Below are positions 1-64,000 of a stretch of DNA of 64,000 bases, one piece after another; the stretch's first letter is position 1, and every line of letters starts with the position of its first letter. Under the pieces are notes generated by a model that was not told where the DNA came from, did not search any database, and was given only the letters and a program-made list of their open reading frames with translations. Where the stretch lies: assembly GCF_009730915.1 (NCBI RefSeq), contig NC_052495.1:434001-498000 (forward strand), in the 5' to 3' direction. The position numbers and the translations under genes are program-made. The DNA comes from Dioscorea cayenensis subsp. rotundata (taxonomy: Eukaryota; Streptophyta; Magnoliopsida; Dioscoreales; Dioscoreaceae).

Positions 1-71
1 CACAAAACAAGAAATAAATAGGAACAAAAAAAAAAAAATTGAGAAAAGGGACAATGGAATGGCAAGCTACT

Positions 72-2718
72 CTACTCCAGAGCTGGTTGTGCAGAGCTCT
101 GGCCATATCCACCTCCACCCCGACCAAATCCTGGACGACCACCAGTGCCCTGTGAATAATACATAACAAGCGAAGTCAGGGATTTTTGTATCCTAATAAT
201 AGAAATTTTGTTTGCTAAATGGCACAATGATAAATCCTTAGAAAAGCATGTGCTGCAAAATACAACTCATTGCCCACAAATTACATTTGTGTCCATTGGC
301 AAAACATGGTTAACTCAAGGCGGAAATGAAACTGAGGTATGCAACACAAAATCACATGGCATGGAGATGGTCAACAGATACATATTTGTCAAGCAAGGGA
401 AAAAAAATGTCTATATATCAATAAGACATGGCTAAACAATATTCACATTTGACTACTAGCAACAGAAAATGCTCATATGCAAATAAATGAATGAAAGATC
501 CATCAGAGTTGGATTGGAAGTCATCCTGGACAGAGTGTCTCAGATGACCGTCGTGATGTAATTTCTCATCACTTGGACTAAAGAACCGCATGGCATAGAG
601 ATGAAAAGTTTAGTTCATTGGACAAAAGACAGGGATTTGCAAGCAGGAGAAAATTTTTGTCTATATATCTACAAAACCCAACTGAATAATATTTACTCCA
701 TTTTAACTTTCAAATTTGACTACTAGCAACAGAATTTTCACAAGCTAATAACAGAAGGAAAGACCCATCAGAGTTGGATTGAAAATCATCTTGGACAGAG
801 TCTATCTCAGATGACCGTCGTGATGTAATTTCTCATCACATGGTTTATTTCCTTCCTAGCTTGTAAATGAGGTAACAGAGAAAAAGGTGTCAAAATTGGA
901 ATGGCAAGATAATTGCGAAAGGGAAACAACAATAGAGAAAAAGAAAAAAAAATTGACAGTGAAACATTGGTAAAAGCATATTCTTTCCAAGCCCGCGTTG
1001 ATGCTCACTCAAATGACATGACAATCGCAATACATAATAGAGAGAGCAGTGGTGATGGACAATTCCATCACTTGATGATATTGGAAACAAAGACAAATAG
1101 GCAACTGATACTCTGCTAGTACCAATATTCACCACTTATGATTAACAATATGGCAATATGATACCAGACCTTTTCATGCTATCTGAACCTACACCAATCA
1201 ATTTATGGAAAGATAAATAGAAGAATTGTACCAAAAAAAATTCCATGGGAAGCTACAAACAACCCAGTGTTTTGGTAAGGTATCAAAAGAAATCCAAACT
1301 AAAGCAGAGTGTATAACATGAAAAAGAAAAGGCATGGCACTGCATGGGATCAGACTGACGTGCAATGCTTCATCAGAACTATCTGAAATAAGACAGCCTC
1401 TGATATAATGATACTTATCATTGGCATCATTTCCCAAAAACAATGCAAATAAATAAATACATAAAATAATTTACAGCAATAAACAACAGAAGTGTAATAT
1501 GACTTCCCCTATCGGATTATGTGTCTGGGAATGCATTACTAGTTATGCGGCACACAGAATGTAACAGCATTTAACTGGCATCAAGATGATCACAAGGCAG
1601 CAATGCTATTGAACCAAACAAGGCTATCAAGGATTTCAATGACCACATAGGCCACATATACCTCTAAAACATCAACTAGATTGTACATATATAAATAGAA
1701 GAGTTGCAAGTGGCATTTACCAAGGATAACTAAAAAGAATAATGTAAAAAAATAATCAAATCAAAATTTGAACCTTCAAAAGAATAAAGGCAAGTCGAAG
1801 AAGATTACAACAAGAGGTCTTACCCTAAACGATGGCTGAAACTCTGGCGGAGCACCACCCTTGTCACCACCAAAATCACCACCTCCACGAGGACCCCCGC
1901 GGTAGCCATCCCTATCTCCAAACCTCGGCCTGTCTCCTTCGAAACGCGGGGGACCCCTATAAAATACAATAAATTGATCCAAATATCAACAGAAAGTTAG
2001 AAACAAGCAACAAACAACAAACAACATAACAAACAAATAATGCAACGAAAAATGCAATATATAAAGTGCTTCTATCATATGAACAGAACTAAGAAAAAGA
2101 ATTGATCTTTAGAGCAGGCATTCTTGTTTTCAACCGATTAAAAAAGAAACCCACAAACTACACCACGATAAATCACCATAAAGAACAATGAAAGACCAAT
2201 ACCTAGGGCGGTCTCCAGGAGGACCGGATCCAAAGGGGCGGGAGGGAGCCTTAGAGGACTTCTTAAGAGTCGCAGGGACGATCTCAGATGGGAGATTGAG
2301 AAAAGTGCGAAGAAACTCAATACCGTCATTGGTGAGGTACCAGTAGTAATGCATCCACGCAAAGGTCTCCCGAACATACTCCCTCGATTTGAAGCTCTGC
2401 ATCAGCTTAATGACCTGCAGGTTGGGCACATCGATAAGCGGGTGCTTCTCAAGGTTGTAGTCCTTCTTCGCGTATAGCACCCCCTCTGCAACACCAAACC
2501 AAAGAAAACCATCTCAGAACCAAAACCCTAACCCTAAATGGATTAAAAATAGAGAAAAAGAGAGGAAAGGAGACAAAGGTGATACCTTGGAAGAGGTATT
2601 TGCAAATTTCATGGCGGTTCTTCTTAGAAATGATCTACAAAATGGATAGAAAAATCGCCATTAGAGAAAGGGACATCAAGAGAAGCAATGAAAACCCTAA
2701 CCCTAGTTTGCTCACCAT
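72..2718 (-). CDS. RPS10: 40S ribosomal protein S10 (eS10)
   Basis: Component of the 40S ribosomal subunit. Five coding exons on the minus strand: 2716-2718, 2586-2634, 2203-2485, 1824-1956 and 72-149, giving 181 residues, the normal plant length. The N-terminal winged-helix region is clear ([13 protein letters not shown], then [14 protein letters not shown] and [16 protein letters not shown]). The tail is the plant Gly/Arg-rich segment ([26 protein letters not shown]) ending QPALE. All introns are GT-AG and the phases close exactly. Exon 1 carries only the ATG, followed at once by the GTGAG donor. The last intron, 1,674 nt, is long for this gene and contains three snoRNA candidates. Upstream lie a TATA box, a telo-box and three site II motifs, the usual set for plant ribosomal protein genes. 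Confidence 0.96.
500..576 (-). ncRNA. C/D-box snoRNA, copy 1 (SNORD35-like guide)
   Basis: On the minus strand, inside the last RPS10 intron and in the sense of the host gene. Box C GTGATGA is at 566-572, box D' CTGA at 540-543 and box D CTGA at 503-506, and the ends can pair (TCCA with TGGA). The element before D' is TCACGACGGTC, complementary to GACCGTCGTGA of 25S rRNA. The element before D is CAATCCAAC, complementary to GTTGGATTG, about 45 nt upstream in the same rRNA region. These rRNA sequences are recalled, not searched. As I recall, the GACCGTCGTGA site is also targeted by human SNORD35. A second copy lies about 270 nt away. Confidence 0.82.
764..843 (-). ncRNA. C/D-box snoRNA, copy 2 (tandem duplicate)
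   Basis: Second copy of the same snoRNA in the RPS10 intron. Box C GTGATGA is at 833-839 and box D CTGA at 768-771, with a D' CTGA between them. Both antisense elements (TCACGACGGTC and CAATCCAAC) are unchanged, while the spacer between them has drifted and the short terminal stem uses different bases (ACCA with TGGGT). Guides conserved against a changing background is what selection on a functional guide RNA would leave. Confidence 0.8.
1346..1435 (-). ncRNA. C/D-box snoRNA candidate (25S guide TTGCACGTCAGT)
   Basis: Also in the last RPS10 intron, sense to the host. Box C reads ATGATGC (1424-1430), one base off consensus, with a C'-like CTGATGAA inside and box D CTGA at 1350-1353. The ends form a GGGA/TCCC stem directly outside boxes C and D. 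The 12 bases before box D, TTGCACGTCAGT, are a full complement of ACTGACGTGCAA in plant 25S rRNA (recalled sequence). By the D+5 rule the methylated base would be the second A of ACTGA. About 90 nt long, within the C/D range. Confidence 0.68.
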
Positions 2719-2764
2719 GGTGGCGCCGCGGGAGAGCGGAAGAAGCGTCTGCGAAGTGGAGTAG

Positions 2765-2923
2765 AAACCCTAGCTATGATCTATTTATAGATGAGCATTG
2801 AAAGAGAAGGAGATCTGATGATGTTATGGACGGTCGCGATTTAACGTTGATGATCGGCGCGAATTCCAAAGCCCACGCAAACCTTCTGGACTGCCTTTAA
2901 TCGAGCCCATCTAAATCGGCCCA
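2765..2923 (-). promoter_or_regulatory. RPS10 promoter: TATA, telo-box, site II motifs
   Basis: Reading on the minus strand, TATAAATA lies at 2782-2789, a telo-box (plus-strand AAACCCTA) at 2765-2772, and three TGGGCY site II motifs at 2870-2875, 2904-2909 and 2918-2923. Site II plus telo-box is the known signature of plant ribosomal protein promoters, so expression is probably tied to cell growth. Confidence 0.7.
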
Positions 2924-3541
2924 ATAACTTGTTTTGCTTGTATACCCCTGTAGAAATGAATATTTATCATACCTAGTAAAAACCATGTTTGCTTATACAC
3001 CCCGCAAAACATTTCTATTTAATTTTTTTTTTTTTATTTAGGAGTATAAGTAAATAACACATATTAGCAAGGTATATATAAGAAAAGTTCAGAAAGAATA
3101 AGATAAATTTTATTTTCAATTATTTTAATCTATTTTTTCACCGTAAATTTTGGAAATTAAAGAGCGGCTAAATTTGCTACTGAAACAAAAAAGAGCAGCA
3201 TGTTGATCCAGGACAAATTTTGAATTGCATGAATGCTAGATTTACAGAGGGCATAAAATTATACAAACATCTACACAATGGCCGAAACTAAGATGGAACA
3301 TGACACTTAAAATTATAACAGCAAAAGCTCAGAAGCTTTATTGGTAAATCCAGGAACAAAATATACAAGAAGGTGCATGATAGTTGCATAATTTGCAGTG
3401 AAGTCATGCAAAAACTAGTAGGTCTGATATCGGCCGGAACGGAAACTTTTTCGAAGGTTGTATGCATGAATTCACAGAGCTCTTGTTTGGATTCACCAAC
3501 TTCAACTTCTTGTTCTCGTGGGCGCCGGTTCGTTTTCATGT
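2924..3541. other. Intergenic: RPS10 upstream and RLK 3' UTR
   Basis: AT-rich spacer. About 3240-3541 is probably the 3' UTR of the minus-strand kinase gene. I see no other gene or element. Confidence 0.6.
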
Positions 3542-6200
3542 TCATTCACCAGGTTTCTCTTGCATCCTTCCTTCTCGGCCAATTCGACGATCCTGTGAAA
3601 AATCAGAGAGTGAGTACAAATATTCAAGCACTTTTGATATTAAATCTCACATGTTCTAGTTACCACCTGTGATGAATTCATATGATCAGAAAATATAAAA
3701 AGTATGAGCCAAGAGATTTGTGATTTTATATCAGAAATATTACCAGATGAAATGTTTTGATAAAAATAGTTGATACACTTACATCTCTGTACGGGAAATC
3801 ATCGATCTCAAGCATGTGTATGACATGCCCCATCTTAGGTCGCTTTTGAGCATCAGGATCGACACATCGAAGTGCTACCAAAAGAACCCTTTTCAATGCC
3901 CTCGATGAAGGTTTCTCAGGCAACTTAGGATCTAGAACTCCCTCGGAGTTTCGATTGCTGACCATTGACTTCAGCCAATCAACCAAATTGACCTGAAAAA
4001 TCTCAATGTTGATTCAGTGAGTAAATCCAATAAGCATTTGCAAAATACAGTCGAATAAACACTCTACAAACCTCTCCCGGAGGTCTGCTGTAGTCAACCG
4101 GATTGCGACCGGAAATTATCTCCATAATAAGAATTCCAAAACTATACACATCACTCCTCTCATTCAACATCCCGGTGCTGGCATATTCAGGTGCAACGTA
4201 GCTAACAAAAGCAAAACCAAACAATCAATCTCTAATCTTTTTTTTCTAAGACATTTTATACAACACCACTAAACAAAGGCATTACCCGAACGTCCCCATG
4301 ACCCGTGTTGTGACATAGCTTCTCTCCGAGCCTAAAAGCTTGGCAAGCCCGAAATCTGACACCTTAGCATGCCACTGCCGGTCGAGCAATATGTTGCTAG
4401 ACTTAACATCCCGATGAACTACCTTCGGCTCAAGCCCCTCATGCAAATACATTAACCTGTATTTATATACATTCAACGCTAAAGAACTGAAAAGACAAAA
4501 AATAAAAATAATAGGGAATTTCTGAAGTTGTTAACCATTTTTACCCTTTCGCTGTTCCAAGAATAATGTTCATACGAATGTCCCAAGTAAGCGGGCTACA
4601 AGGACCAACATCTCCATGAAGCCATTGTTCCAAGTTCCCATTGTCCACATACTCATAAACAAGCATCCTAATCAACAAAACATCAAGACCTTAAAATCTT
4701 CAGGACATTCTCTAGTTATTATCCAATTCAAACAAGATATCAGTACCTATGAGCACCCTCCGCGCAATAACCAAGCAATCTCACTAAATTCTTGTGCCGA
4801 ACTCGACCTATTGCTTCCACTTCAACCTTGAACTCCCTCTCAGCTTGTCCCCTGTACCAAATATCCAACATACATCATAGGCATTACACTACACTGTATA
4901 CACTATACTAAATTCACACCTCAAACACTATTATGAATCTATTATAAACACAAACACAAACAAGAATATGAGGCTAACACAATCCTAAATTCATATATCA
5001 TACATACACCAATGCAAGTATTCAGCTACTATAAATACAAATTGCAAGCAAGCATTCAATGTTCATATCTTCTTAAACTTGCATATCAAACACTAGTGAA
5101 TATATTACAAACACAAACACAAATAAGAAAACAGAATTTACACAATCCTAAACTCATATCATACACCAATGCTGCAAGTATTCAACTACTATAAATACAA
5201 ATTACAAGCAAGCATTCAATGTTTACATCTTCCTAGACTTGCATATCAAACACTAATGAATCTATTGTAAACACCGCGAAGTTTACATGATCCTAAATTT
5301 GTATATTATATGCCGATGCAAGTTTTCAGCTATTACAAATACAAATTACAAGCAAGCATTCAATGTTTACATCTTCTTAAACATGCATATCAAGCACAAA
5401 TGAATCTATTATAAACAGATACAGAAACAAGAATTCAATGTCTACACTGCTTTCTTTAATTCACATATCAAACACTAAGGAAACTAAACACAAACAAGAA
5501 TTCAATGTCCAAACAATATTAAGAAAAGAATCAAATTTGGGGGAGAAAGAAACCTGTTATTGAGCAAGTTCTTGACAGCAACCTGAGTGTTATCCCCCAG
5601 AACACCATGGTAAACAATGCCATAGCCTCCCTCTCCAATAACATTCTCATCAGCAAACATATTGGTAGCTGCCTCAAGCTCTCTCAGAGTGTACCAATGG
5701 CCCCATCCTAAATGCGAGACTTCTGGCGGGGCCGGCGCCGTCTGCTCCGCCGACCGGCTATCGCCACTGCCATGAGAGGACCCGCCGCCGCTTCCACGCT
5801 CCGGATACACAATCCTATGATCTTTGCCTATCTCAATCTGAATCCTATTCATCCCCATTGCAGCCTCTTCATCAGGAGAAACAAGCAAAGCTTGGCGTTC
5901 AGTTAGAGGATCAGAATCAGGCTGTGAATGGGAGAGAATTTGGGCGAGTGGCTTGGGGACTGAAGGATCGACATGGATTTCTTGAATCTCTTTAGAGATT
6001 GAAGGAATGGTGGGCTTGCGAGAAGGGGGAGGAACTGTGGTGGAACGCTTGGAGGCGATCCAGAGGGAGATGATAACGAGAAGAAGTACAAAGGCGACGC
6101 CAACGCCGATGCCGACTATGACCCAGAGATGAAGCCCAAAGATCACCGTGCGCTTGGACAGCTCATCGTTGAGCAATGGCGGGCTATAATCCGACGCCAT
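3542..6200 (-). CDS. Receptor-like Ser/Thr protein kinase (At1g01540/At4g02630 type)
   Basis: Membrane kinase of 478 residues from seven exons: 5554-6200, 4747-4851, 4545-4667, 4286-4456, 4072-4201, 3783-3992 and 3542-3592. There is no extracellular domain of note: a short N-terminus ([19 protein letters not shown]) is followed by one membrane helix at about residues 23-49, then a Ser/Pro-rich linker and the kinase. Kinase landmarks are GEGGYGIVY at 189-197, the ATP lysine K210 in [13 protein letters not shown] with catalytic D308, DFG at 326-328, and the [20 protein letters not shown] segment. It is an RD kinase with all key residues, so it should be active. Members are plasma-membrane or cytoplasmic signalling kinases with mostly undefined ligands. 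The start is the first ATG in frame before the membrane helix. Intron 1 holds a minisatellite. Confidence 0.93.
4905..5510. repeat. Intronic minisatellite (about 145-170 bp units)
   Basis: Within intron 1 of the kinase gene. A unit built around 'caaacactaatgaatctattataaac', 'cctaaattcatat', 'ctactataaatacaaattacaagcaagcattcaatgtt' and 'cttgcatatc' recurs with starts near 4920, 5087, 5246, 5389 and 5467. The last unit is partial. Confidence 0.8.
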
Positions 6201-6234
6201 GCTCCCAAAGCTTCCACCTTTGAGCCGAATCAGA

Positions 6235-6521
6235 GCGCAAGATTGGATTTTGGAGATGCAGAGGTGATAAAAATTGGATTTTTGAGATTAAGATTTGATA
6301 AAAATTGAATTTTGGAGATGAAGAGTTGATAAAAATTGGATTTTTGTTGATGCACAGAGGATAAAAGATTGGATTTTGAGATGAAAAATTGGTAAAAATT
6401 GGAAGAAAAAAAAATATTCTTTTTTTTTTTTAGAATTGATTGTCTAAAAAGAGGAAAAAGAATGGTGAGATTTGGGGAAGAAGAAGAAGAAGAAGAAGAA
6501 GAAGAAGAACAACAACAACAG
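6235..6521. repeat. 5' leader repeats and GAA microsatellite
   Basis: Just upstream of the kinase ATG. About five degenerate 30-35 bp units ('gataaaaattggattttggagatgaa') span 6235-6400, and a (GAA)n tract running into (CAA)n lies at 6478-6521. On the gene strand the latter is a (TTC)n pyrimidine tract, common in plant 5' leaders. Confidence 0.75.
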
Positions 6522-8943
6522 AGAATGGAAACAACTAACAAGTGATACTCAAACAATGCAATGGATGAATCAAGAGGAAAAGGTGACAAAAGAACAAGGA
6601 TGAAATGAGATAGTGGAAGGAAGAGAAGCAAAAGAGTTGAGTGGCTTAAGAGAAGGCAAGTAGAAGGCAGCTGTCATTGATGTAGACTTTAAAGAGTGAT
6701 TAGAAAGATCCAAAGAAAATGGTTAGTTTAATTGGATGAAGTGGAAGAAGAGGTATTAAAATTAAAAACTTTCTTTAATGGTTATGGGTATCTTAAAAAG
6801 ATTGAAAACATTGTTTGAAGAATGTGTCCACTGGTTAGTAAATGGAGAGGAAGAGGGGGGCCATTCTTGATTTAATGAGAAGAGTTGGGTCATGTGGAGG
6901 TGACTTCAATGGACCTTCAATGTAGATGTGAACTGGTTTGTGCCATTGGTCACTGTCTTGATTTCTATAGTTAAAGTATTAGCCATTATTATATATGTAT
7001 ACATACATAATTACTAACTACCACCAAATACTTGAATTATTTAACCAAATAACAAATAATTTTTTGCTCTGTTAACATCTAAATCTTGCTAAAACTAGAG
7101 TTCAAATTTTAACTTGTGCGTAATTTATAGTCGTGTTGTGCTTCACACATGTGCCTACTCTTGACACGTGATTTGTCTATATTCATTAAAACAACAAAAA
7201 TTTTAAATATAAATTTTTATATATAAAATATATGCATCAAGAGAAATCTATCTGTTAGAAGATTGTCAATATCTCACCTGATCTTATGAATTAATGAAAA
7301 TTTTAAAAATATAAATATTATTTAATATATATTTAAATTATAGTTTTTTATATATGTAAGAAAAAAAATTGTAATAAATACAGAAGATGTCATGTGATAG
7401 TGACTGAACAATTAAAGTATTTGATTCATATATAATAGATCGATAGGTATACTGCCTTCTAATGTATGGTTAAAAGGTAAATAAACATGAATATATATGT
7501 GTACGCGTATAACTAGTCTATATTGTCAAAATAATAAATAAATAAATAAAATAAATACACCAGTTAATGAGATTGATATAAAAGGAACTTTGAAGGTAAG
7601 TTAGATTATTTAGATCATGTGAATGGGTTAGTGGTCTAATTAATAGTAAATGAGACAAAGCTGAGCTGCCATAGATCTTGACACACCAACCAGAAAAACA
7701 AAATTAAAATGTCAAAGTTGGCTCTGTAAGTCTAGAGAGAATGATTTGGTGAAGTATAATAAATTTAGTTTGATTCTACTTTTATTTTTTATTTTTGTTT
7801 TTAATGTTGGTTCTCTTCTCTGATAAGAAAATTCAAGATGGGTTGCCAGTTTTGATGTGATTTTAATAAGAGTGAGAGTTGAGATAGCAAACAAGATTGG
7901 GGGCAATGGAATGAAGCCAGTGGGCAATATTATATGTATTTAATTATTCATATTTTTTTTTCTGATATATATATATATATATTTTTTTTATATGCATTAA
8001 TGCATTTGATTATTCTCATGCTTTTATTGATTGATGCCTTTATATCTGTGTGTGGGTTGTGATCACTGTAGTGTAAAGGGCAATGGCCATTAAATAAGCA
8101 ATAATTCAAATTTTTTATAAATATTTTGCATATTTATCATTCTTTTAAATGATAAAAAATATGTTTAAAAATTTCAAAAGATAAAAAAAAGTAAAATTCC
8201 CAGCTAAATCACCACTAAAGAACGTTGGCTACAAACTCCGCCAATTCTCTACTCTTGCATTTATTTTTATTTTTATTTTTATTTTTTTTAAAGTTCATAA
8301 ACCACATTCATTAAAAAAAAAACATAAACAAAAAATATCAACAGAACATTTCACTAAATGTGAAAAAAAACCAAAAACAAATTAAAAAATAACAGAAAAA
8401 TAAACTAGGGGACAACAGAGATACAGACAAGGAAAAAAACAAAAAAATAAAATAAAAAGACAAGAGATGACAATAACAAAAGAACTAGGAGATCTTGAGG
8501 GCTTATTTTTAAATTGAATCTTTATTTCCCAAATATAAACTCCTATTTAGGGAGATCTTGGAGCTCTGTGTTTTGGAACATTTAGATCGAGCTGAATAAT
8601 TACATATTTAATCACTGGTGTAGCATGTCCAATTAATTTTTATTAATATTGATCTCTATTTATACACCTATGAATCTAATAGAAGGCACTTATGATTACC
8701 TCATGGAAGGCCGCTTCTTTTATTTTTGTTTTTATTTATTTAATCATCTAATTAAAAAAAAAAAAGAAACATAATATGTGATTTATTCATTTTGTGAAAA
8801 ATTCTCTTTTCTATATATGCTTCTCACACAATACAGCTATTATTTATTAGACATAGAAGAATTTCAATTTCTCAGGATAAACATGAAAATAAGAAAGTTT
8901 CAAGACCCTCTCAATGTAATTTCCATATTTAAGAGGATAATAC

Positions 8944-8983
<40 letters not shown>

Positions 8984-9420
8984 CCAACAACATTTCAGAA
9001 CCAAATGAAGAAAAAAAAGCATCTAAATATCAAATATCTTAAAAGACAAATAAGGGTTGAAAAGCTTGTTGCTTGAAATGCCTCCTTTATAATTAAAACA
9101 ACACTAATTCAACAAAAGATCATAATATCCAATTAGAGGCAAGCCTTTTTATGCTCCTTGTTCAAAGGTTTCTCTCATAACACAGACATTAGAGCATGAT
9201 AATTAAGCAAAACATATAACTTGGTTTTCTCCCACTCAATGTGGAAAAAGAATGAGCAGCTCCTTCTATGTGACTAGCAATAGTGTCCCCAACACATGGC
9301 CAGTAAGCAATCAACAATACCTATTTTTTTCTAAGAAACCTCAAAACCCACTCAGAAAATTTCATAACCATAAATAGATGATGAATGATTAGAATCTTAA
9401 CAGCAATTCAACACACACTC
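6522..9420. other. Intergenic AT-rich spacer
   Basis: Between the kinase promoter and the NAPRT 3' end. I see simple A/T runs, (AT)n at about 7968-7980, 'ttttta' repeats at 8263-8290 and a (TA)n tract at 8947-8981. No coding sequence or bounded transposon was recognised. Confidence 0.5.
8947..8981. repeat. (TA)n microsatellite
   Basis: Uninterrupted TA dinucleotide run of about 35 bp. Confidence 0.95.
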
Positions 9421-9465
9421 TTCCTAAAATCATCAGTTGCAGAGTGAGCTATATACATACACAGT

Positions 9466-10151
9466 TCACTGAAGTTCGCCGACAGGTGCCTCGTTGAGCC
9501 AGAGATAATGAATGAAGTCGTATAGTTTGGCACTAACACTCACCTGCAGACAAGAAGTACAAAATCATTTCATGCTTTGTATTCATGACAATGCAATGGC
9601 AATAAAGGAAGACATAATAACCTTGTAAGGTGTTGGATTTAATCTCCTCATATGATCTGGTCTCATTTGTTCGAGCTGTTGAATGCAGCGTGCTCTGATC
9701 TTGTTGAGTGAAGGCAATTCTTCTCTTGCTTTTGCTGCAAAGATTAAGACAGTTCAGGAGCTGCAGTGCAGAGGCTATATCTAAAGATTCAACATTATTG
9801 AAAGCATGAAGTTGTTGAGCAGATTCAATGCACACACATACTATTAAAGAATATCTGATGAGCTTCTGCCAAGAAACCAAAAATATAATGAGAACAGTAA
9901 AAAAACAATGTTGTTGCCACCTTTACCTTCATGTTAATAATGATAGCGAAGTACCAGTTTGTTTGGCAGGAAGATTGTGGCTGGAGACTATGTAAATAGT
10001 CCATCATCAGTTAATTCAGTCGATATGGTCAGAAAATATAAACTTGGGTCTCACATGCCATCATCTTAAATCTTTTCGGTTGAATTGGACATGGATAATT
10101 AATCTACTTAGTTTCCGTCTAACTTGGTACTATAGTTATTTATTCTTATTC

Positions 10152-10188
<37 letters not shown>

Positions 10189-13100
10189 TTTTGACAAAAT
10201 GTGGACACATCATGTCAAGAACGTGTACATGTGTGGTGTGGAGTTAATCCCTCAACACACCCTGCGTGCGTGAGCTTAGGTTCAAACTTGCCTCCTCAGT
10301 AAGGGACCTACTGCTAATAGACCACGGGGTCGTTAACAAATTTAGTTAATTAGTTTGTTTGGTTTATTTGCAATGTGGCTAGTTATAACACATATATTTT
10401 AGCCCGTATCACATATCGTTAATTTGGTAATTAAAGACATGTACCACCGGACATGGATACTACCTTTGGTTGGCATCTACTTTGGTATCATGGCTTAATT
10501 ACTTAGTTCGTCTGATTTATTTTTAACTAGTTTAGGCTTTTTATGAATGTATAAACATGGGTCTCTCATGCTATTAGGATAAGCCTTTGTTTTGAATCAA
10601 GCCTAGATTATATATTTAGTTTAACATCAACAAGATTAACTACATAAACAGCCTTAAAAAAGCTTATCTTCATCAAACAACCTACAGTGTTTTACATTTC
10701 ACATAAAAGTATCAAATTTTACAAGTCAAGTGGTTTCTCTCTTTTATTCAATTATATGTTGTTAGATTTTATATTTTTGGTACTAGTGGGTCCTATATGG
10801 GCTCTATATTGGCTTAAGGGTCTTACACCAAAAAGTCTCAAGACTTAGTGGATCAACCCCTATACCTATATATAAACCCATTACACTTCTATCACACAAC
10901 GGATATGGTACTATATTTCCAACACCCTCCCTTAAGTTCAACTCGGTCGAACTCTGCATGGACTCAGTACACCCAAACTGATCCGCTTTACATGGACTCA
11001 GACACTACTTGTGTCTCAGAGGTCCTACACACATGGAGGTCATACACACATGGGCTTGTACCACATCGGTGGCTCCACTATATTGCTCTGATACCATGTT
11101 AGACTTTATATTTTTGGTACTAGTGGGCCCTATATGGGCTCTATATTGACTTAAGAGTTTTACACCAAAAAGTCTCAAGATTTAGTAGATCAACCCCTAT
11201 ACCTATATATAAACCCATTACACTTCTATCACACAACCGATATAGTACTATATTTCCAACCTATGTGTTGCAAAAAGAGAAGCCATATTTGCATAGCCAG
11301 GCAAAATAAACTAAATAAGGCTCTTTAGTAACTCAAAGATAGAAGGAATAGAGTAAGAGTTAGTACAGGAATTTCCGGGCCAATAACACTTCAACAGCTC
11401 CTCAACGTGCTGTGGTACGACATATGCTCTCTTAGATTCAATGAAAGGATGACGGCACAAAACACGCTCACCAACCTAGATTGAGGGAAAAAAAACATTG
11501 AAATTAACACAAAGCTCATCTATTCCTATAACAAAGCATGCATTTTGATTTGCAATAGAACTAACAGAACAGCCTTAAGGTACATCAAAGTATGCCATGA
11601 GTGTCTTTGGATGTGCTTGCTTTCTTGCAAATTTGACCTATATGTAAAATCTAAACATGCTGTAGTTGTTTATAGAAAATCAGTGTTACCATGATTAATT
11701 TGTCAAATCAAGATAGTAACAACAGTTTGGTCTGGGAAGCCCTCTACTTTTCCATAATCACTAAGAATTACTTTGAGATCTAATGATAAAGATCATATAC
11801 CTTCGGAGGTGATTCATTATCTCTGGCCATGATATCTACCAATGGATAGCCTTCCCTTCCATACAATCTATAACAGCGTTTCTTACATGGTATAGAGACC
11901 TAGAAGAAGAGAATATTTCTGATATAATGAACATAATGCCCATATGTAAATAATCAATAAATGACGTATGATCAACCTTTGTAACATCTTCTGAAAGTTT
12001 GATGCGAGGCTGATTGTTTATCTCAACTAGTTTAAATACACAACCAAGAGCTGCTTGGGTGTAGCAAGTCACGAGATAGGTTCCAATACCGAAGGCATCC
12101 ACTTCATGGCCCTGCACAGAGATTAAATAGGTTATAAGAAGAACAACATTAGGAAACCTGAAGTCAAAACTTAAAATCTTGTCATGTATCTTTAATGCTG
12201 CTGGTATTTCATATAACACTTGGGGAAAGTTGAAAAAGTTGTGTTTCAACTTTTAAAAACTATAGGACCTTCTTGCTAAAATATGTACCATGCATCAGCA
12301 ATAGCAGCTTCCAACAGGATCCTCGGTTAATATACATATGTTTTCTTCTAATCTTAAAATAGTTCTTCCTAAAGAAATGACCAGATTGTCTAGTTTATCA
12401 CATTAAACAGAGCTACGCATCAAAGTTCCAAAGATAAATCATGCATGAGCATTTAATTAGTGTTGAAAGTAATACCTGTTTGTTTAAGGCATCCAATGTT
12501 TCCTCATTGAGATCATTGCTCGCTGTAATGACCATTGCTCCAAAACCAGGGACACCAAACACCTTTTCAATTGCACGAAAGAATTTTCGAGCCTCAACGG
12601 ACAAATATGCAAGATCACCAGAGTCTAGTCTAATTCCAGATGCTTTATAACTGCATCGAAGGTTAAAACTCAGGAAACAGATGGCAATTTATGATTAAAT
12701 CACAGACAAGAGAAGCAAAATGAGCAGCAACACTGCCGTCAACAAATAGAATGGGGCACCAAATATATCGTACTCAAAAGATTAGCAAAGACTATAAAAA
12801 ACAACAAGAAAAGGTTGCACATGAAGCAAATCTCCATTTTTATTATATAGAAAAACGTTTATTGAGTTATATAGTCATTCTGAGACTTAATCATGACAAA
12901 GTTAAGTTATAAATGAAACACATCCAACAAAAATCAGAGTAAGGAAAAGGAAAAACAAGCAGTGATGCCAACAAAGTAATCTCACAGACAAAACCCGCTT
13001 TGGTGATAAAAAAAAATCTTTAGAAATAATTCAAAAGAATCAAACTTACCCCAAATCATTTAGCGCTAATGCCACTGCACAGAAATTAGGAACTCCACTC

Positions 13101-16100
13101 CTCATTACCTGAACATAGCCAGAAAGGAAGAATAAAACTAATTATCAAATCCACCCACTCCAAATTCCTAGAATGAGTGAAACCCAATGAACACAAAATT
13201 GATTCTAAAAGGGCAACAAGTGCAATGAACTCGTGTGTCATTGATGATATCAGCATTAAGATAAATATAAAGCAAAGAAATACAGTATCTTTGGCTGAAC
13301 TCTTCACCACGAAGTTCCAATGGAAAAAATAAAATAGTACATGCAGAGGAAGGGAAGGATCCAAACAGCTGATCTCCCTATGGAGATTGGCCATCATTGT
13401 CTTTGCCTCACTCAAGTTACCCACATCTATGCATCAAGTTAGCTTTCTTTCTTAGTAACTGCGGTACATAGAAGTTTGGCCCAAAAGTAAAAAGAAGCCA
13501 ATTATTCACCATCCTTTACATGATCTTATTTGTGGTAAGTATGATGCAGCATTATACACTAAATTTCAGTAGTAGCAAAGAGTGAAAGAAAAACATTAAA
13601 CAAAATGGAAAACAGGAAAATATAAAAAAAGGGTAATGCTTCAGTTGACTTACATCATATGTGTCCACAAGGGCTAAGAAGTTATTTGGGAATGCCGATG
13701 CATATGAAATAAATGCTGCCAGCTCACTTTGATTTGTTTCACCAAAAATACCTCGCAAGGATTCTACCATCTAAAGCACCAAAAACTTGAGTTAACACAG
13801 GATTAAGTTAAAACTTTTGACAATTGATGCTATGTTTCTGTCCATATCCAACAAAACTTAAGGAACTAATACCAATACAATAAGTTGAAGAAGACATCAT
13901 TCACTTATAAACAGCAACATGCATAATCAGCAATCATCATAGGGAAACCTAGGTAAATTTAACAGTAAATATAACTTTCATGTGTATATACATAATCAAT
14001 ATTGGCCATGTCCATCCAAATCAAATCTTAATGCAAATTCTGCAGATATAAAACTTTTTCTGAGGCATGCCAAAAATAAGGAAAAAGAAAAGGATATATC
14101 TACTCCACATGAGGTGGAGAATCCAGTTTCACAGAGATGTATGGAACAGGAATCATTTGGCATGTTGACAGGATGAGAAAGAAGTGATGTTTTATGACAG
14201 TTCATCAAACCTAATACAACTCGCTGACAAGTTGGAATAGAAAGAGAAGACATCACAACACCCCATCTAAACATGGGTTTCATGCAGACAAATAAAGATG
14301 AGTGTGCAAGCGTGTGTGTGTTGAGAGAGAGAGAGACAACAGACCAACAAGAATAGTCATAACCTGAAGTTTGCTGAGCCAACTCCGTACTAGAGCTACA
14401 AAATCCTCACATGCACTTGACCCATCTTGGCTGCTAAGTCCATTGACTACAACCTGATCAGGGCTCTACAAAACAAATTTGTTGAGAGAGTTGAGAACAG
14501 CAAAGGACATATCTTTTCAAAAACTCGAATTTGGGCAAAAACTAGCTGTCGAAAAAAAAAAGTTAACAAAGATTATTGCAAACCTTTTTCTTTTTAGAAA
14601 TTTAATAAAAACTTATTTACATTGATGTCAATGTTGCTTGTGAACAGTTTACCAATATTCTATATGCAACATGGCCTACAGAAAAAAAAAAGGGAAATTT
14701 GATTCAAAGGAATATATACATATATATAGCCATCCAAACAGAGAATTTCCCGACTGCAAAGGAGCTTTTTTTAGCAAAACTTTGCACTGGGACTTCGAAC
14801 CTCATGTAATTTACCCAATGCAAATAAACTCAAGTCCACATATCATACAGATAAATCAGATGGCATCACGAACCATGAAAGAACTAATAAAGGCATGCGA
14901 ATGCGTTCCACGAAGTGGTATGCCAAATAACCTCCCAGCTGCAGCATTACTGTTAGCAAAAGAATGGAGAGGAAATTAGTAGCAAAATCAAAATATCAAC
15001 ACATGAAGTGCGTGTGAGGCAGGCTGCTCTAAGTTTGCTGCAACATCTAACGCATTAGATAGTTTCATAGAGGTTCTGTAAGTTGAGAGATAATATGTCC
15101 ATGACATCACAAAAGTGATGTGAAAAACTAAGATTTAATCCTGCCCTGTGAAATTGCATATTTAATGTATCAGAAACCTGCACTAATTTGTGCATGAACA
15201 GCACCTCTAGGACATAGGAATTAAGCGGCGTACATCAGAAAATTTTACAACTCTTACGGTTCAGGGTGCAGCATTGCATACCTTGTTGCATCAAATCCAC
15301 CAATATAGCAGTATTTTGAAGCACTCATTCCCCCATCAGGCCCCTACATACAAAATTCAAAATATGTTTTGATAAAACATATATATTAAAAAGCAAATCA
15401 TGAGCAAAAGATGAAACCCAACCTGTGCCCGTCGAAGTCCAAATTCAAGGAGAGTCTTTGACTTTCCTGCAACAAATCGGTGCCTTGAAGCATTTGTAGT
15501 AACTAAAGAGGCATAGTTGACAAGATTTACAAATGGAGTTTCAAGGAGTTGAACCACCTGGATGTTATGGAATCATGAAAAGGACAATCAATTGGACATG
15601 ACAATAATCACATGATATGACGATATGACCAAAATACTATGGTATGATGCAATGGTAAAGGGAACAACTCCGTTGGTAAAAATCTGATTAAAGAAGCATT
15701 TCTTTCATGGTACTCACAGCAACTGGCCCTTCAACTCTCATCAGAGGCACCTTAGGAAAAACAACAGAACCCTCAGATATGGCATATACTTCAACATCAG
15801 AGCAATTTATTGACCTTAGATAGTCAAAGAAACCATCCTTGCAAAAAGAAGATGAGATCTTTCTATCAGATTCTTTGCAATCAAACTCACAAGCAAGCAT
15901 TACAATCACTTCCGAAGCACAAAATATGGGAATAAAAGGATATAATTTACAATTTATAAAAGAATAAAACTGATAGAGCTAATTGACACAGTATTTTACA
16001 AATAAAGCCTCAAAAATGAAGAAAAAGTAGCAAGTCATTGAAAAAGCAGACAAAAAGGAGTGATCCATGGAATAAACCTAGACTTCAAGAGGAGTATGGA

Positions 16101-17020
16101 GTTAAAAAGCCAATCAAGGAACTGGATGATTAGCAAAATATACCTCACTTGTAGGCATGACAGAGCGCAGGAAAGATATCTCCTCCTCCTTAAACTTAAA
16201 ATTCGCAATAAGCCGTATGCATTCTTCCAAACCAGCAAACACTGTGTATTCCCCACCAAATGGGTTTTTACGGAAATAAAGATCAAACCTGAAACAAATC
16301 AGACCAAAAAAAAATTTAAAAAGTTTAAAAGCGAGACCTTTTCCTCAGCTGATGAGGCATATCTGACAAAGGTCCAAATACCCAAATTACCATATCACTT
16401 TTTTCCTACCAACCGCCCAGTTCCATTTAGACAACCCGTATAATTAGCCTTTGTTTGCATACGGAAACACATTATAATGAAATACCGCATTATGTCATAA
16501 GCATGCACTAAGGCCTCGTTCTAATCATGGAGCCATTTCCCATTAAAATCAGAGGAGTACGGATTACTTTCTTAATCGAAGACATCACAACAACCCAAGA
16601 TTCCAACATTTCCGACCTTTTCAATCAATAATAACAAAAGTAGAAACAACAAAGTATAAACAACCCAAAATTATCATATTCCCCACATAAACAAAATTTT
16701 TCCTTTGATTTTAAAAGCCAAATCTAAATCACAGGCAATTCATAGCACATAGCAACAGTGCGTACAAATCTAAAAGCCGATTCAAAACCAATAACAACAA
16801 ACCAACAACAACAGCGCATTCAATCAACAAAAGAATCAACAGATCGATAATAGAAACAAACACGAATCGTAATTGAAAGAGAAACTCACACGGCACGCTC
16901 GAGATGCTTGCCGGCCTTCCAATAAGCATAGGCCATAGTGAACTGGTAGAGGTCCGTAAGCAGCGGCGTCACCATCGGATTCGTCGCCCCGCGGATCCCC
17001 GCGGCGTCTCCGTTCGCCAT
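9466..17020 (-). CDS. NAPRT1: Nicotinate phosphoribosyltransferase
   Basis: Converts nicotinate, PRPP and ATP to nicotinate mononucleotide, the entry step of the Preiss-Handler NAD salvage pathway. Fifteen exons: 16890-17020, 16144-16288, 15718-15837, 15423-15557, 15282-15343, 14874-14949, 14364-14465, 13654-13770, 13050-13108, 12476-12650, 11977-12111, 11801-11899, 11367-11475, 9622-9734 and 9466-9543, giving 551 residues (Arabidopsis about 559). Landmarks are [32 protein letters not shown], the RGTHSHAF loop (211-218), [29 protein letters not shown] and C-terminal [12 protein letters not shown]. The ATG at 17018-17020 is chosen; an upstream in-frame TTG is not needed. A TATA box lies at 17112-17121. 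The 1,632-nt intron before the penultimate exon holds a TRIM element. Confidence 0.95.
10020..10600. repeat. Degenerate repeat remnants in NAPRT intron
   Basis: Segments near 10035 ('aaacttgggtctcacatgc') and 10550 ('aaacatgggtctctcatgc') resemble each other, as do those near 10090 and 10450 ('ggacatggata'). A B-box-like GGTTCAAACT sits near 10280. They look like old transposon or SINE debris but I cannot name a family. Confidence 0.35.
10145..10188. repeat. (TTA)n microsatellite
   Basis: Trinucleotide run of about 44 bp in a NAPRT intron. Confidence 0.9.
10760..11261 (-). mobile_element. TRIM retrotransposon (miniature LTR element)
   Basis: Two direct repeats of 165 bp (10760-10924 and 11097-11261) flank 172 bp of non-coding internal sequence. 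The target duplication TATGT is present on both sides (10755-10759 and 11262-11266). On the minus strand a primer-binding site TGGTATCAGAGC (complement of 11085-11096, Met-tRNA type) abuts the upstream repeat, and a purine tract AAGGGAGGG precedes the other. The repeats differ at about 10 of 165 sites, suggesting an insertion roughly 2 million years old at the usual plant rate. Structurally whole for a TRIM and never coding. Confidence 0.9.
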
Positions 17021-17830
17021 CACCGCGGCTGCTAATCCACTGGATCTCTTTAGGGTTCCGGCGATCAAGAAAGGCGGGAGAAACAAGGTAGGAGAAGAAG
17101 GCGATAGGATCGTTTATATAAGCCCAGGATGGTATCTTGTCCCGCGGGCCAGCGAGAAGTGGTTAAAAGCGTCCGCATTCCTTTTTTTTCTCTAATTTTT
17201 ATTAATATTTATAATTTCCTACGTGGACTGATTCGCTGGTCCAGTGTTTCTTGGGCGTTGTTAGTGGCCGATTAACCTTTCTAGCCGCCAGAAGTCAACT
17301 TGTACACGTGTCAAAAAAATAAATGAGTTGTATAATTTGTATTTGTACAGCCACTCTAGTAAAAAACAAAACTAACCCCATCAAAAATATGGTATTACTC
17401 TTTCCCGAGCAATGCTATATATCACGAATGAGTCTTTTTTTACGTGTTTTTCTTTGGTCAATATTTATTTGTCTATTTAAAAATTTTATAAAATATACAA
17501 TATTAGTTTTTTAAATATATTTTTATATTTAATATTTAATTTATTTTTATAATTTTTAATAAATCATATTCAATTATACATGTTATAAATATGGATAATT
17601 TTAAAAAATTAATATAATTTTATATAAATTTTAGATTATCAATTAATTTTAACTGATTTTTTTAATTTATGTGAATTATTTAAAATAAACTAATAAAAGG
17701 GACCAGAGGGATTATTTCTTAGAGTTGTGTTTAATTGAGAATTAGAGAGATATTTAGATAAAAATAAAATATTAGAATCATTTAATTTGAGATTAAAAGG
17801 TAAATATTTTCTATTGTGATTAAAAAACGA
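17021..17830. other. NAPRT leader/promoter and AT-rich spacer
   Basis: On the minus strand a TTATATAAA TATA box lies at 17112-17121, about 92 nt upstream of the NAPRT ATG. The rest is AT-rich with no recognised gene. Confidence 0.6.
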
Positions 17831-18269
17831 TTAAATTTAGGAAAAATTACTGTTTACCCCTCGATAATTTCAAAAGTTCCCAAACAGCCCCTGTGAGTTT
17901 TGCATACCTCAGACAACCCTTCCTTTATTGTTTCACTTCCTTTTTACCCCCTGCATTATGAAATTCCATCATTGCCCTTAAACCTTTTTGCATATATTTT
18001 TTTCATTCTTTTTTGCATTCCTTTTTGCATGTACTCATTTCTTAAACAGAGAGCTCATTTTTTTAAACAGAGAACTTATTTCTTAAACAGAGAGTTCATT
18101 TCTTAAACAGAGAGTTCATTTCTTAAAAAAAAAACTCATTTCTTAAACAGAAACCTCATTTTTTTAAACATAAAACTCATTTTTTAAACTAAAACATTAA
18201 TATTTAAACAGAAAAACAAATATTTACGTGATAAATTAATCCTGGATATAAAAACCAATTAATCTTGGC

Positions 18270-19610
18270 CACTCGTACATATTTAAATAGAAACAATGAT
18301 ATTTAAGCACTTTTTTAAACGTAAACGCAATATATTAAACAGAAACATCGATAGTTAAACAAAGACAAACAAGCATATCAACAGAGAACTCATTTCTTAA
18401 ACAGAGAGCTTATTTTTTAAACAGAGACCTCATTTTTTTAAACAGAAACCTCATTGAGTAGGGACATTGAGTATCTCATCGTCGCTGATCTCGCGCGAAC
18501 GCTTGAGTGCTGTGCTCCAGATCTGGCGAGCGATCTCGAAGATGGTCTGCTCGTGTGGGGTCTTAAAAGAGAAATCTTTGTCGGCGTTGGCGATCCGGTT
18601 GGCGACGTTCCTCGGAGGTTGGAGTGGTGAGGTCTTCGGTGGCGACGTCGGATAAGACGGGCTGAACTTGAACGGAACCATTCTCGACTGCGGAGACCGC
18701 AACATGGATAGCAATAGGGTTAGGGTTAGGGATCATTCCGGGGTTTCGATCCATGGGCGCCTAAGTCGCGATGGCGAACGGAGGGAGGAAGCGACGCCGA
18801 CTGAGGGTTCGATCTCGCCGCCTTCGCCTTCGTCTTCATCGTCTTCCCTGTCGTCGACCTCATCTCTTTCATCTTCTTCGTCGTCGACCTCGGGGAAGAC
18901 CGCATGCTCCTCGTCGTCGAGCGAAGGCATCGAAAGGTTGCACTCGTACATATTTAAATAGAAACAACGATATTTAAGCACTTTTTTAAACGTAAACGCA
19001 ATATATTAAACAGAAACATCGATAGTTAAACAAAGACAAACAAGCATATAAACAGAGAACTCATTTCTTAAACAGAGAGCTTATTTTTTAAACAGAGACC
19101 TCATTTTTTTAAACAGAAACCTCATTGAGTAGGGACATTGAGTATCTCATCGTCACTGATCTCGCGCGAACGCTTGAGTGCTGTGCTCCATATCTGGCGA
19201 GCGATCTCGAAGGTGGCCTGCTCGTGTGGGGTCTTAAAGGAGAAATCTTTGTCGGCTGGCGATCCGGTCTGGCGACGCTCCTCGGAGGTCGGAGTGGTGA
19301 GGTCTTCATGGCGACGTCGAATAAGACGGGTCGAACTTGAACGGAACTATTCTCGATCGCGGAGACCGCAACATGGATAGCAATAGGGTTAGGGTTAGGG
19401 ATCATTCCGGGGTTTGGATCCGTGGTGCCTAAGTCGGTGACGAGGGAACGGAGGGAGGAAGCGAGCCGATGAGGGTTCGATCTCGCCGTCTTCGTCTTCG
19501 CTCTTCATCGCCTTCCCCGCCGTCGACCTCATCTCTTTCATCTTCTTCGTCGTCAACCCTGGGGAAGACCGCATGCTCCCTCGTCGTCGAGCGAAGGCAT
19601 CGAAAGGTTG
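18270..19610. repeat. Tandem duplication of captured segment in the MULE
   Basis: Unit A (18270-18940, 671 bp) and unit B (18941-19610, 670 bp) are about 95% alike by eye. Each starts at 'cactcgtacatatttaaatag' and ends at 'gcatcgaaaggttg'. Each contains an AT-rich half and a GC-rich half of gene-like sequence. Confidence 0.88.
18456..18930 (-). pseudogene. Captured host-gene 5' exon fragment, unit A
   Basis: On the minus strand an ATG (18928-18930) opens MPSLDDEEHAVFPEV, then a very acidic stretch (DDEEDERDEVDDREDDEDE), and in the same frame, past one TGA, MVPFKFSPSYPTSPPKTSP and HEQTIFEIARQIWSTALKR before ending near ILNVPTQ. Unit B retains upstream leader-like sequence (CGAACCCTAGAATTTTG, 19650-19670). 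GC content is far above the flanks. This is how a gene fragment picked up by a Pack-MULE looks. I do not recognise the parent gene. Unit B (19130-19600) carries the same fragment with further frame damage. Confidence 0.55.
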
Positions 19611-20314
19611 CACCTTTTTCTCTGGCAATATCGAGATCTAGATCGAGGTGGAGATCAAAATTCTAGGGTTCGAAATTCCATTTTTCATGCAACGTGACTG
19701 TGATTGTGAGTCGCATGCTTTTGTCTCACCTGCCCAAATTTCAACCGCAATAAAAGAGATTTTTGGGAGGGTGATAAATACACCACAAAAAAACTCATTT
19801 CTTAAACAGAAACCTCATTTTTTTAAACAAAAACCTCATTTCTTAAACAGAAAACTCATTTCTTAAACAGAGACCTCATTTTTTTAAACAGAAACCTCAT
19901 TTCTTAAACAGAAAACTCATTTCTTAAACAGAAAACTCATTTTTTTAAACAAAAAACTCATTTTTTTAAATAGAAAAACTCATTTTTTTAAACAGAAAAA
20001 CTCATTTTTTTAAAACGTAACCTCATACCTCATATTTTTAAATAGAAGCTTTCATTTTTAAATAGAAACTCATCAGCACCCAAGGGCATTATAGTCAAAC
20101 CCCCGTCACACTTGCCACAACTTCCCACGCAAGGGACAATTTCAGTCCAAAAAAATTCCAAATTAACTCTATCAATCAATGTTAGATGTTTGGGGGGTTT
20201 AAAAAATCATTGTATTCAAAAGGAAGGGGTTTTTGGGGAGTGCAAAACTAAATGGGTGTTTTTGGCAATATTGCAAACTTACAGGGTATTTTTGGCAATT
20301 TCCACTTAAATTTA

Positions 20315-21502
20315 TATTTGTAAAATTGATAAAAATAGTATTATCATAAAATATGAATAATAACCTTATAATAAGATAGTTTAATGCCATCTCCGAGCTC
20401 TCTAGAAAAGTAAAGAGGAAAGGTTTTCCCTTCTAGAATAATTCAATGAATTGATCACCCAAAAAAAATAATTAATTAATTAATTAATTAATTAATTAAT
20501 GTCTATTGCCAATGTTAAAGTACAATAATGCCAAATAATTATTGGAACATATTTGATGAGGTGATGGGAACCGCTTTGATGATTTGAGTCTAGATTGTCA
20601 AATTTGAGAGGTTTACTTGGCTACATCTATGTAGGGAGATTGTGATTGATTAAAGCTTTGCTTGAAAATAGCCTAATAACTTGTGAAAGCTACCTTTGGA
20701 TATTTCAAACCACGAGTTATTTGATTTAAGGCAATAATTATATTTGGAGAAAACTATGAGATTTGATTTAAGATTATTTTTTATTGAAGATCATGTGAAG
20801 ATTCATTAAAACTTGTTTTGGTATGATTAAAGAACACTGAGTTTGGCCATGTGATTGATAACCCAGGTTGGATTCTTGTTGAGTGGTGTGATAAACACAA
20901 TTGGTTGACAATTTAACTAAGATCAATAGGTGATTCAATCATGTTCGACTTAGACTTAACCGGGTGGATTGATTGTGTTCTAGGATCATTTTACAACTGG
21001 ATTTGTGACTCAACCAGTTCAACAGGTTGGTGGGGCATGTTGTAACTGTGTTACAACACAGTTACAACACCATATTTATTATTTAGAGCTAGTGGAGAAT
21101 CAAAACAAAATAAAAAGTTCAAGTTCGAGAGACAAGTTATGTTGAAGTGTATATAAGATTCATTTCAATGATTCAAAATGCAGGAGAGAGGTTTGAAGGG
21201 AAGGCAACAACATTGAATAATCTTGTCAGAAAGAGAAAGCTTATTGTCGAAGGTGATCTTAACAAGATCTTGGTAAAGACGTGTTTTGTAAATATGGTCA
21301 AGATCGACAGGAGATTGGTTAAGGTGAAGCTTCAGGGATAACATGTTTGATCACTAATATCTATTGAGAAATTGTGTGTTTTTCTTAAGTTTATAATTCG
21401 CTTTTTGTCTCTTCAAGTAGATGGATTCTTTTTGGTTTGGTCTCGAAAATATCGACACATTGTTCTGAACTATGTGAATAAACTCTTATCTTTCTCCTCT
21501 TG
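20315..21502. other. Intergenic spacer
   Basis: AT-rich, with an (AATT)n run at 20469-20500. A short open frame at 21147-21341 has no recognisable homology and is not called a gene. Confidence 0.5.
20469..20500. repeat. (AATT)n microsatellite
   Basis: Run of about eight AATT units. Confidence 0.9.
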
Positions 21503-22342
21503 GGGTGCGTTTGATACGCAGTTAAGTACAGCATAAGCAGGACAAAACAGAACAAGTAGTTATGGTACAGCACAATTATTTATCTTGTACCATATTTGAT
21601 ATTTTATGGATAACTTCTCGAGTAATGGACAAAAATATTATAAAATTACTTCTAATACCTTTATATTATCTTATGTTTGTTTTACAATAAACAACTTCAT
21701 AACAAGCTATCATTTTCAATATTTTAATTAATTTTTTTTATAATTAATCAATTTAGTAAATTATAATTATATTATTTAAAAAAATTCAAAGTATATACAA
21801 AATTAATTTTTTATTAAAAAATTACATGATAAATTCGGTTAATATATCAATCCGTTAAATAATATTATTTTTTATATGAGATTGCTAATATATTTGATAT
21901 GTTTATGAAAATCATATATCTATGATTCAAGAATATAAGATATAAAGAGATTTATATTTATTTTTTATACAATTTAAATTTTTAATTTTTGGATAGAAAT
22001 ATTAAAAAAAATTTATGTTAATTTTTATGATTTAAAATTTTAATTTTAAGATATCGATCTTACATTTAAAAAAATATATATTATGAAAATTGATTAGCGT
22101 TGTGGGATGTGATATATATGATTGTATTTTTTTATTTTTTATTAAGGATAATTTAGTCTTTAGTTATGCTATACCACGATAAAACTTTTGTACCGAGGTT
22201 TTGGTGGTACAAAAATTTTAAATACTTGTGTTGTACTCTGACATCCTCTTGTACTGTACTTTCAACTTTTTAATAAACCAAACAAGAAACAAGAGAAGTT
22301 GTGCTGTGCTGTACCTCAAAATTTTGCATATCAAACGGACCC
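21503..22342. mobile_element. Non-autonomous DNA transposon (MITE), about 840 bp
   Basis: The ends are inverted repeats GGGTGCGTTTGATACGC (left) and GGGTCCGTTTGATATGC (right, complement strand), 15 of 17 alike. GTACAG-type motifs recur just inside both ends. A TTG trinucleotide flanks each end, which would suit a PIF/Harbinger-type 3-bp duplication, but hAT cannot be excluded. The interior is AT-rich and non-coding. Confidence 0.7.
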
Positions 22343-22429
22343 TTGGTCTTTATGGGTGCATATGCTTAACAATTAAAAATTTAATAACCCACAACCCTAT
22401 AAGAACTAAAACTTATAATAAATATAGAA

Positions 22430-23018
22430 AAGAAAGTTCGGGGGTTGGAGTCCGTGTCGGTCTTATGGTCGGGGAAGCAGTGGAGATCGTCTTGTTGAGA
22501 AAATCAATCGGACGTCGGAGGAGAAGAGCGGCTGGTCCGGTTGAGAAGACATAGAGACTTCGGGGAAGTGGTAGAATTAGTCCGGTAGAGAAGATCTTCT
22601 AGTTCCGGTTGAGAAGACTGAGAGACAAGCAAGAAGCTGTGATGGTGATGATTTCGGAGAGACAAACGAGTGGCGGTGATGATCACGGCGGCAGAAGTAG
22701 AGCAACAGAGGTGTTGCCCGTACAGATGGGTGTCAGAGATAGTGGTCAGTGCGAAACAAAACAGTCAAGGAGAGTACAAAGGAGAAGCAAAACAAAATGC
22801 TCGTTGGAGAGCAACAAAACAAACAAACGGACGGATCAACAATCCGGCGAAATTGGCCGGTGACCGGCATCTGATACCATGATAGAAGATGAAGATAAGT
22901 ATTTAGCCAACCCACAATAGATGACCCCTTTGGGTCATATTTATAGAATCAATAAATATACAAGTATAACTATACATATACATACACAATGTACATACAT
23001 CAAAATATATATCTAACA
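22430..23018 (-). mobile_element. Copia-like LTR retrotransposon fragment (fossil)
   Basis: On the minus strand a 139-bp LTR-like segment (22880-23018) begins TGTTAG and ends CTATCA. It is followed directly by a Met-tRNA-type primer-binding site TGGTATCAGA and about 450 bp of GC-richer leader running to about 22430. No second LTR and no gag-pol coding region were found nearby, so this is a broken 5' remnant. The inner boundary is approximate. Confidence 0.65.
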
Positions 23019-23740
23019 GTTATTACGGTGAAACTCAATGCTGAGAGAAATGAGAAAAATAAGTGAAATTAATCTTAGAGCAAACCAATTTTTTCTTATA
23101 AAATTAAAGCACCAAGGAAATTATATTAGTGTTGTTGTAAAAAAAAAACATGAAATTATATCAATAATCATCTCTTGTGATGTAAGAATATTTTAGTCAT
23201 TACATTATTAAAACTCTAGATTAATCTAGTCATTTCATTTTTTTTTTTTTAATTTATAAGAAAAAGAACAGTTTGCCTATTTAGTAAACAAAACATTTAT
23301 GAATTAATATAAAAACAATGAATTTTGTTTGGCAACAAATGAATAATATCACTATATCAGTGAGTTTATTACATATTAAAAATAAATACTGAATCATAAT
23401 AAATCCATAAAGTATGAAAAGAATAAAAAACTTTTATAATGATGGAGCATCCGAGCATGGTCCATGCTCTATGGATGATGATTTACTTCTCTGGAAGACG
23501 TCTCTCAATTGTGTGCTTTTTTCTTGATATGATATTTTTGCAAATATGTCCAAATTTTCATTTTCAATTTTCATGAATCCAACCTGGCTCATTGAGTTGA
23601 ACAGCAACAAATATATATATATAAAATTCACAAAATATTAGGTTAAGCTATGCATGGTGTTTATATCGTGCTGCAATACTGTACAAAAATAATATTGTAC
23701 TATTTTGTACTATTCATCAGGTCTTTAGTGGAAGGAACCG
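23019..23740. other. Intergenic AT-rich spacer
   Basis: No gene or bounded element seen. Confidence 0.5.
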
Positions 23741-23900
23741 TATTCTCCACCCTTTTAGAATTGCAAGATAGAGAGGATTTACCATTGTGGAATTGTCACT
23801 GATATATCATCTTGGGTGCACGTGATATGTCTTAATTATCTGCTGTTAGCCCGCCTCACATGGTAAATTTTTATGAGATCATTAAGCCACTGTAATTAAT
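23741..23900 (+). repeat. Dispersed repeat, copy 1
   Basis: About 160 bp alignable to 42191-42355. Shared blocks are 'gatttaccattgtgg', 'atatatcat.ttgg' and 'gttagcccgcctcacatgg' followed by 'taaatttttatgagatcattaa'. I recognise no family, and no terminal repeats are visible. Confidence 0.65.
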
Positions 23901-25139
23901 GTTCTATTGTATTTATCTGTTTTTTTTTTTACATTTTTTATAGACAATGCTTATCGTCATTCGAAAAAAAAGACATAAATTTTAATTCATACTAGATGAG
24001 AACATAAATAAATAAAAATATTAATTTTTTTTAATGTGTTTAAAACTCAGTTCATATAAAATGATGACAATCATATGAATTGAAATAGTAAATCTTTTGG
24101 CTTGTACATGTCCCAATTGGTTTTACTTATATTCATTAAAAAAAAATCCTAAAAAAAAGTACAGAAGATATTGCTTTTGTATGATTGATGTGGAGTGGGT
24201 GTGGACAATGCATGAGTGGCATATAATTGGTTTCAGTGTGAAGTTATGGGACTATGTGGTTTTCTAGTTTTCTTTGAATTTGGTTAGGCTTATCTTGTGC
24301 ATCAAAACTCTGACACCTACTTGTTTGTTGTCGGTGATTGTGATATTATTATCTTTTATTTTTAGCTGTATGTTGGGCCAACTTAATATAAATCAAAGTT
24401 TAAAGTTCAATTAGGCCCCAAAAAAAAAAAACATCTTAATGAGTTAGTATTTACACGGTTTATTTTAATATGGAAGAGTAATGATATTAGGCCAACAATA
24501 CCTTAATTTATTGGTACCAAAAACAGAGATGCACAGAATGATAAAATACATGCATGCGCTTAGCACTTCTTTGTTAAAAAAAAATATTTATCTAATTGGA
24601 CAATCTGAATTCCTTCAAAGATTTATAATTTATTTATATTTATCAACATAAATAGTTGATATTTCATCTTTCTCCTAACTCAATAATCAAGAGTTGAACC
24701 TTATTTGTGGCTATTCACATTTCTCTGATTTCAAATAAAGTTTGGCAATCTAATGAGTGGACCTCTTGCCTACTCTAATAATCACATCTCATGCACAAAA
24801 ATGAAAGGTTTCAAAAAGAATTATATAAATATATCTATATATATGCAACACATGAATTTAAAATAATAAATTTGATTTAAAGTGGTTGTCCATTGAGATT
24901 GAAGACACACCATGTTCTTTCTTTTCATCGACATCTTGAGTTCATGTGGATATCAAGACAAGAGTGAAGTGATCAACTTTTCATCCTCTAAAGACGTGTA
25001 CATCATATCATCATACAATTTGTTTGTGATCATAATGTTTGAATATATATATATTTTTTTTCATACAAAGACTTCTTTTCATTTGAGATTGAATCTTTTG
25101 CCTACGAATTGAATAGAGAAAAGAAAAAACATGGTAGAA
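23901..25139. other. Intergenic, including UBP27 3' flank
   Basis: AT-rich with poly-A/T runs. The part next to 25140 is probably the 3' UTR of the minus-strand UBP27-like gene. Confidence 0.5.
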
Positions 25140-28100
25140 TTATAAGTGTTCTTCAAGTCTTTCATAGAAAAGCAAGCTTGCTTCTGCAGTAAAAACAGCT
25201 TCTTCTGAGACTCTTGATACTTTATCATCTGATATGTACAGCCATTGCTGTCCCGGGGTTTCACTGCAGGCGGAATCAAATGATACTCTCCGATAAACTG
25301 CATAATGACCGCTTTCCGGCCTTCCATAGTGTTCAACAACCGATGAAAGGTGATACTGAATTTTCCTTGAAGAACTTGATGAACCACCACTGATTAGCTG
25401 AAACCAGAAGTTGAACTCATACATTTAAGTTTTTCATCAGATATAAATTGTGCATATAAGCATTGGATCAAGAAGTGAAACTCACTGGTTTGATGGAATC
25501 AGGAACAACATCGCTTTTGCTGAAGGGATAATCAGTATGTGAATCACAGAAAGAATTTTGCATCTTATTCTTAAGTGAAGCTTCTCGAGCGATGTTTTCA
25601 CCAGAGATTTTGTAAATTTGTGACAGCATTTGCATTTTCCATTGCATATGTGTTGGCAACAGATGCTGTGGGCCTATTCCTCGTTTGCTTGTATTTTCGA
25701 AAAAAGTTTGTTGTTCCATTTCTATTGCGACTTCGGTGAATGGGAACAAGTCCAGGACTTGGGGAAACGAAATGTATCCCTGCAATTAAAACAATATTGT
25801 TTCATATATACAAGAAAAGGCGAAGAAGTCAATATTGCTCTCCTGTGTTTTGAAGAAAATATTACAGACCTGAAGCTTAATTAAATCACCATCCGAGCTC
25901 ATGGAGGCACGTTGCAGATGGATGCACAAAATCTGCAATTGGAATCAAGAACATTCAGCATGAATTTATTTTAAAATAGTTATAGGACTTATTATGGTGT
26001 CCAGAGCTCTTCCAGGCTTTATTCTGCAGCCAAGGCTGGGTTTTCAGACTGAGTGGAGAAGCCCAGTGACAGTTCTAATGGTTGTAGTAGTTGATGAAAA
26101 GAAATGTGTATTTGAAGAGTTATATATATATATATACATAAAAGGATAGAGGTAGAAGACACTAGGAGCCTACAACTCCATACCTTTGGACAACGAGCAA
26201 TTCTTAGACGCTTTACAGCATCTGAAAAACCATTCCACATCACTTCTTCTGGAAGAAAAAGGCTCTTGCAATCACAAGAATCAATTTTGACACAGTTGCT
26301 GATGGTTTCCATCTTTTCCTGGATGAGCCAATTTAAAAAATCAGCACTTCTCAAGAGCTAAAGATTAAGAGTTGTAAGATTGTTATGGTATATTCCTATT
26401 TATTGCTGACAATAGGGACATCTTTACCTCGTCTTTTTGACTTTTTGAGGACAAATATTTCATAGCAGAATCATGCCAGCATCGGCCACAACGATAATTC
26501 TCTACGTGCTCTGGTGCAATGAAATGTTTAATGCAATCAACCAATGTACAACCATCAACCTAAAATTAACAGCGGAAAGCAAAGGAGTGATCATTAAAAT
26601 GTTGAAAATATATAGAACCAATAATAAGCAGTGCCTAATGTACATACCACATCTGAGATTTTAGCCTGCAAAGGGGTGAGAGGGAGGCAGTGGAAGGACT
26701 CAATATCCATTGAGAGCTGGAGTTATAAGCAAACAAAATATAAAACAAACAAACAAAGAGGAATAGCTCCCACCGATAAAGGAATCTCATATTACAGATA
26801 TGATATAGAATTTCATTGGCATATCAAACATTTATATTCAGGATAAAGTCAGAAAACAATGATCACAAACACAAACAAAGATGGCACAACACATGGAAAA
26901 GGAAATGGATGAGAGGTAGGGTGTGCACATAACATCCACAGATGAAAGAAATCTTTGCCTCAGAAACTACAGTTTTGCATAACAATAAACAGTCAAAGTG
27001 TTTATGATAACATTACCACAGATGAACAACTTCTACAGACCAAAATGCTACTGATAGTTCCGGCAAGTGGTCCAATGTAATGTTTTCGCCATTGTGCACA
27101 ATCACTCAGACCTTCCCTTATTGGCTGATGAATCCTTGAAGGCAAAGACACAATGTCTGCCAAAGAACTGTCAAGCGGCACATAGTACTGTAAAACTTCC
27201 TCTTCCAATGAAGATAAAAGATGAAGAAATGCTTCAGCAGCATCCTGAATAAGAAATATGACAATAGTTCAGGTGGAGCAAGGGAAAAACTGATAAAAAA
27301 TCCGGCTTCAAAACCATGGTAGATTTCACCTGCTGTCTTGTTAAATTAAAGCTGCTGACATAGTTGCCCATTGCTAGCATCACCTTTCGTGGGTTAAGCA
27401 CAGTCTTTTCATCTCGAACAACACATAGATCTAAATAACAGAAAACCTTATCAAATTGTAGCAGCTGGTCTTTCTATGGTAAACAGGATATGCTCACGCC
27501 AACTTCAGCGGCATGCATAAGTGGCAGCATGAACCATTTATTCACGTAAAGATAGATACACTAAATGGTCCTTAGTCCTTAGTCCTCACTATGTCTATCA
27601 AGCTGAATTATTGTCAGTAGATGAGAAGAGCAGACTTTAACCTATAGCAAGCATTTTGGAAAGAACACAGCCAGTGGAAGATACCTTTCCTCAAAGACTA
27701 CCTTCCAATAGTGAAGTTAAAGCAACTCTGAGGGGCATCTTTTCAGGCTTTTGATCCAACAACAGATCACCATCGATCAGTATATCTTGAAGAAAGGGAT
27801 AGAAACAGCTACAGCTAGCTAGTGCCTGTTAGCAATTCAATTGTCAGTAAAGAAAAAAACTTAAGAGTGAAAAAAGGGCAGAGAATTCAGCATCATATTT
27901 TGGAATGGAAGGTTAAGCCTTAAAAACTTCTTAAGCATAGCAACATGTGCTTACCCTTAGGTTGATAGAATTCAACAATGTTAAGATTAAAGAATTCACG
28001 GGGGAGAACAGTGGCAAGGGATCTGCTTTTCACACAATTAGCAAACTATAGCATTTGAAGCATGTCTTTAGGTTCCTAAAAGTATATGGAGCAGAACAAA

Positions 28101-29203
28101 TTATATCTCAGATGCAAAAAGGTATGAGACATTACAAATTAATCAAGAATCTTGAGCATATGTATTAAACAAAGAAATTGATTCATAATAAAATAGATAC
28201 ACCAACAATGATTTCTCAACATCAAAAAGGAGAATCTCATTCCTTGAAATGCACAAACTAATTACTTAATTGTTTGCACATGCTTGTAGTTTAATGATTG
28301 AACCTGGATTCTTTGGATGATATTTTGACTTGAAAAAAAAAATCAGCATATAATTTGAATCAAGCTTGCACACAAAGTGAAAAATGACAGAAAAGTCAGT
28401 ATCATATTTTGGAATGGAAGTCTATTATTTAAGCCTTAAAAAATTTCTTAAGCATAGCAGCTAGTGCTTACTGTTAGGTTGATAGAATTCAACAATGTTA
28501 AGATTAAAGAATGTCATGGGGAGAATAGTGGCAAGGCATCTGCTTTTCACACAATTAGCAAATTATAGAATTTGAAGCAAGTCATTAGGTTCCTAAAATT
28601 ATATGCAGCAGAACAAATTATATCTCCGGTGCCACAACATATGAGACATTATAAATTAATTAAGAAACTTGGGAATATGTATTAAACAAAGATATTGATT
28701 CATAATAAAATACATACACCATCAATAATTACTCAACATCAAATAAGGAGAATCTCATTCCTTGAAATGTACAAATTAACTACTTAATCGTTTGCAACAT
28801 GCTTGTAGTCTAACAATTGAATCTGCATTCTTAGGGTGGCTAGAAAAAGCAACATCATCTTATAATTTGAATCAAGAGTACATACAAAGTGATTTTTTTA
28901 GATGAAACTTACCTGCATGATTACATTTAAGAAACAGTTACTTCCAAGATTTTGCAGTCCGGCAACATAGTATATGAACTCAGAAGAGCCCTTTTGTCCA
29001 GAAGCACCTGGAATGTCCGACCATCCAAAGTACCCTTTCCGGATAGCCACACATAGACCAGCCACTCCCACTCCAACCCCAACAAGAATAACCACAACTT
29101 GATGAAATTGAGGAGACAGCCCCTTACAAAGAGATAGTACATCACAGCCATGCTTGAGTTTGTTTAACAGATGATGGACGCTTATTTGCCTTTTCTGCAT
29201 CAT
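25140..29203 (-). CDS. UBP27: Ubiquitin C-terminal hydrolase, UBP27-like
   Basis: Cysteine deubiquitinase of the USP family, 564 residues from ten coding exons: 28913-29203, 27702-27825, 27330-27430, 27017-27244, 26648-26716, 26428-26559, 26184-26318, 25870-25932, 25486-25779 and 25140-25397. One hydrophobic helix at residues 36-54 precedes the catalytic domain, as in Arabidopsis UBP27, which sits in the mitochondrial outer membrane. The Cys box GLQNLGSNCFLN places the nucleophile at C90, and the His box HYGRPESGHY places H510. Two CxxC pairs (CRSC in exon 4, CGRC at 295-298) match the USP zinc ribbon. The start is ATG 29201-29203, and a non-coding first exon with donor GTAAGG near 29874 is likely. 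Intron 1 of the coding part holds a 509-bp tandem duplication. Confidence 0.93.
27883..28900. repeat. Intronic tandem duplication, 509-bp period
   Basis: Two units (about 27883-28391 and 28392-28900) in the UBP27-like intron, opening with 'atcatattttggaatggaag' and sharing 'aggttgatagaattcaacaatgttaag' and 'gcttttcacacaattagcaaa' to the end. About 85-90% identity by eye, with small indels. Confidence 0.85.
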
Positions 29204-31036
29204 AGCATCAAAAGGCAACTTGTTCCTTCAAATCCTTATGCTTGCAATAGTCCAAAAATTATTCTGACAAACAATTACAGTTTTAAAAACACCATTAACA
29301 CCTAACAATTCATCCATTTATCAAGGCAAAATCAATGTCAGTAAAATCAATGCCCTATTTTCCAAGCAAAAATTGCTATTCCAACTGACTAATACCGTAA
29401 AGCGGGGATCATAAGTTCAAAAAAATATAATTTATTTGAAGAATTTTAGACAAACATGCAAATTTAAACAACTTTCCATCATTCTCAACCTGCAACCTAA
29501 ACCTCATACAGTTAAAAACATGAGTTTCCTCTGCATTTTCTTCCCACATACTCTCCATTTAAGAATCCCAAACATGATGATAAACTCCAAAAACTTTTTT
29601 TTAATAACACAAACTTCAAAAACATTAATTCCATATGAATTCCATATCAAAGCATAATCAACAGCCAAAATCTTTAACAATTTCTCTTAAAAAAAAAAAA
29701 TTTGATTTCCAAAACACAATAAATATCCAAAAAAATTACAGTTTGCGATTATAATCTGCGAACAAACAAACACTCAAACAAATTCCTAATCCTATGATTT
29801 CCAATTCCCTGCAAGCATAAACAAGAAACTCAAAGCTAAAGCTGAAGATCAACAAAGAAATCCTTACCCGCAGAGATGAAATCGAAAACACAAACGAGCT
29901 GCAATAAAAACCCTACTTTGCTTCACCATTCACTCCTCTGCCGCCTTCGCTGCGCCTCTAGATAGACTTATTCGGAAATACCCAGAAAACGAGGGTTTAA
30001 ATATAAATAAATATAATTTTTTCAAATACACCCCTATAAAAACTGATAACTAAACTTCATATTCTCAGACCGCCAAGTCATCTGTAGACTTTTTGCAAAT
30101 ATATCCTTAAAAAAATTAATTTCATGAAAAACCTTCTGATGTATTTTTTAACCTCATAATAAGAAGCCTATTAGCTCATCCTTAATTTTATAATTAATTA
30201 ATATGTTCAAAAAATTATCTGTTAGTTTATTTGAAGAACAAAGATATTTTGTTAATGTTCAATTTTAAAATAAACATAAAAATATAGAATAATTGAAGTT
30301 TTAAAAATTATTTTTAAATTAAAATTATTAAGATTGATTTTTTGTATTCATTTATTAATTATTTCTTTCTTATTATCTTGGATTGTTTAAAAATGACTAA
30401 ATATTTATAACATTATTTTTTTTATTTTTTTGATAATGAAGAATTAAATACAAGCTAAATTTTTCACGAGTAATGTATGTTTTTTTTTAATTCATTTGTT
30501 ATTTATTATTTATATTTGGATAAGGTGGTTGGAATGCACAATGTGATATATCACTATCATTGTCATCATTGTCAATAGTTTTGCTCCGCCGAAAATTGGG
30601 AAAAAACATATAATTGGATATTTTTATTGGTATATCTCACCCTCATTATCAACTAAATTTTGTCACATTGACATTTAATAATAAAATAAATAATATTTTA
30701 TAATTTGCTTCAATATATTGGCATTATATTATATATATAATGGATAAACCAAATTGATTAAAGAAAAATAGATAAAAAAAATGAGCAATCAAAAAATTAA
30801 TAGTCCATTAGTACTTGATCTTATTGAAAAAAAAAACGAAGATGAGATATTCAAAAAGTTTTGAATTTAAGACTCGTTGAAAACAATAATGGTAATGGAT
30901 CATTGGGTGTATTGAATGGATAATTAATTCTCACTCACTACCTGTTTGTCATTTTCAACCGATTGGATAATTAATTCCCGCTCACTGCATGTTTGTCATT
31001 TTCGTAAAAAACAATAAATAAAAACTACTTTCTTAT
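29204..31036. other. UBP27 5' leader, promoter and AT-rich spacer
   Basis: The minus-strand sequence near 29875-29960 looks like a non-coding first exon spliced to just upstream of the ATG. The rest is AT-rich. A roughly 45-bp tandem duplication ('ggataattaattctcactcact') lies at about 30919-31003. Confidence 0.5.
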
Positions 31037-31368
31037 GTCTTGTTTGGATTGACTTATTAAAAAAGTGTTCTTTTAAGTTCAGTAGAAGTGTTTTTGAAAA
31101 AAGTACTTCTCCAGATTAAGTTAAGCACTTTTTGTATTTTCTGTTTGGATTAGCTTTTATGTAGAAGAAGCTGTAAAAATAAGCTAAAAAAATAGTTTTT
31201 TTCATAAGCTGATTATGACTGCCATTTGAAAAAAATTGTTTTTCAGTTTTTTTTACAGCTTCTGCATTTTCAGAAAAGCCAATACAAACAACATTTTTGG
31301 AACCTAGAAGTGTTTAACTTATAAAAACACTTCTGGGTTTTTCAAAAACGAATCCAAACAAGGCCTTA
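31034..31368. mobile_element. MITE with TIR CTTGTTTGGATT, about 330 bp
   Basis: Inverted ends CTTGTTTGGATT (31039-31050) and AATCCAAACAAG (31351-31362), with further inverted similarity inside (agtgttcttttaag / cttataaaaacact, 'aagctgtaaaaa' / 'tttttacagctt'), so most of the element can fold back. The sequence style is hAT/Tourist-like. No clear target duplication could be fixed. Confidence 0.72.
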
Positions 31369-32540
31369 ATCATTCATTATAAATCAACAACTTAGATTGC
31401 TAACATTCTTTTTTTTTATATATAAATTAACTAATTCTGTTTATATTTTTTAATTCCTTTTTTTCCCTCTTCTCCATTTTTCCTACAAGCCAGACTAAAC
31501 CATCAATGAACTAATTAACTTAATAAGTACATAGAATGACAACAAGTTATGTATGAAATCTATTGAAGATTCCATTGGTTGTGTTTATCTTTGAACATGG
31601 AACTTTGAATACAACTCATTGACTGTTATATGACATTCAACAACCAACCAACCAAAACCTAAATTTTGGTATTCAATATAATTTGTTATAAATGTGTGGA
31701 CTAATGCTTAACAACTCCAAAATAATAATAAAAAAATAGTTTTCTTCATCATAGATACGCACATAAAAATCTTGGTTTTTTAAAAAATTAACCTTTTGTC
31801 TTTATATAAATTATCACAAGTGTATTGATGCAAATGATATGAACATTAACTAAAATAAGATAATTTTATCTAAATTAGAATTTTGAGACTCATGATATGA
31901 AAATACGAGGGACTATTTGGACAGTGAATTTATTTTTTATACAGAAGATTAAAAGTCCGGCTTGCTCTTAAAATATAGTTGTGTATTTAGTCAGTGTGTG
32001 AGTAAACGTATCTTATTCACATTGTCATATATATATATAATAATTCTTTTAAGACCTATCAATATTAACTTATATTCTGTATAAACATTAAAAATAAGAA
32101 CCAAATATCTAATTACTTATTATGGTCAGTTTAATATTTTTTATTCTAATTAAGAGACGCGCTTTATTCCAGAAAAAAATTAATACTCTTCTCATTATTA
32201 AATCTTATTTATTTTTTTACTTTAATTAATACATAACACATGAATAAAAGAAGGAGAATAAGCCAATTTGAATTATTTTTTTAATAAATTAATAGTTTAT
32301 TCACCTTATTCAAAAAAAAAAAAAAAGCCAATTTGGATGTTAATTTTATATAAATTTAATTCGGCTCTTAATCATACAACGAAAAGTTTATTCTGACCCT
32401 TTATTCTCTAAAATGAACACAAAATTTCAGGCATACGGGCCTTATTAACGGATTAATATGTAAAATAAAATATTTGGAGGATGTAATCACAAAATGCAAA
32501 ATTTAAAATATAAACAAAAGTGAAAGTGAAGGGGTTAAAA
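31369..32540. other. AT-rich spacer upstream of PAT gene
   Basis: No gene seen. GC content rises from about 32700, where the PAT leader begins. Confidence 0.5.
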
Positions 32541-32844
32541 GGAAAAAAAACCGCAAAGCCTACCACTTTGGAAAAGTCCACGAGAAGGACCTGCAAGGAA
32601 TAATAGCAGCAGGTGGAGGGTAAAATAGTCATATCACTCTCAAATTATACTAACGATAGTGAAATGTGGGAAACGTTTTCCACCTTTTTCCTGCTTATTT
32701 TCCCAAAATGCCCTCCTCGTTCAATCTCAACTCGAATTCCCAAAAAGCAAAAGAGAAGCCGAGAAAGGAACCCTTCCCTCCTCCTCCGCTCTTCGGTTCA
32801 CTCGCTTTCACGCCCTTTGCTTCGAATTCCAAGTTGGGAGTAGG

Positions 32845-32883
32845 ATGAGCGAGTTCTGGATCTTCGATTTGGTGCCGGCGTAG
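32845..32883 (+). promoter_or_regulatory. uORF in S-acyltransferase 5' leader
   Basis: A short frame ATG...TAG encoding MSEFWIFDLVPA ends 19 nt before the main ATG at 32903, with no splice site between them. It would be translated by scanning ribosomes and could lower main-frame output. Its effect is inferred only. Confidence 0.6.
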
Positions 32884-32902
32884 TGTCACTGCTTTGTTAC
32901 TG

Positions 32903-35900
32903 ATGGCCAAGCGCGTGTATGAAGTGTGGAAAGGGGGCAACGTGAGATTCTTCTTGGTTTTCTTGTTTTTCATCTGTTGGTTTTTTGGTTGTTGATTTGA
33001 TTGTGTTGTTTTAGCTTTGAAAGACTGGTTTTTTATGGATTTGAGAGATTGTTTTGCTGATTTGTGGTATTTGATTGTTGGTGGATTTTGATCTTGGTTT
33101 GGCTTGTGGGTTTGGTTGTTTGAGGACTTGTGAATTAGTTTTGTTTATTTGTGTGTTCAATTGGACGCGGCGCACGAGAAGTTGGGATTTTTATTACTGA
33201 GGATGCTTTGTGGCCTATTGAAGTAATTGGTTTTGAGATTGTTTGGGATATTTGTTTTCATTGTATTCTCGCCTTTTCTTTTAGTTTGGATCATGAGAAG
33301 TTGGGATTTTTGTTGCTGAATATGCTTCACCGGCCTTATAAATAACTTGTTTTAAGATTGCTTATGATGCTTGTTTTCATCAAATTCTTGCCTTTGCGTT
33401 TAGGACTTTGATTTTTCTTGTGTTTATGTTGCTTTGGATGTTGGCTAATCATGTTAGAGTGAGTGTTTTGTATTTGAGAGGTCTTAGGTTTTATTAGATT
33501 TGCAATGCATGAGATGACTTTTAACATTTATTTATATTCACTAAAATTATAGCAAGGCATCACCTTTGTTGTTTAAGTTCGTAGTTTGCTTTTTCCACTG
33601 ATGCTGTACCTCATTCTTTCCATGTCACGAGTAATTTTCTTTTCATGATTGCAACTTACAAACTGTTACAAAAAAGAATTTTGCTAAATTGTTTTTTTTT
33701 TCTCTGCTGTCCCTGATATATGAACTCAGATGACACCACTGCACACCATTTCAATTGTTTGGAAACATTTGTACATGATATAGTTTTGATGTGTGTTATA
33801 TTTCTCTCTGGCTTTCTGATTCATTTCTTTTGTCTTTTTTGCAGAAATTTCTCTTTAGTGGTAGGTTGATATTTGGACCTGATGCGAGATCACTGCTTAT
33901 CACCATCTCTCTTATTGTTGCCCCTGCTGCAATCTTCTGTGTGTTTGTCGCACGACATCTGCGCCACAAGTTTTCTCCACATGATGTGGGATACTCTATT
34001 CTGGCTGTTGCTATCGCTTTTACTATCTATGTTAGTTGCATTTTCTTCCTGCGAATATCTTTACATTGATATGGCTTGTGCCTTGTGCACCATGTCTCCA
34101 GTTATGGCCATTAATCCCTTTTCCCCTTTTTTCTTTTTTCTTGTTCATAATTAACTAGGTGCTGGTGCTGTTGTTGTTGACTTCAGCTCGAGATCCAGGT
34201 ATTGTTCCCCGTGCTTCACATCCTCCTGGGGAAGATTTCTCTTATGACACTTCAGTTCCTAATGAACCCGGTGGAAGACAAACTCCAAGTTTACAGTTTC
34301 CTCGTATCAGAGAGGAGATAGTAAATGGTGTACCTGTTAGAATAAAATATTGTGATACCTGCATGCTCTATCGGCCTCCTCGGTGTTCTCATTGTTCAAT
34401 TTGCAATAATTGTGTGGAGCGCTTTGATCATCATTGCCCTTGGGTTGGACAGTGCATTGGACAGGTACCAGTAACTGACTTATGGCAGCCAATCTCTCCT
34501 TCATCTGGAGCTGTATACGCAGATTATCTTGGTCCTCTAACTATTAAAGTTGATAGTTGCTTGGTCATTTGTTACATTACTTATAGTTGTCTATCTTGAT
34601 TGAAGATTATTTGTATGTCTCATTTATATCTTTTCTTCTACAAGACCTGCTTCTAGCTCTTAGAGCAATTCCCTTGGTAAAATTTCTTTCTTAGATTTTT
34701 TTATACAACCAACTTATCATGTAATTATTTAGGATCATACTGAGAGGATTTCTGCTATAAATTCTTATTGTGCAGAAATATGTTGTGATTGCTGACTAAT
34801 TCTTATCTGGTCATCATTGTTTTGGGCTTATATTTTCCAAACTTTGTAGACAGATTTTTGTCTAGTAATACGACATATAGCAGTGATGGTCTTCATTATC
34901 ATGATTTATGCTGTTTTTGGTTGCTCTTTAAAATGCCTCTTGGACGGAGGATTGTAAGCTGCATGATGAAATATATATCTATGCTTAGTGATCATTCACT
35001 GGTCTAGTTTTTGAACATCATTTCATACTTCTTCCATTCTAATAGGGTTTTCTTGTTTGCAGCGCAACTATCGCTACTTTTTCATGTTTGTATCATCTTC
35101 AACTCTTCTTTGCATCTATGTGTTTTCAATGTGCGCTCTGTACATCAAGTTTCTCATGGATGAGAATTATCCTACAGTATGGAAGGCACTGAAACACTCT
35201 CCTGCCTCTGTGTTTCTTATGATATATTGTTTTATTGCTCTGTGGTTTGTTGGTGGTCTCACTGGATTTCACTCATACCTAATCAGTACCAACCAGGTAT
35301 GAGTTATTAATTTTATTTTCTTCTTTCTTTGAGGTCCACTTGTTCCTGTTTAAATGATTGCATTCATGTTACAACATCATTTAAAATTTTAAACAGTGAT
35401 TGTTTATTATTGTGGATTGTTCTAGTAGGTAAATGGTTGTTTCTTTAAAGTTCATTTGTTCCTATGATGAAATGTTAAGCTTATTGAACTGCACGTTCAA
35501 TAATTCTTTTGTTTCTTCTCTTTCTCACTCCTATTGTTTTTGTTCTTTTTCTCTATTCCTTTTTTATTCCATGTATCTTTATTTATGATGAATGCTAGTA
35601 TATGGCTGACTCCATAAAGGCAATCAAAAGGCCACCCTGCCTAAGCACAGTTCTAGATTGTGATGTAGTCTCAATAGCAATGAGTTAAATAGCTGTATGA
35701 GTTTGCCCTGTGACTCTGTGAGCCATCATTTGCTGAACCTTTCTATTGACCTTGAGTTATAACAACTAACTTCTGGTGCTTAAGTAGGGACTTCAATTGA
35801 GATATATATATATATATATATATTCTCAATAAACAGCAAATTGCCTGTGACTGTTATCCAGATGGTTTACTTGTATCTAAATGTATTCCTATGTCTGTTA

Positions 35901-36631
35901 TGGTATTGGACTGGAATAGCTATGGCCTGCTTAGAGCTTGTTCCAGACATTGTCATCCTTCTTATCTTTTGATATCCCATTACTATACAGATTGACTGTA
36001 ATAAAATGTATGATGCCATTTTTTGTTGAAACTTCATGCTTGAGTTCTATTTATGCTCTGCCATCTCAAGTTTTGTTGTTGTTCTTACCATTATCTGGTT
36101 TTTGTTATCATTTAAATCCTTCTCCAGACAACATACGAGAACTTCCGTTACAGATCTGACAACAGAGACAATGCTTACGATCGAGGTTGTGTGAACAACT
36201 GTCTCGAAGTATTCTGCAGAAAAACAAAGCCTTCAAGGAATAAATTCCGGTCCTTTGTAAACGAGGATCCTCCAAGACCACCACCAATCAACCGTTACCG
36301 GGAGTCCGAAGACGAATCAGCTAGTAATCCACGATCAAAAGTGGAAGATGATCTTGAGTTTGGCGGAGACCTTTTAAAGATCTCCCAGCGCCGTAACTTT
36401 GAGGAGGTTGACGATGAAATAGATGTCCGGGATGGCAATGGAACACACGGCATCATCACAGAGTCCGAATTAGTTTCAGGTGTTGACCCGCAGCTTCCAG
36501 TTAGCAGATCAGAAGTACGAAACTCTAGTTGGGGCCGGAGAAGCAGCAGCTGGGAGATCTCAGCCGAGGTTCTGGCTGCAAACTCCACAGCAACAGAAAG
36601 CAGGATTCAAGTCCGGAACGAAGCTCGTTAA
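32903..36631 (+). CDS. Protein S-acyltransferase (DHHC palmitoyltransferase)
   Basis: Transfers palmitate to cysteines of membrane proteins via a DHHC active-site cysteine. Five exons: 32903-32941, 33845-34030, 34159-34464, 35063-35296 and 36128-36631, giving 422 residues. The order is the family's: two membrane helices (about residues 25-50 and 65-85), the cysteine-rich domain ([21 protein letters not shown], with DHHC at 165-168), two more helices in exon 4, and TTYENFRYR, the TTxE motif, at the start of exon 5. The opening [24 protein letters not shown] matches the plant PAT05-PAT08 group. The long C-terminal tail is acidic and Ser-rich and probably cytosolic. The start is the first ATG after the uORF. 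Exon 3 ends at Q177, giving CIGQRNYRYF. Confidence 0.95.
35797..35826. repeat. (TA)n microsatellite in PAT intron
   Basis: Short TA run in the last intron of the S-acyltransferase gene. Confidence 0.85.
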
Positions 36632-39244
36632 ATGCACCATCCTCCGATAAAGTTTGATCGATTATCGTTACATCGGTTTAATTTGTTTCACAAGATGTAA
36701 AAGCAAAATGGCAGGGGCTGTTCAAGAATCAAGATAATGATATGAAGTGAAGTCTTAATTGGTTGTAGAGCTACCTCTCATTAAAGTTGTTTTTTAATAT
36801 GTAGTTGTTGCATAATTCTTTTTGTAAATTGCTTCTCAATCTCCAGAATTCCATCCATAATTCTTTTTTTTTTTTTATTTATGTTTTGTTTTTTGAGGAA
36901 CTGAAGTGTTTTATGTTTGCAATAAACTTCACTTGAATTGATATAATATGGTTCAATTTTGTGTCATTTTGTTTGTATGTACATATTTAATACAATGATA
37001 TGTTATTGAGTTTAATGTATCATTTGGGTAAACAATAATAATAAATATAAAAGCATATATTTAAAGAGGTTGTTGACATATTCAATTATCAATTATATCT
37101 ACTAAATGTTTACTTACTTTCATATTCAAAGAACTTAAAAAGACAATGAATGTGACCCAAATCTTTCTAATAAAGTTGTGAAATGAAACATGTGATGTTA
37201 AAACTGAAAGGAAGCAACATGCTCAAGTTCAGACTCTCAAACTTAGATAAGATTCCGCCGCTATTTTCAGTACTTGTTTTTAACTTTTTTTTCTTGGAAT
37301 TAATCTGCTTCTTGTCCTTAGTCTAAGTTTCATTTTTTTTTTTTAATTCTTTTTTATCAAGTGTTTTTGGATAAAATACATGGAATGCATAGATCTTATA
37401 AAAAATTAATAATTTTTCATTTGTAAAGAAAACTCCATCTCAGCCTATATTTATTGTGAATATATTTATATGCTTGAAAATAAATTTGAGTTCAATTCTG
37501 TTTTAAATACTGAAACTTCACACCATATTTTGATATAATGAAAATATGTAAAAATGTTATAATATTGATTTTTTTTTATTTTTAAAAAAATGTGAATAAC
37601 CTACCGATTTAAAATTTAACTTTTTTGACTTAAGAGTGAAATAAAATTTCAATTCTTGCAAGTGGATTTCATATATTGAAATTAATAAACAATCAATTAT
37701 AGGACCACAAAATGTTATCATCAAATTACAAATTTTTCATAATCTTTCCCTCTCATATATAAAAACAATGAAAGAAAAATACAAATAAAACAAGAACTTG
37801 TATAAATTATTATTTTTTTTTTTCAAACAATTTGGCATATGAAAACATAGGGTCATGATCAAGAATAAAAATGTTTTTTTTTAATAATTTGTTAAGTTTA
37901 TTTTTAATCATATTAATATATAAATAAATATAGTTGATTTATAGAAGTCTATTTACAAGAATATAATAATAATAATAATCACACACGTTTACTAGAATGT
38001 ACATCTAAATCTATCTATATAATAATAATATTTCAAAACAACATTTGGTAGGTGAACAACATACTTAAAAAATATATATATTTTTTCTTCAACAAACATT
38101 TGGTACAAAACAAAAGAATGAGTCATAAAAAAATAAAATAAATCTTTTGCCTAACTAATTATTTCATTGCTAGGAATTAGATGCAAGATCCTTTATTTAT
38201 TATCACGTGCGGCTGATTTATTTAATTAAAAATATAAATAAATAAATAAAAATCCTAATTTCTCTCAAGTATTAATTTGGAATTCATAAACAAATTAAAA
38301 ATTTCAGTAATTTATTAAATAATTGTTTTCTTGTATATGTTTATATATTAGAATTTTTAACATATCAATGGTTGATAAATTAATATTAAAATTTCATATC
38401 AGAGACATGTTTTTATTGATTAAATGAATGAAAACTAATTATTAATTCTGTAGTATAGCACAAGAACATTAAATAAAAAAACAAAACTTAATTAAAAAAA
38501 CACAAAAAAATTAAAAATTATGTCGGCAAAAAAAAAAAAGAAAGAAAGAAAGAAAGAAAAAATAAATAAAAACTTGTATTACATGTAATCCGGACACCAA
38601 AGCACCGACTATGTCATGTCACTTGCATGGTGGGACCCACTAGAAGTCAACAGGGTGTGAACATCTGATTTTTCAGTCACGCCCTTGAAAATCCTACATA
38701 TTCTCAAAACACACAACGACAAAATAAACATGGGCTTTTCACAAATTTCATAAAATTTATTTAATAAAAAAAAACAAATCCTTTTTTCACTTTAAAGTCA
38801 AAATCATTTATTTATTTTTAAAATAAATGACAAAACCGCAAAAAAAGAGAAACATATATAAATTTCAATAAAAACATATCCAATAATATGTAGGTGCTAC
38901 GACAACTCAAACACTTATTACTTATGAAAAATTTTAATATAACCAAAATATTAATAGATTACGTGATCATTGGTTAAAAATATTTGTTATAATAAACAAA
39001 GACAAAATAATTCAGAGCAATTTTAATAAATATATAAAGAATTAAAAATTTGGTAAAATTATTGGAAAACCCCCTGAAAAGTTTGTAAGACCATGGAAGT
39101 CCCTGAAAGACTCTGTTCCTTTGGCGGCGCTGCATGTTTGAATTCATTGTTATCCAAAATGGTTCTATATGTATCTAAGCGTCCTCACATCCTCACCATT
39201 TGCACCTTCATCTTCATGTGTTCCAAGGTGGGAAGGCGGCGCTG
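36632..39244. other. AT-rich intergenic region
   Basis: PAT 3' UTR to about 36960, then very AT-rich sequence with a (GAAA)n run near 38535-38560. No gene seen. The last 150 bp before 39245 are GC-richer and are probably the ERF leader. Confidence 0.5.
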
Positions 39245-39277
39245 ATGACGGCTGAAGATCGCCGGAGAAGACACTAA
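39245..39277 (+). promoter_or_regulatory. uORF overlapping the ERF start (TAATG)
   Basis: ATG...TAA encodes MTAEDRRRRH. Its stop shares one base with the main ATG (TAATG, 39275-39279). This geometry permits termination-reinitiation coupling. Confidence 0.6.
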
Positions 39278-40608
39278 TGGCAGCGGAAGAAGGAGAAGAA
39301 AATCATGATATGCATGGAGAGTTATATAACATGATGGACGTGTATAGGAATGAGCATGAGATGTCAGTCATGGTTTCAGCTTTGACTCATGTTGTTTCCG
39401 GTGAGCCGGAGTTTGGTGGTGGTGGTGGTGGTTTTGTTGGAGCTCCGGTGAGCTCTGGTTTCATTGATACTGTTACTACTGTCTCTTCTTCTTCTTCTTC
39501 TATTACTACTACTAGTGCTTTGAGTTTAAGGAATAAGAGAACAAGGGAGATGGAAGCAGTGCAACAGTTTGATATGAAGTATTATTTAGAGAGTTTTGGA
39601 GAGTTTGGTGGACATGCAGGGGATTCTTCTTCTTTTTCATCATCATGTTCTTCTTCAATGGTTGCAGGTATGCATGTAAACATAGTTAGTTCTAACTTAA
39701 ATTAGCACTGTTTTATTGTTTTTACTTCATGTTTAGCACATCAAAATAAATATGATTTACTTGAAAGATAAAAAGAGACAAAAGTAGTTAGAGAATGATA
39801 AGCTGCCAGATGACTTTATTACTTTAAATTCACATGCTTCACTGTTTCATTGAACTCTTTCTCTTTTCTCTTTACAAGAAGACAATCTCATTCTAACTTC
39901 TCCATTTGTTTTCTTATGCATACATTATCACAAACCAAATATATATAAAAAAATTGGTTTCCTCTGTTTATTATCATTATTGCAGCAGCAGCAGCAAAAG
40001 AACAAAACCAAGAAAGCATGCAAACAATATCACAAGTAACATCATCTTCAGAAGAAACATGCAACAAAGAACAAGTCCAACAAGAAAGAAGAAGATACAG
40101 AGGAGTACGGCAACGTCCATGGGGAAAATGGGCAGCTGAGATTAGAGATCCTCATAAAGCTACTCGTGTTTGGCTTGGAACTTTTGAAACTGCTGAAGCT
40201 GCTGCAATGGCTTATGATCAAGCTGCTCTTCGTTTCCGTGGAAACAGAGCTAAACTTAACTTCCCTGAAAATGTTCATCTTTATCCCACTCCTCTTCTTC
40301 CACTTCCTTCTTCTTCTTCTTCTTCTTCTTCTTCTTCTTCTTCTTCTTCTTCTTCTCTTTTTCATTTTCACACTTCTTCTCTCCCACCTCCTACTCCTCT
40401 TCTTGACCAGTTATGGAATCCAAATCCAGTGTTGATTACTACTACTACTACTGCTACTGCTTCTTCTTCTTCTTCTTATGATGATGATGATGGGGGTGCT
40501 CTGTTTTACATGCAAACAGAGCAGCAACAGCAGCAGAGAGGGGGGATTTCATTTTCAAGAAGACCTCCATGGCCATGGTCTTCAAGCTTTCCACCACCTT
40601 CTCAATAG
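39277..40608 (+). CDS. AP2/ERF transcription factor
   Basis: DNA-binding factor of 337 residues from two exons, 39277-39667 and 39986-40608. One AP2 domain at about residues 168-225 begins [19 protein letters not shown] and ends [14 protein letters not shown]. The Ala and Asp in WAAEIRD mark the ERF rather than DREB class, so GCC-box binding is expected. The domain with basic QERRRYRGV flanks, an intron before the domain and a divergent N-terminus resembles group X (ABR1/ERF110-115), but that placement is tentative. Low-complexity Ser, Gly and Thr runs surround the domain, including a run of about 18 Ser encoded by a TCT microsatellite at 40303-40360. The intron acceptor is a four-fold NAG repeat. 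Nuclear. Confidence 0.92.
40303..40360 (+). repeat. (TTC/TCT)n coding microsatellite
   Basis: Nearly pure trinucleotide run inside exon 2 of the ERF gene, read as polyserine and therefore likely to vary in length. Confidence 0.92.
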
Positions 40609-40888
40609 TTTTTTCTTTTTTTTTTGTTTTTTGTTTTTTTTTTAATGGAATTTTACTTTGTTTATGGGATTTTATTATGTGTTGAAGAAGTTTGAGTCAA
40701 TATGAAAACAGAGATGTTTTTGTTTGTTTGGTTGGTTGGTTGGCTTATGTGTATTTATGGGTATATTTATTTATTTTCAAAGGTTGACCATGGTTTTGTT
40801 TGCGTGTTGGAATTTGGGAATATCTATTTATTAGTTATTATTTTTGTTAGGGAGCTTTGAAATCCTTTTCATTTCTTTTTCTTGATGG

Positions 40889-41095
40889 TGGTTTGTCAAA
40901 GTTGATTTTGGTTCTTCATGGCCAAATTGAACTCAAAGTTTGTTGGTTGAGCACATTGCGTTGAAAAATAAGTTAGAGTGTACTTTTTTCTTATTTATGA
41001 CTTTTCCTTTCATATTTGTTTAAATATTTTTATCTTTAGATCATAAATAATAAAAATTATGAACTAAGATAGACGTTTTATCCTGCTATTATTAT
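40889..41095 (+). repeat. Direct repeat downstream of ERF, copy 1
   Basis: About 207 bp, from 'tggtttgtcaaagttgatt' to 'ttatcctgctattatt'. A second copy of about 218 bp lies at 41872-42089 with roughly 90% identity. Confidence 0.88.
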
Positions 41096-41167
41096 TTTCT
41101 GGGTTTCACCATGATTTTATTTCATTAGAGGAATGGGAAAGAGTGAGGGGGTGTTTGAAGGTGTAGT

Positions 41168-41789
41168 GGTTGTTTGGTTGGAAGAATGAAGAGGGGTGAG
41201 AGGGGGTGAGGAGAGCCTGTAGAGGTGAGGCACCCGCCGCACCCCTCATTAGAGGAGAGCCTGTAGTGTGTATTTTTATCTTTGTTAATTTTTTTTTATT
41301 AAAATAATATAAAATACCAATGCTACTCTTCACTTATTTCTATAATTCCCGTTATATTCTCACTTATTAAAAACTCTATATTTTACTTATTAAATATTTA
41401 TGAAAAAACCAAATTATCCTTTATATATTTGAAAAATTATTATAATATATATAATTTCATCTTTCATATTATTTTTTTTCTTAATTATTTAATGTGTCAA
41501 TGAAAGATTAATAATATTTTTTTAATAATAATAATGATATAAAAAGATAAATAAATATAAAAAATTGAATAATTATAGTATTAGTTTTAAAATGATATTA
41601 TTATTTGTATAATAATAATATTATTACACAAATAATATTATTAGTAATATTAATATTAATATTAACAAAATTTGTACAAAATAATCTTAGATATGTATAA
41701 AAATTATTATGATCAATTTTATATAAAAAGGCAAATTAGTAAAATACACATTATATCTTTCCTCACTCCTCCTTCCAACCAAACAAAAT
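41168..41789. mobile_element. MITE with TIR TTGTTTGGTTGGAAG
   Basis: Imperfect inverted ends of about 30 bp: TTGTTTGGTTGGAAGAATG at left, TTGTTTGGTTGGAAGGAGG on the complement at right. The interior is AT-rich and non-coding. It lies between the two direct repeats. Outer sequence similarity ('gaggggtg') hints at slightly longer ends. Confidence 0.65.
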
Positions 41790-41871
41790 AAAAAAAAAAA
41801 ATAGATTACCCCTCCACACTCCTCCATTGAACCAAACATAATTTATTTATTTATTATTATTATTTTTAAAG

Positions 41872-42089
41872 TGGTTTGCCAAAGTTGATTTTGGTTCTTC
41901 ATGGCCAAATTGAACTCAAAGTTTGTTGTTTGTGCACAACGACAATGCCTTAAAAAAATAAGTTAGAGTGTACTTTTTTTTCTTATTTATGACTTTTCCT
42001 TTCATATTTGTTTAAATATTTTTATCTTTAGATTATAAATAATAAAAAACATAAACTAAGATAGATATTTTATCCTGCTAGTATTATTA
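41872..42089 (+). repeat. Direct repeat downstream of ERF, copy 2
   Basis: Second copy of the 40889-41095 segment. It includes the same 'gttcttcatggccaaattga' and 'aagttagagtgtacttttt' blocks. Confidence 0.88.
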
Positions 42090-42190
42090 ACTAATATTCA
42101 TCACGAGATTGAAACCACATGCTCCTATTGTAGAGCACTATTTATTCACTTTCAATGGGTTCTAGTGTGGGTTATGTATGGGAGGAGTGA

Positions 42191-42355
42191 TATTCTCGAT
42201 CTCTCCTGGTTTGTATGATCGGGAGAATTTACCATTATAGAGATACAGTTTCAAATATATCATATTTGGTAAATGTAGCAAGCTTTCATTGCTCCACGTA
42301 TTAGCCTGCCGCACATGATAAATTTTTAAGAGGTCATTAAACCATTGTGATTAAA
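42191..42355 (+). repeat. Dispersed repeat, copy 2
   Basis: Matches 23741-23900 in the same orientation; 'attagcctgccgcacatg' and the following 'ataaatttttaagaggtcatt' are the best block. Together the two copies suggest a repeat family of at least 160 bp. Confidence 0.65.
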
Positions 42356-43521
42356 TACATCTCCGTGTTTCTTTAACACTGCTTGACACTTATGGTAAAA
42401 AAAATTTATTTATCTACTGTAAAAAAATAAAAAATAATTTTTATTTAATTAGATTATTGCCCATCAACCCCCACAAACAATTAACAAATTGAATAAAATA
42501 AAAAGAAAAGTAGATAAATTTAGAATTGAAGATGAAATGTGATATAGTTAAAAAAACACACACACAAAAATTGTTCTCATTCTTAAATAATTTAATAAGT
42601 GCACATCAGATGCACGTGTGGAATGTAAGTCACACCACTTCCTTACACTTTTACTACTAGTTTCCATTTGACTTTTCTCCAAAATGCAAGGGAAGTTTAT
42701 TCATTTTAAATGATTTTATTGACTTTGATTTGCATTGATTTGAGTCAACTAATTTTGTGTGGTTGAGTTAATTAAGGGAATATTTATCTACTTCCCTAAA
42801 GTTCTATCATTTTGAGAAATCCAAATGAAACTAATCTACTGATTTTTCAACAGTAGGTTTATATTACTTTATGTTCTGATACATTTATGAGTTCAAACAT
42901 TGAAAAAGTTATGCAAAGATGAGTCATAAAGCACACTTTTCATTATTCAAGAGATTTTTTTTTTTTGGGTCAAAATAGAATATTAAGAATTTGAAAAACA
43001 GAAAGGACTCCCGGAACTAAAACAACTAAACATGTGACATATGAATTGAAACATGATTTAGTCTTTATTTCTTGTTGTTTATCTAAATTTTTGGGCATTT
43101 AAAATAAGAAGTTTTAATCTTGATTAAGTTACTCTCACACTTTTTAAATGAAAGGATAAAGTGAAAATTATAATTCCAATCTCATGTCATCGTTTTATTT
43201 TTACTTAATTTTATTCTGTAGATTATATATATAATTATAAAAATTAATGCTTTATCTAATCTTTTTTTTATTCCTTTCCCAAACATGTCTTCTATATCTC
43301 TTTTCTATTAAAACATCACAAGAAATAAGGAAAAACTTTTATCAAAATATTTACAAAATATCTTCCTTGATGCTATAAAATTATTTAAAGACATTGTTAA
43401 CTCGATAGATATATTCACACTTAACAAGAATAACAAAGAAAATCAAATAAAAGAAGATACTAATATTTGAATAAGATATATACAATGATATTAATTTATT
43501 TTGATTGAATTGATCGAAGTT
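42356..43521. other. AT-rich spacer before tRNA gene
   Basis: No gene or bounded element seen. Confidence 0.5.
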
Positions 43522-43538
43522 GCTGGAGTAGCTCAGTT

Positions 43539-43571
<33 letters not shown>

Positions 43572-43595
43572 AAGGTTCAAGCCCTTCCTCTAGCG
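43522..43595 (+). tRNA. trnN-GUU: tRNA-Asn (anticodon GTT)
   Basis: A 74-nt cloverleaf with no intron. The acceptor stem GCTGGAG/CTCTAGC pairs over 7 bp with one G-T wobble. The D arm holds AGCTCAGTTGGTTAGAGC, the anticodon loop CTGTTAA with GTT, and the T arm GAAGG-TTCAAGC-CCTTC. Discriminator base G. Box A and box B (GGTTCAAGC) are intact, and a T run follows about 25 nt downstream. The sequence closely matches plant nuclear tRNA-Asn as recalled. Confidence 0.96.
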
Positions 43596-44068
43596 TTTCA
43601 TGTATATACATATATATTGTTTTTTTAAATAAAATTAATTTTTTGAACAATAGATATTAAATATAGATTATGAGGAATTAATTATACTTAATATTTTTTT
43701 TTCTTAATATTAGGGACAAGTTTAAAGCTTTTACACATAAAGAAAAACGTAATGAGAAAATGTGATGCATTTATCTTATTTGTTAAGCCTGAAAAACAAA
43801 CATAGCTGTTCTTTTGTCCAACACTGATACATTAGATATCCTTCCAAGATGATACAATCCATACACAGCACCAGATTGATTCACAATCCCACTGAAAAAA
43901 CAAACCTTAATAGACCTACAATACAAATCAAAATCTAACACAAACACAAAACATGGATGCACCAAGAGATTTTAAAATTGGGAAGAGAAATGAATGACAT
44001 TGGCTGCTTAAAAAAGACGCCGACAAGATATGACCGAGGGAAGCCCGGGCGACAATCCTGGTGTCTGT
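43596..44068. other. tRNA 3' flank and PTB 3' UTR
   Basis: Contains a T7 run near 43619, a possible Pol III stop, then AT-rich DNA. About 43780-44068 is probably the 3' UTR of the minus-strand PTB gene. Confidence 0.5.
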
Positions 44069-47000
44069 TTAGATAGTCTGGAGCTGGGAGAAGGAAATCC
44101 GGATGATACAACTATCGATGGAGCTCGCATGCTTGCATACAAGAGCTTCGGTGGCTTGCTCTTCGTCCTCAAAAAGTATCAAGGCTTGCTTCTTCCCATT
44201 GACCTCGAAGAGTTTGGAGCTTACAATGGTGCCGTGTTCGACCAGGTGGGTTTCAATCTCGTCCTCGGTGATGTCTTGGGGAAGTGTAGAGACATGGATC
44301 ATTTTTGTAGGTGAACAACAGTACCGGTAGTTCTTAACAGCATTGCGGTTGAAGCGGTTTAGTGTAGAACCGCTGTATTCATGAGCGTCGGGTGCCGGAG
44401 TGATGTTTGGATATTTTGAAAAGTTCACCTCTAACCTTTTCCCGAAAAGCATTGCACCCTGCAACATGAGAAGCAATTTTCATATAAATAAGTTTATTCC
44501 AGTTCATCCAGTTCTGTAGCTGGTCTATTTATTTCCCAAAGATTGTATTAACCTTTAATCACTACACTTTTTTATCACCTATCAAATATTAATGGGTTCT
44601 GAACCATTTAACAGTGAGAACTGGTTGAAAGATCAAGAGAACTGTCATTTGCCAGTAATACATGGGCTTTTTAAGCTCATCCATGTGTGTCTTAACATCA
44701 CATTTTGACTCCATATCTGCTTGTGGGTGATAAAATGATGGTTTAACCTAAATTACGAATTGAAAAGTGTAGAAACAGGCAAACCTTTAAGAAGTGCACA
44801 GCCAGTTCAGCTTGAAAACCATCCTCCATCTCAATGAGAGCATGATCAGGCTTGTTACGTAGTAATTTGATTCTTACAATGTTGCCATACATTGAGAACA
44901 AATTGAAAAGCTTATCCTCATCACTTTTCTGCAGAGTGATAACAAGAAAAGAATTCAGAACAGACAGAAAGGTCAACGGGGAAAAATTCAAACGGGAATG
45001 AAAACTTACATCGGGATTCAGATTAGAAACCAAAATTGTACACCTATCATTAGTACCAGTTACACCCGGAGGCAAAACTCCACCAAATGCAGCAGCAACT
45101 GCTGCAGCATTGCTCATCTAAAAACACACATGCCCACCACTCAAACAAGATTACTTTGATTAAATTAAATAAAAAAGGGGCCAGGAACTACTAAAGCCAC
45201 AAAAACCATAAAACCTGATTATGAGCAGGACCTGATGAAGCAAACTTACCTGTGCAAAGGAAACTGAAGAAGAATACAAGAAACAGGTCAGAATCAGTTA
45301 CTCATTGACTATAATATATGTATATATATAATTTTTTTTTTTGTTTTAAAAAAAGATTGTCTGATGTGAATTCAGAACATGCACCTGCCCTGGGTCCGGT
45401 TGGATGGAGGGCATAGAGGCCTCCACCATCCCCATACCCGGTCTGCTCACAAGATAGCAAAACAAGATTAGTAAGCAGTCATATAAGTTACTGGATGAGA
45501 ATGTCAATGATTAGCTTGAATACTTGTAAAGTAACTCACTTGTGAGGATCGGCCCCTTTGTTCAGAAGGCAAAGATGGGTTCAAGAAGTCTCTGAACAAA
45601 TCGAATATCTTTTAAATTATTTGCACAAAAAAAAAGAAAAAAAAGGTAGGAAAGACGAGGACAGAGAATGGAATGTAAGAAGTGAACAAAGAGAAGATGC
45701 TCATTTTTGGGGGGATGATGCTGGAGATCTAATCTCATATATAATCTTCAAATTGTTGTATGCTCAAGGAATTTTAATGGCAGAGAGATATTAGAGACAT
45801 GAGAAACCCAAAAATACCTCGACCGCTCATTGTTGTAATTAACTTGCAACTCATTGAGGCTGCATTTTACAAATACTTGGAATTAGTTAAAGTCTATAAT
45901 AAGTACTGCATATTAACAGATCAGAAAACAGACAGAATCTTACTTAGAAAATTGTATATCTAGTTGACAGCAACCATCATATATGTTTCGCCCCTAGTGA
46001 GAGAAATATTATCGGCAAATCAGTCATTTATGCAGAATCACAAATCTGGCATTAAAAAATCAGAAGAAAAAACACACCTGCAGGGTATTTCTTGCTTGTA
46101 CGGCACTCTGTCGTGATTGATATTGGATAAGGGCCTGAGCACCTGCGCAATTAAAAGCAAAGGAGTCAAGTGTAATAAGTCTGTGTGTTCCTTTCTAAAA
46201 CAAAATAGTATAAATTAATCTTGCATGATTGTGATAAAGCACACCCAAAATTATCTACAAATATAAATAAGACAAATGCAGTTACAATAGAATGTTAAGC
46301 ACCAATACATGTCAGGAAAAGTAAATGTAACAAACAAAAATTAAATTTTATTATAAAAATGAAAATGAAAGGAAATAGAGAAGACTCGTAGAAGCTGACC
46401 CGCGGACTTCTGAAATGTGACTATCTTCTCTACAAATCCATGAGGAGAGAAAACTTGATGCAGCACTTCCACTGTTATTGGATACAGCAGATGATGTATG
46501 GTGACTAAAAGGATTCTATTGGGTTGCGAATCCTGAGTTTTCAACAGTGAACAATCACAGAGATAGAAAGGGTAGAGAAGAAAAGAAAGAAGAAGCATAA
46601 AGACATAGCGAGAAAATAAAAAAAATTCAATCCAAATATAATTTGAAAAAAAAAGTATGATAGGTAGAAGGCAATGAGGAGTGGATAAATAAAAACTAGA
46701 AAGAAAAATCAAGCATAAGTCATCAGTTAGCTCTCAAAAGTTTATATTGACGGGCTAAACACAAATCTGTCTACAACTGAGAGTAATATATGGCATGTAC
46801 CAGAGCTCCAACAAGAAACTGAGTGGCTTCCTCATGGAGATGCAGAGTAGTGTGAAGTTCCTAGATTGAATAAGTGTATCTTGTTTGTTGTAGTCCTAAA
46901 ACCTTATAGTGGCTGTATGAAGTTCTATGAACCAGAAGGCATCCATTTTTTGTTTCTCATTCATTTTTTCATAGACCCAAAGTTCAATTCAACTTCTTTA

Positions 47001-48746
47001 GACATATAATTAGGTATAGGACATCTTGCTAAAGGCGAGTTAAAAGATGATGAATAAAGAGATTTGTTAGGATGAAAATCCATGTAAATGGACAGGTTCA
47101 TTTTGTAATGTGTGAAACTGGTCACTCCTGCTTCCACACAGTTAACAGCCACCTTTTGCATGGTAGCATTTTCGCTTCACCATCTGGTGTTTCCCATATC
47201 ATGTGCAACATGTTTTCCTCATTATTATAATGAATCATTACTATTCAGAATCAAGCCCCTGCATGTTGGAGACATCCAGCCAAATACTCATTTCCTCCAC
47301 AAGTCTCATACATGATACATTCCTGTGAGTAAAAGTCAATCCCCTATCAGCATTATGACAGCCACAGACATGAAATCTATCCTATGAGTTAGAAAATTTT
47401 CCTAACTACATATTGCCATAGTTTGTCTTGGGAAAATATGATAAAAAAGTATCATATCTGGAGGACAATAATATAGCACTGTCTAGCCACAATTGCAGTA
47501 GTATGTACATAATGCATATAAAAAAACGAGGAAAACTTAAGATGGAAAACTTGCTTCACTAGAAAGACAAAGTGTATAAACCACCAAGATGGATAATATG
47601 CAGATTATTTGTCTTGAAAGTATAGCTTTCATGTTTTCAGATTTACTTAGTATACAGAGCTGCTAATGCTGTACAGAATTGATATTTATTTTACTACATA
47701 GGTACCAAAAGAAGTATAGTTTCATTAAGATTTAACCATTTATGGTGTACAAACCTGGTCTCCTTTTCGTCCTTGTGAGCTCTGCTCTGTTGTTGTCAGT
47801 TCTTGGTGTGAAGAGAATTGCATGTAAACATTCCTTCCCCTGAAATGGAAAACGAGGTTGGAGGAAGAAGAGAAAATATATTATAGGCAATAAACTGAAG
47901 CATAATCAAAATCTCAATTCAGCAAATGGCACAAGTTCAAATGAACAGCGGGAGATAGTCCAGAAGAAAAATCTCAAATTAATCTCCTATTATAACCACA
48001 ACACCTTCAATTGAGATGATTGAGCACCATCAAGCAGTTAAAACCCTTCAGGTGTTGCTGGTGGGAATTTAATATTCAAATTGATAATAAATGCTATAAT
48101 TGTTTATAAGCAATTTTCCATGAATGCTCTAGAGGTCTTTCATACAAGTTTTGTTCATTTCCCCCCGAGCAAAACATAACCTACGCATCATGTCATTGAA
48201 CAGGGGTAAAATCATATAAATTAAAGCCAGTCTAATTGAATTAAGTGGAAAAGAGAAAGATGGAAGCCGACCCATATGCTAGAATACCAATACACACAAA
48301 ATCATAACAAATACACAGTTCGATAAGGGCAGTACCTTATATTTGGCTGCATATTTCCATAGTACTGCAGGGCAGTAACAGCAGAAGACACATCATACAT
48401 CTGAAGAAGAGCCTGGCATAACAAGTATCAAAACATCACATCAACTTATTCCCATCTTTGTCACTCGAAATTTAATCTCAAAAACACATTTTTTACATGA
48501 TTAAACGAAAACAACTCACTAAACAAAAAACAATCAAATTTCAAAACCTGATTTTTCGCCCGCAACATTACAATCTTTGTGACCACACCGAATGGCTGCA
48601 ATAATTGAAGCAAATCATTCTGCAAACGAAAGGAAAGGTCAAAACTTCATCAAAGATCGCATTTTTATCGAACATGATCACAAGCCTACCTCAGTAATCT
48701 CATGCCCTACGTTCCGAATGTGAATCACTTTCGATGGCTCAGTCAT
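44069..48746 (-). CDS. PTB: Polypyrimidine tract-binding protein (PTB1/2 type)
   Basis: RNA-binding splicing regulator of 448 residues from fourteen exons: 48690-48746, 48548-48619, 48336-48412, 47755-47839, 46400-46532, 46078-46142, 45944-45993, 45818-45859, 45540-45591, 45385-45442, 45250-45263, 45010-45117, 44785-44928 and 44069-44458. Four RRM-like units are visible: VIHIRNVGHEIT...LLQPFG, ILLVTIHHLLYP...SPHGFVEKIV, CTILVSNLNPD...YGNIVRIK and MIHVSTLPQDIT...HGTIVSSKLF. The linker GLYALHPTGPRAVSFAQMSNAAAVAAAFGG matches Arabidopsis PTB1/2. Exon 11 is only 14 nt and is required to keep frame. Arabidopsis PTB1/2 regulate their own splicing, so alternative forms are likely here. Intron 4 holds a candidate cassette exon. 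Confidence 0.93.
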
Positions 48747-49917
48747 CTTCGATCAAACTACATTGAAAACAACATAATCAACAAATCTATGACCCCTTGC
48801 TGAGAATCAAAGAAATCCAGAGAGTTCTAGGAAGCTCGAGCACAATACCCGGAATAAGAAGAGCTTGAAAAAACTTGAAGCTTTTCGAGGTTCTGGGATG
48901 TAGCTAGTGAGATCGATTGAGAAGCATGAAGGTGATTGTTAGGGTTTTTGGAAATCTCGATTTGCTTCTCGGATTGGCTGGATTAGGGTGAGAAATGCGA
49001 GGATTTTGCCCTAGATGATGGTTTCCATTGCCGCACTCGCTGTCGTCTTTATCCAAAGCCCGTAGCAGGCCAAACAGTTTTGAACGTCGGATTAACATCA
49101 AGATTCGTGCAACATGCGATCTATTTTGGAACGTCGGATTTAAGCCATTTGGTAATTGATTTATTTTAAAAATATTAAAAATAGACTTGGTTGAATTTGT
49201 TATATTATTTATTTATTTTCCTTTTAAATTTTTACGGGACATCTTATTATGATCTGTGCGTGTTATATAAATGCATGTAAATTTGCAATCAATTGAGAAG
49301 TATTATATAATGAAGTTAATATTTTAATTAAGATGTTATTTCAAACAATGTTCATATTAATATTATTAGCAATTGTTCATTTATAAATATAAATTCCTAC
49401 TTATTTACTATAACTTAAATTTTTTAATTAATTATTATTTATTATAAATAAATAAAAATGAACATGATAAGATATGGACAAATAGAATATGAGAGCTTGA
49501 TTTTTTTATAGGAATATAAAAAAAATATAAATATAATATTGATAAGCTTATATTTTATCTTATATTTGAAGTGTATCATTATTTGTTAAAATACAATATA
49601 AATTTTATGTCAATATATAAAATTATCTTTTATAATATAATTAGATATATATTTTAAAATAAATATGTATTTTTTTTAACGATAAATTTATTGTCTTAAA
49701 TTTGACGATAAAAAAACTTAAATAAAAGAGAGAAATCCAACAAAAATAAAAAACAAACTTAATTTATAAAATGAGTCAATAGATAATTTATAACCTTCGT
49801 ATTCCAGTTGTGGGATATAACTAATCTTTATTAATTTATTAAAATTAAAATTAATTTTTTTAAAAAAAAATTACTAAAAAAATAATTAGGTCCATTACTG
49901 ACGTGGCACAACCACTT
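48747..49917. other. PTB/Alba divergent intergenic region
   Basis: The PTB leader runs to about 48960, followed by AT-rich sequence up to the Alba promoter. No other gene seen. Confidence 0.5.
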
Positions 49918-49918
49918 C

Positions 49919-49980
49919 GGGCCCACTTCGAATTGGAGTGTTCTTAAAATTTGTGCATATAAATAGCTCGACAAGGCCCA
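49919..49980 (+). promoter_or_regulatory. Alba gene promoter: TATA and site II-like motifs
   Basis: GGGCCCA at 49919-49925, TATAAATA at 49958-49965 and GGCCCA at 49975-49980. A GACGTGGC (G-box-like) sits near 49900. A transcript start near 49990 is expected. A 5' UTR intron probably ends at TTTTAG directly before the ATG. Confidence 0.6.
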
Positions 49981-50219
49981 CAACGCACTCATACGCTTCA
50001 CTATTTCTCCGCATCGCATCGAGGAACCCGCTTCCCTCTCTCGTTCAAGGTCCAAACCCTAGCCTTTATCTCCTGCTTTTCTTCCTCCTTTTAATCATTG
50101 AATTCTCTTGTAATTCATCATTTGGTTGGATCCTATATCGCTTTTTCCTTTCAATTCTTGTGATCTGATGTTTTGAGTGTTTTTTTGGTTGATTTGATTG
50201 GTTTTTTGGGCGGTTTTAG

Positions 50220-52783
50220 ATGGATCGGTACCAGAGAGTGGAAAAGCCGATGCCGGAGTCGGCTATTGACGAGAACGAGATCCGGATCACGGCGCAAGGG
50301 AGGATTAGGAATTACATCACATACGCTATTGCGTTGTTTCAGGTTTTGCTCTTTTCTCTTGAATTTGTTTCGATGGGATTGTTGAGTGTGTTTTTGTGAT
50401 GAATTTATGGTGTAGTTATGCATTAGGACTTGATATATAGAAGTTTTAGTGAATATGATTGAGAGGATTGAGTGTTTGATGTTGATATTGAGTCAGATGC
50501 TTCCTTTTTGGTTTTGTAGACATCTATCGATCTAATTAGGAAGGTATTAATTGTCTATTTACATCACAATATCGCTTGAAAGTGGAAACATAATAATATA
50601 TTGTCAGTATTGTTCTTTAAATAATGGGAATCGTTAATCTTGATCACGGATTCATGGAACCACAGATACCGTGTTTTGACCAACTTTGTGAAATTACAGT
50701 AGTATGCGATAATTCCTTGTCTGATGTTGCGGATTTAGATGACTTGGATATCAGCTGGTGAATTTTCTTGTCTCTATATATTTTGATGAAACAATGTTGT
50801 TTCAATAACAACTTTTTATCGTTATGAAAACTTTTGAACATGAAGACAGCTTTTTATTAAGTTTGTTGAATGAAATTATGGCCGTTGTATTATTCGTTGT
50901 TCAGAAGCATCATTGTTTTCAGAAATTGTTGAAAAAGAGTCGCTCCTCCTTTAAAAAAGCTGTTTTTTTTTTAAAATTATCCACTTGATTATGTATTGTT
51001 ACTTTTAATGGGTATTCAGTATGACGTCGTTCTGTGGAAATGGTTTAGATAGCAGTGTTCTGATATAGTCTCTTTCTACTATTGAAATAATTTATAAGAC
51101 TCTAAAACTCTCTTATTATTTTATATGCTGGCTGCCAAATTGATAATTCATCTATTTTATAAGCACACCAACTCAGTATAATATTCTTGTTGCTATAACA
51201 TGAGACCTACGCCCTTGATTTTTTTAGTCAGCATTGGTTTTTTGTTTCACTTTGTCAGGAAAAAGGATCTGATGAAATTGTTCTTAAAGCCATGGGAAGA
51301 GCCATAAATAAGGTTGTGGTTATTGCTGAACTGATTAAGGTTGGTATTGACTTATTAACAGAGCCATGAGCTTGCGTAAACCAAGACTTGTGCTTCTATC
51401 CTATGTTTTCTCTAACAACATTTCTATATGCAGAGAAGGATTGTAGGTCTCTATCAGAACACCACTACTGGGTCTATTGATATAACTGATAGTTGGGAGC
51501 CTTTGGAAGAAGGCCTTCTCCCGTAAGATGCAATTTCTTTCATTTGCTTTATTTTTTTCAACCATGACAGACCATCTTAAATATACTGACATATACTTTT
51601 TGTAGTCTTGAAACTACCCGTCATGTATCAGTGATGGCAATAACTTTGTCCAAGAAGGAATTGGATTCCTCCTCTCCGGGGTAAGTGTTCACTGTCCTTG
51701 CCAAGTTCAATAAGTTGACAGTCTGCAATTTGCTCAGAAAATTTTGATAACTTGGATCCTGTTCCGCTTTCACAGCTAAATTTTATTTTTCATGAAAATA
51801 TAGTCTTAGTAACTCTGTAAGAGAGCCTTTATATTGGGAACTGCTTTGGAACTAATAATTTTTGTTGTTGAGACAATTGGAAGTAGCTTATTAATTAATT
51901 TCTTGCGCTATACATTTCTCATTTTTTGTTTGTACCAGTAATAGATTCTGATCTTTATCATTTCATCACACAGATACCAACCACCCATACCGGCTGACCA
52001 GGTGAAACCTTTGGAAGAATCTGATTATGGAGGTATCTTACTTTAATTGATGTCATGGTTGTACAGATTTTTCTCTCACTGTTTACATTCAGTTGTTGAG
52101 TGTGTTGTCTGGTTCATTGGATGTATGTAGAGTCTTTACCTAGTGGTCATGGTAGAGGGCGTGGTGGTCGTGGAAGGGGCAGAGGAAGAGGTAAGAAATA
52201 CACGAACTGTAATCTTGTTGTTCCACTGTATTTGGATTTTTCCTATATGGAATAATTATGGCATCATACACATTCTTGCTACGTACATTTTCTCCCGTGG
52301 ATGATGTTTGTGGTACACTATCAAGCAGGGGCTAGCAATGAGTTTATGGATGACGATGTTGATGGAGGATGGAATGAAGGGCATGGATATGGTTACAGAG
52401 GAAGAGGACGAGGACGAGGTCGTGGACCTCGTGGTCGTGGTTTCCGCGGGCGTGCAAGAGGATACAATGGTGGATATGATGGTAATATTCATCACGAACC
52501 AAAGGAATACAATGAGTATGATGACCTGGAAGGACCTCCACAAGGACAAGGTGAACTCCTAGATTATTAATCTTTTGTTACATCGGTAGATGACGAGTTT
52601 TGTTGTCCTTGTACTCTTGAAAGGAATACAATCATTTAGGAAAATCTAAAAATCTATCTGTTTAGTTCACCTATCCTACTTGACTGATTACACTAACTAT
52701 TTTCTTCAAATGCAGTACAAGGAGGCAGGGGACGCGGAAGGGTTCGTGGCCGTGGCCGAGGACACGAGCAACCAGATGCTTGA
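50220..52783 (+). CDS. Alba-domain RGG-repeat nucleic acid-binding protein
   Basis: 258 residues from eight exons: 50220-50342, 51259-51339, 51434-51522, 51606-51680, 51974-52032, 52131-52190, 52329-52550 and 52716-52783. Residues of about 20-110 form the Alba fold: NEIRITAQGRIRNYITYAI, then DEIVLKAMGRAINKVVVIAELIKRR and GLYQNTTTGSIDITDSW. The C-terminal half is Gly/Arg-rich (GRGRGGRGRGRGRG, RGRGRGRGPRGRGFRGRARG, GGRGRGRVRGRGRGH), as in plant At1g76010/At1g20220 proteins. The family binds RNA and DNA and is linked to mRNA stability and translation and to R-loop binding; which applies here is not shown. The RGG runs are spread over three small exons and are likely arginine-methylation sites. 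Confidence 0.93.
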
Positions 52784-53705
52784 GCTTTCTTTATAGATGT
52801 AATTGTGCTAGTTTGACAGTGTGGGGGAGCATATTTTTCTGTGTTTGTTAGCAAAGTAGCATTTATAAATTGTTTATCTTCATTCGTTAGCTGGTTCTAG
52901 TGGTAGGTTCCCTGTGCTGAGAGCTAGATTTTAAGAATATAGATTGTATATGTGCAAATGGATTTTTGTAGGCAATATTCATCTTGTGCATTCATTTATT
53001 CTTAAAAATATTTATCAGTGGCTTCATGCTTGTTTGAAAAACAAAACAAAGCTTACCATGGTTGTCTTGCGGGTATTTATTTATTTTTAGAGTTTTTATA
53101 AGGTGATATTTGATTTAATTAGTATTAATTTTTTTAAAAAATACTTTAAATATTAGTTTTTTAATGTGGAAATTTATATAATTATTATTTTTTTTGCCCA
53201 CGTTCTTTTGCCCATATAAGAATTAATTATAATTTAAGAGTACATCATTAAGAGGCATGTTGTTCATAGAACCTATCCCCTTGACCCAGGGCTACCAGCC
53301 CGTTAGCATCCACTAAAGCTATACAAATAAAATTAGACACGAAAAAAATAAAAATAAATTGAAATAGAATGTAACTTACAGAATAAAACTGATTTAATTA
53401 ACATTCCCCAGCAGAACTCATGTGATGAGATGGTCAAAAGAAACCAATGCCTAATGATGACCAAAACGGTATAAAACTCACTTAACTTATAAATCTCATT
53501 AATTCTCACATTAATTGAGAGTAACTAAACCTTTTTAAATTCTCCCGAAATATTAAATAAAGTTCTCTGCTCATATAGCTACTCTTGACATATGACTCAA
53601 GCCTTTAAACTGCAGAAACAAACCAAACAAAATTGCATCTCAACAACTATATTATTGAAAGTCAATAAGCAATGCAATACTACTGAGTACTGAGTTATGA
53701 ATGAC
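52784..53705. other. Convergent 3' intergenic region
   Basis: 3' UTRs of the Alba gene (plus) and RPL3 (minus) with AT-rich spacer. No other gene seen. Confidence 0.55.
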
Positions 53706-56241
<2,536 letters not shown>

Positions 56242-56383
56242 TCAATCTGCAACATGACAATGGCCACGCAAACTTTTAATAATACAACAAAACTACGAAA
56301 ACCGCGCCAATGAAATGAGAACAACAATCAAATCAATCAAAGCTATTGTTTTTTCCCATAATTTTTCAGTAACCTCCTCTAAA

Positions 56384-56700
56384 ACAAGTCATCAAAACAT
56401 AAAACAAATGACAAATAAAAGTTCAACGCTTCAATCCATATCCTATAGCGAATCAAAACCATCAGGCCACGGAGAACCACATTAGTATACACTATACACA
56501 GAACAAGATATACATATCAAAATGAGAGTTCGATAATTCAACATCCTCAAACAAGTCATCAAAATATCAAACAAGTGATAACTGAGAGCTCAACAGCTCA
56601 ATCCTAGGTCCAACAGCGAAACAGAATCATCACTTGGAATCGACCATAGAAAATCACTTTCGTAAACACCATCGCTCTTACAGATCAAACTAAACAAGTT
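56384..56700. repeat. Degenerate duplication in RPL3 5' UTR intron
   Basis: A roughly 167-bp unit ('acaagtcatcaaaa..', '..agctcaacagctcaatcc..', '..caacagcgaa..') appears twice, with heavy divergence. Confidence 0.55.
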
Positions 56701-56838
56701 CTATGATGAATACTTCGATCCAAACCAAACCCTAACCCTAATCCTAAAACAACAATCGCATACCAGTGGGATCAACTCCTCCTCCTCGCCGCCGACGAAC
56801 ACCACCTCCAGAGCTTTCTCACAACCCTAGAGCTTCCA

Positions 56839-57043
56839 TTATATACCCGCCATATTAGAGAATGGGATACTAAATGACAATAATACCCTTCCACTCAGTA
56901 TAAGGTCAATAAACGAACCATGTACAAATTGGGCATTTCAATCTTTCGCCCCTGTTAATCTCAACCGTTTATCGTCCTTCATAAGGATCGACGGCGGGGA
57001 AGGGATCGTCTTCATCGTCTTTCTCGCTGCTCGATCTCCATCA
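56839..57043. promoter_or_regulatory. RPL3-CSN8 divergent promoter
   Basis: About 205 bp separates the RPL3 TATA box (TATATAA, complement of 56839-56845) from the CSN8 ATG. Both transcripts must start within or at the edge of this stretch, so they share a promoter region. Confidence 0.6.
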
Positions 57044-59534
57044 ATGGACCTCTCCGAGCTTCATGGCGCTCTCGCCTCCAAGTCTTACGATAAGATCGGC
57101 GAGCTCTGCGATGAGCTTTTGATTCAGGTGAGTGTTAGGATTTCTCTAGGGTTTAGTCATTTCCGTCCCTTGATTATCAGTGTTTTCTCCTTTTCTCTTG
57201 ATTTAAATTTTTTTTTTTCTCGTATCTGGATCAGGTTGCATCGAGAGGAATCGCCTTCCAGGAGGAGTGGCCTTATGCGATCCATCTCATCGGGCACATC
57301 TATGCTAACGATTTGTGAGTTTTCTTCATTTTGTTCTTGGTGATTCTTGTGATTAGGGTTTTGCTGATCGTGTTTGGGATGGTTGTAGGAATAGTGCTAG
57401 GTTTTTGTGGAAATCGATTCCTGAGGGGATTAAGAAGAGCCGGCCGGAGATTATGGCGGCTTGGAAGATTGGGCAGTGTCTTTGGACTAGGGATTATGCC
57501 GGAGTATATGGCGCTGTGCGTGGGTTTGAATGGAGTCCTGAAGCGGTGGCACTTGTCACTGCCTTTGCTGGTGAGTTTCATTAATTCTTTTGGCATTTGA
57601 AAAGAAAATTTTTTTTTTTGAAGTGTTTAATGGATTTTTTTTTCTTTCTGTATTTTGGTGCAATAGCAAAGTTTTTTTTTTTTATTCATAGTTTAATCTA
57701 AGAACTATCATATGATAATGCTGACCAGTGCGTTGGAATTCTCTATTATTATTTGGAAATTGAAGTTTTATTTCACTAGGTGTCACTGAAAATTTTCAAA
57801 CTTTACTAGCATGAATTCCTTATTTTTACTCTTAAATTTGTGTGAGTTGAAACTGGTTAGACTTTCTCTTCATATTTTTGTTTTCCTTCCCTAATGTTCT
57901 GTGCTCATGAAGTTCTTGACACAATATCAACATTAGTTGAAAAGAACTCTGCTTGTAAATCTATTTGCCGAGTAGAATTAAAATCCTGTCCATCTTGAGC
58001 AATGCTTTGTCTTGAAGTTGAATTTTTATGAGATGAAGCTTGTTTTTTTAGGTTTATATACTTGTGTTCCTTTCCTGAAATTCAATGCGAATGGAGTTCT
58101 TTGTACAATTTCAAATTTTGTAGGAAAGAAATAGACTTAGAATCTAGGCCATTTCAAAGAATGCATGGTATTTTTTTTTTTTTTTGATTGGGCTTAGCCA
58201 CCTAGGTTTTCTTTATCAGCTTTTATTAAATGTGTTGTTGAATAAAATTGTGACAGATGTGGTTGGCATCATTCCTGTCAGCATCTAATACTAGATTGGT
58301 ATTAGATTGGTTATGTGGCAAAATTTTCAATCCAGAATCTCCATTAAAAGATTAAGCAAATTTATAAGTGCCACAGGCATTCATTAATTATGAATTATTG
58401 ATTAAGACAGCAAACTTCCATCTTTTCAGGGTATTCCACCAATCTAGAAATTTATTGGATTCCGGAGACTTTACTGTGTGTTTATTGGTTGTAATTCATG
58501 CACTTATTAACAACTGTAAAAAGTCATATGAACTGGATGAAAAGGTGTATCAGAATTTTTAGTATTTGATTGAAATTGCCTATTAAGCCCTAGTTGCAGA
58601 CTAACGATAAATGAATCTCTTTGAGCACCTCATTTGTAATTTCATAATGGCATGCACATTATAACTGAAATAACTGTATGGTTCCATCAGATCTTGATCT
58701 TGTTATGTTTAAATTCCATGATGGCATGCATAACTGTTCACTTGTGTAAATTTTTAACTAATAACTGAAGTTGTGGTAGGTTAGCCAAATACAGCTAAGC
58801 TTCTGATTTTATTTCTCCCTCACTGTTGACCCATTGGATGTGATTGTCATTGTGAGTTTGTTGCCTGTACAGCAGTTTTAATTATTTGTGATGTTGCAGA
58901 GAATTACACCAATAAGATGTTCAACCTATTAGTTTCTGCGTATTCAACGATCTCTGTTGCTGATGCGGCTCACTGCTTGGGCATGTCCGAGAATGAAGCA
59001 ACCAACTGTATGTTTCCAAACTTTGATGATCATTTGAAAACTATTTTACTGATGATATAATGGCACATCAAAATTATCTCTTGGGCTGTCGACGCAATTA
59101 CTTTTGTGAACATGAGTTCATTGGCCAACTCTTATACATAACTATTGAAATAGTGTAGTCATGTATTAAGTAACATTGTGCTTGTTTCCTTGATTCTAAT
59201 TATATTTTCCTTGTTCCATGATTATAGAGCTTTGCTACCTATAAATCTAAACATTTCATCGTCATTATTTATCAGCTTTTACATTATCTCAAGGTGCTTT
59301 ATTTATTTTGAGACGAAAATTATATGATTCATTATCTTATCGCCACTGCATGCACAGTTATAGCTTACTATGTTTTTCATTGTTTCCTTCGCAGATGTAT
59401 TGCAACATGGTTGGACTTTGGATTCGTCGTCGGCGATGTTGATTGTGAAGAAGCCGAGTATTACCAAAGAGCAGAAACTGGACTCTAGCAAATTACAACG
59501 CTTGACAGAATATGTTTTCCATTTAGAGCATTAA
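57044..59534 (+). CDS. CSN8: COP9 signalosome subunit 8
   Basis: Subunit of the nuclear COP9 signalosome, which removes NEDD8/RUB from cullin-RING ligases. It lacks the catalytic JAMM centre (that is CSN5). Five exons: 57044-57127, 57235-57314, 57389-57570, 58900-59007 and 59395-59534, giving 197 residues, the same as Arabidopsis CSN8. Landmarks are KSYDKIGELCDELLIQ, NDLNSARFLWKSIPEGIKK, AWKIGQCLWTRDYAGVYGAV, the winged-helix PCI part NLLVSAYSTISVADAAHCLG and NYVLQHGWTLDSSSAML, and the C-terminal helix LQRLTEYVFHLEH. All phases close. Exon 4 is preceded by a 1.3-kb intron with no other gene. Confidence 0.95.
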
Positions 59535-60405
59535 ACTGTTCTGTTCTTTTGTTTCTCTATAACAAATCTATTGGGTTGGATAAAATACTTCCTCTGATTA
59601 CCATGTTGACATCCATGCAAAGCCCTGAACTTGCCCTTTTGATAGATGCCATTTTTTTTAAAAAAAATAATTTCGAAATAGTTGTCGTTTTACAATATTA
59701 AAGTAATATTTATTTTTTTAAATTTTATTTATTTTTAATGTTTTAAGTTATATAAATGAAAAGAGTAATATTTAGTCTAAAAAAAATATATTATTTCAAA
59801 AAAATGTTTAGTAATTTGGTTGATTTTTATATTAAATTTTAGAAATTTTAATATTATTTTTAATTTTTGTGCAATATAATTTTCAAATAGAGGGAGTAGT
59901 TGCTCAGAATTTTTTATTTGTCTTAATATGAAATTTTTTTTCAGTGTTTCTAGGACAAATAAGAAACAATGTTTTTGCTTGTTGCCTTTTTGATTTTTCA
60001 GATATTATTTGTTACCATCTAAATTTTATTTTACTTGTTTTAACTTTTAAGTTGAATTGAAATTATTTTTTTATTTACATATATATATATATACATTTTG
60101 TAGTGCTGCATCATTAGAATTTTTTTTTGTTTCTGATAAAAATTTATGATTTTATTTATTAAAATTAATTATATGTTTAATATACAAATAATATTTGGAA
60201 ACTGTAATTACACTATTCCCAAGGTCAGGAAAGTAAAAAAAACCTTCAAGGAAAATTCTAATTCAGTTAATCCGAAATCAACCAATCATACGCTGCCACG
60301 TTTCACAGCGCAGTTTCGAATTGGCGGGCAAAGGGCCACAAAAACCACATCAAATGAAAATTCAAAATAATTCAAACCGTTCGAAACGTTGAGGCTTCGT
60401 GTTCA

Positions 60406-60406
<1 letters not shown>
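59535..60406. other. CSN8 3' UTR and AT-rich spacer
   Basis: No gene seen. GC content rises after 60280 toward the next promoter. Confidence 0.5.

Positions 60407-60448
<42 letters not shown>
60407..60448 (+). repeat. (CT)n microsatellite in promoter/leader
   Basis: About 42 bp of CT repeat some 105 nt before the next ATG. CT-rich leader tracts are common in plant promoters and may help set the transcript start. Confidence 0.93.
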
Positions 60449-60451
<3 letters not shown>

Positions 60452-60554
60452 CATTGCAGAACTTCTTCATAGATTTCCTCTTCGTTGTAGTGAATTCCTT
60501 CCAATTTCGATGAATAATTCAAGGTATTGATCTTGTGTTTTCCCTTTTGAAGCC

Positions 60555-63500
60555 ATGGATTTGATGGATTTCGAATCCATGAAGCGAAGAGAGCTCCAGG
60601 CACTCTGCAAAAACCATGGCTTGCCGGCGAACTCCACCAATTCTCAGATGGCACTCAGCCTCGCTTCCCTTCTCCAGGTACTCATTTTTGCTTGATTTTG
60701 TGGTATTTGAACTCGATTTTGAACTTGATTACATGAAATGCTGCGAAATTTGATTGAATTTGAGATTTTGAACAGAAGAATGAGAAAATCAAGTTGAGAG
60801 GTTGCTTGAAAGGTTCAGATGAGAGTAGCCGTGAGAATTCAGGTCCGAAGAAGGTTAGCTTCTCTTTGGATGGCGAGGAGTTCGAGTTTGAGAAATCTCT
60901 GGGAATACCGGAGAAGAGAAGATCCACCAGGAGAGCTTCTACTGGAGTAATCAAAGCAAATGATCAGAAAACCAGAGTGCCTGAGGTTCCTGCTAGAATT
61001 ACAAGGTCTCGGACTGTGGAAGTTTCTCATCCCACTGCTTCTCAGGAGGATGAGGGTTTTCAGAGTGATGAAGGGAAGAAGAGGAAGGAGTCTAGTGTTA
61101 TGGAACCTAATCTAAGAAGTTTGAGGAACAGGGTGGTCATATTTTCAGGGAATGAATGCGAATTGCAGGGAAATCAAAAGCTTAAGAGAAGTCTGAGGAG
61201 GGATGCTGGTAAGCAAAAGGAAAACCCGAAAGTGGATGCTTTTCAGAATATGAAGTTGGGAGGCGATGGGGGTTTTGAGAAGAAAATTTCACGGAAAAGA
61301 GCACGAGTTGCAGATGTTGAGGAAGTTCCCCCGTGTAATACTGATTATGGAAACACAAGACCTGAAAGTGATGACGTTGATGCCGGAGCTCAATTTAAAG
61401 TAACTCAATGTGGAGGACCACCTCCAAGGAGATCGAAACGTGTTCTCTTGAACACTGAAACTATGGTGTTTGATGTTGGAGCTGCAAAGAAAGTTGAAGC
61501 ACTACCACCAAAGAGATCAACAAGGAGCAGTGTGAAGTGTGGTGTGGAGGAGAGTGAGATTTCCACTGATGCAGAGGAGAAATCAGGAGATGAATTTGAT
61601 GCAGTTGGTGGAAAGAAGCAGATGAAAAGTGCAAGTAGCTGGGGTATTAAAAGCAAAGGTCCAGCGGTATCTGAGATTGCTCGTGAATTCATTACTGAGA
61701 GTACAACTACTGAAGCTCGTGGACAACCAGAGGTGCTGCCAGAGTTTAGGGTTCCCCCACGGAGAACGACACGCAGCTCGTCAAAGCAGGTTGCAATGGA
61801 ACTGGTGACCTTGTTACCGGCATCTGAAAAGCTTGTTGATGGAAAAGAAACAGCTAGGGCTAGCAAGTTGAGGAAGAAACATGGGAGCAGAAAACCTTCA
61901 GAAAATCTTTGTCCAAGTGGTGAAACTGAATCAGCATTTAAAACTGTAGAAGTTCAAGCAGTTCATTTTGAAAAAGTTCCATTGCATCCAATGCAGAATA
62001 CTTGTAAGATTGGTGTGGCAGAATGTGAGGCAACTGAAGGTTTTAAGCAAGTTGATGATGTTGCAAGAAGGGAGGATTCAATAGCATCTCCAAGGATTCA
62101 TGCTGAATCTGAAGCTTTAGCTGTTCCAAAACAAAAGGCATTGGCAAGACGATCAACTCGTAATTCAACCAAGAATGAAGCACTTTTAACATCTGCTATG
62201 AAAAATACCATTCCAAAAGAAAAAGCGGTGGCAAGGCGATCAACTCGTCATTCTACCAAGAATGAAGCACCTTTAACAACTGTTCCACAAAATGTGCCAG
62301 TTGAGGTTGGCAAGAACAGAAGTACTGCCAAGAGGGCCAGGGAAGTGGTTCCTGATGAAGATGCTTCTTATGTTGAAAGAGATACCTCTGGAAGATTTCC
62401 TGTTTCAAAAAATCAGGAAAATGGCACTATTGTTGACGGAAATGACAGGAAACCTGGCTCTCATGTACCTAATACCAGAGGCAGTAAGAGTTGCAGGAGA
62501 GTTAACTCCATTGATGAAGCACCACCAGATGAACACTCTACAGATCCACCTCTGAGCTTGTTGGAAGATTCTTGTCAACATATTATCATTGGTGAAGGTT
62601 CTGCAAGCAATGTTAGTAGTAAGAGTCAATCTAGTCAAAGGCTCCAGAGTATGGGGAAGATGCCCTTCGATGTGCAGAAGAATTCTGAAGACAATATACA
62701 TAATAGAAGTGGTGATGATAAGTTAGTTGATGAGCACAAATGTTTGGAAGAAGTGTGTTCAACCCATGAAGATCAGGTCATGATATCTGGTTCATCTGAA
62801 GTTATGAATGTTTGCAAAACATTAGAAGCAACTCCTTGTTCTGCAGTTCAGGACAATTGTGCCCAAAATGTGGATGAAGAGAAGATTTGTGAAGCCAGGA
62901 ATTGTGTTCTTGTTGATATTGAGCACTCTTCTTTGTCAATGCATGCCAATGGGTCTTTTGGCCCGGCTGAGACAGTCACTGAAGCAGTTGGAAATCCACA
63001 AATTGATGCTCTTCTGGCCCTTGAACAAACCAAAAAAGGATTTACTGCATGTACTCTGTGTGTGGAAAATGTTGAGCAAGTTAATACTGCAGAAGTTAGC
63101 CATGAATTCATTGATTCAGAATCCACTCCAGTTGTGGCAGCAGATAGTGAAATGGTGTTAGATGTGATTCACAATATTCATAATGAGGATGACCCTAAAC
63201 ACAGAGAACCATCGCATTCTGTTGTTGGTATATCCTTGACTTGTGAAGAAATTCAAGAACTCACGTCTGCCATTGACAATGAAGTCTCGTTAGGAATTGA
63301 TCAACAAAAGTTTGCTACGGTAGCTGATGTTCCTGATGCGAGGGAGATATCTTCACATCTCACTGACACACCCAATGATACTCATGGTGAGTTGTACTAT
63401 ATCAACTGTTAATTTTGATTGATAAATGGCATCATCATAATCTTTTAAATTGTACTTCGATTGGATTTTGGTGTGAATTTAATTTAAGTATTGAAACTTT

Positions 63501-64000
63501 TCACAAATCCTGCAGTAAATCATTCAGAAGACTCTTCAGATCAGCAAAGTGCCCCCTTAAAAGATATGGGAACAGCAGAAGCAACTCTGACGACAATGTT
63601 GGTCTTTAAGTCAGCAACTGAAACATTTGGCTATGTTGAAGAGATTAACGAGGCAGACAAGAACTTTTCTGGTTCATGCTCAGGCAAATTGGCCTTTGAG
63701 GATAATAAAGAAACCTTGATGCTTGATTCTGAAAACTTCTCACTATCAGTTGGTTTGCAAGAAAATAGTGCTGAATTTGCTCGGGATCAAATGAAACCAT
63801 CTTTGCGGGCTGACAGATTGGCTGCTGTTCAATGTGCTGGCATGAGTCCGAGGGAAATTCCCAAAAGCTTATCTTGTTATGATAGTTCACATGATGGCTC
63901 ATGCTCCCAAAATCATATGATAGCTATTCGTCCTGGAGCTAGGATGCATGTAGACAAGGAAATTTCCGCTTCTGAGTATATGGCATCACTAACAGTGGAC
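60555..64000 (+). CDS. Large SAP-like basic-repeat protein, partial (5' part)
   Basis: Not confidently recognised. Exons 60555-60677, 60776-63386 and 63516 onward; open to the window edge, 1,073 residues visible. The N-terminus (MKRRELQALCKNHGLPANSTNSQMAL, residues 9-34) looks like a SAP-type helix pair, which binds DNA or RNA in other proteins, and similar N-termini occur in uncharacterised plant proteins. A KKVSF motif follows at residues 66-70, a PP1-docking consensus. Then come several basic RRSTR-like motifs, two of them in a 29-residue tandem repeat (62126-62299), and a long acidic, probably disordered region. Exon 2 is an unusually large 2,611 nt. A chromatin or nuclear role is inference only. 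Confidence 0.85.
62126..62299 (+). repeat. Coding tandem repeat, 2 x 87 bp
   Basis: Encodes PKQKALARRSTRNSTKNEA and PKEKAVARRSTRHSTKNEA units of 29 residues each, inside the SAP-like gene. Confidence 0.88.

Follow-up and report, generated by a model that had tools for sequence, protein, structure and literature searches.

Two C/D small nucleolar RNAs of the U35 type stand in tandem within an intron of the yam gene for ribosomal protein eS10 (RPS10), and these twin copies quite probably guide methylation at both C2960 and G2918 of the 25S rRNA. Under this proposal, both copies would be released from the host intron, and the released copies would assemble with fibrillarin to give C/D snoRNPs. 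The antisense element upstream of box D' would then direct 2'-O-methylation at C2960, the conserved U35 site. The element upstream of box D would direct methylation at G2918, which lies 42 nt upstream of C2960 and only a few nucleotides 5' of U2922 and G2923 in the A-loop.

Methylation of C2960 by the U35-type copies is a well supported prediction, from the family and the guide taken together. Methylation of G2918 by the D element is a supported one, from the exact fit of that element at position D+5. Transcription of the copies in yam, their processing, their assembly with fibrillarin and methylation at both sites are steps that we infer from the sequence. The original prediction for this DNA pictured one guide RNA with two nearby targets, doubled inside a ribosomal-protein host; boxes, elements, host and duplication all agree with that predicted arrangement.

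The host gene and its intron

The window, which is the whole 64-kb stretch of DNA that was analysed, corresponds to C25:434001-498000 of a 584-Mb assembly in 2249 contigs. Its first 2.7 kb carry, on the minus strand, a coding region whose exon borders were placed by hand, with the frame open. The product matches Pfam S10_plectin (PF03501) at 142.1 bits. Among solved structures its top match is 4v7e_BK, "40S ribosomal protein S10E", at 343.9 bits; the top six matches score 305-344 bits, and the first clear fall, to 192.7, comes after them. These six are presumably plant chains (the result table is without species names), and the gene is therefore termed "plant-type eS10". The features of the host are as follows.

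72-2718, minus: eS10 (RPS10) coding region, five exons, spliced to 181 aa
2718-2716, 2634-2586, 2485-2203, 1956-1824 and 149-72, minus: the five exons
150-1823, minus: host intron 4, 1674 nt, GT..AG
1343-1438, minus: snoZ122 (RF00343), third C/D snoRNA of intron 4, cmscan 51.5 bits (gathering score 38)

Intron 4 thus holds a set of three C/D snoRNAs, these being snoZ122 and the two U35-type copies. Several intronic C/D snoRNAs within one ribosomal-protein gene make a common kind of layout. In snoZ122, TTGCACGTCAGT stands before the final CTGA.

Other genes in the window were noted in passing. An ORF on the minus strand at 53999-54433, recognised by eye, resembles part of ribosomal protein uL3 (RPL3) and would be a second ribosomal-protein gene of the window. 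On the plus strand, the ORF at 40018-40608 contains an AP2/ERF-like stretch, also recognised by eye; the ORF just upstream of it (39277-39705, plus strand) may belong to the same gene.

Structure of the two copies

A C/D snoRNA is recognised by a box C (RUGAUGA) and a box D (CUGA) near its ends, with boxes D' and C' inside. Both copies display these boxes, with box C' degenerate in each (GGATGA in copy 1, AGATGA in copy 2). Guiding asks, in addition, that the base to be methylated be paired with the fifth position upstream of box D or D', and both elements place a base of the rRNA in just this way, within duplexes of 11 and 9 bp. The parts of copy 1 are these.

498-579, minus: C/D snoRNA copy 1, U35 type (RF00328), cmscan 40.1 bits, E 1.3e-5 in 2.9 kb
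566-572, minus: box C, GTGATGA, assigned by eye in the sequence
546-556, minus: D' antisense element, TCACGACGGTC, predicted to pair over 11 bp with 25S, D+5 at C2960 (Arabidopsis numbering)
540-543, minus: box D', CTGA
521-526, minus: C'-like box, GGATGA, assigned by eye in the sequence
508-516, minus: D antisense element, CAATCCAAC, predicted to pair over 9 bp with 25S, D+5 at G2918
503-506, minus: box D, CTGA
577-574 with 502-499, minus: candidate closing stem of 4 bp, TCCA with TGGA, by eye

Copy 2 is built in the same order.

763-846, minus: C/D snoRNA copy 2, U35 type (RF00328), cmscan 42.3 bits, E 3.3e-6 in 2.9 kb
833-839, minus: box C, GTGATGA, assigned by eye in the sequence
813-823, minus: D' antisense element, same letters as in copy 1
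807-810, minus: box D', CTGA
786-791, minus: C'-like box, AGATGA, assigned by eye in the sequence
773-781, minus: D antisense element, same letters as in copy 1, D+5 at G2918
768-771, minus: box D, CTGA
843-841 with 767-765, minus: candidate closing stem of 3 bp, CCA with TGG, by eye

The original prediction had placed two minus-strand copies between 500 and 843, and the extents found here (579-498 and 846-763) agree with it to within a few bases. The boxes C, D' and D that it gave to each copy can all be read in the sequence, the short closing stems that it described are the stems of 4 and 3 bp, and the RPS10 intron that it named as host is intron 4 of the plant-type eS10 gene. The C'-like box, the family name and the presence of snoZ122 in the same intron go beyond it.

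Folding adds little. The fold z-scores of the two copies are -2.36 and -2.03, with 4 of 200 and 8 of 200 shuffles folding equally well or better. In the lowest-energy fold of each, the letters of box C are paired with the CATCAC that opens the guide, and neither the open C/D form nor the closing stem appears. The active C/D form is, of course, set by the proteins of the snoRNP. The predicted fold is therefore given little weight, for or against.

Assignment to the U35 family

Both copies match the Rfam family RF00328 (snoZ161_228) along the full length of the model (positions 1 to 93 of 93). The scores of 42.3 bits (copy 2) and 40.1 bits (copy 1) fall below the curated gathering score of 45 bits, and the label "U35 type" therefore rests on the guide instead of the score. 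Here, the defining feature is a guide for C2960 of the 25S rRNA, the equivalent of C2959 in yeast. In both copies this guide is found before box D', pairing over 11 bp. The Arabidopsis U35 (AtU35) is placed in RF00328, within clan CL00056 and alongside human U35 and yeast snR73, in the portion of PMC3511168 available.

A scan of the whole window against Rfam, at E up to 0.05, returned four entries, these being the two U35-type copies (E-values of 7.4e-5 and 2.8e-4), snoZ122 and one tRNA. A tRNA-Asn (GTT) gene lies at 43522-43595 on the plus strand. The default scan listed neither U35-type copy. For annotation, this means that plant U35 copies just under the Rfam cut-off can escape such a scan.

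The guide is also rare. Within the window, the D' element followed by CTGA within 2-4 bases occurs twice, and it occurs in none of 100 shuffles. The 584-Mb assembly contains the exact pattern of guide, two bases and CTGA only twice, at the two copies, and the reversed control not at all. RF00328 itself was found at two places in the whole assembly, both of them these copies and both below the cut-off, among the 55 of 118582 first-look candidates that were scored; an additional, diverged U35 copy may exist elsewhere in the assembly. When the guide and box pattern was sought in viral_contigs, 14 stretches appeared. None of the 14 had RTGATGA within the 35 bases before it, and they were judged to be chance.

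Predicted targets in the large subunit rRNA

The target check was made on an LSU rRNA segment that stood in for a complete yam 25S gene. It comes from an IMG/VR contig (L001) in which Rfam recognises the eukaryotic LSU consensus over the first ~83 bases. On this segment, the D' element forms an 11-bp duplex through its positions 3-13, counted from the box, which sets position 5 opposite the first C of GACCG. In both copies the D element forms a 9-bp duplex through positions 2-10 from its box, and here position 5 faces the first G in TTGG. Both duplexes consist of Watson-Crick pairs only, and the D duplex has mismatches on either side.

Arabidopsis numbering was carried onto the segment through nine mapped sites (A2912, G2918, U2922, G2923, A2935, A2947, C2949, U2954 and C2960), and the listed base fits at all nine. 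The numbering can thus be regarded as checked, which makes the predicted bases C2960 for the D' element and G2918 for the D element. The original prediction held that both elements match the 25S rRNA about 45 nt apart. The matches to LSU rRNA stood, and the spacing was nearly right, the two predicted bases being 42 nt apart. Aligning the guides to the L001 segment, along the lines of the check that it proposed, puts both elements at D+5 of sites that are methylated in other plants. The accessible part of PMC11542601 records Gm2918 and Cm2960 in Arabidopsis, tomato and tobacco alike, and equates Arabidopsis C2960 with yeast Cm2959. In the part of PMC8053127 at hand, RiboMeth-seq detects methylation at G2918 and C2960 in Arabidopsis, U35 is named as the guide for C2960, SnoR34 and SnoR6.3 are named for G2918, and at least nine consecutive pairs are present at 100 of the 104 assigned sites.

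One table might seem to disagree. In the part of PMC3511168 consulted, the site of AtU35 is numbered Cm2949 and that of snR73 is numbered Cm2956. The same excerpt gives the AtU29 site as Am2936, and the excerpt of PMC8053127 gives it as A2947. From this offset, PMC3511168 is read as using an older numbering, shifted by 11. Its Cm2949 was therefore rejected as the C2949 that the excerpt of PMC8053127 gives to SnoR69Y.

How often would such pairing arise by chance? When guides were shuffled and only Watson-Crick pairs were counted, 2 of 200000 versions of the D' guide formed a duplex as long as the observed one at one or another of the nine sites. For the D guide the counts were 48 of 200000 (copy 1 letters) and 28 of 200000 (copy 2 letters). 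An earlier run with seven of those nine sites gave 2 of 200000 (D') and 31 of 200000 (D). Under a looser count, which admitted G-U pairs and duplexes anywhere along the 100-nt target, shuffles did as well in 184 of 20000 cases (D') and in 1646 of 20000 cases (D). As a feature of the sequence, the D' guide is beyond doubt; the D guide, which is shorter at 9 bp, makes a good candidate.

A search for rDNA in the yam assembly itself gave 25 matches, and four of these (L020 to L023) were examined. Fragment L021 keeps both target segments; its contig shows no LSU above the Rfam cut-off, only a piece of SSU. The target segments are altered in the other three. In L020 the D' target is unchanged, and the D target differs in a single base, its last. 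The last base of the D target differs in L022 as well, and there the D' target carries a single internal change too. In L023 the D target is intact, but the C2960 position itself is changed. All four look like diverged relics of rDNA, and the target check therefore rests on L001. The eukaryotic rRNA pieces that came to notice (L001 to L003) sit on one IMG/VR contig and on contigs filed as bacterial MAGs (Mucilaginibacter, Ignavibacteria); eukaryotic rRNA in such contigs is probably contamination or misassembly.

Duplication and divergence of the copies

The two copies are spaced 265-267 bp apart. The best local alignment spans 576-368 of copy 1 and 843-619 of copy 2. This reaches past the downstream end of the snoRNA, and the duplicated unit thus takes in some 130-145 bp downstream of it. 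Over the snoRNA, 72 of 78 columns are identical (gaps excluded), and a 2-base gap in the alignment also tells the copies apart; over the downstream part, 82 of 106 are (gaps excluded; Fisher p 0.008 for the difference). Taken by stretches, the identity is 14/14 for box C, 19/19 for the D' guide with its box and 15/16 for the D guide with its box, where the sole change falls outside the 9-base D element.

The alignment confirms that the two antisense elements are identical between the copies, as the original prediction stated. Its further claim, that the rest of the unit has drifted, holds for the flank and needs to be extended, as the snoRNA has itself also changed. That the snoRNA is less changed than its flank suggests selection, although a comparison of only one pair of sequences leaves selection unproven.

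At 1049-1074 on the minus strand, a stretch of 26 nt resembles box C and the first letters of the guide in the U35 copies; the score of this match is 28. That score was reached by none of 500 shuffles of one 121-nt piece and by 2 of 400 resampled sequences of 850-1342. The stretch shows no D' or D box beside it, and it is therefore not claimed as a third, degenerate copy. It may be a remnant of one, or chance.

Alternative explanations

The dual-guide reading has points against it, namely the Rfam scores under 45 bits, the 9-bp D duplex, the short stems, the closed folds and the Arabidopsis assignment of G2918. The last of these feeds the main rival, in which U35 methylates C2960 only, the D element helps to hold the substrate, and a guide of the SnoR34/SnoR6.3 type serves G2918. 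In Arabidopsis, G2918 is indeed assigned to SnoR34 and SnoR6.3 and not to U35 (PMC8053127, in the part available), and another G2918 guide may, of course, exist in the yam genome. The position of the D element makes this rival unlikely all the same: in both copies it stands next to a perfect CTGA, and its D+5 position coincides exactly with a mapped methylation.

It would also be somewhat surprising if one copy were a decaying pseudogene and the other alone were used, an outcome that is compatible with the dual-guide reading for the copy that remains. Decay might be seen in the closing stem of copy 2, just 3 bp long, and in the 6 of 78 aligned columns, plus a 2-base gap, at which the copies differ. 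But neither copy shows damage to boxes C, D' and D or to either antisense element, and the snoRNA has changed less than its flank. As for a chance resemblance, with no snoRNA at all, the Rfam scores slightly below the cut-off are what might be said for it. Against this stand the absence of guide and box from all 100 shuffles and their presence at only two places in 584 Mb, E-values that remain small even over the whole window, a duplicated unit whose guides are unchanged, and an above-cut-off C/D snoRNA (snoZ122) in the same eS10 intron. Chance is thus scarcely conceivable. The dual-guide reading remains the preferred one.

Comparison with known systems

Much of this is already known: the snoRNA family, both methylation sites, the kind of host and the existence of dual guides with near targets. 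The yam copies resemble the plant U35 of RF00328 in box C and its surroundings, in the D' guide UCACGACGGUC, in boxes D' and D, and in the predicted target C2960. They differ from the RF00328 consensus in being eight letters shorter between box C and the guide, and from its printed form in carrying a D-side element for G2918. They differ as well in number, with two tandem copies in yam, whereas the Arabidopsis table, in the part of PMC8053127 at hand, shows U35 without the mark that it uses for several gene variants.

For G2918, the counterparts in Arabidopsis are SnoR34 and SnoR6.3, which are assigned to the site that is predicted for the yam D element. They are snoRNAs distinct from U35, and SnoR34 is also assigned to U1273 of the 18S rRNA; this comparison is by assignment alone, as given in the available part of PMC8053127. 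What appears to be new is one RNA with guides for both C2960 and G2918, unlike the state in Arabidopsis, and this would be a modest rearrangement of guides. In the literature that was searched, no U35 is described as serving G2918 as well. The comparison was, however, with the RF00328 consensus and not with individual plant U35s, and the double guide may therefore be shared across a whole plant group, and perhaps be in the literature already.

It is distinctly possible, though slightly less likely than not, that U35 in the yam lineage acquired a second guide and with it took over the methylation of G2918, with the tandem pair now serving two sites of the peptidyl-transferase region for which Arabidopsis uses separate snoRNAs. 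C2960 and G2918 flank the A-loop bases of the LSU rRNA on either side, in the catalytic region of the ribosome. If that history is true, the yam copies would offer a clear plant example of a methylation map that stays constant while the guides move between snoRNAs. The dual-guide principle has its precedent in Arabidopsis, where SnoR19, SnoR22, U24, U36, SnoR44 and SnoR29 are likewise single snoRNAs with two antisense elements for nearby sites. In those six dual guides, as listed in the accessible part of PMC8053127, the sites are 11-18 nt apart; the 42 nt of the yam copies are wider, on the same principle.
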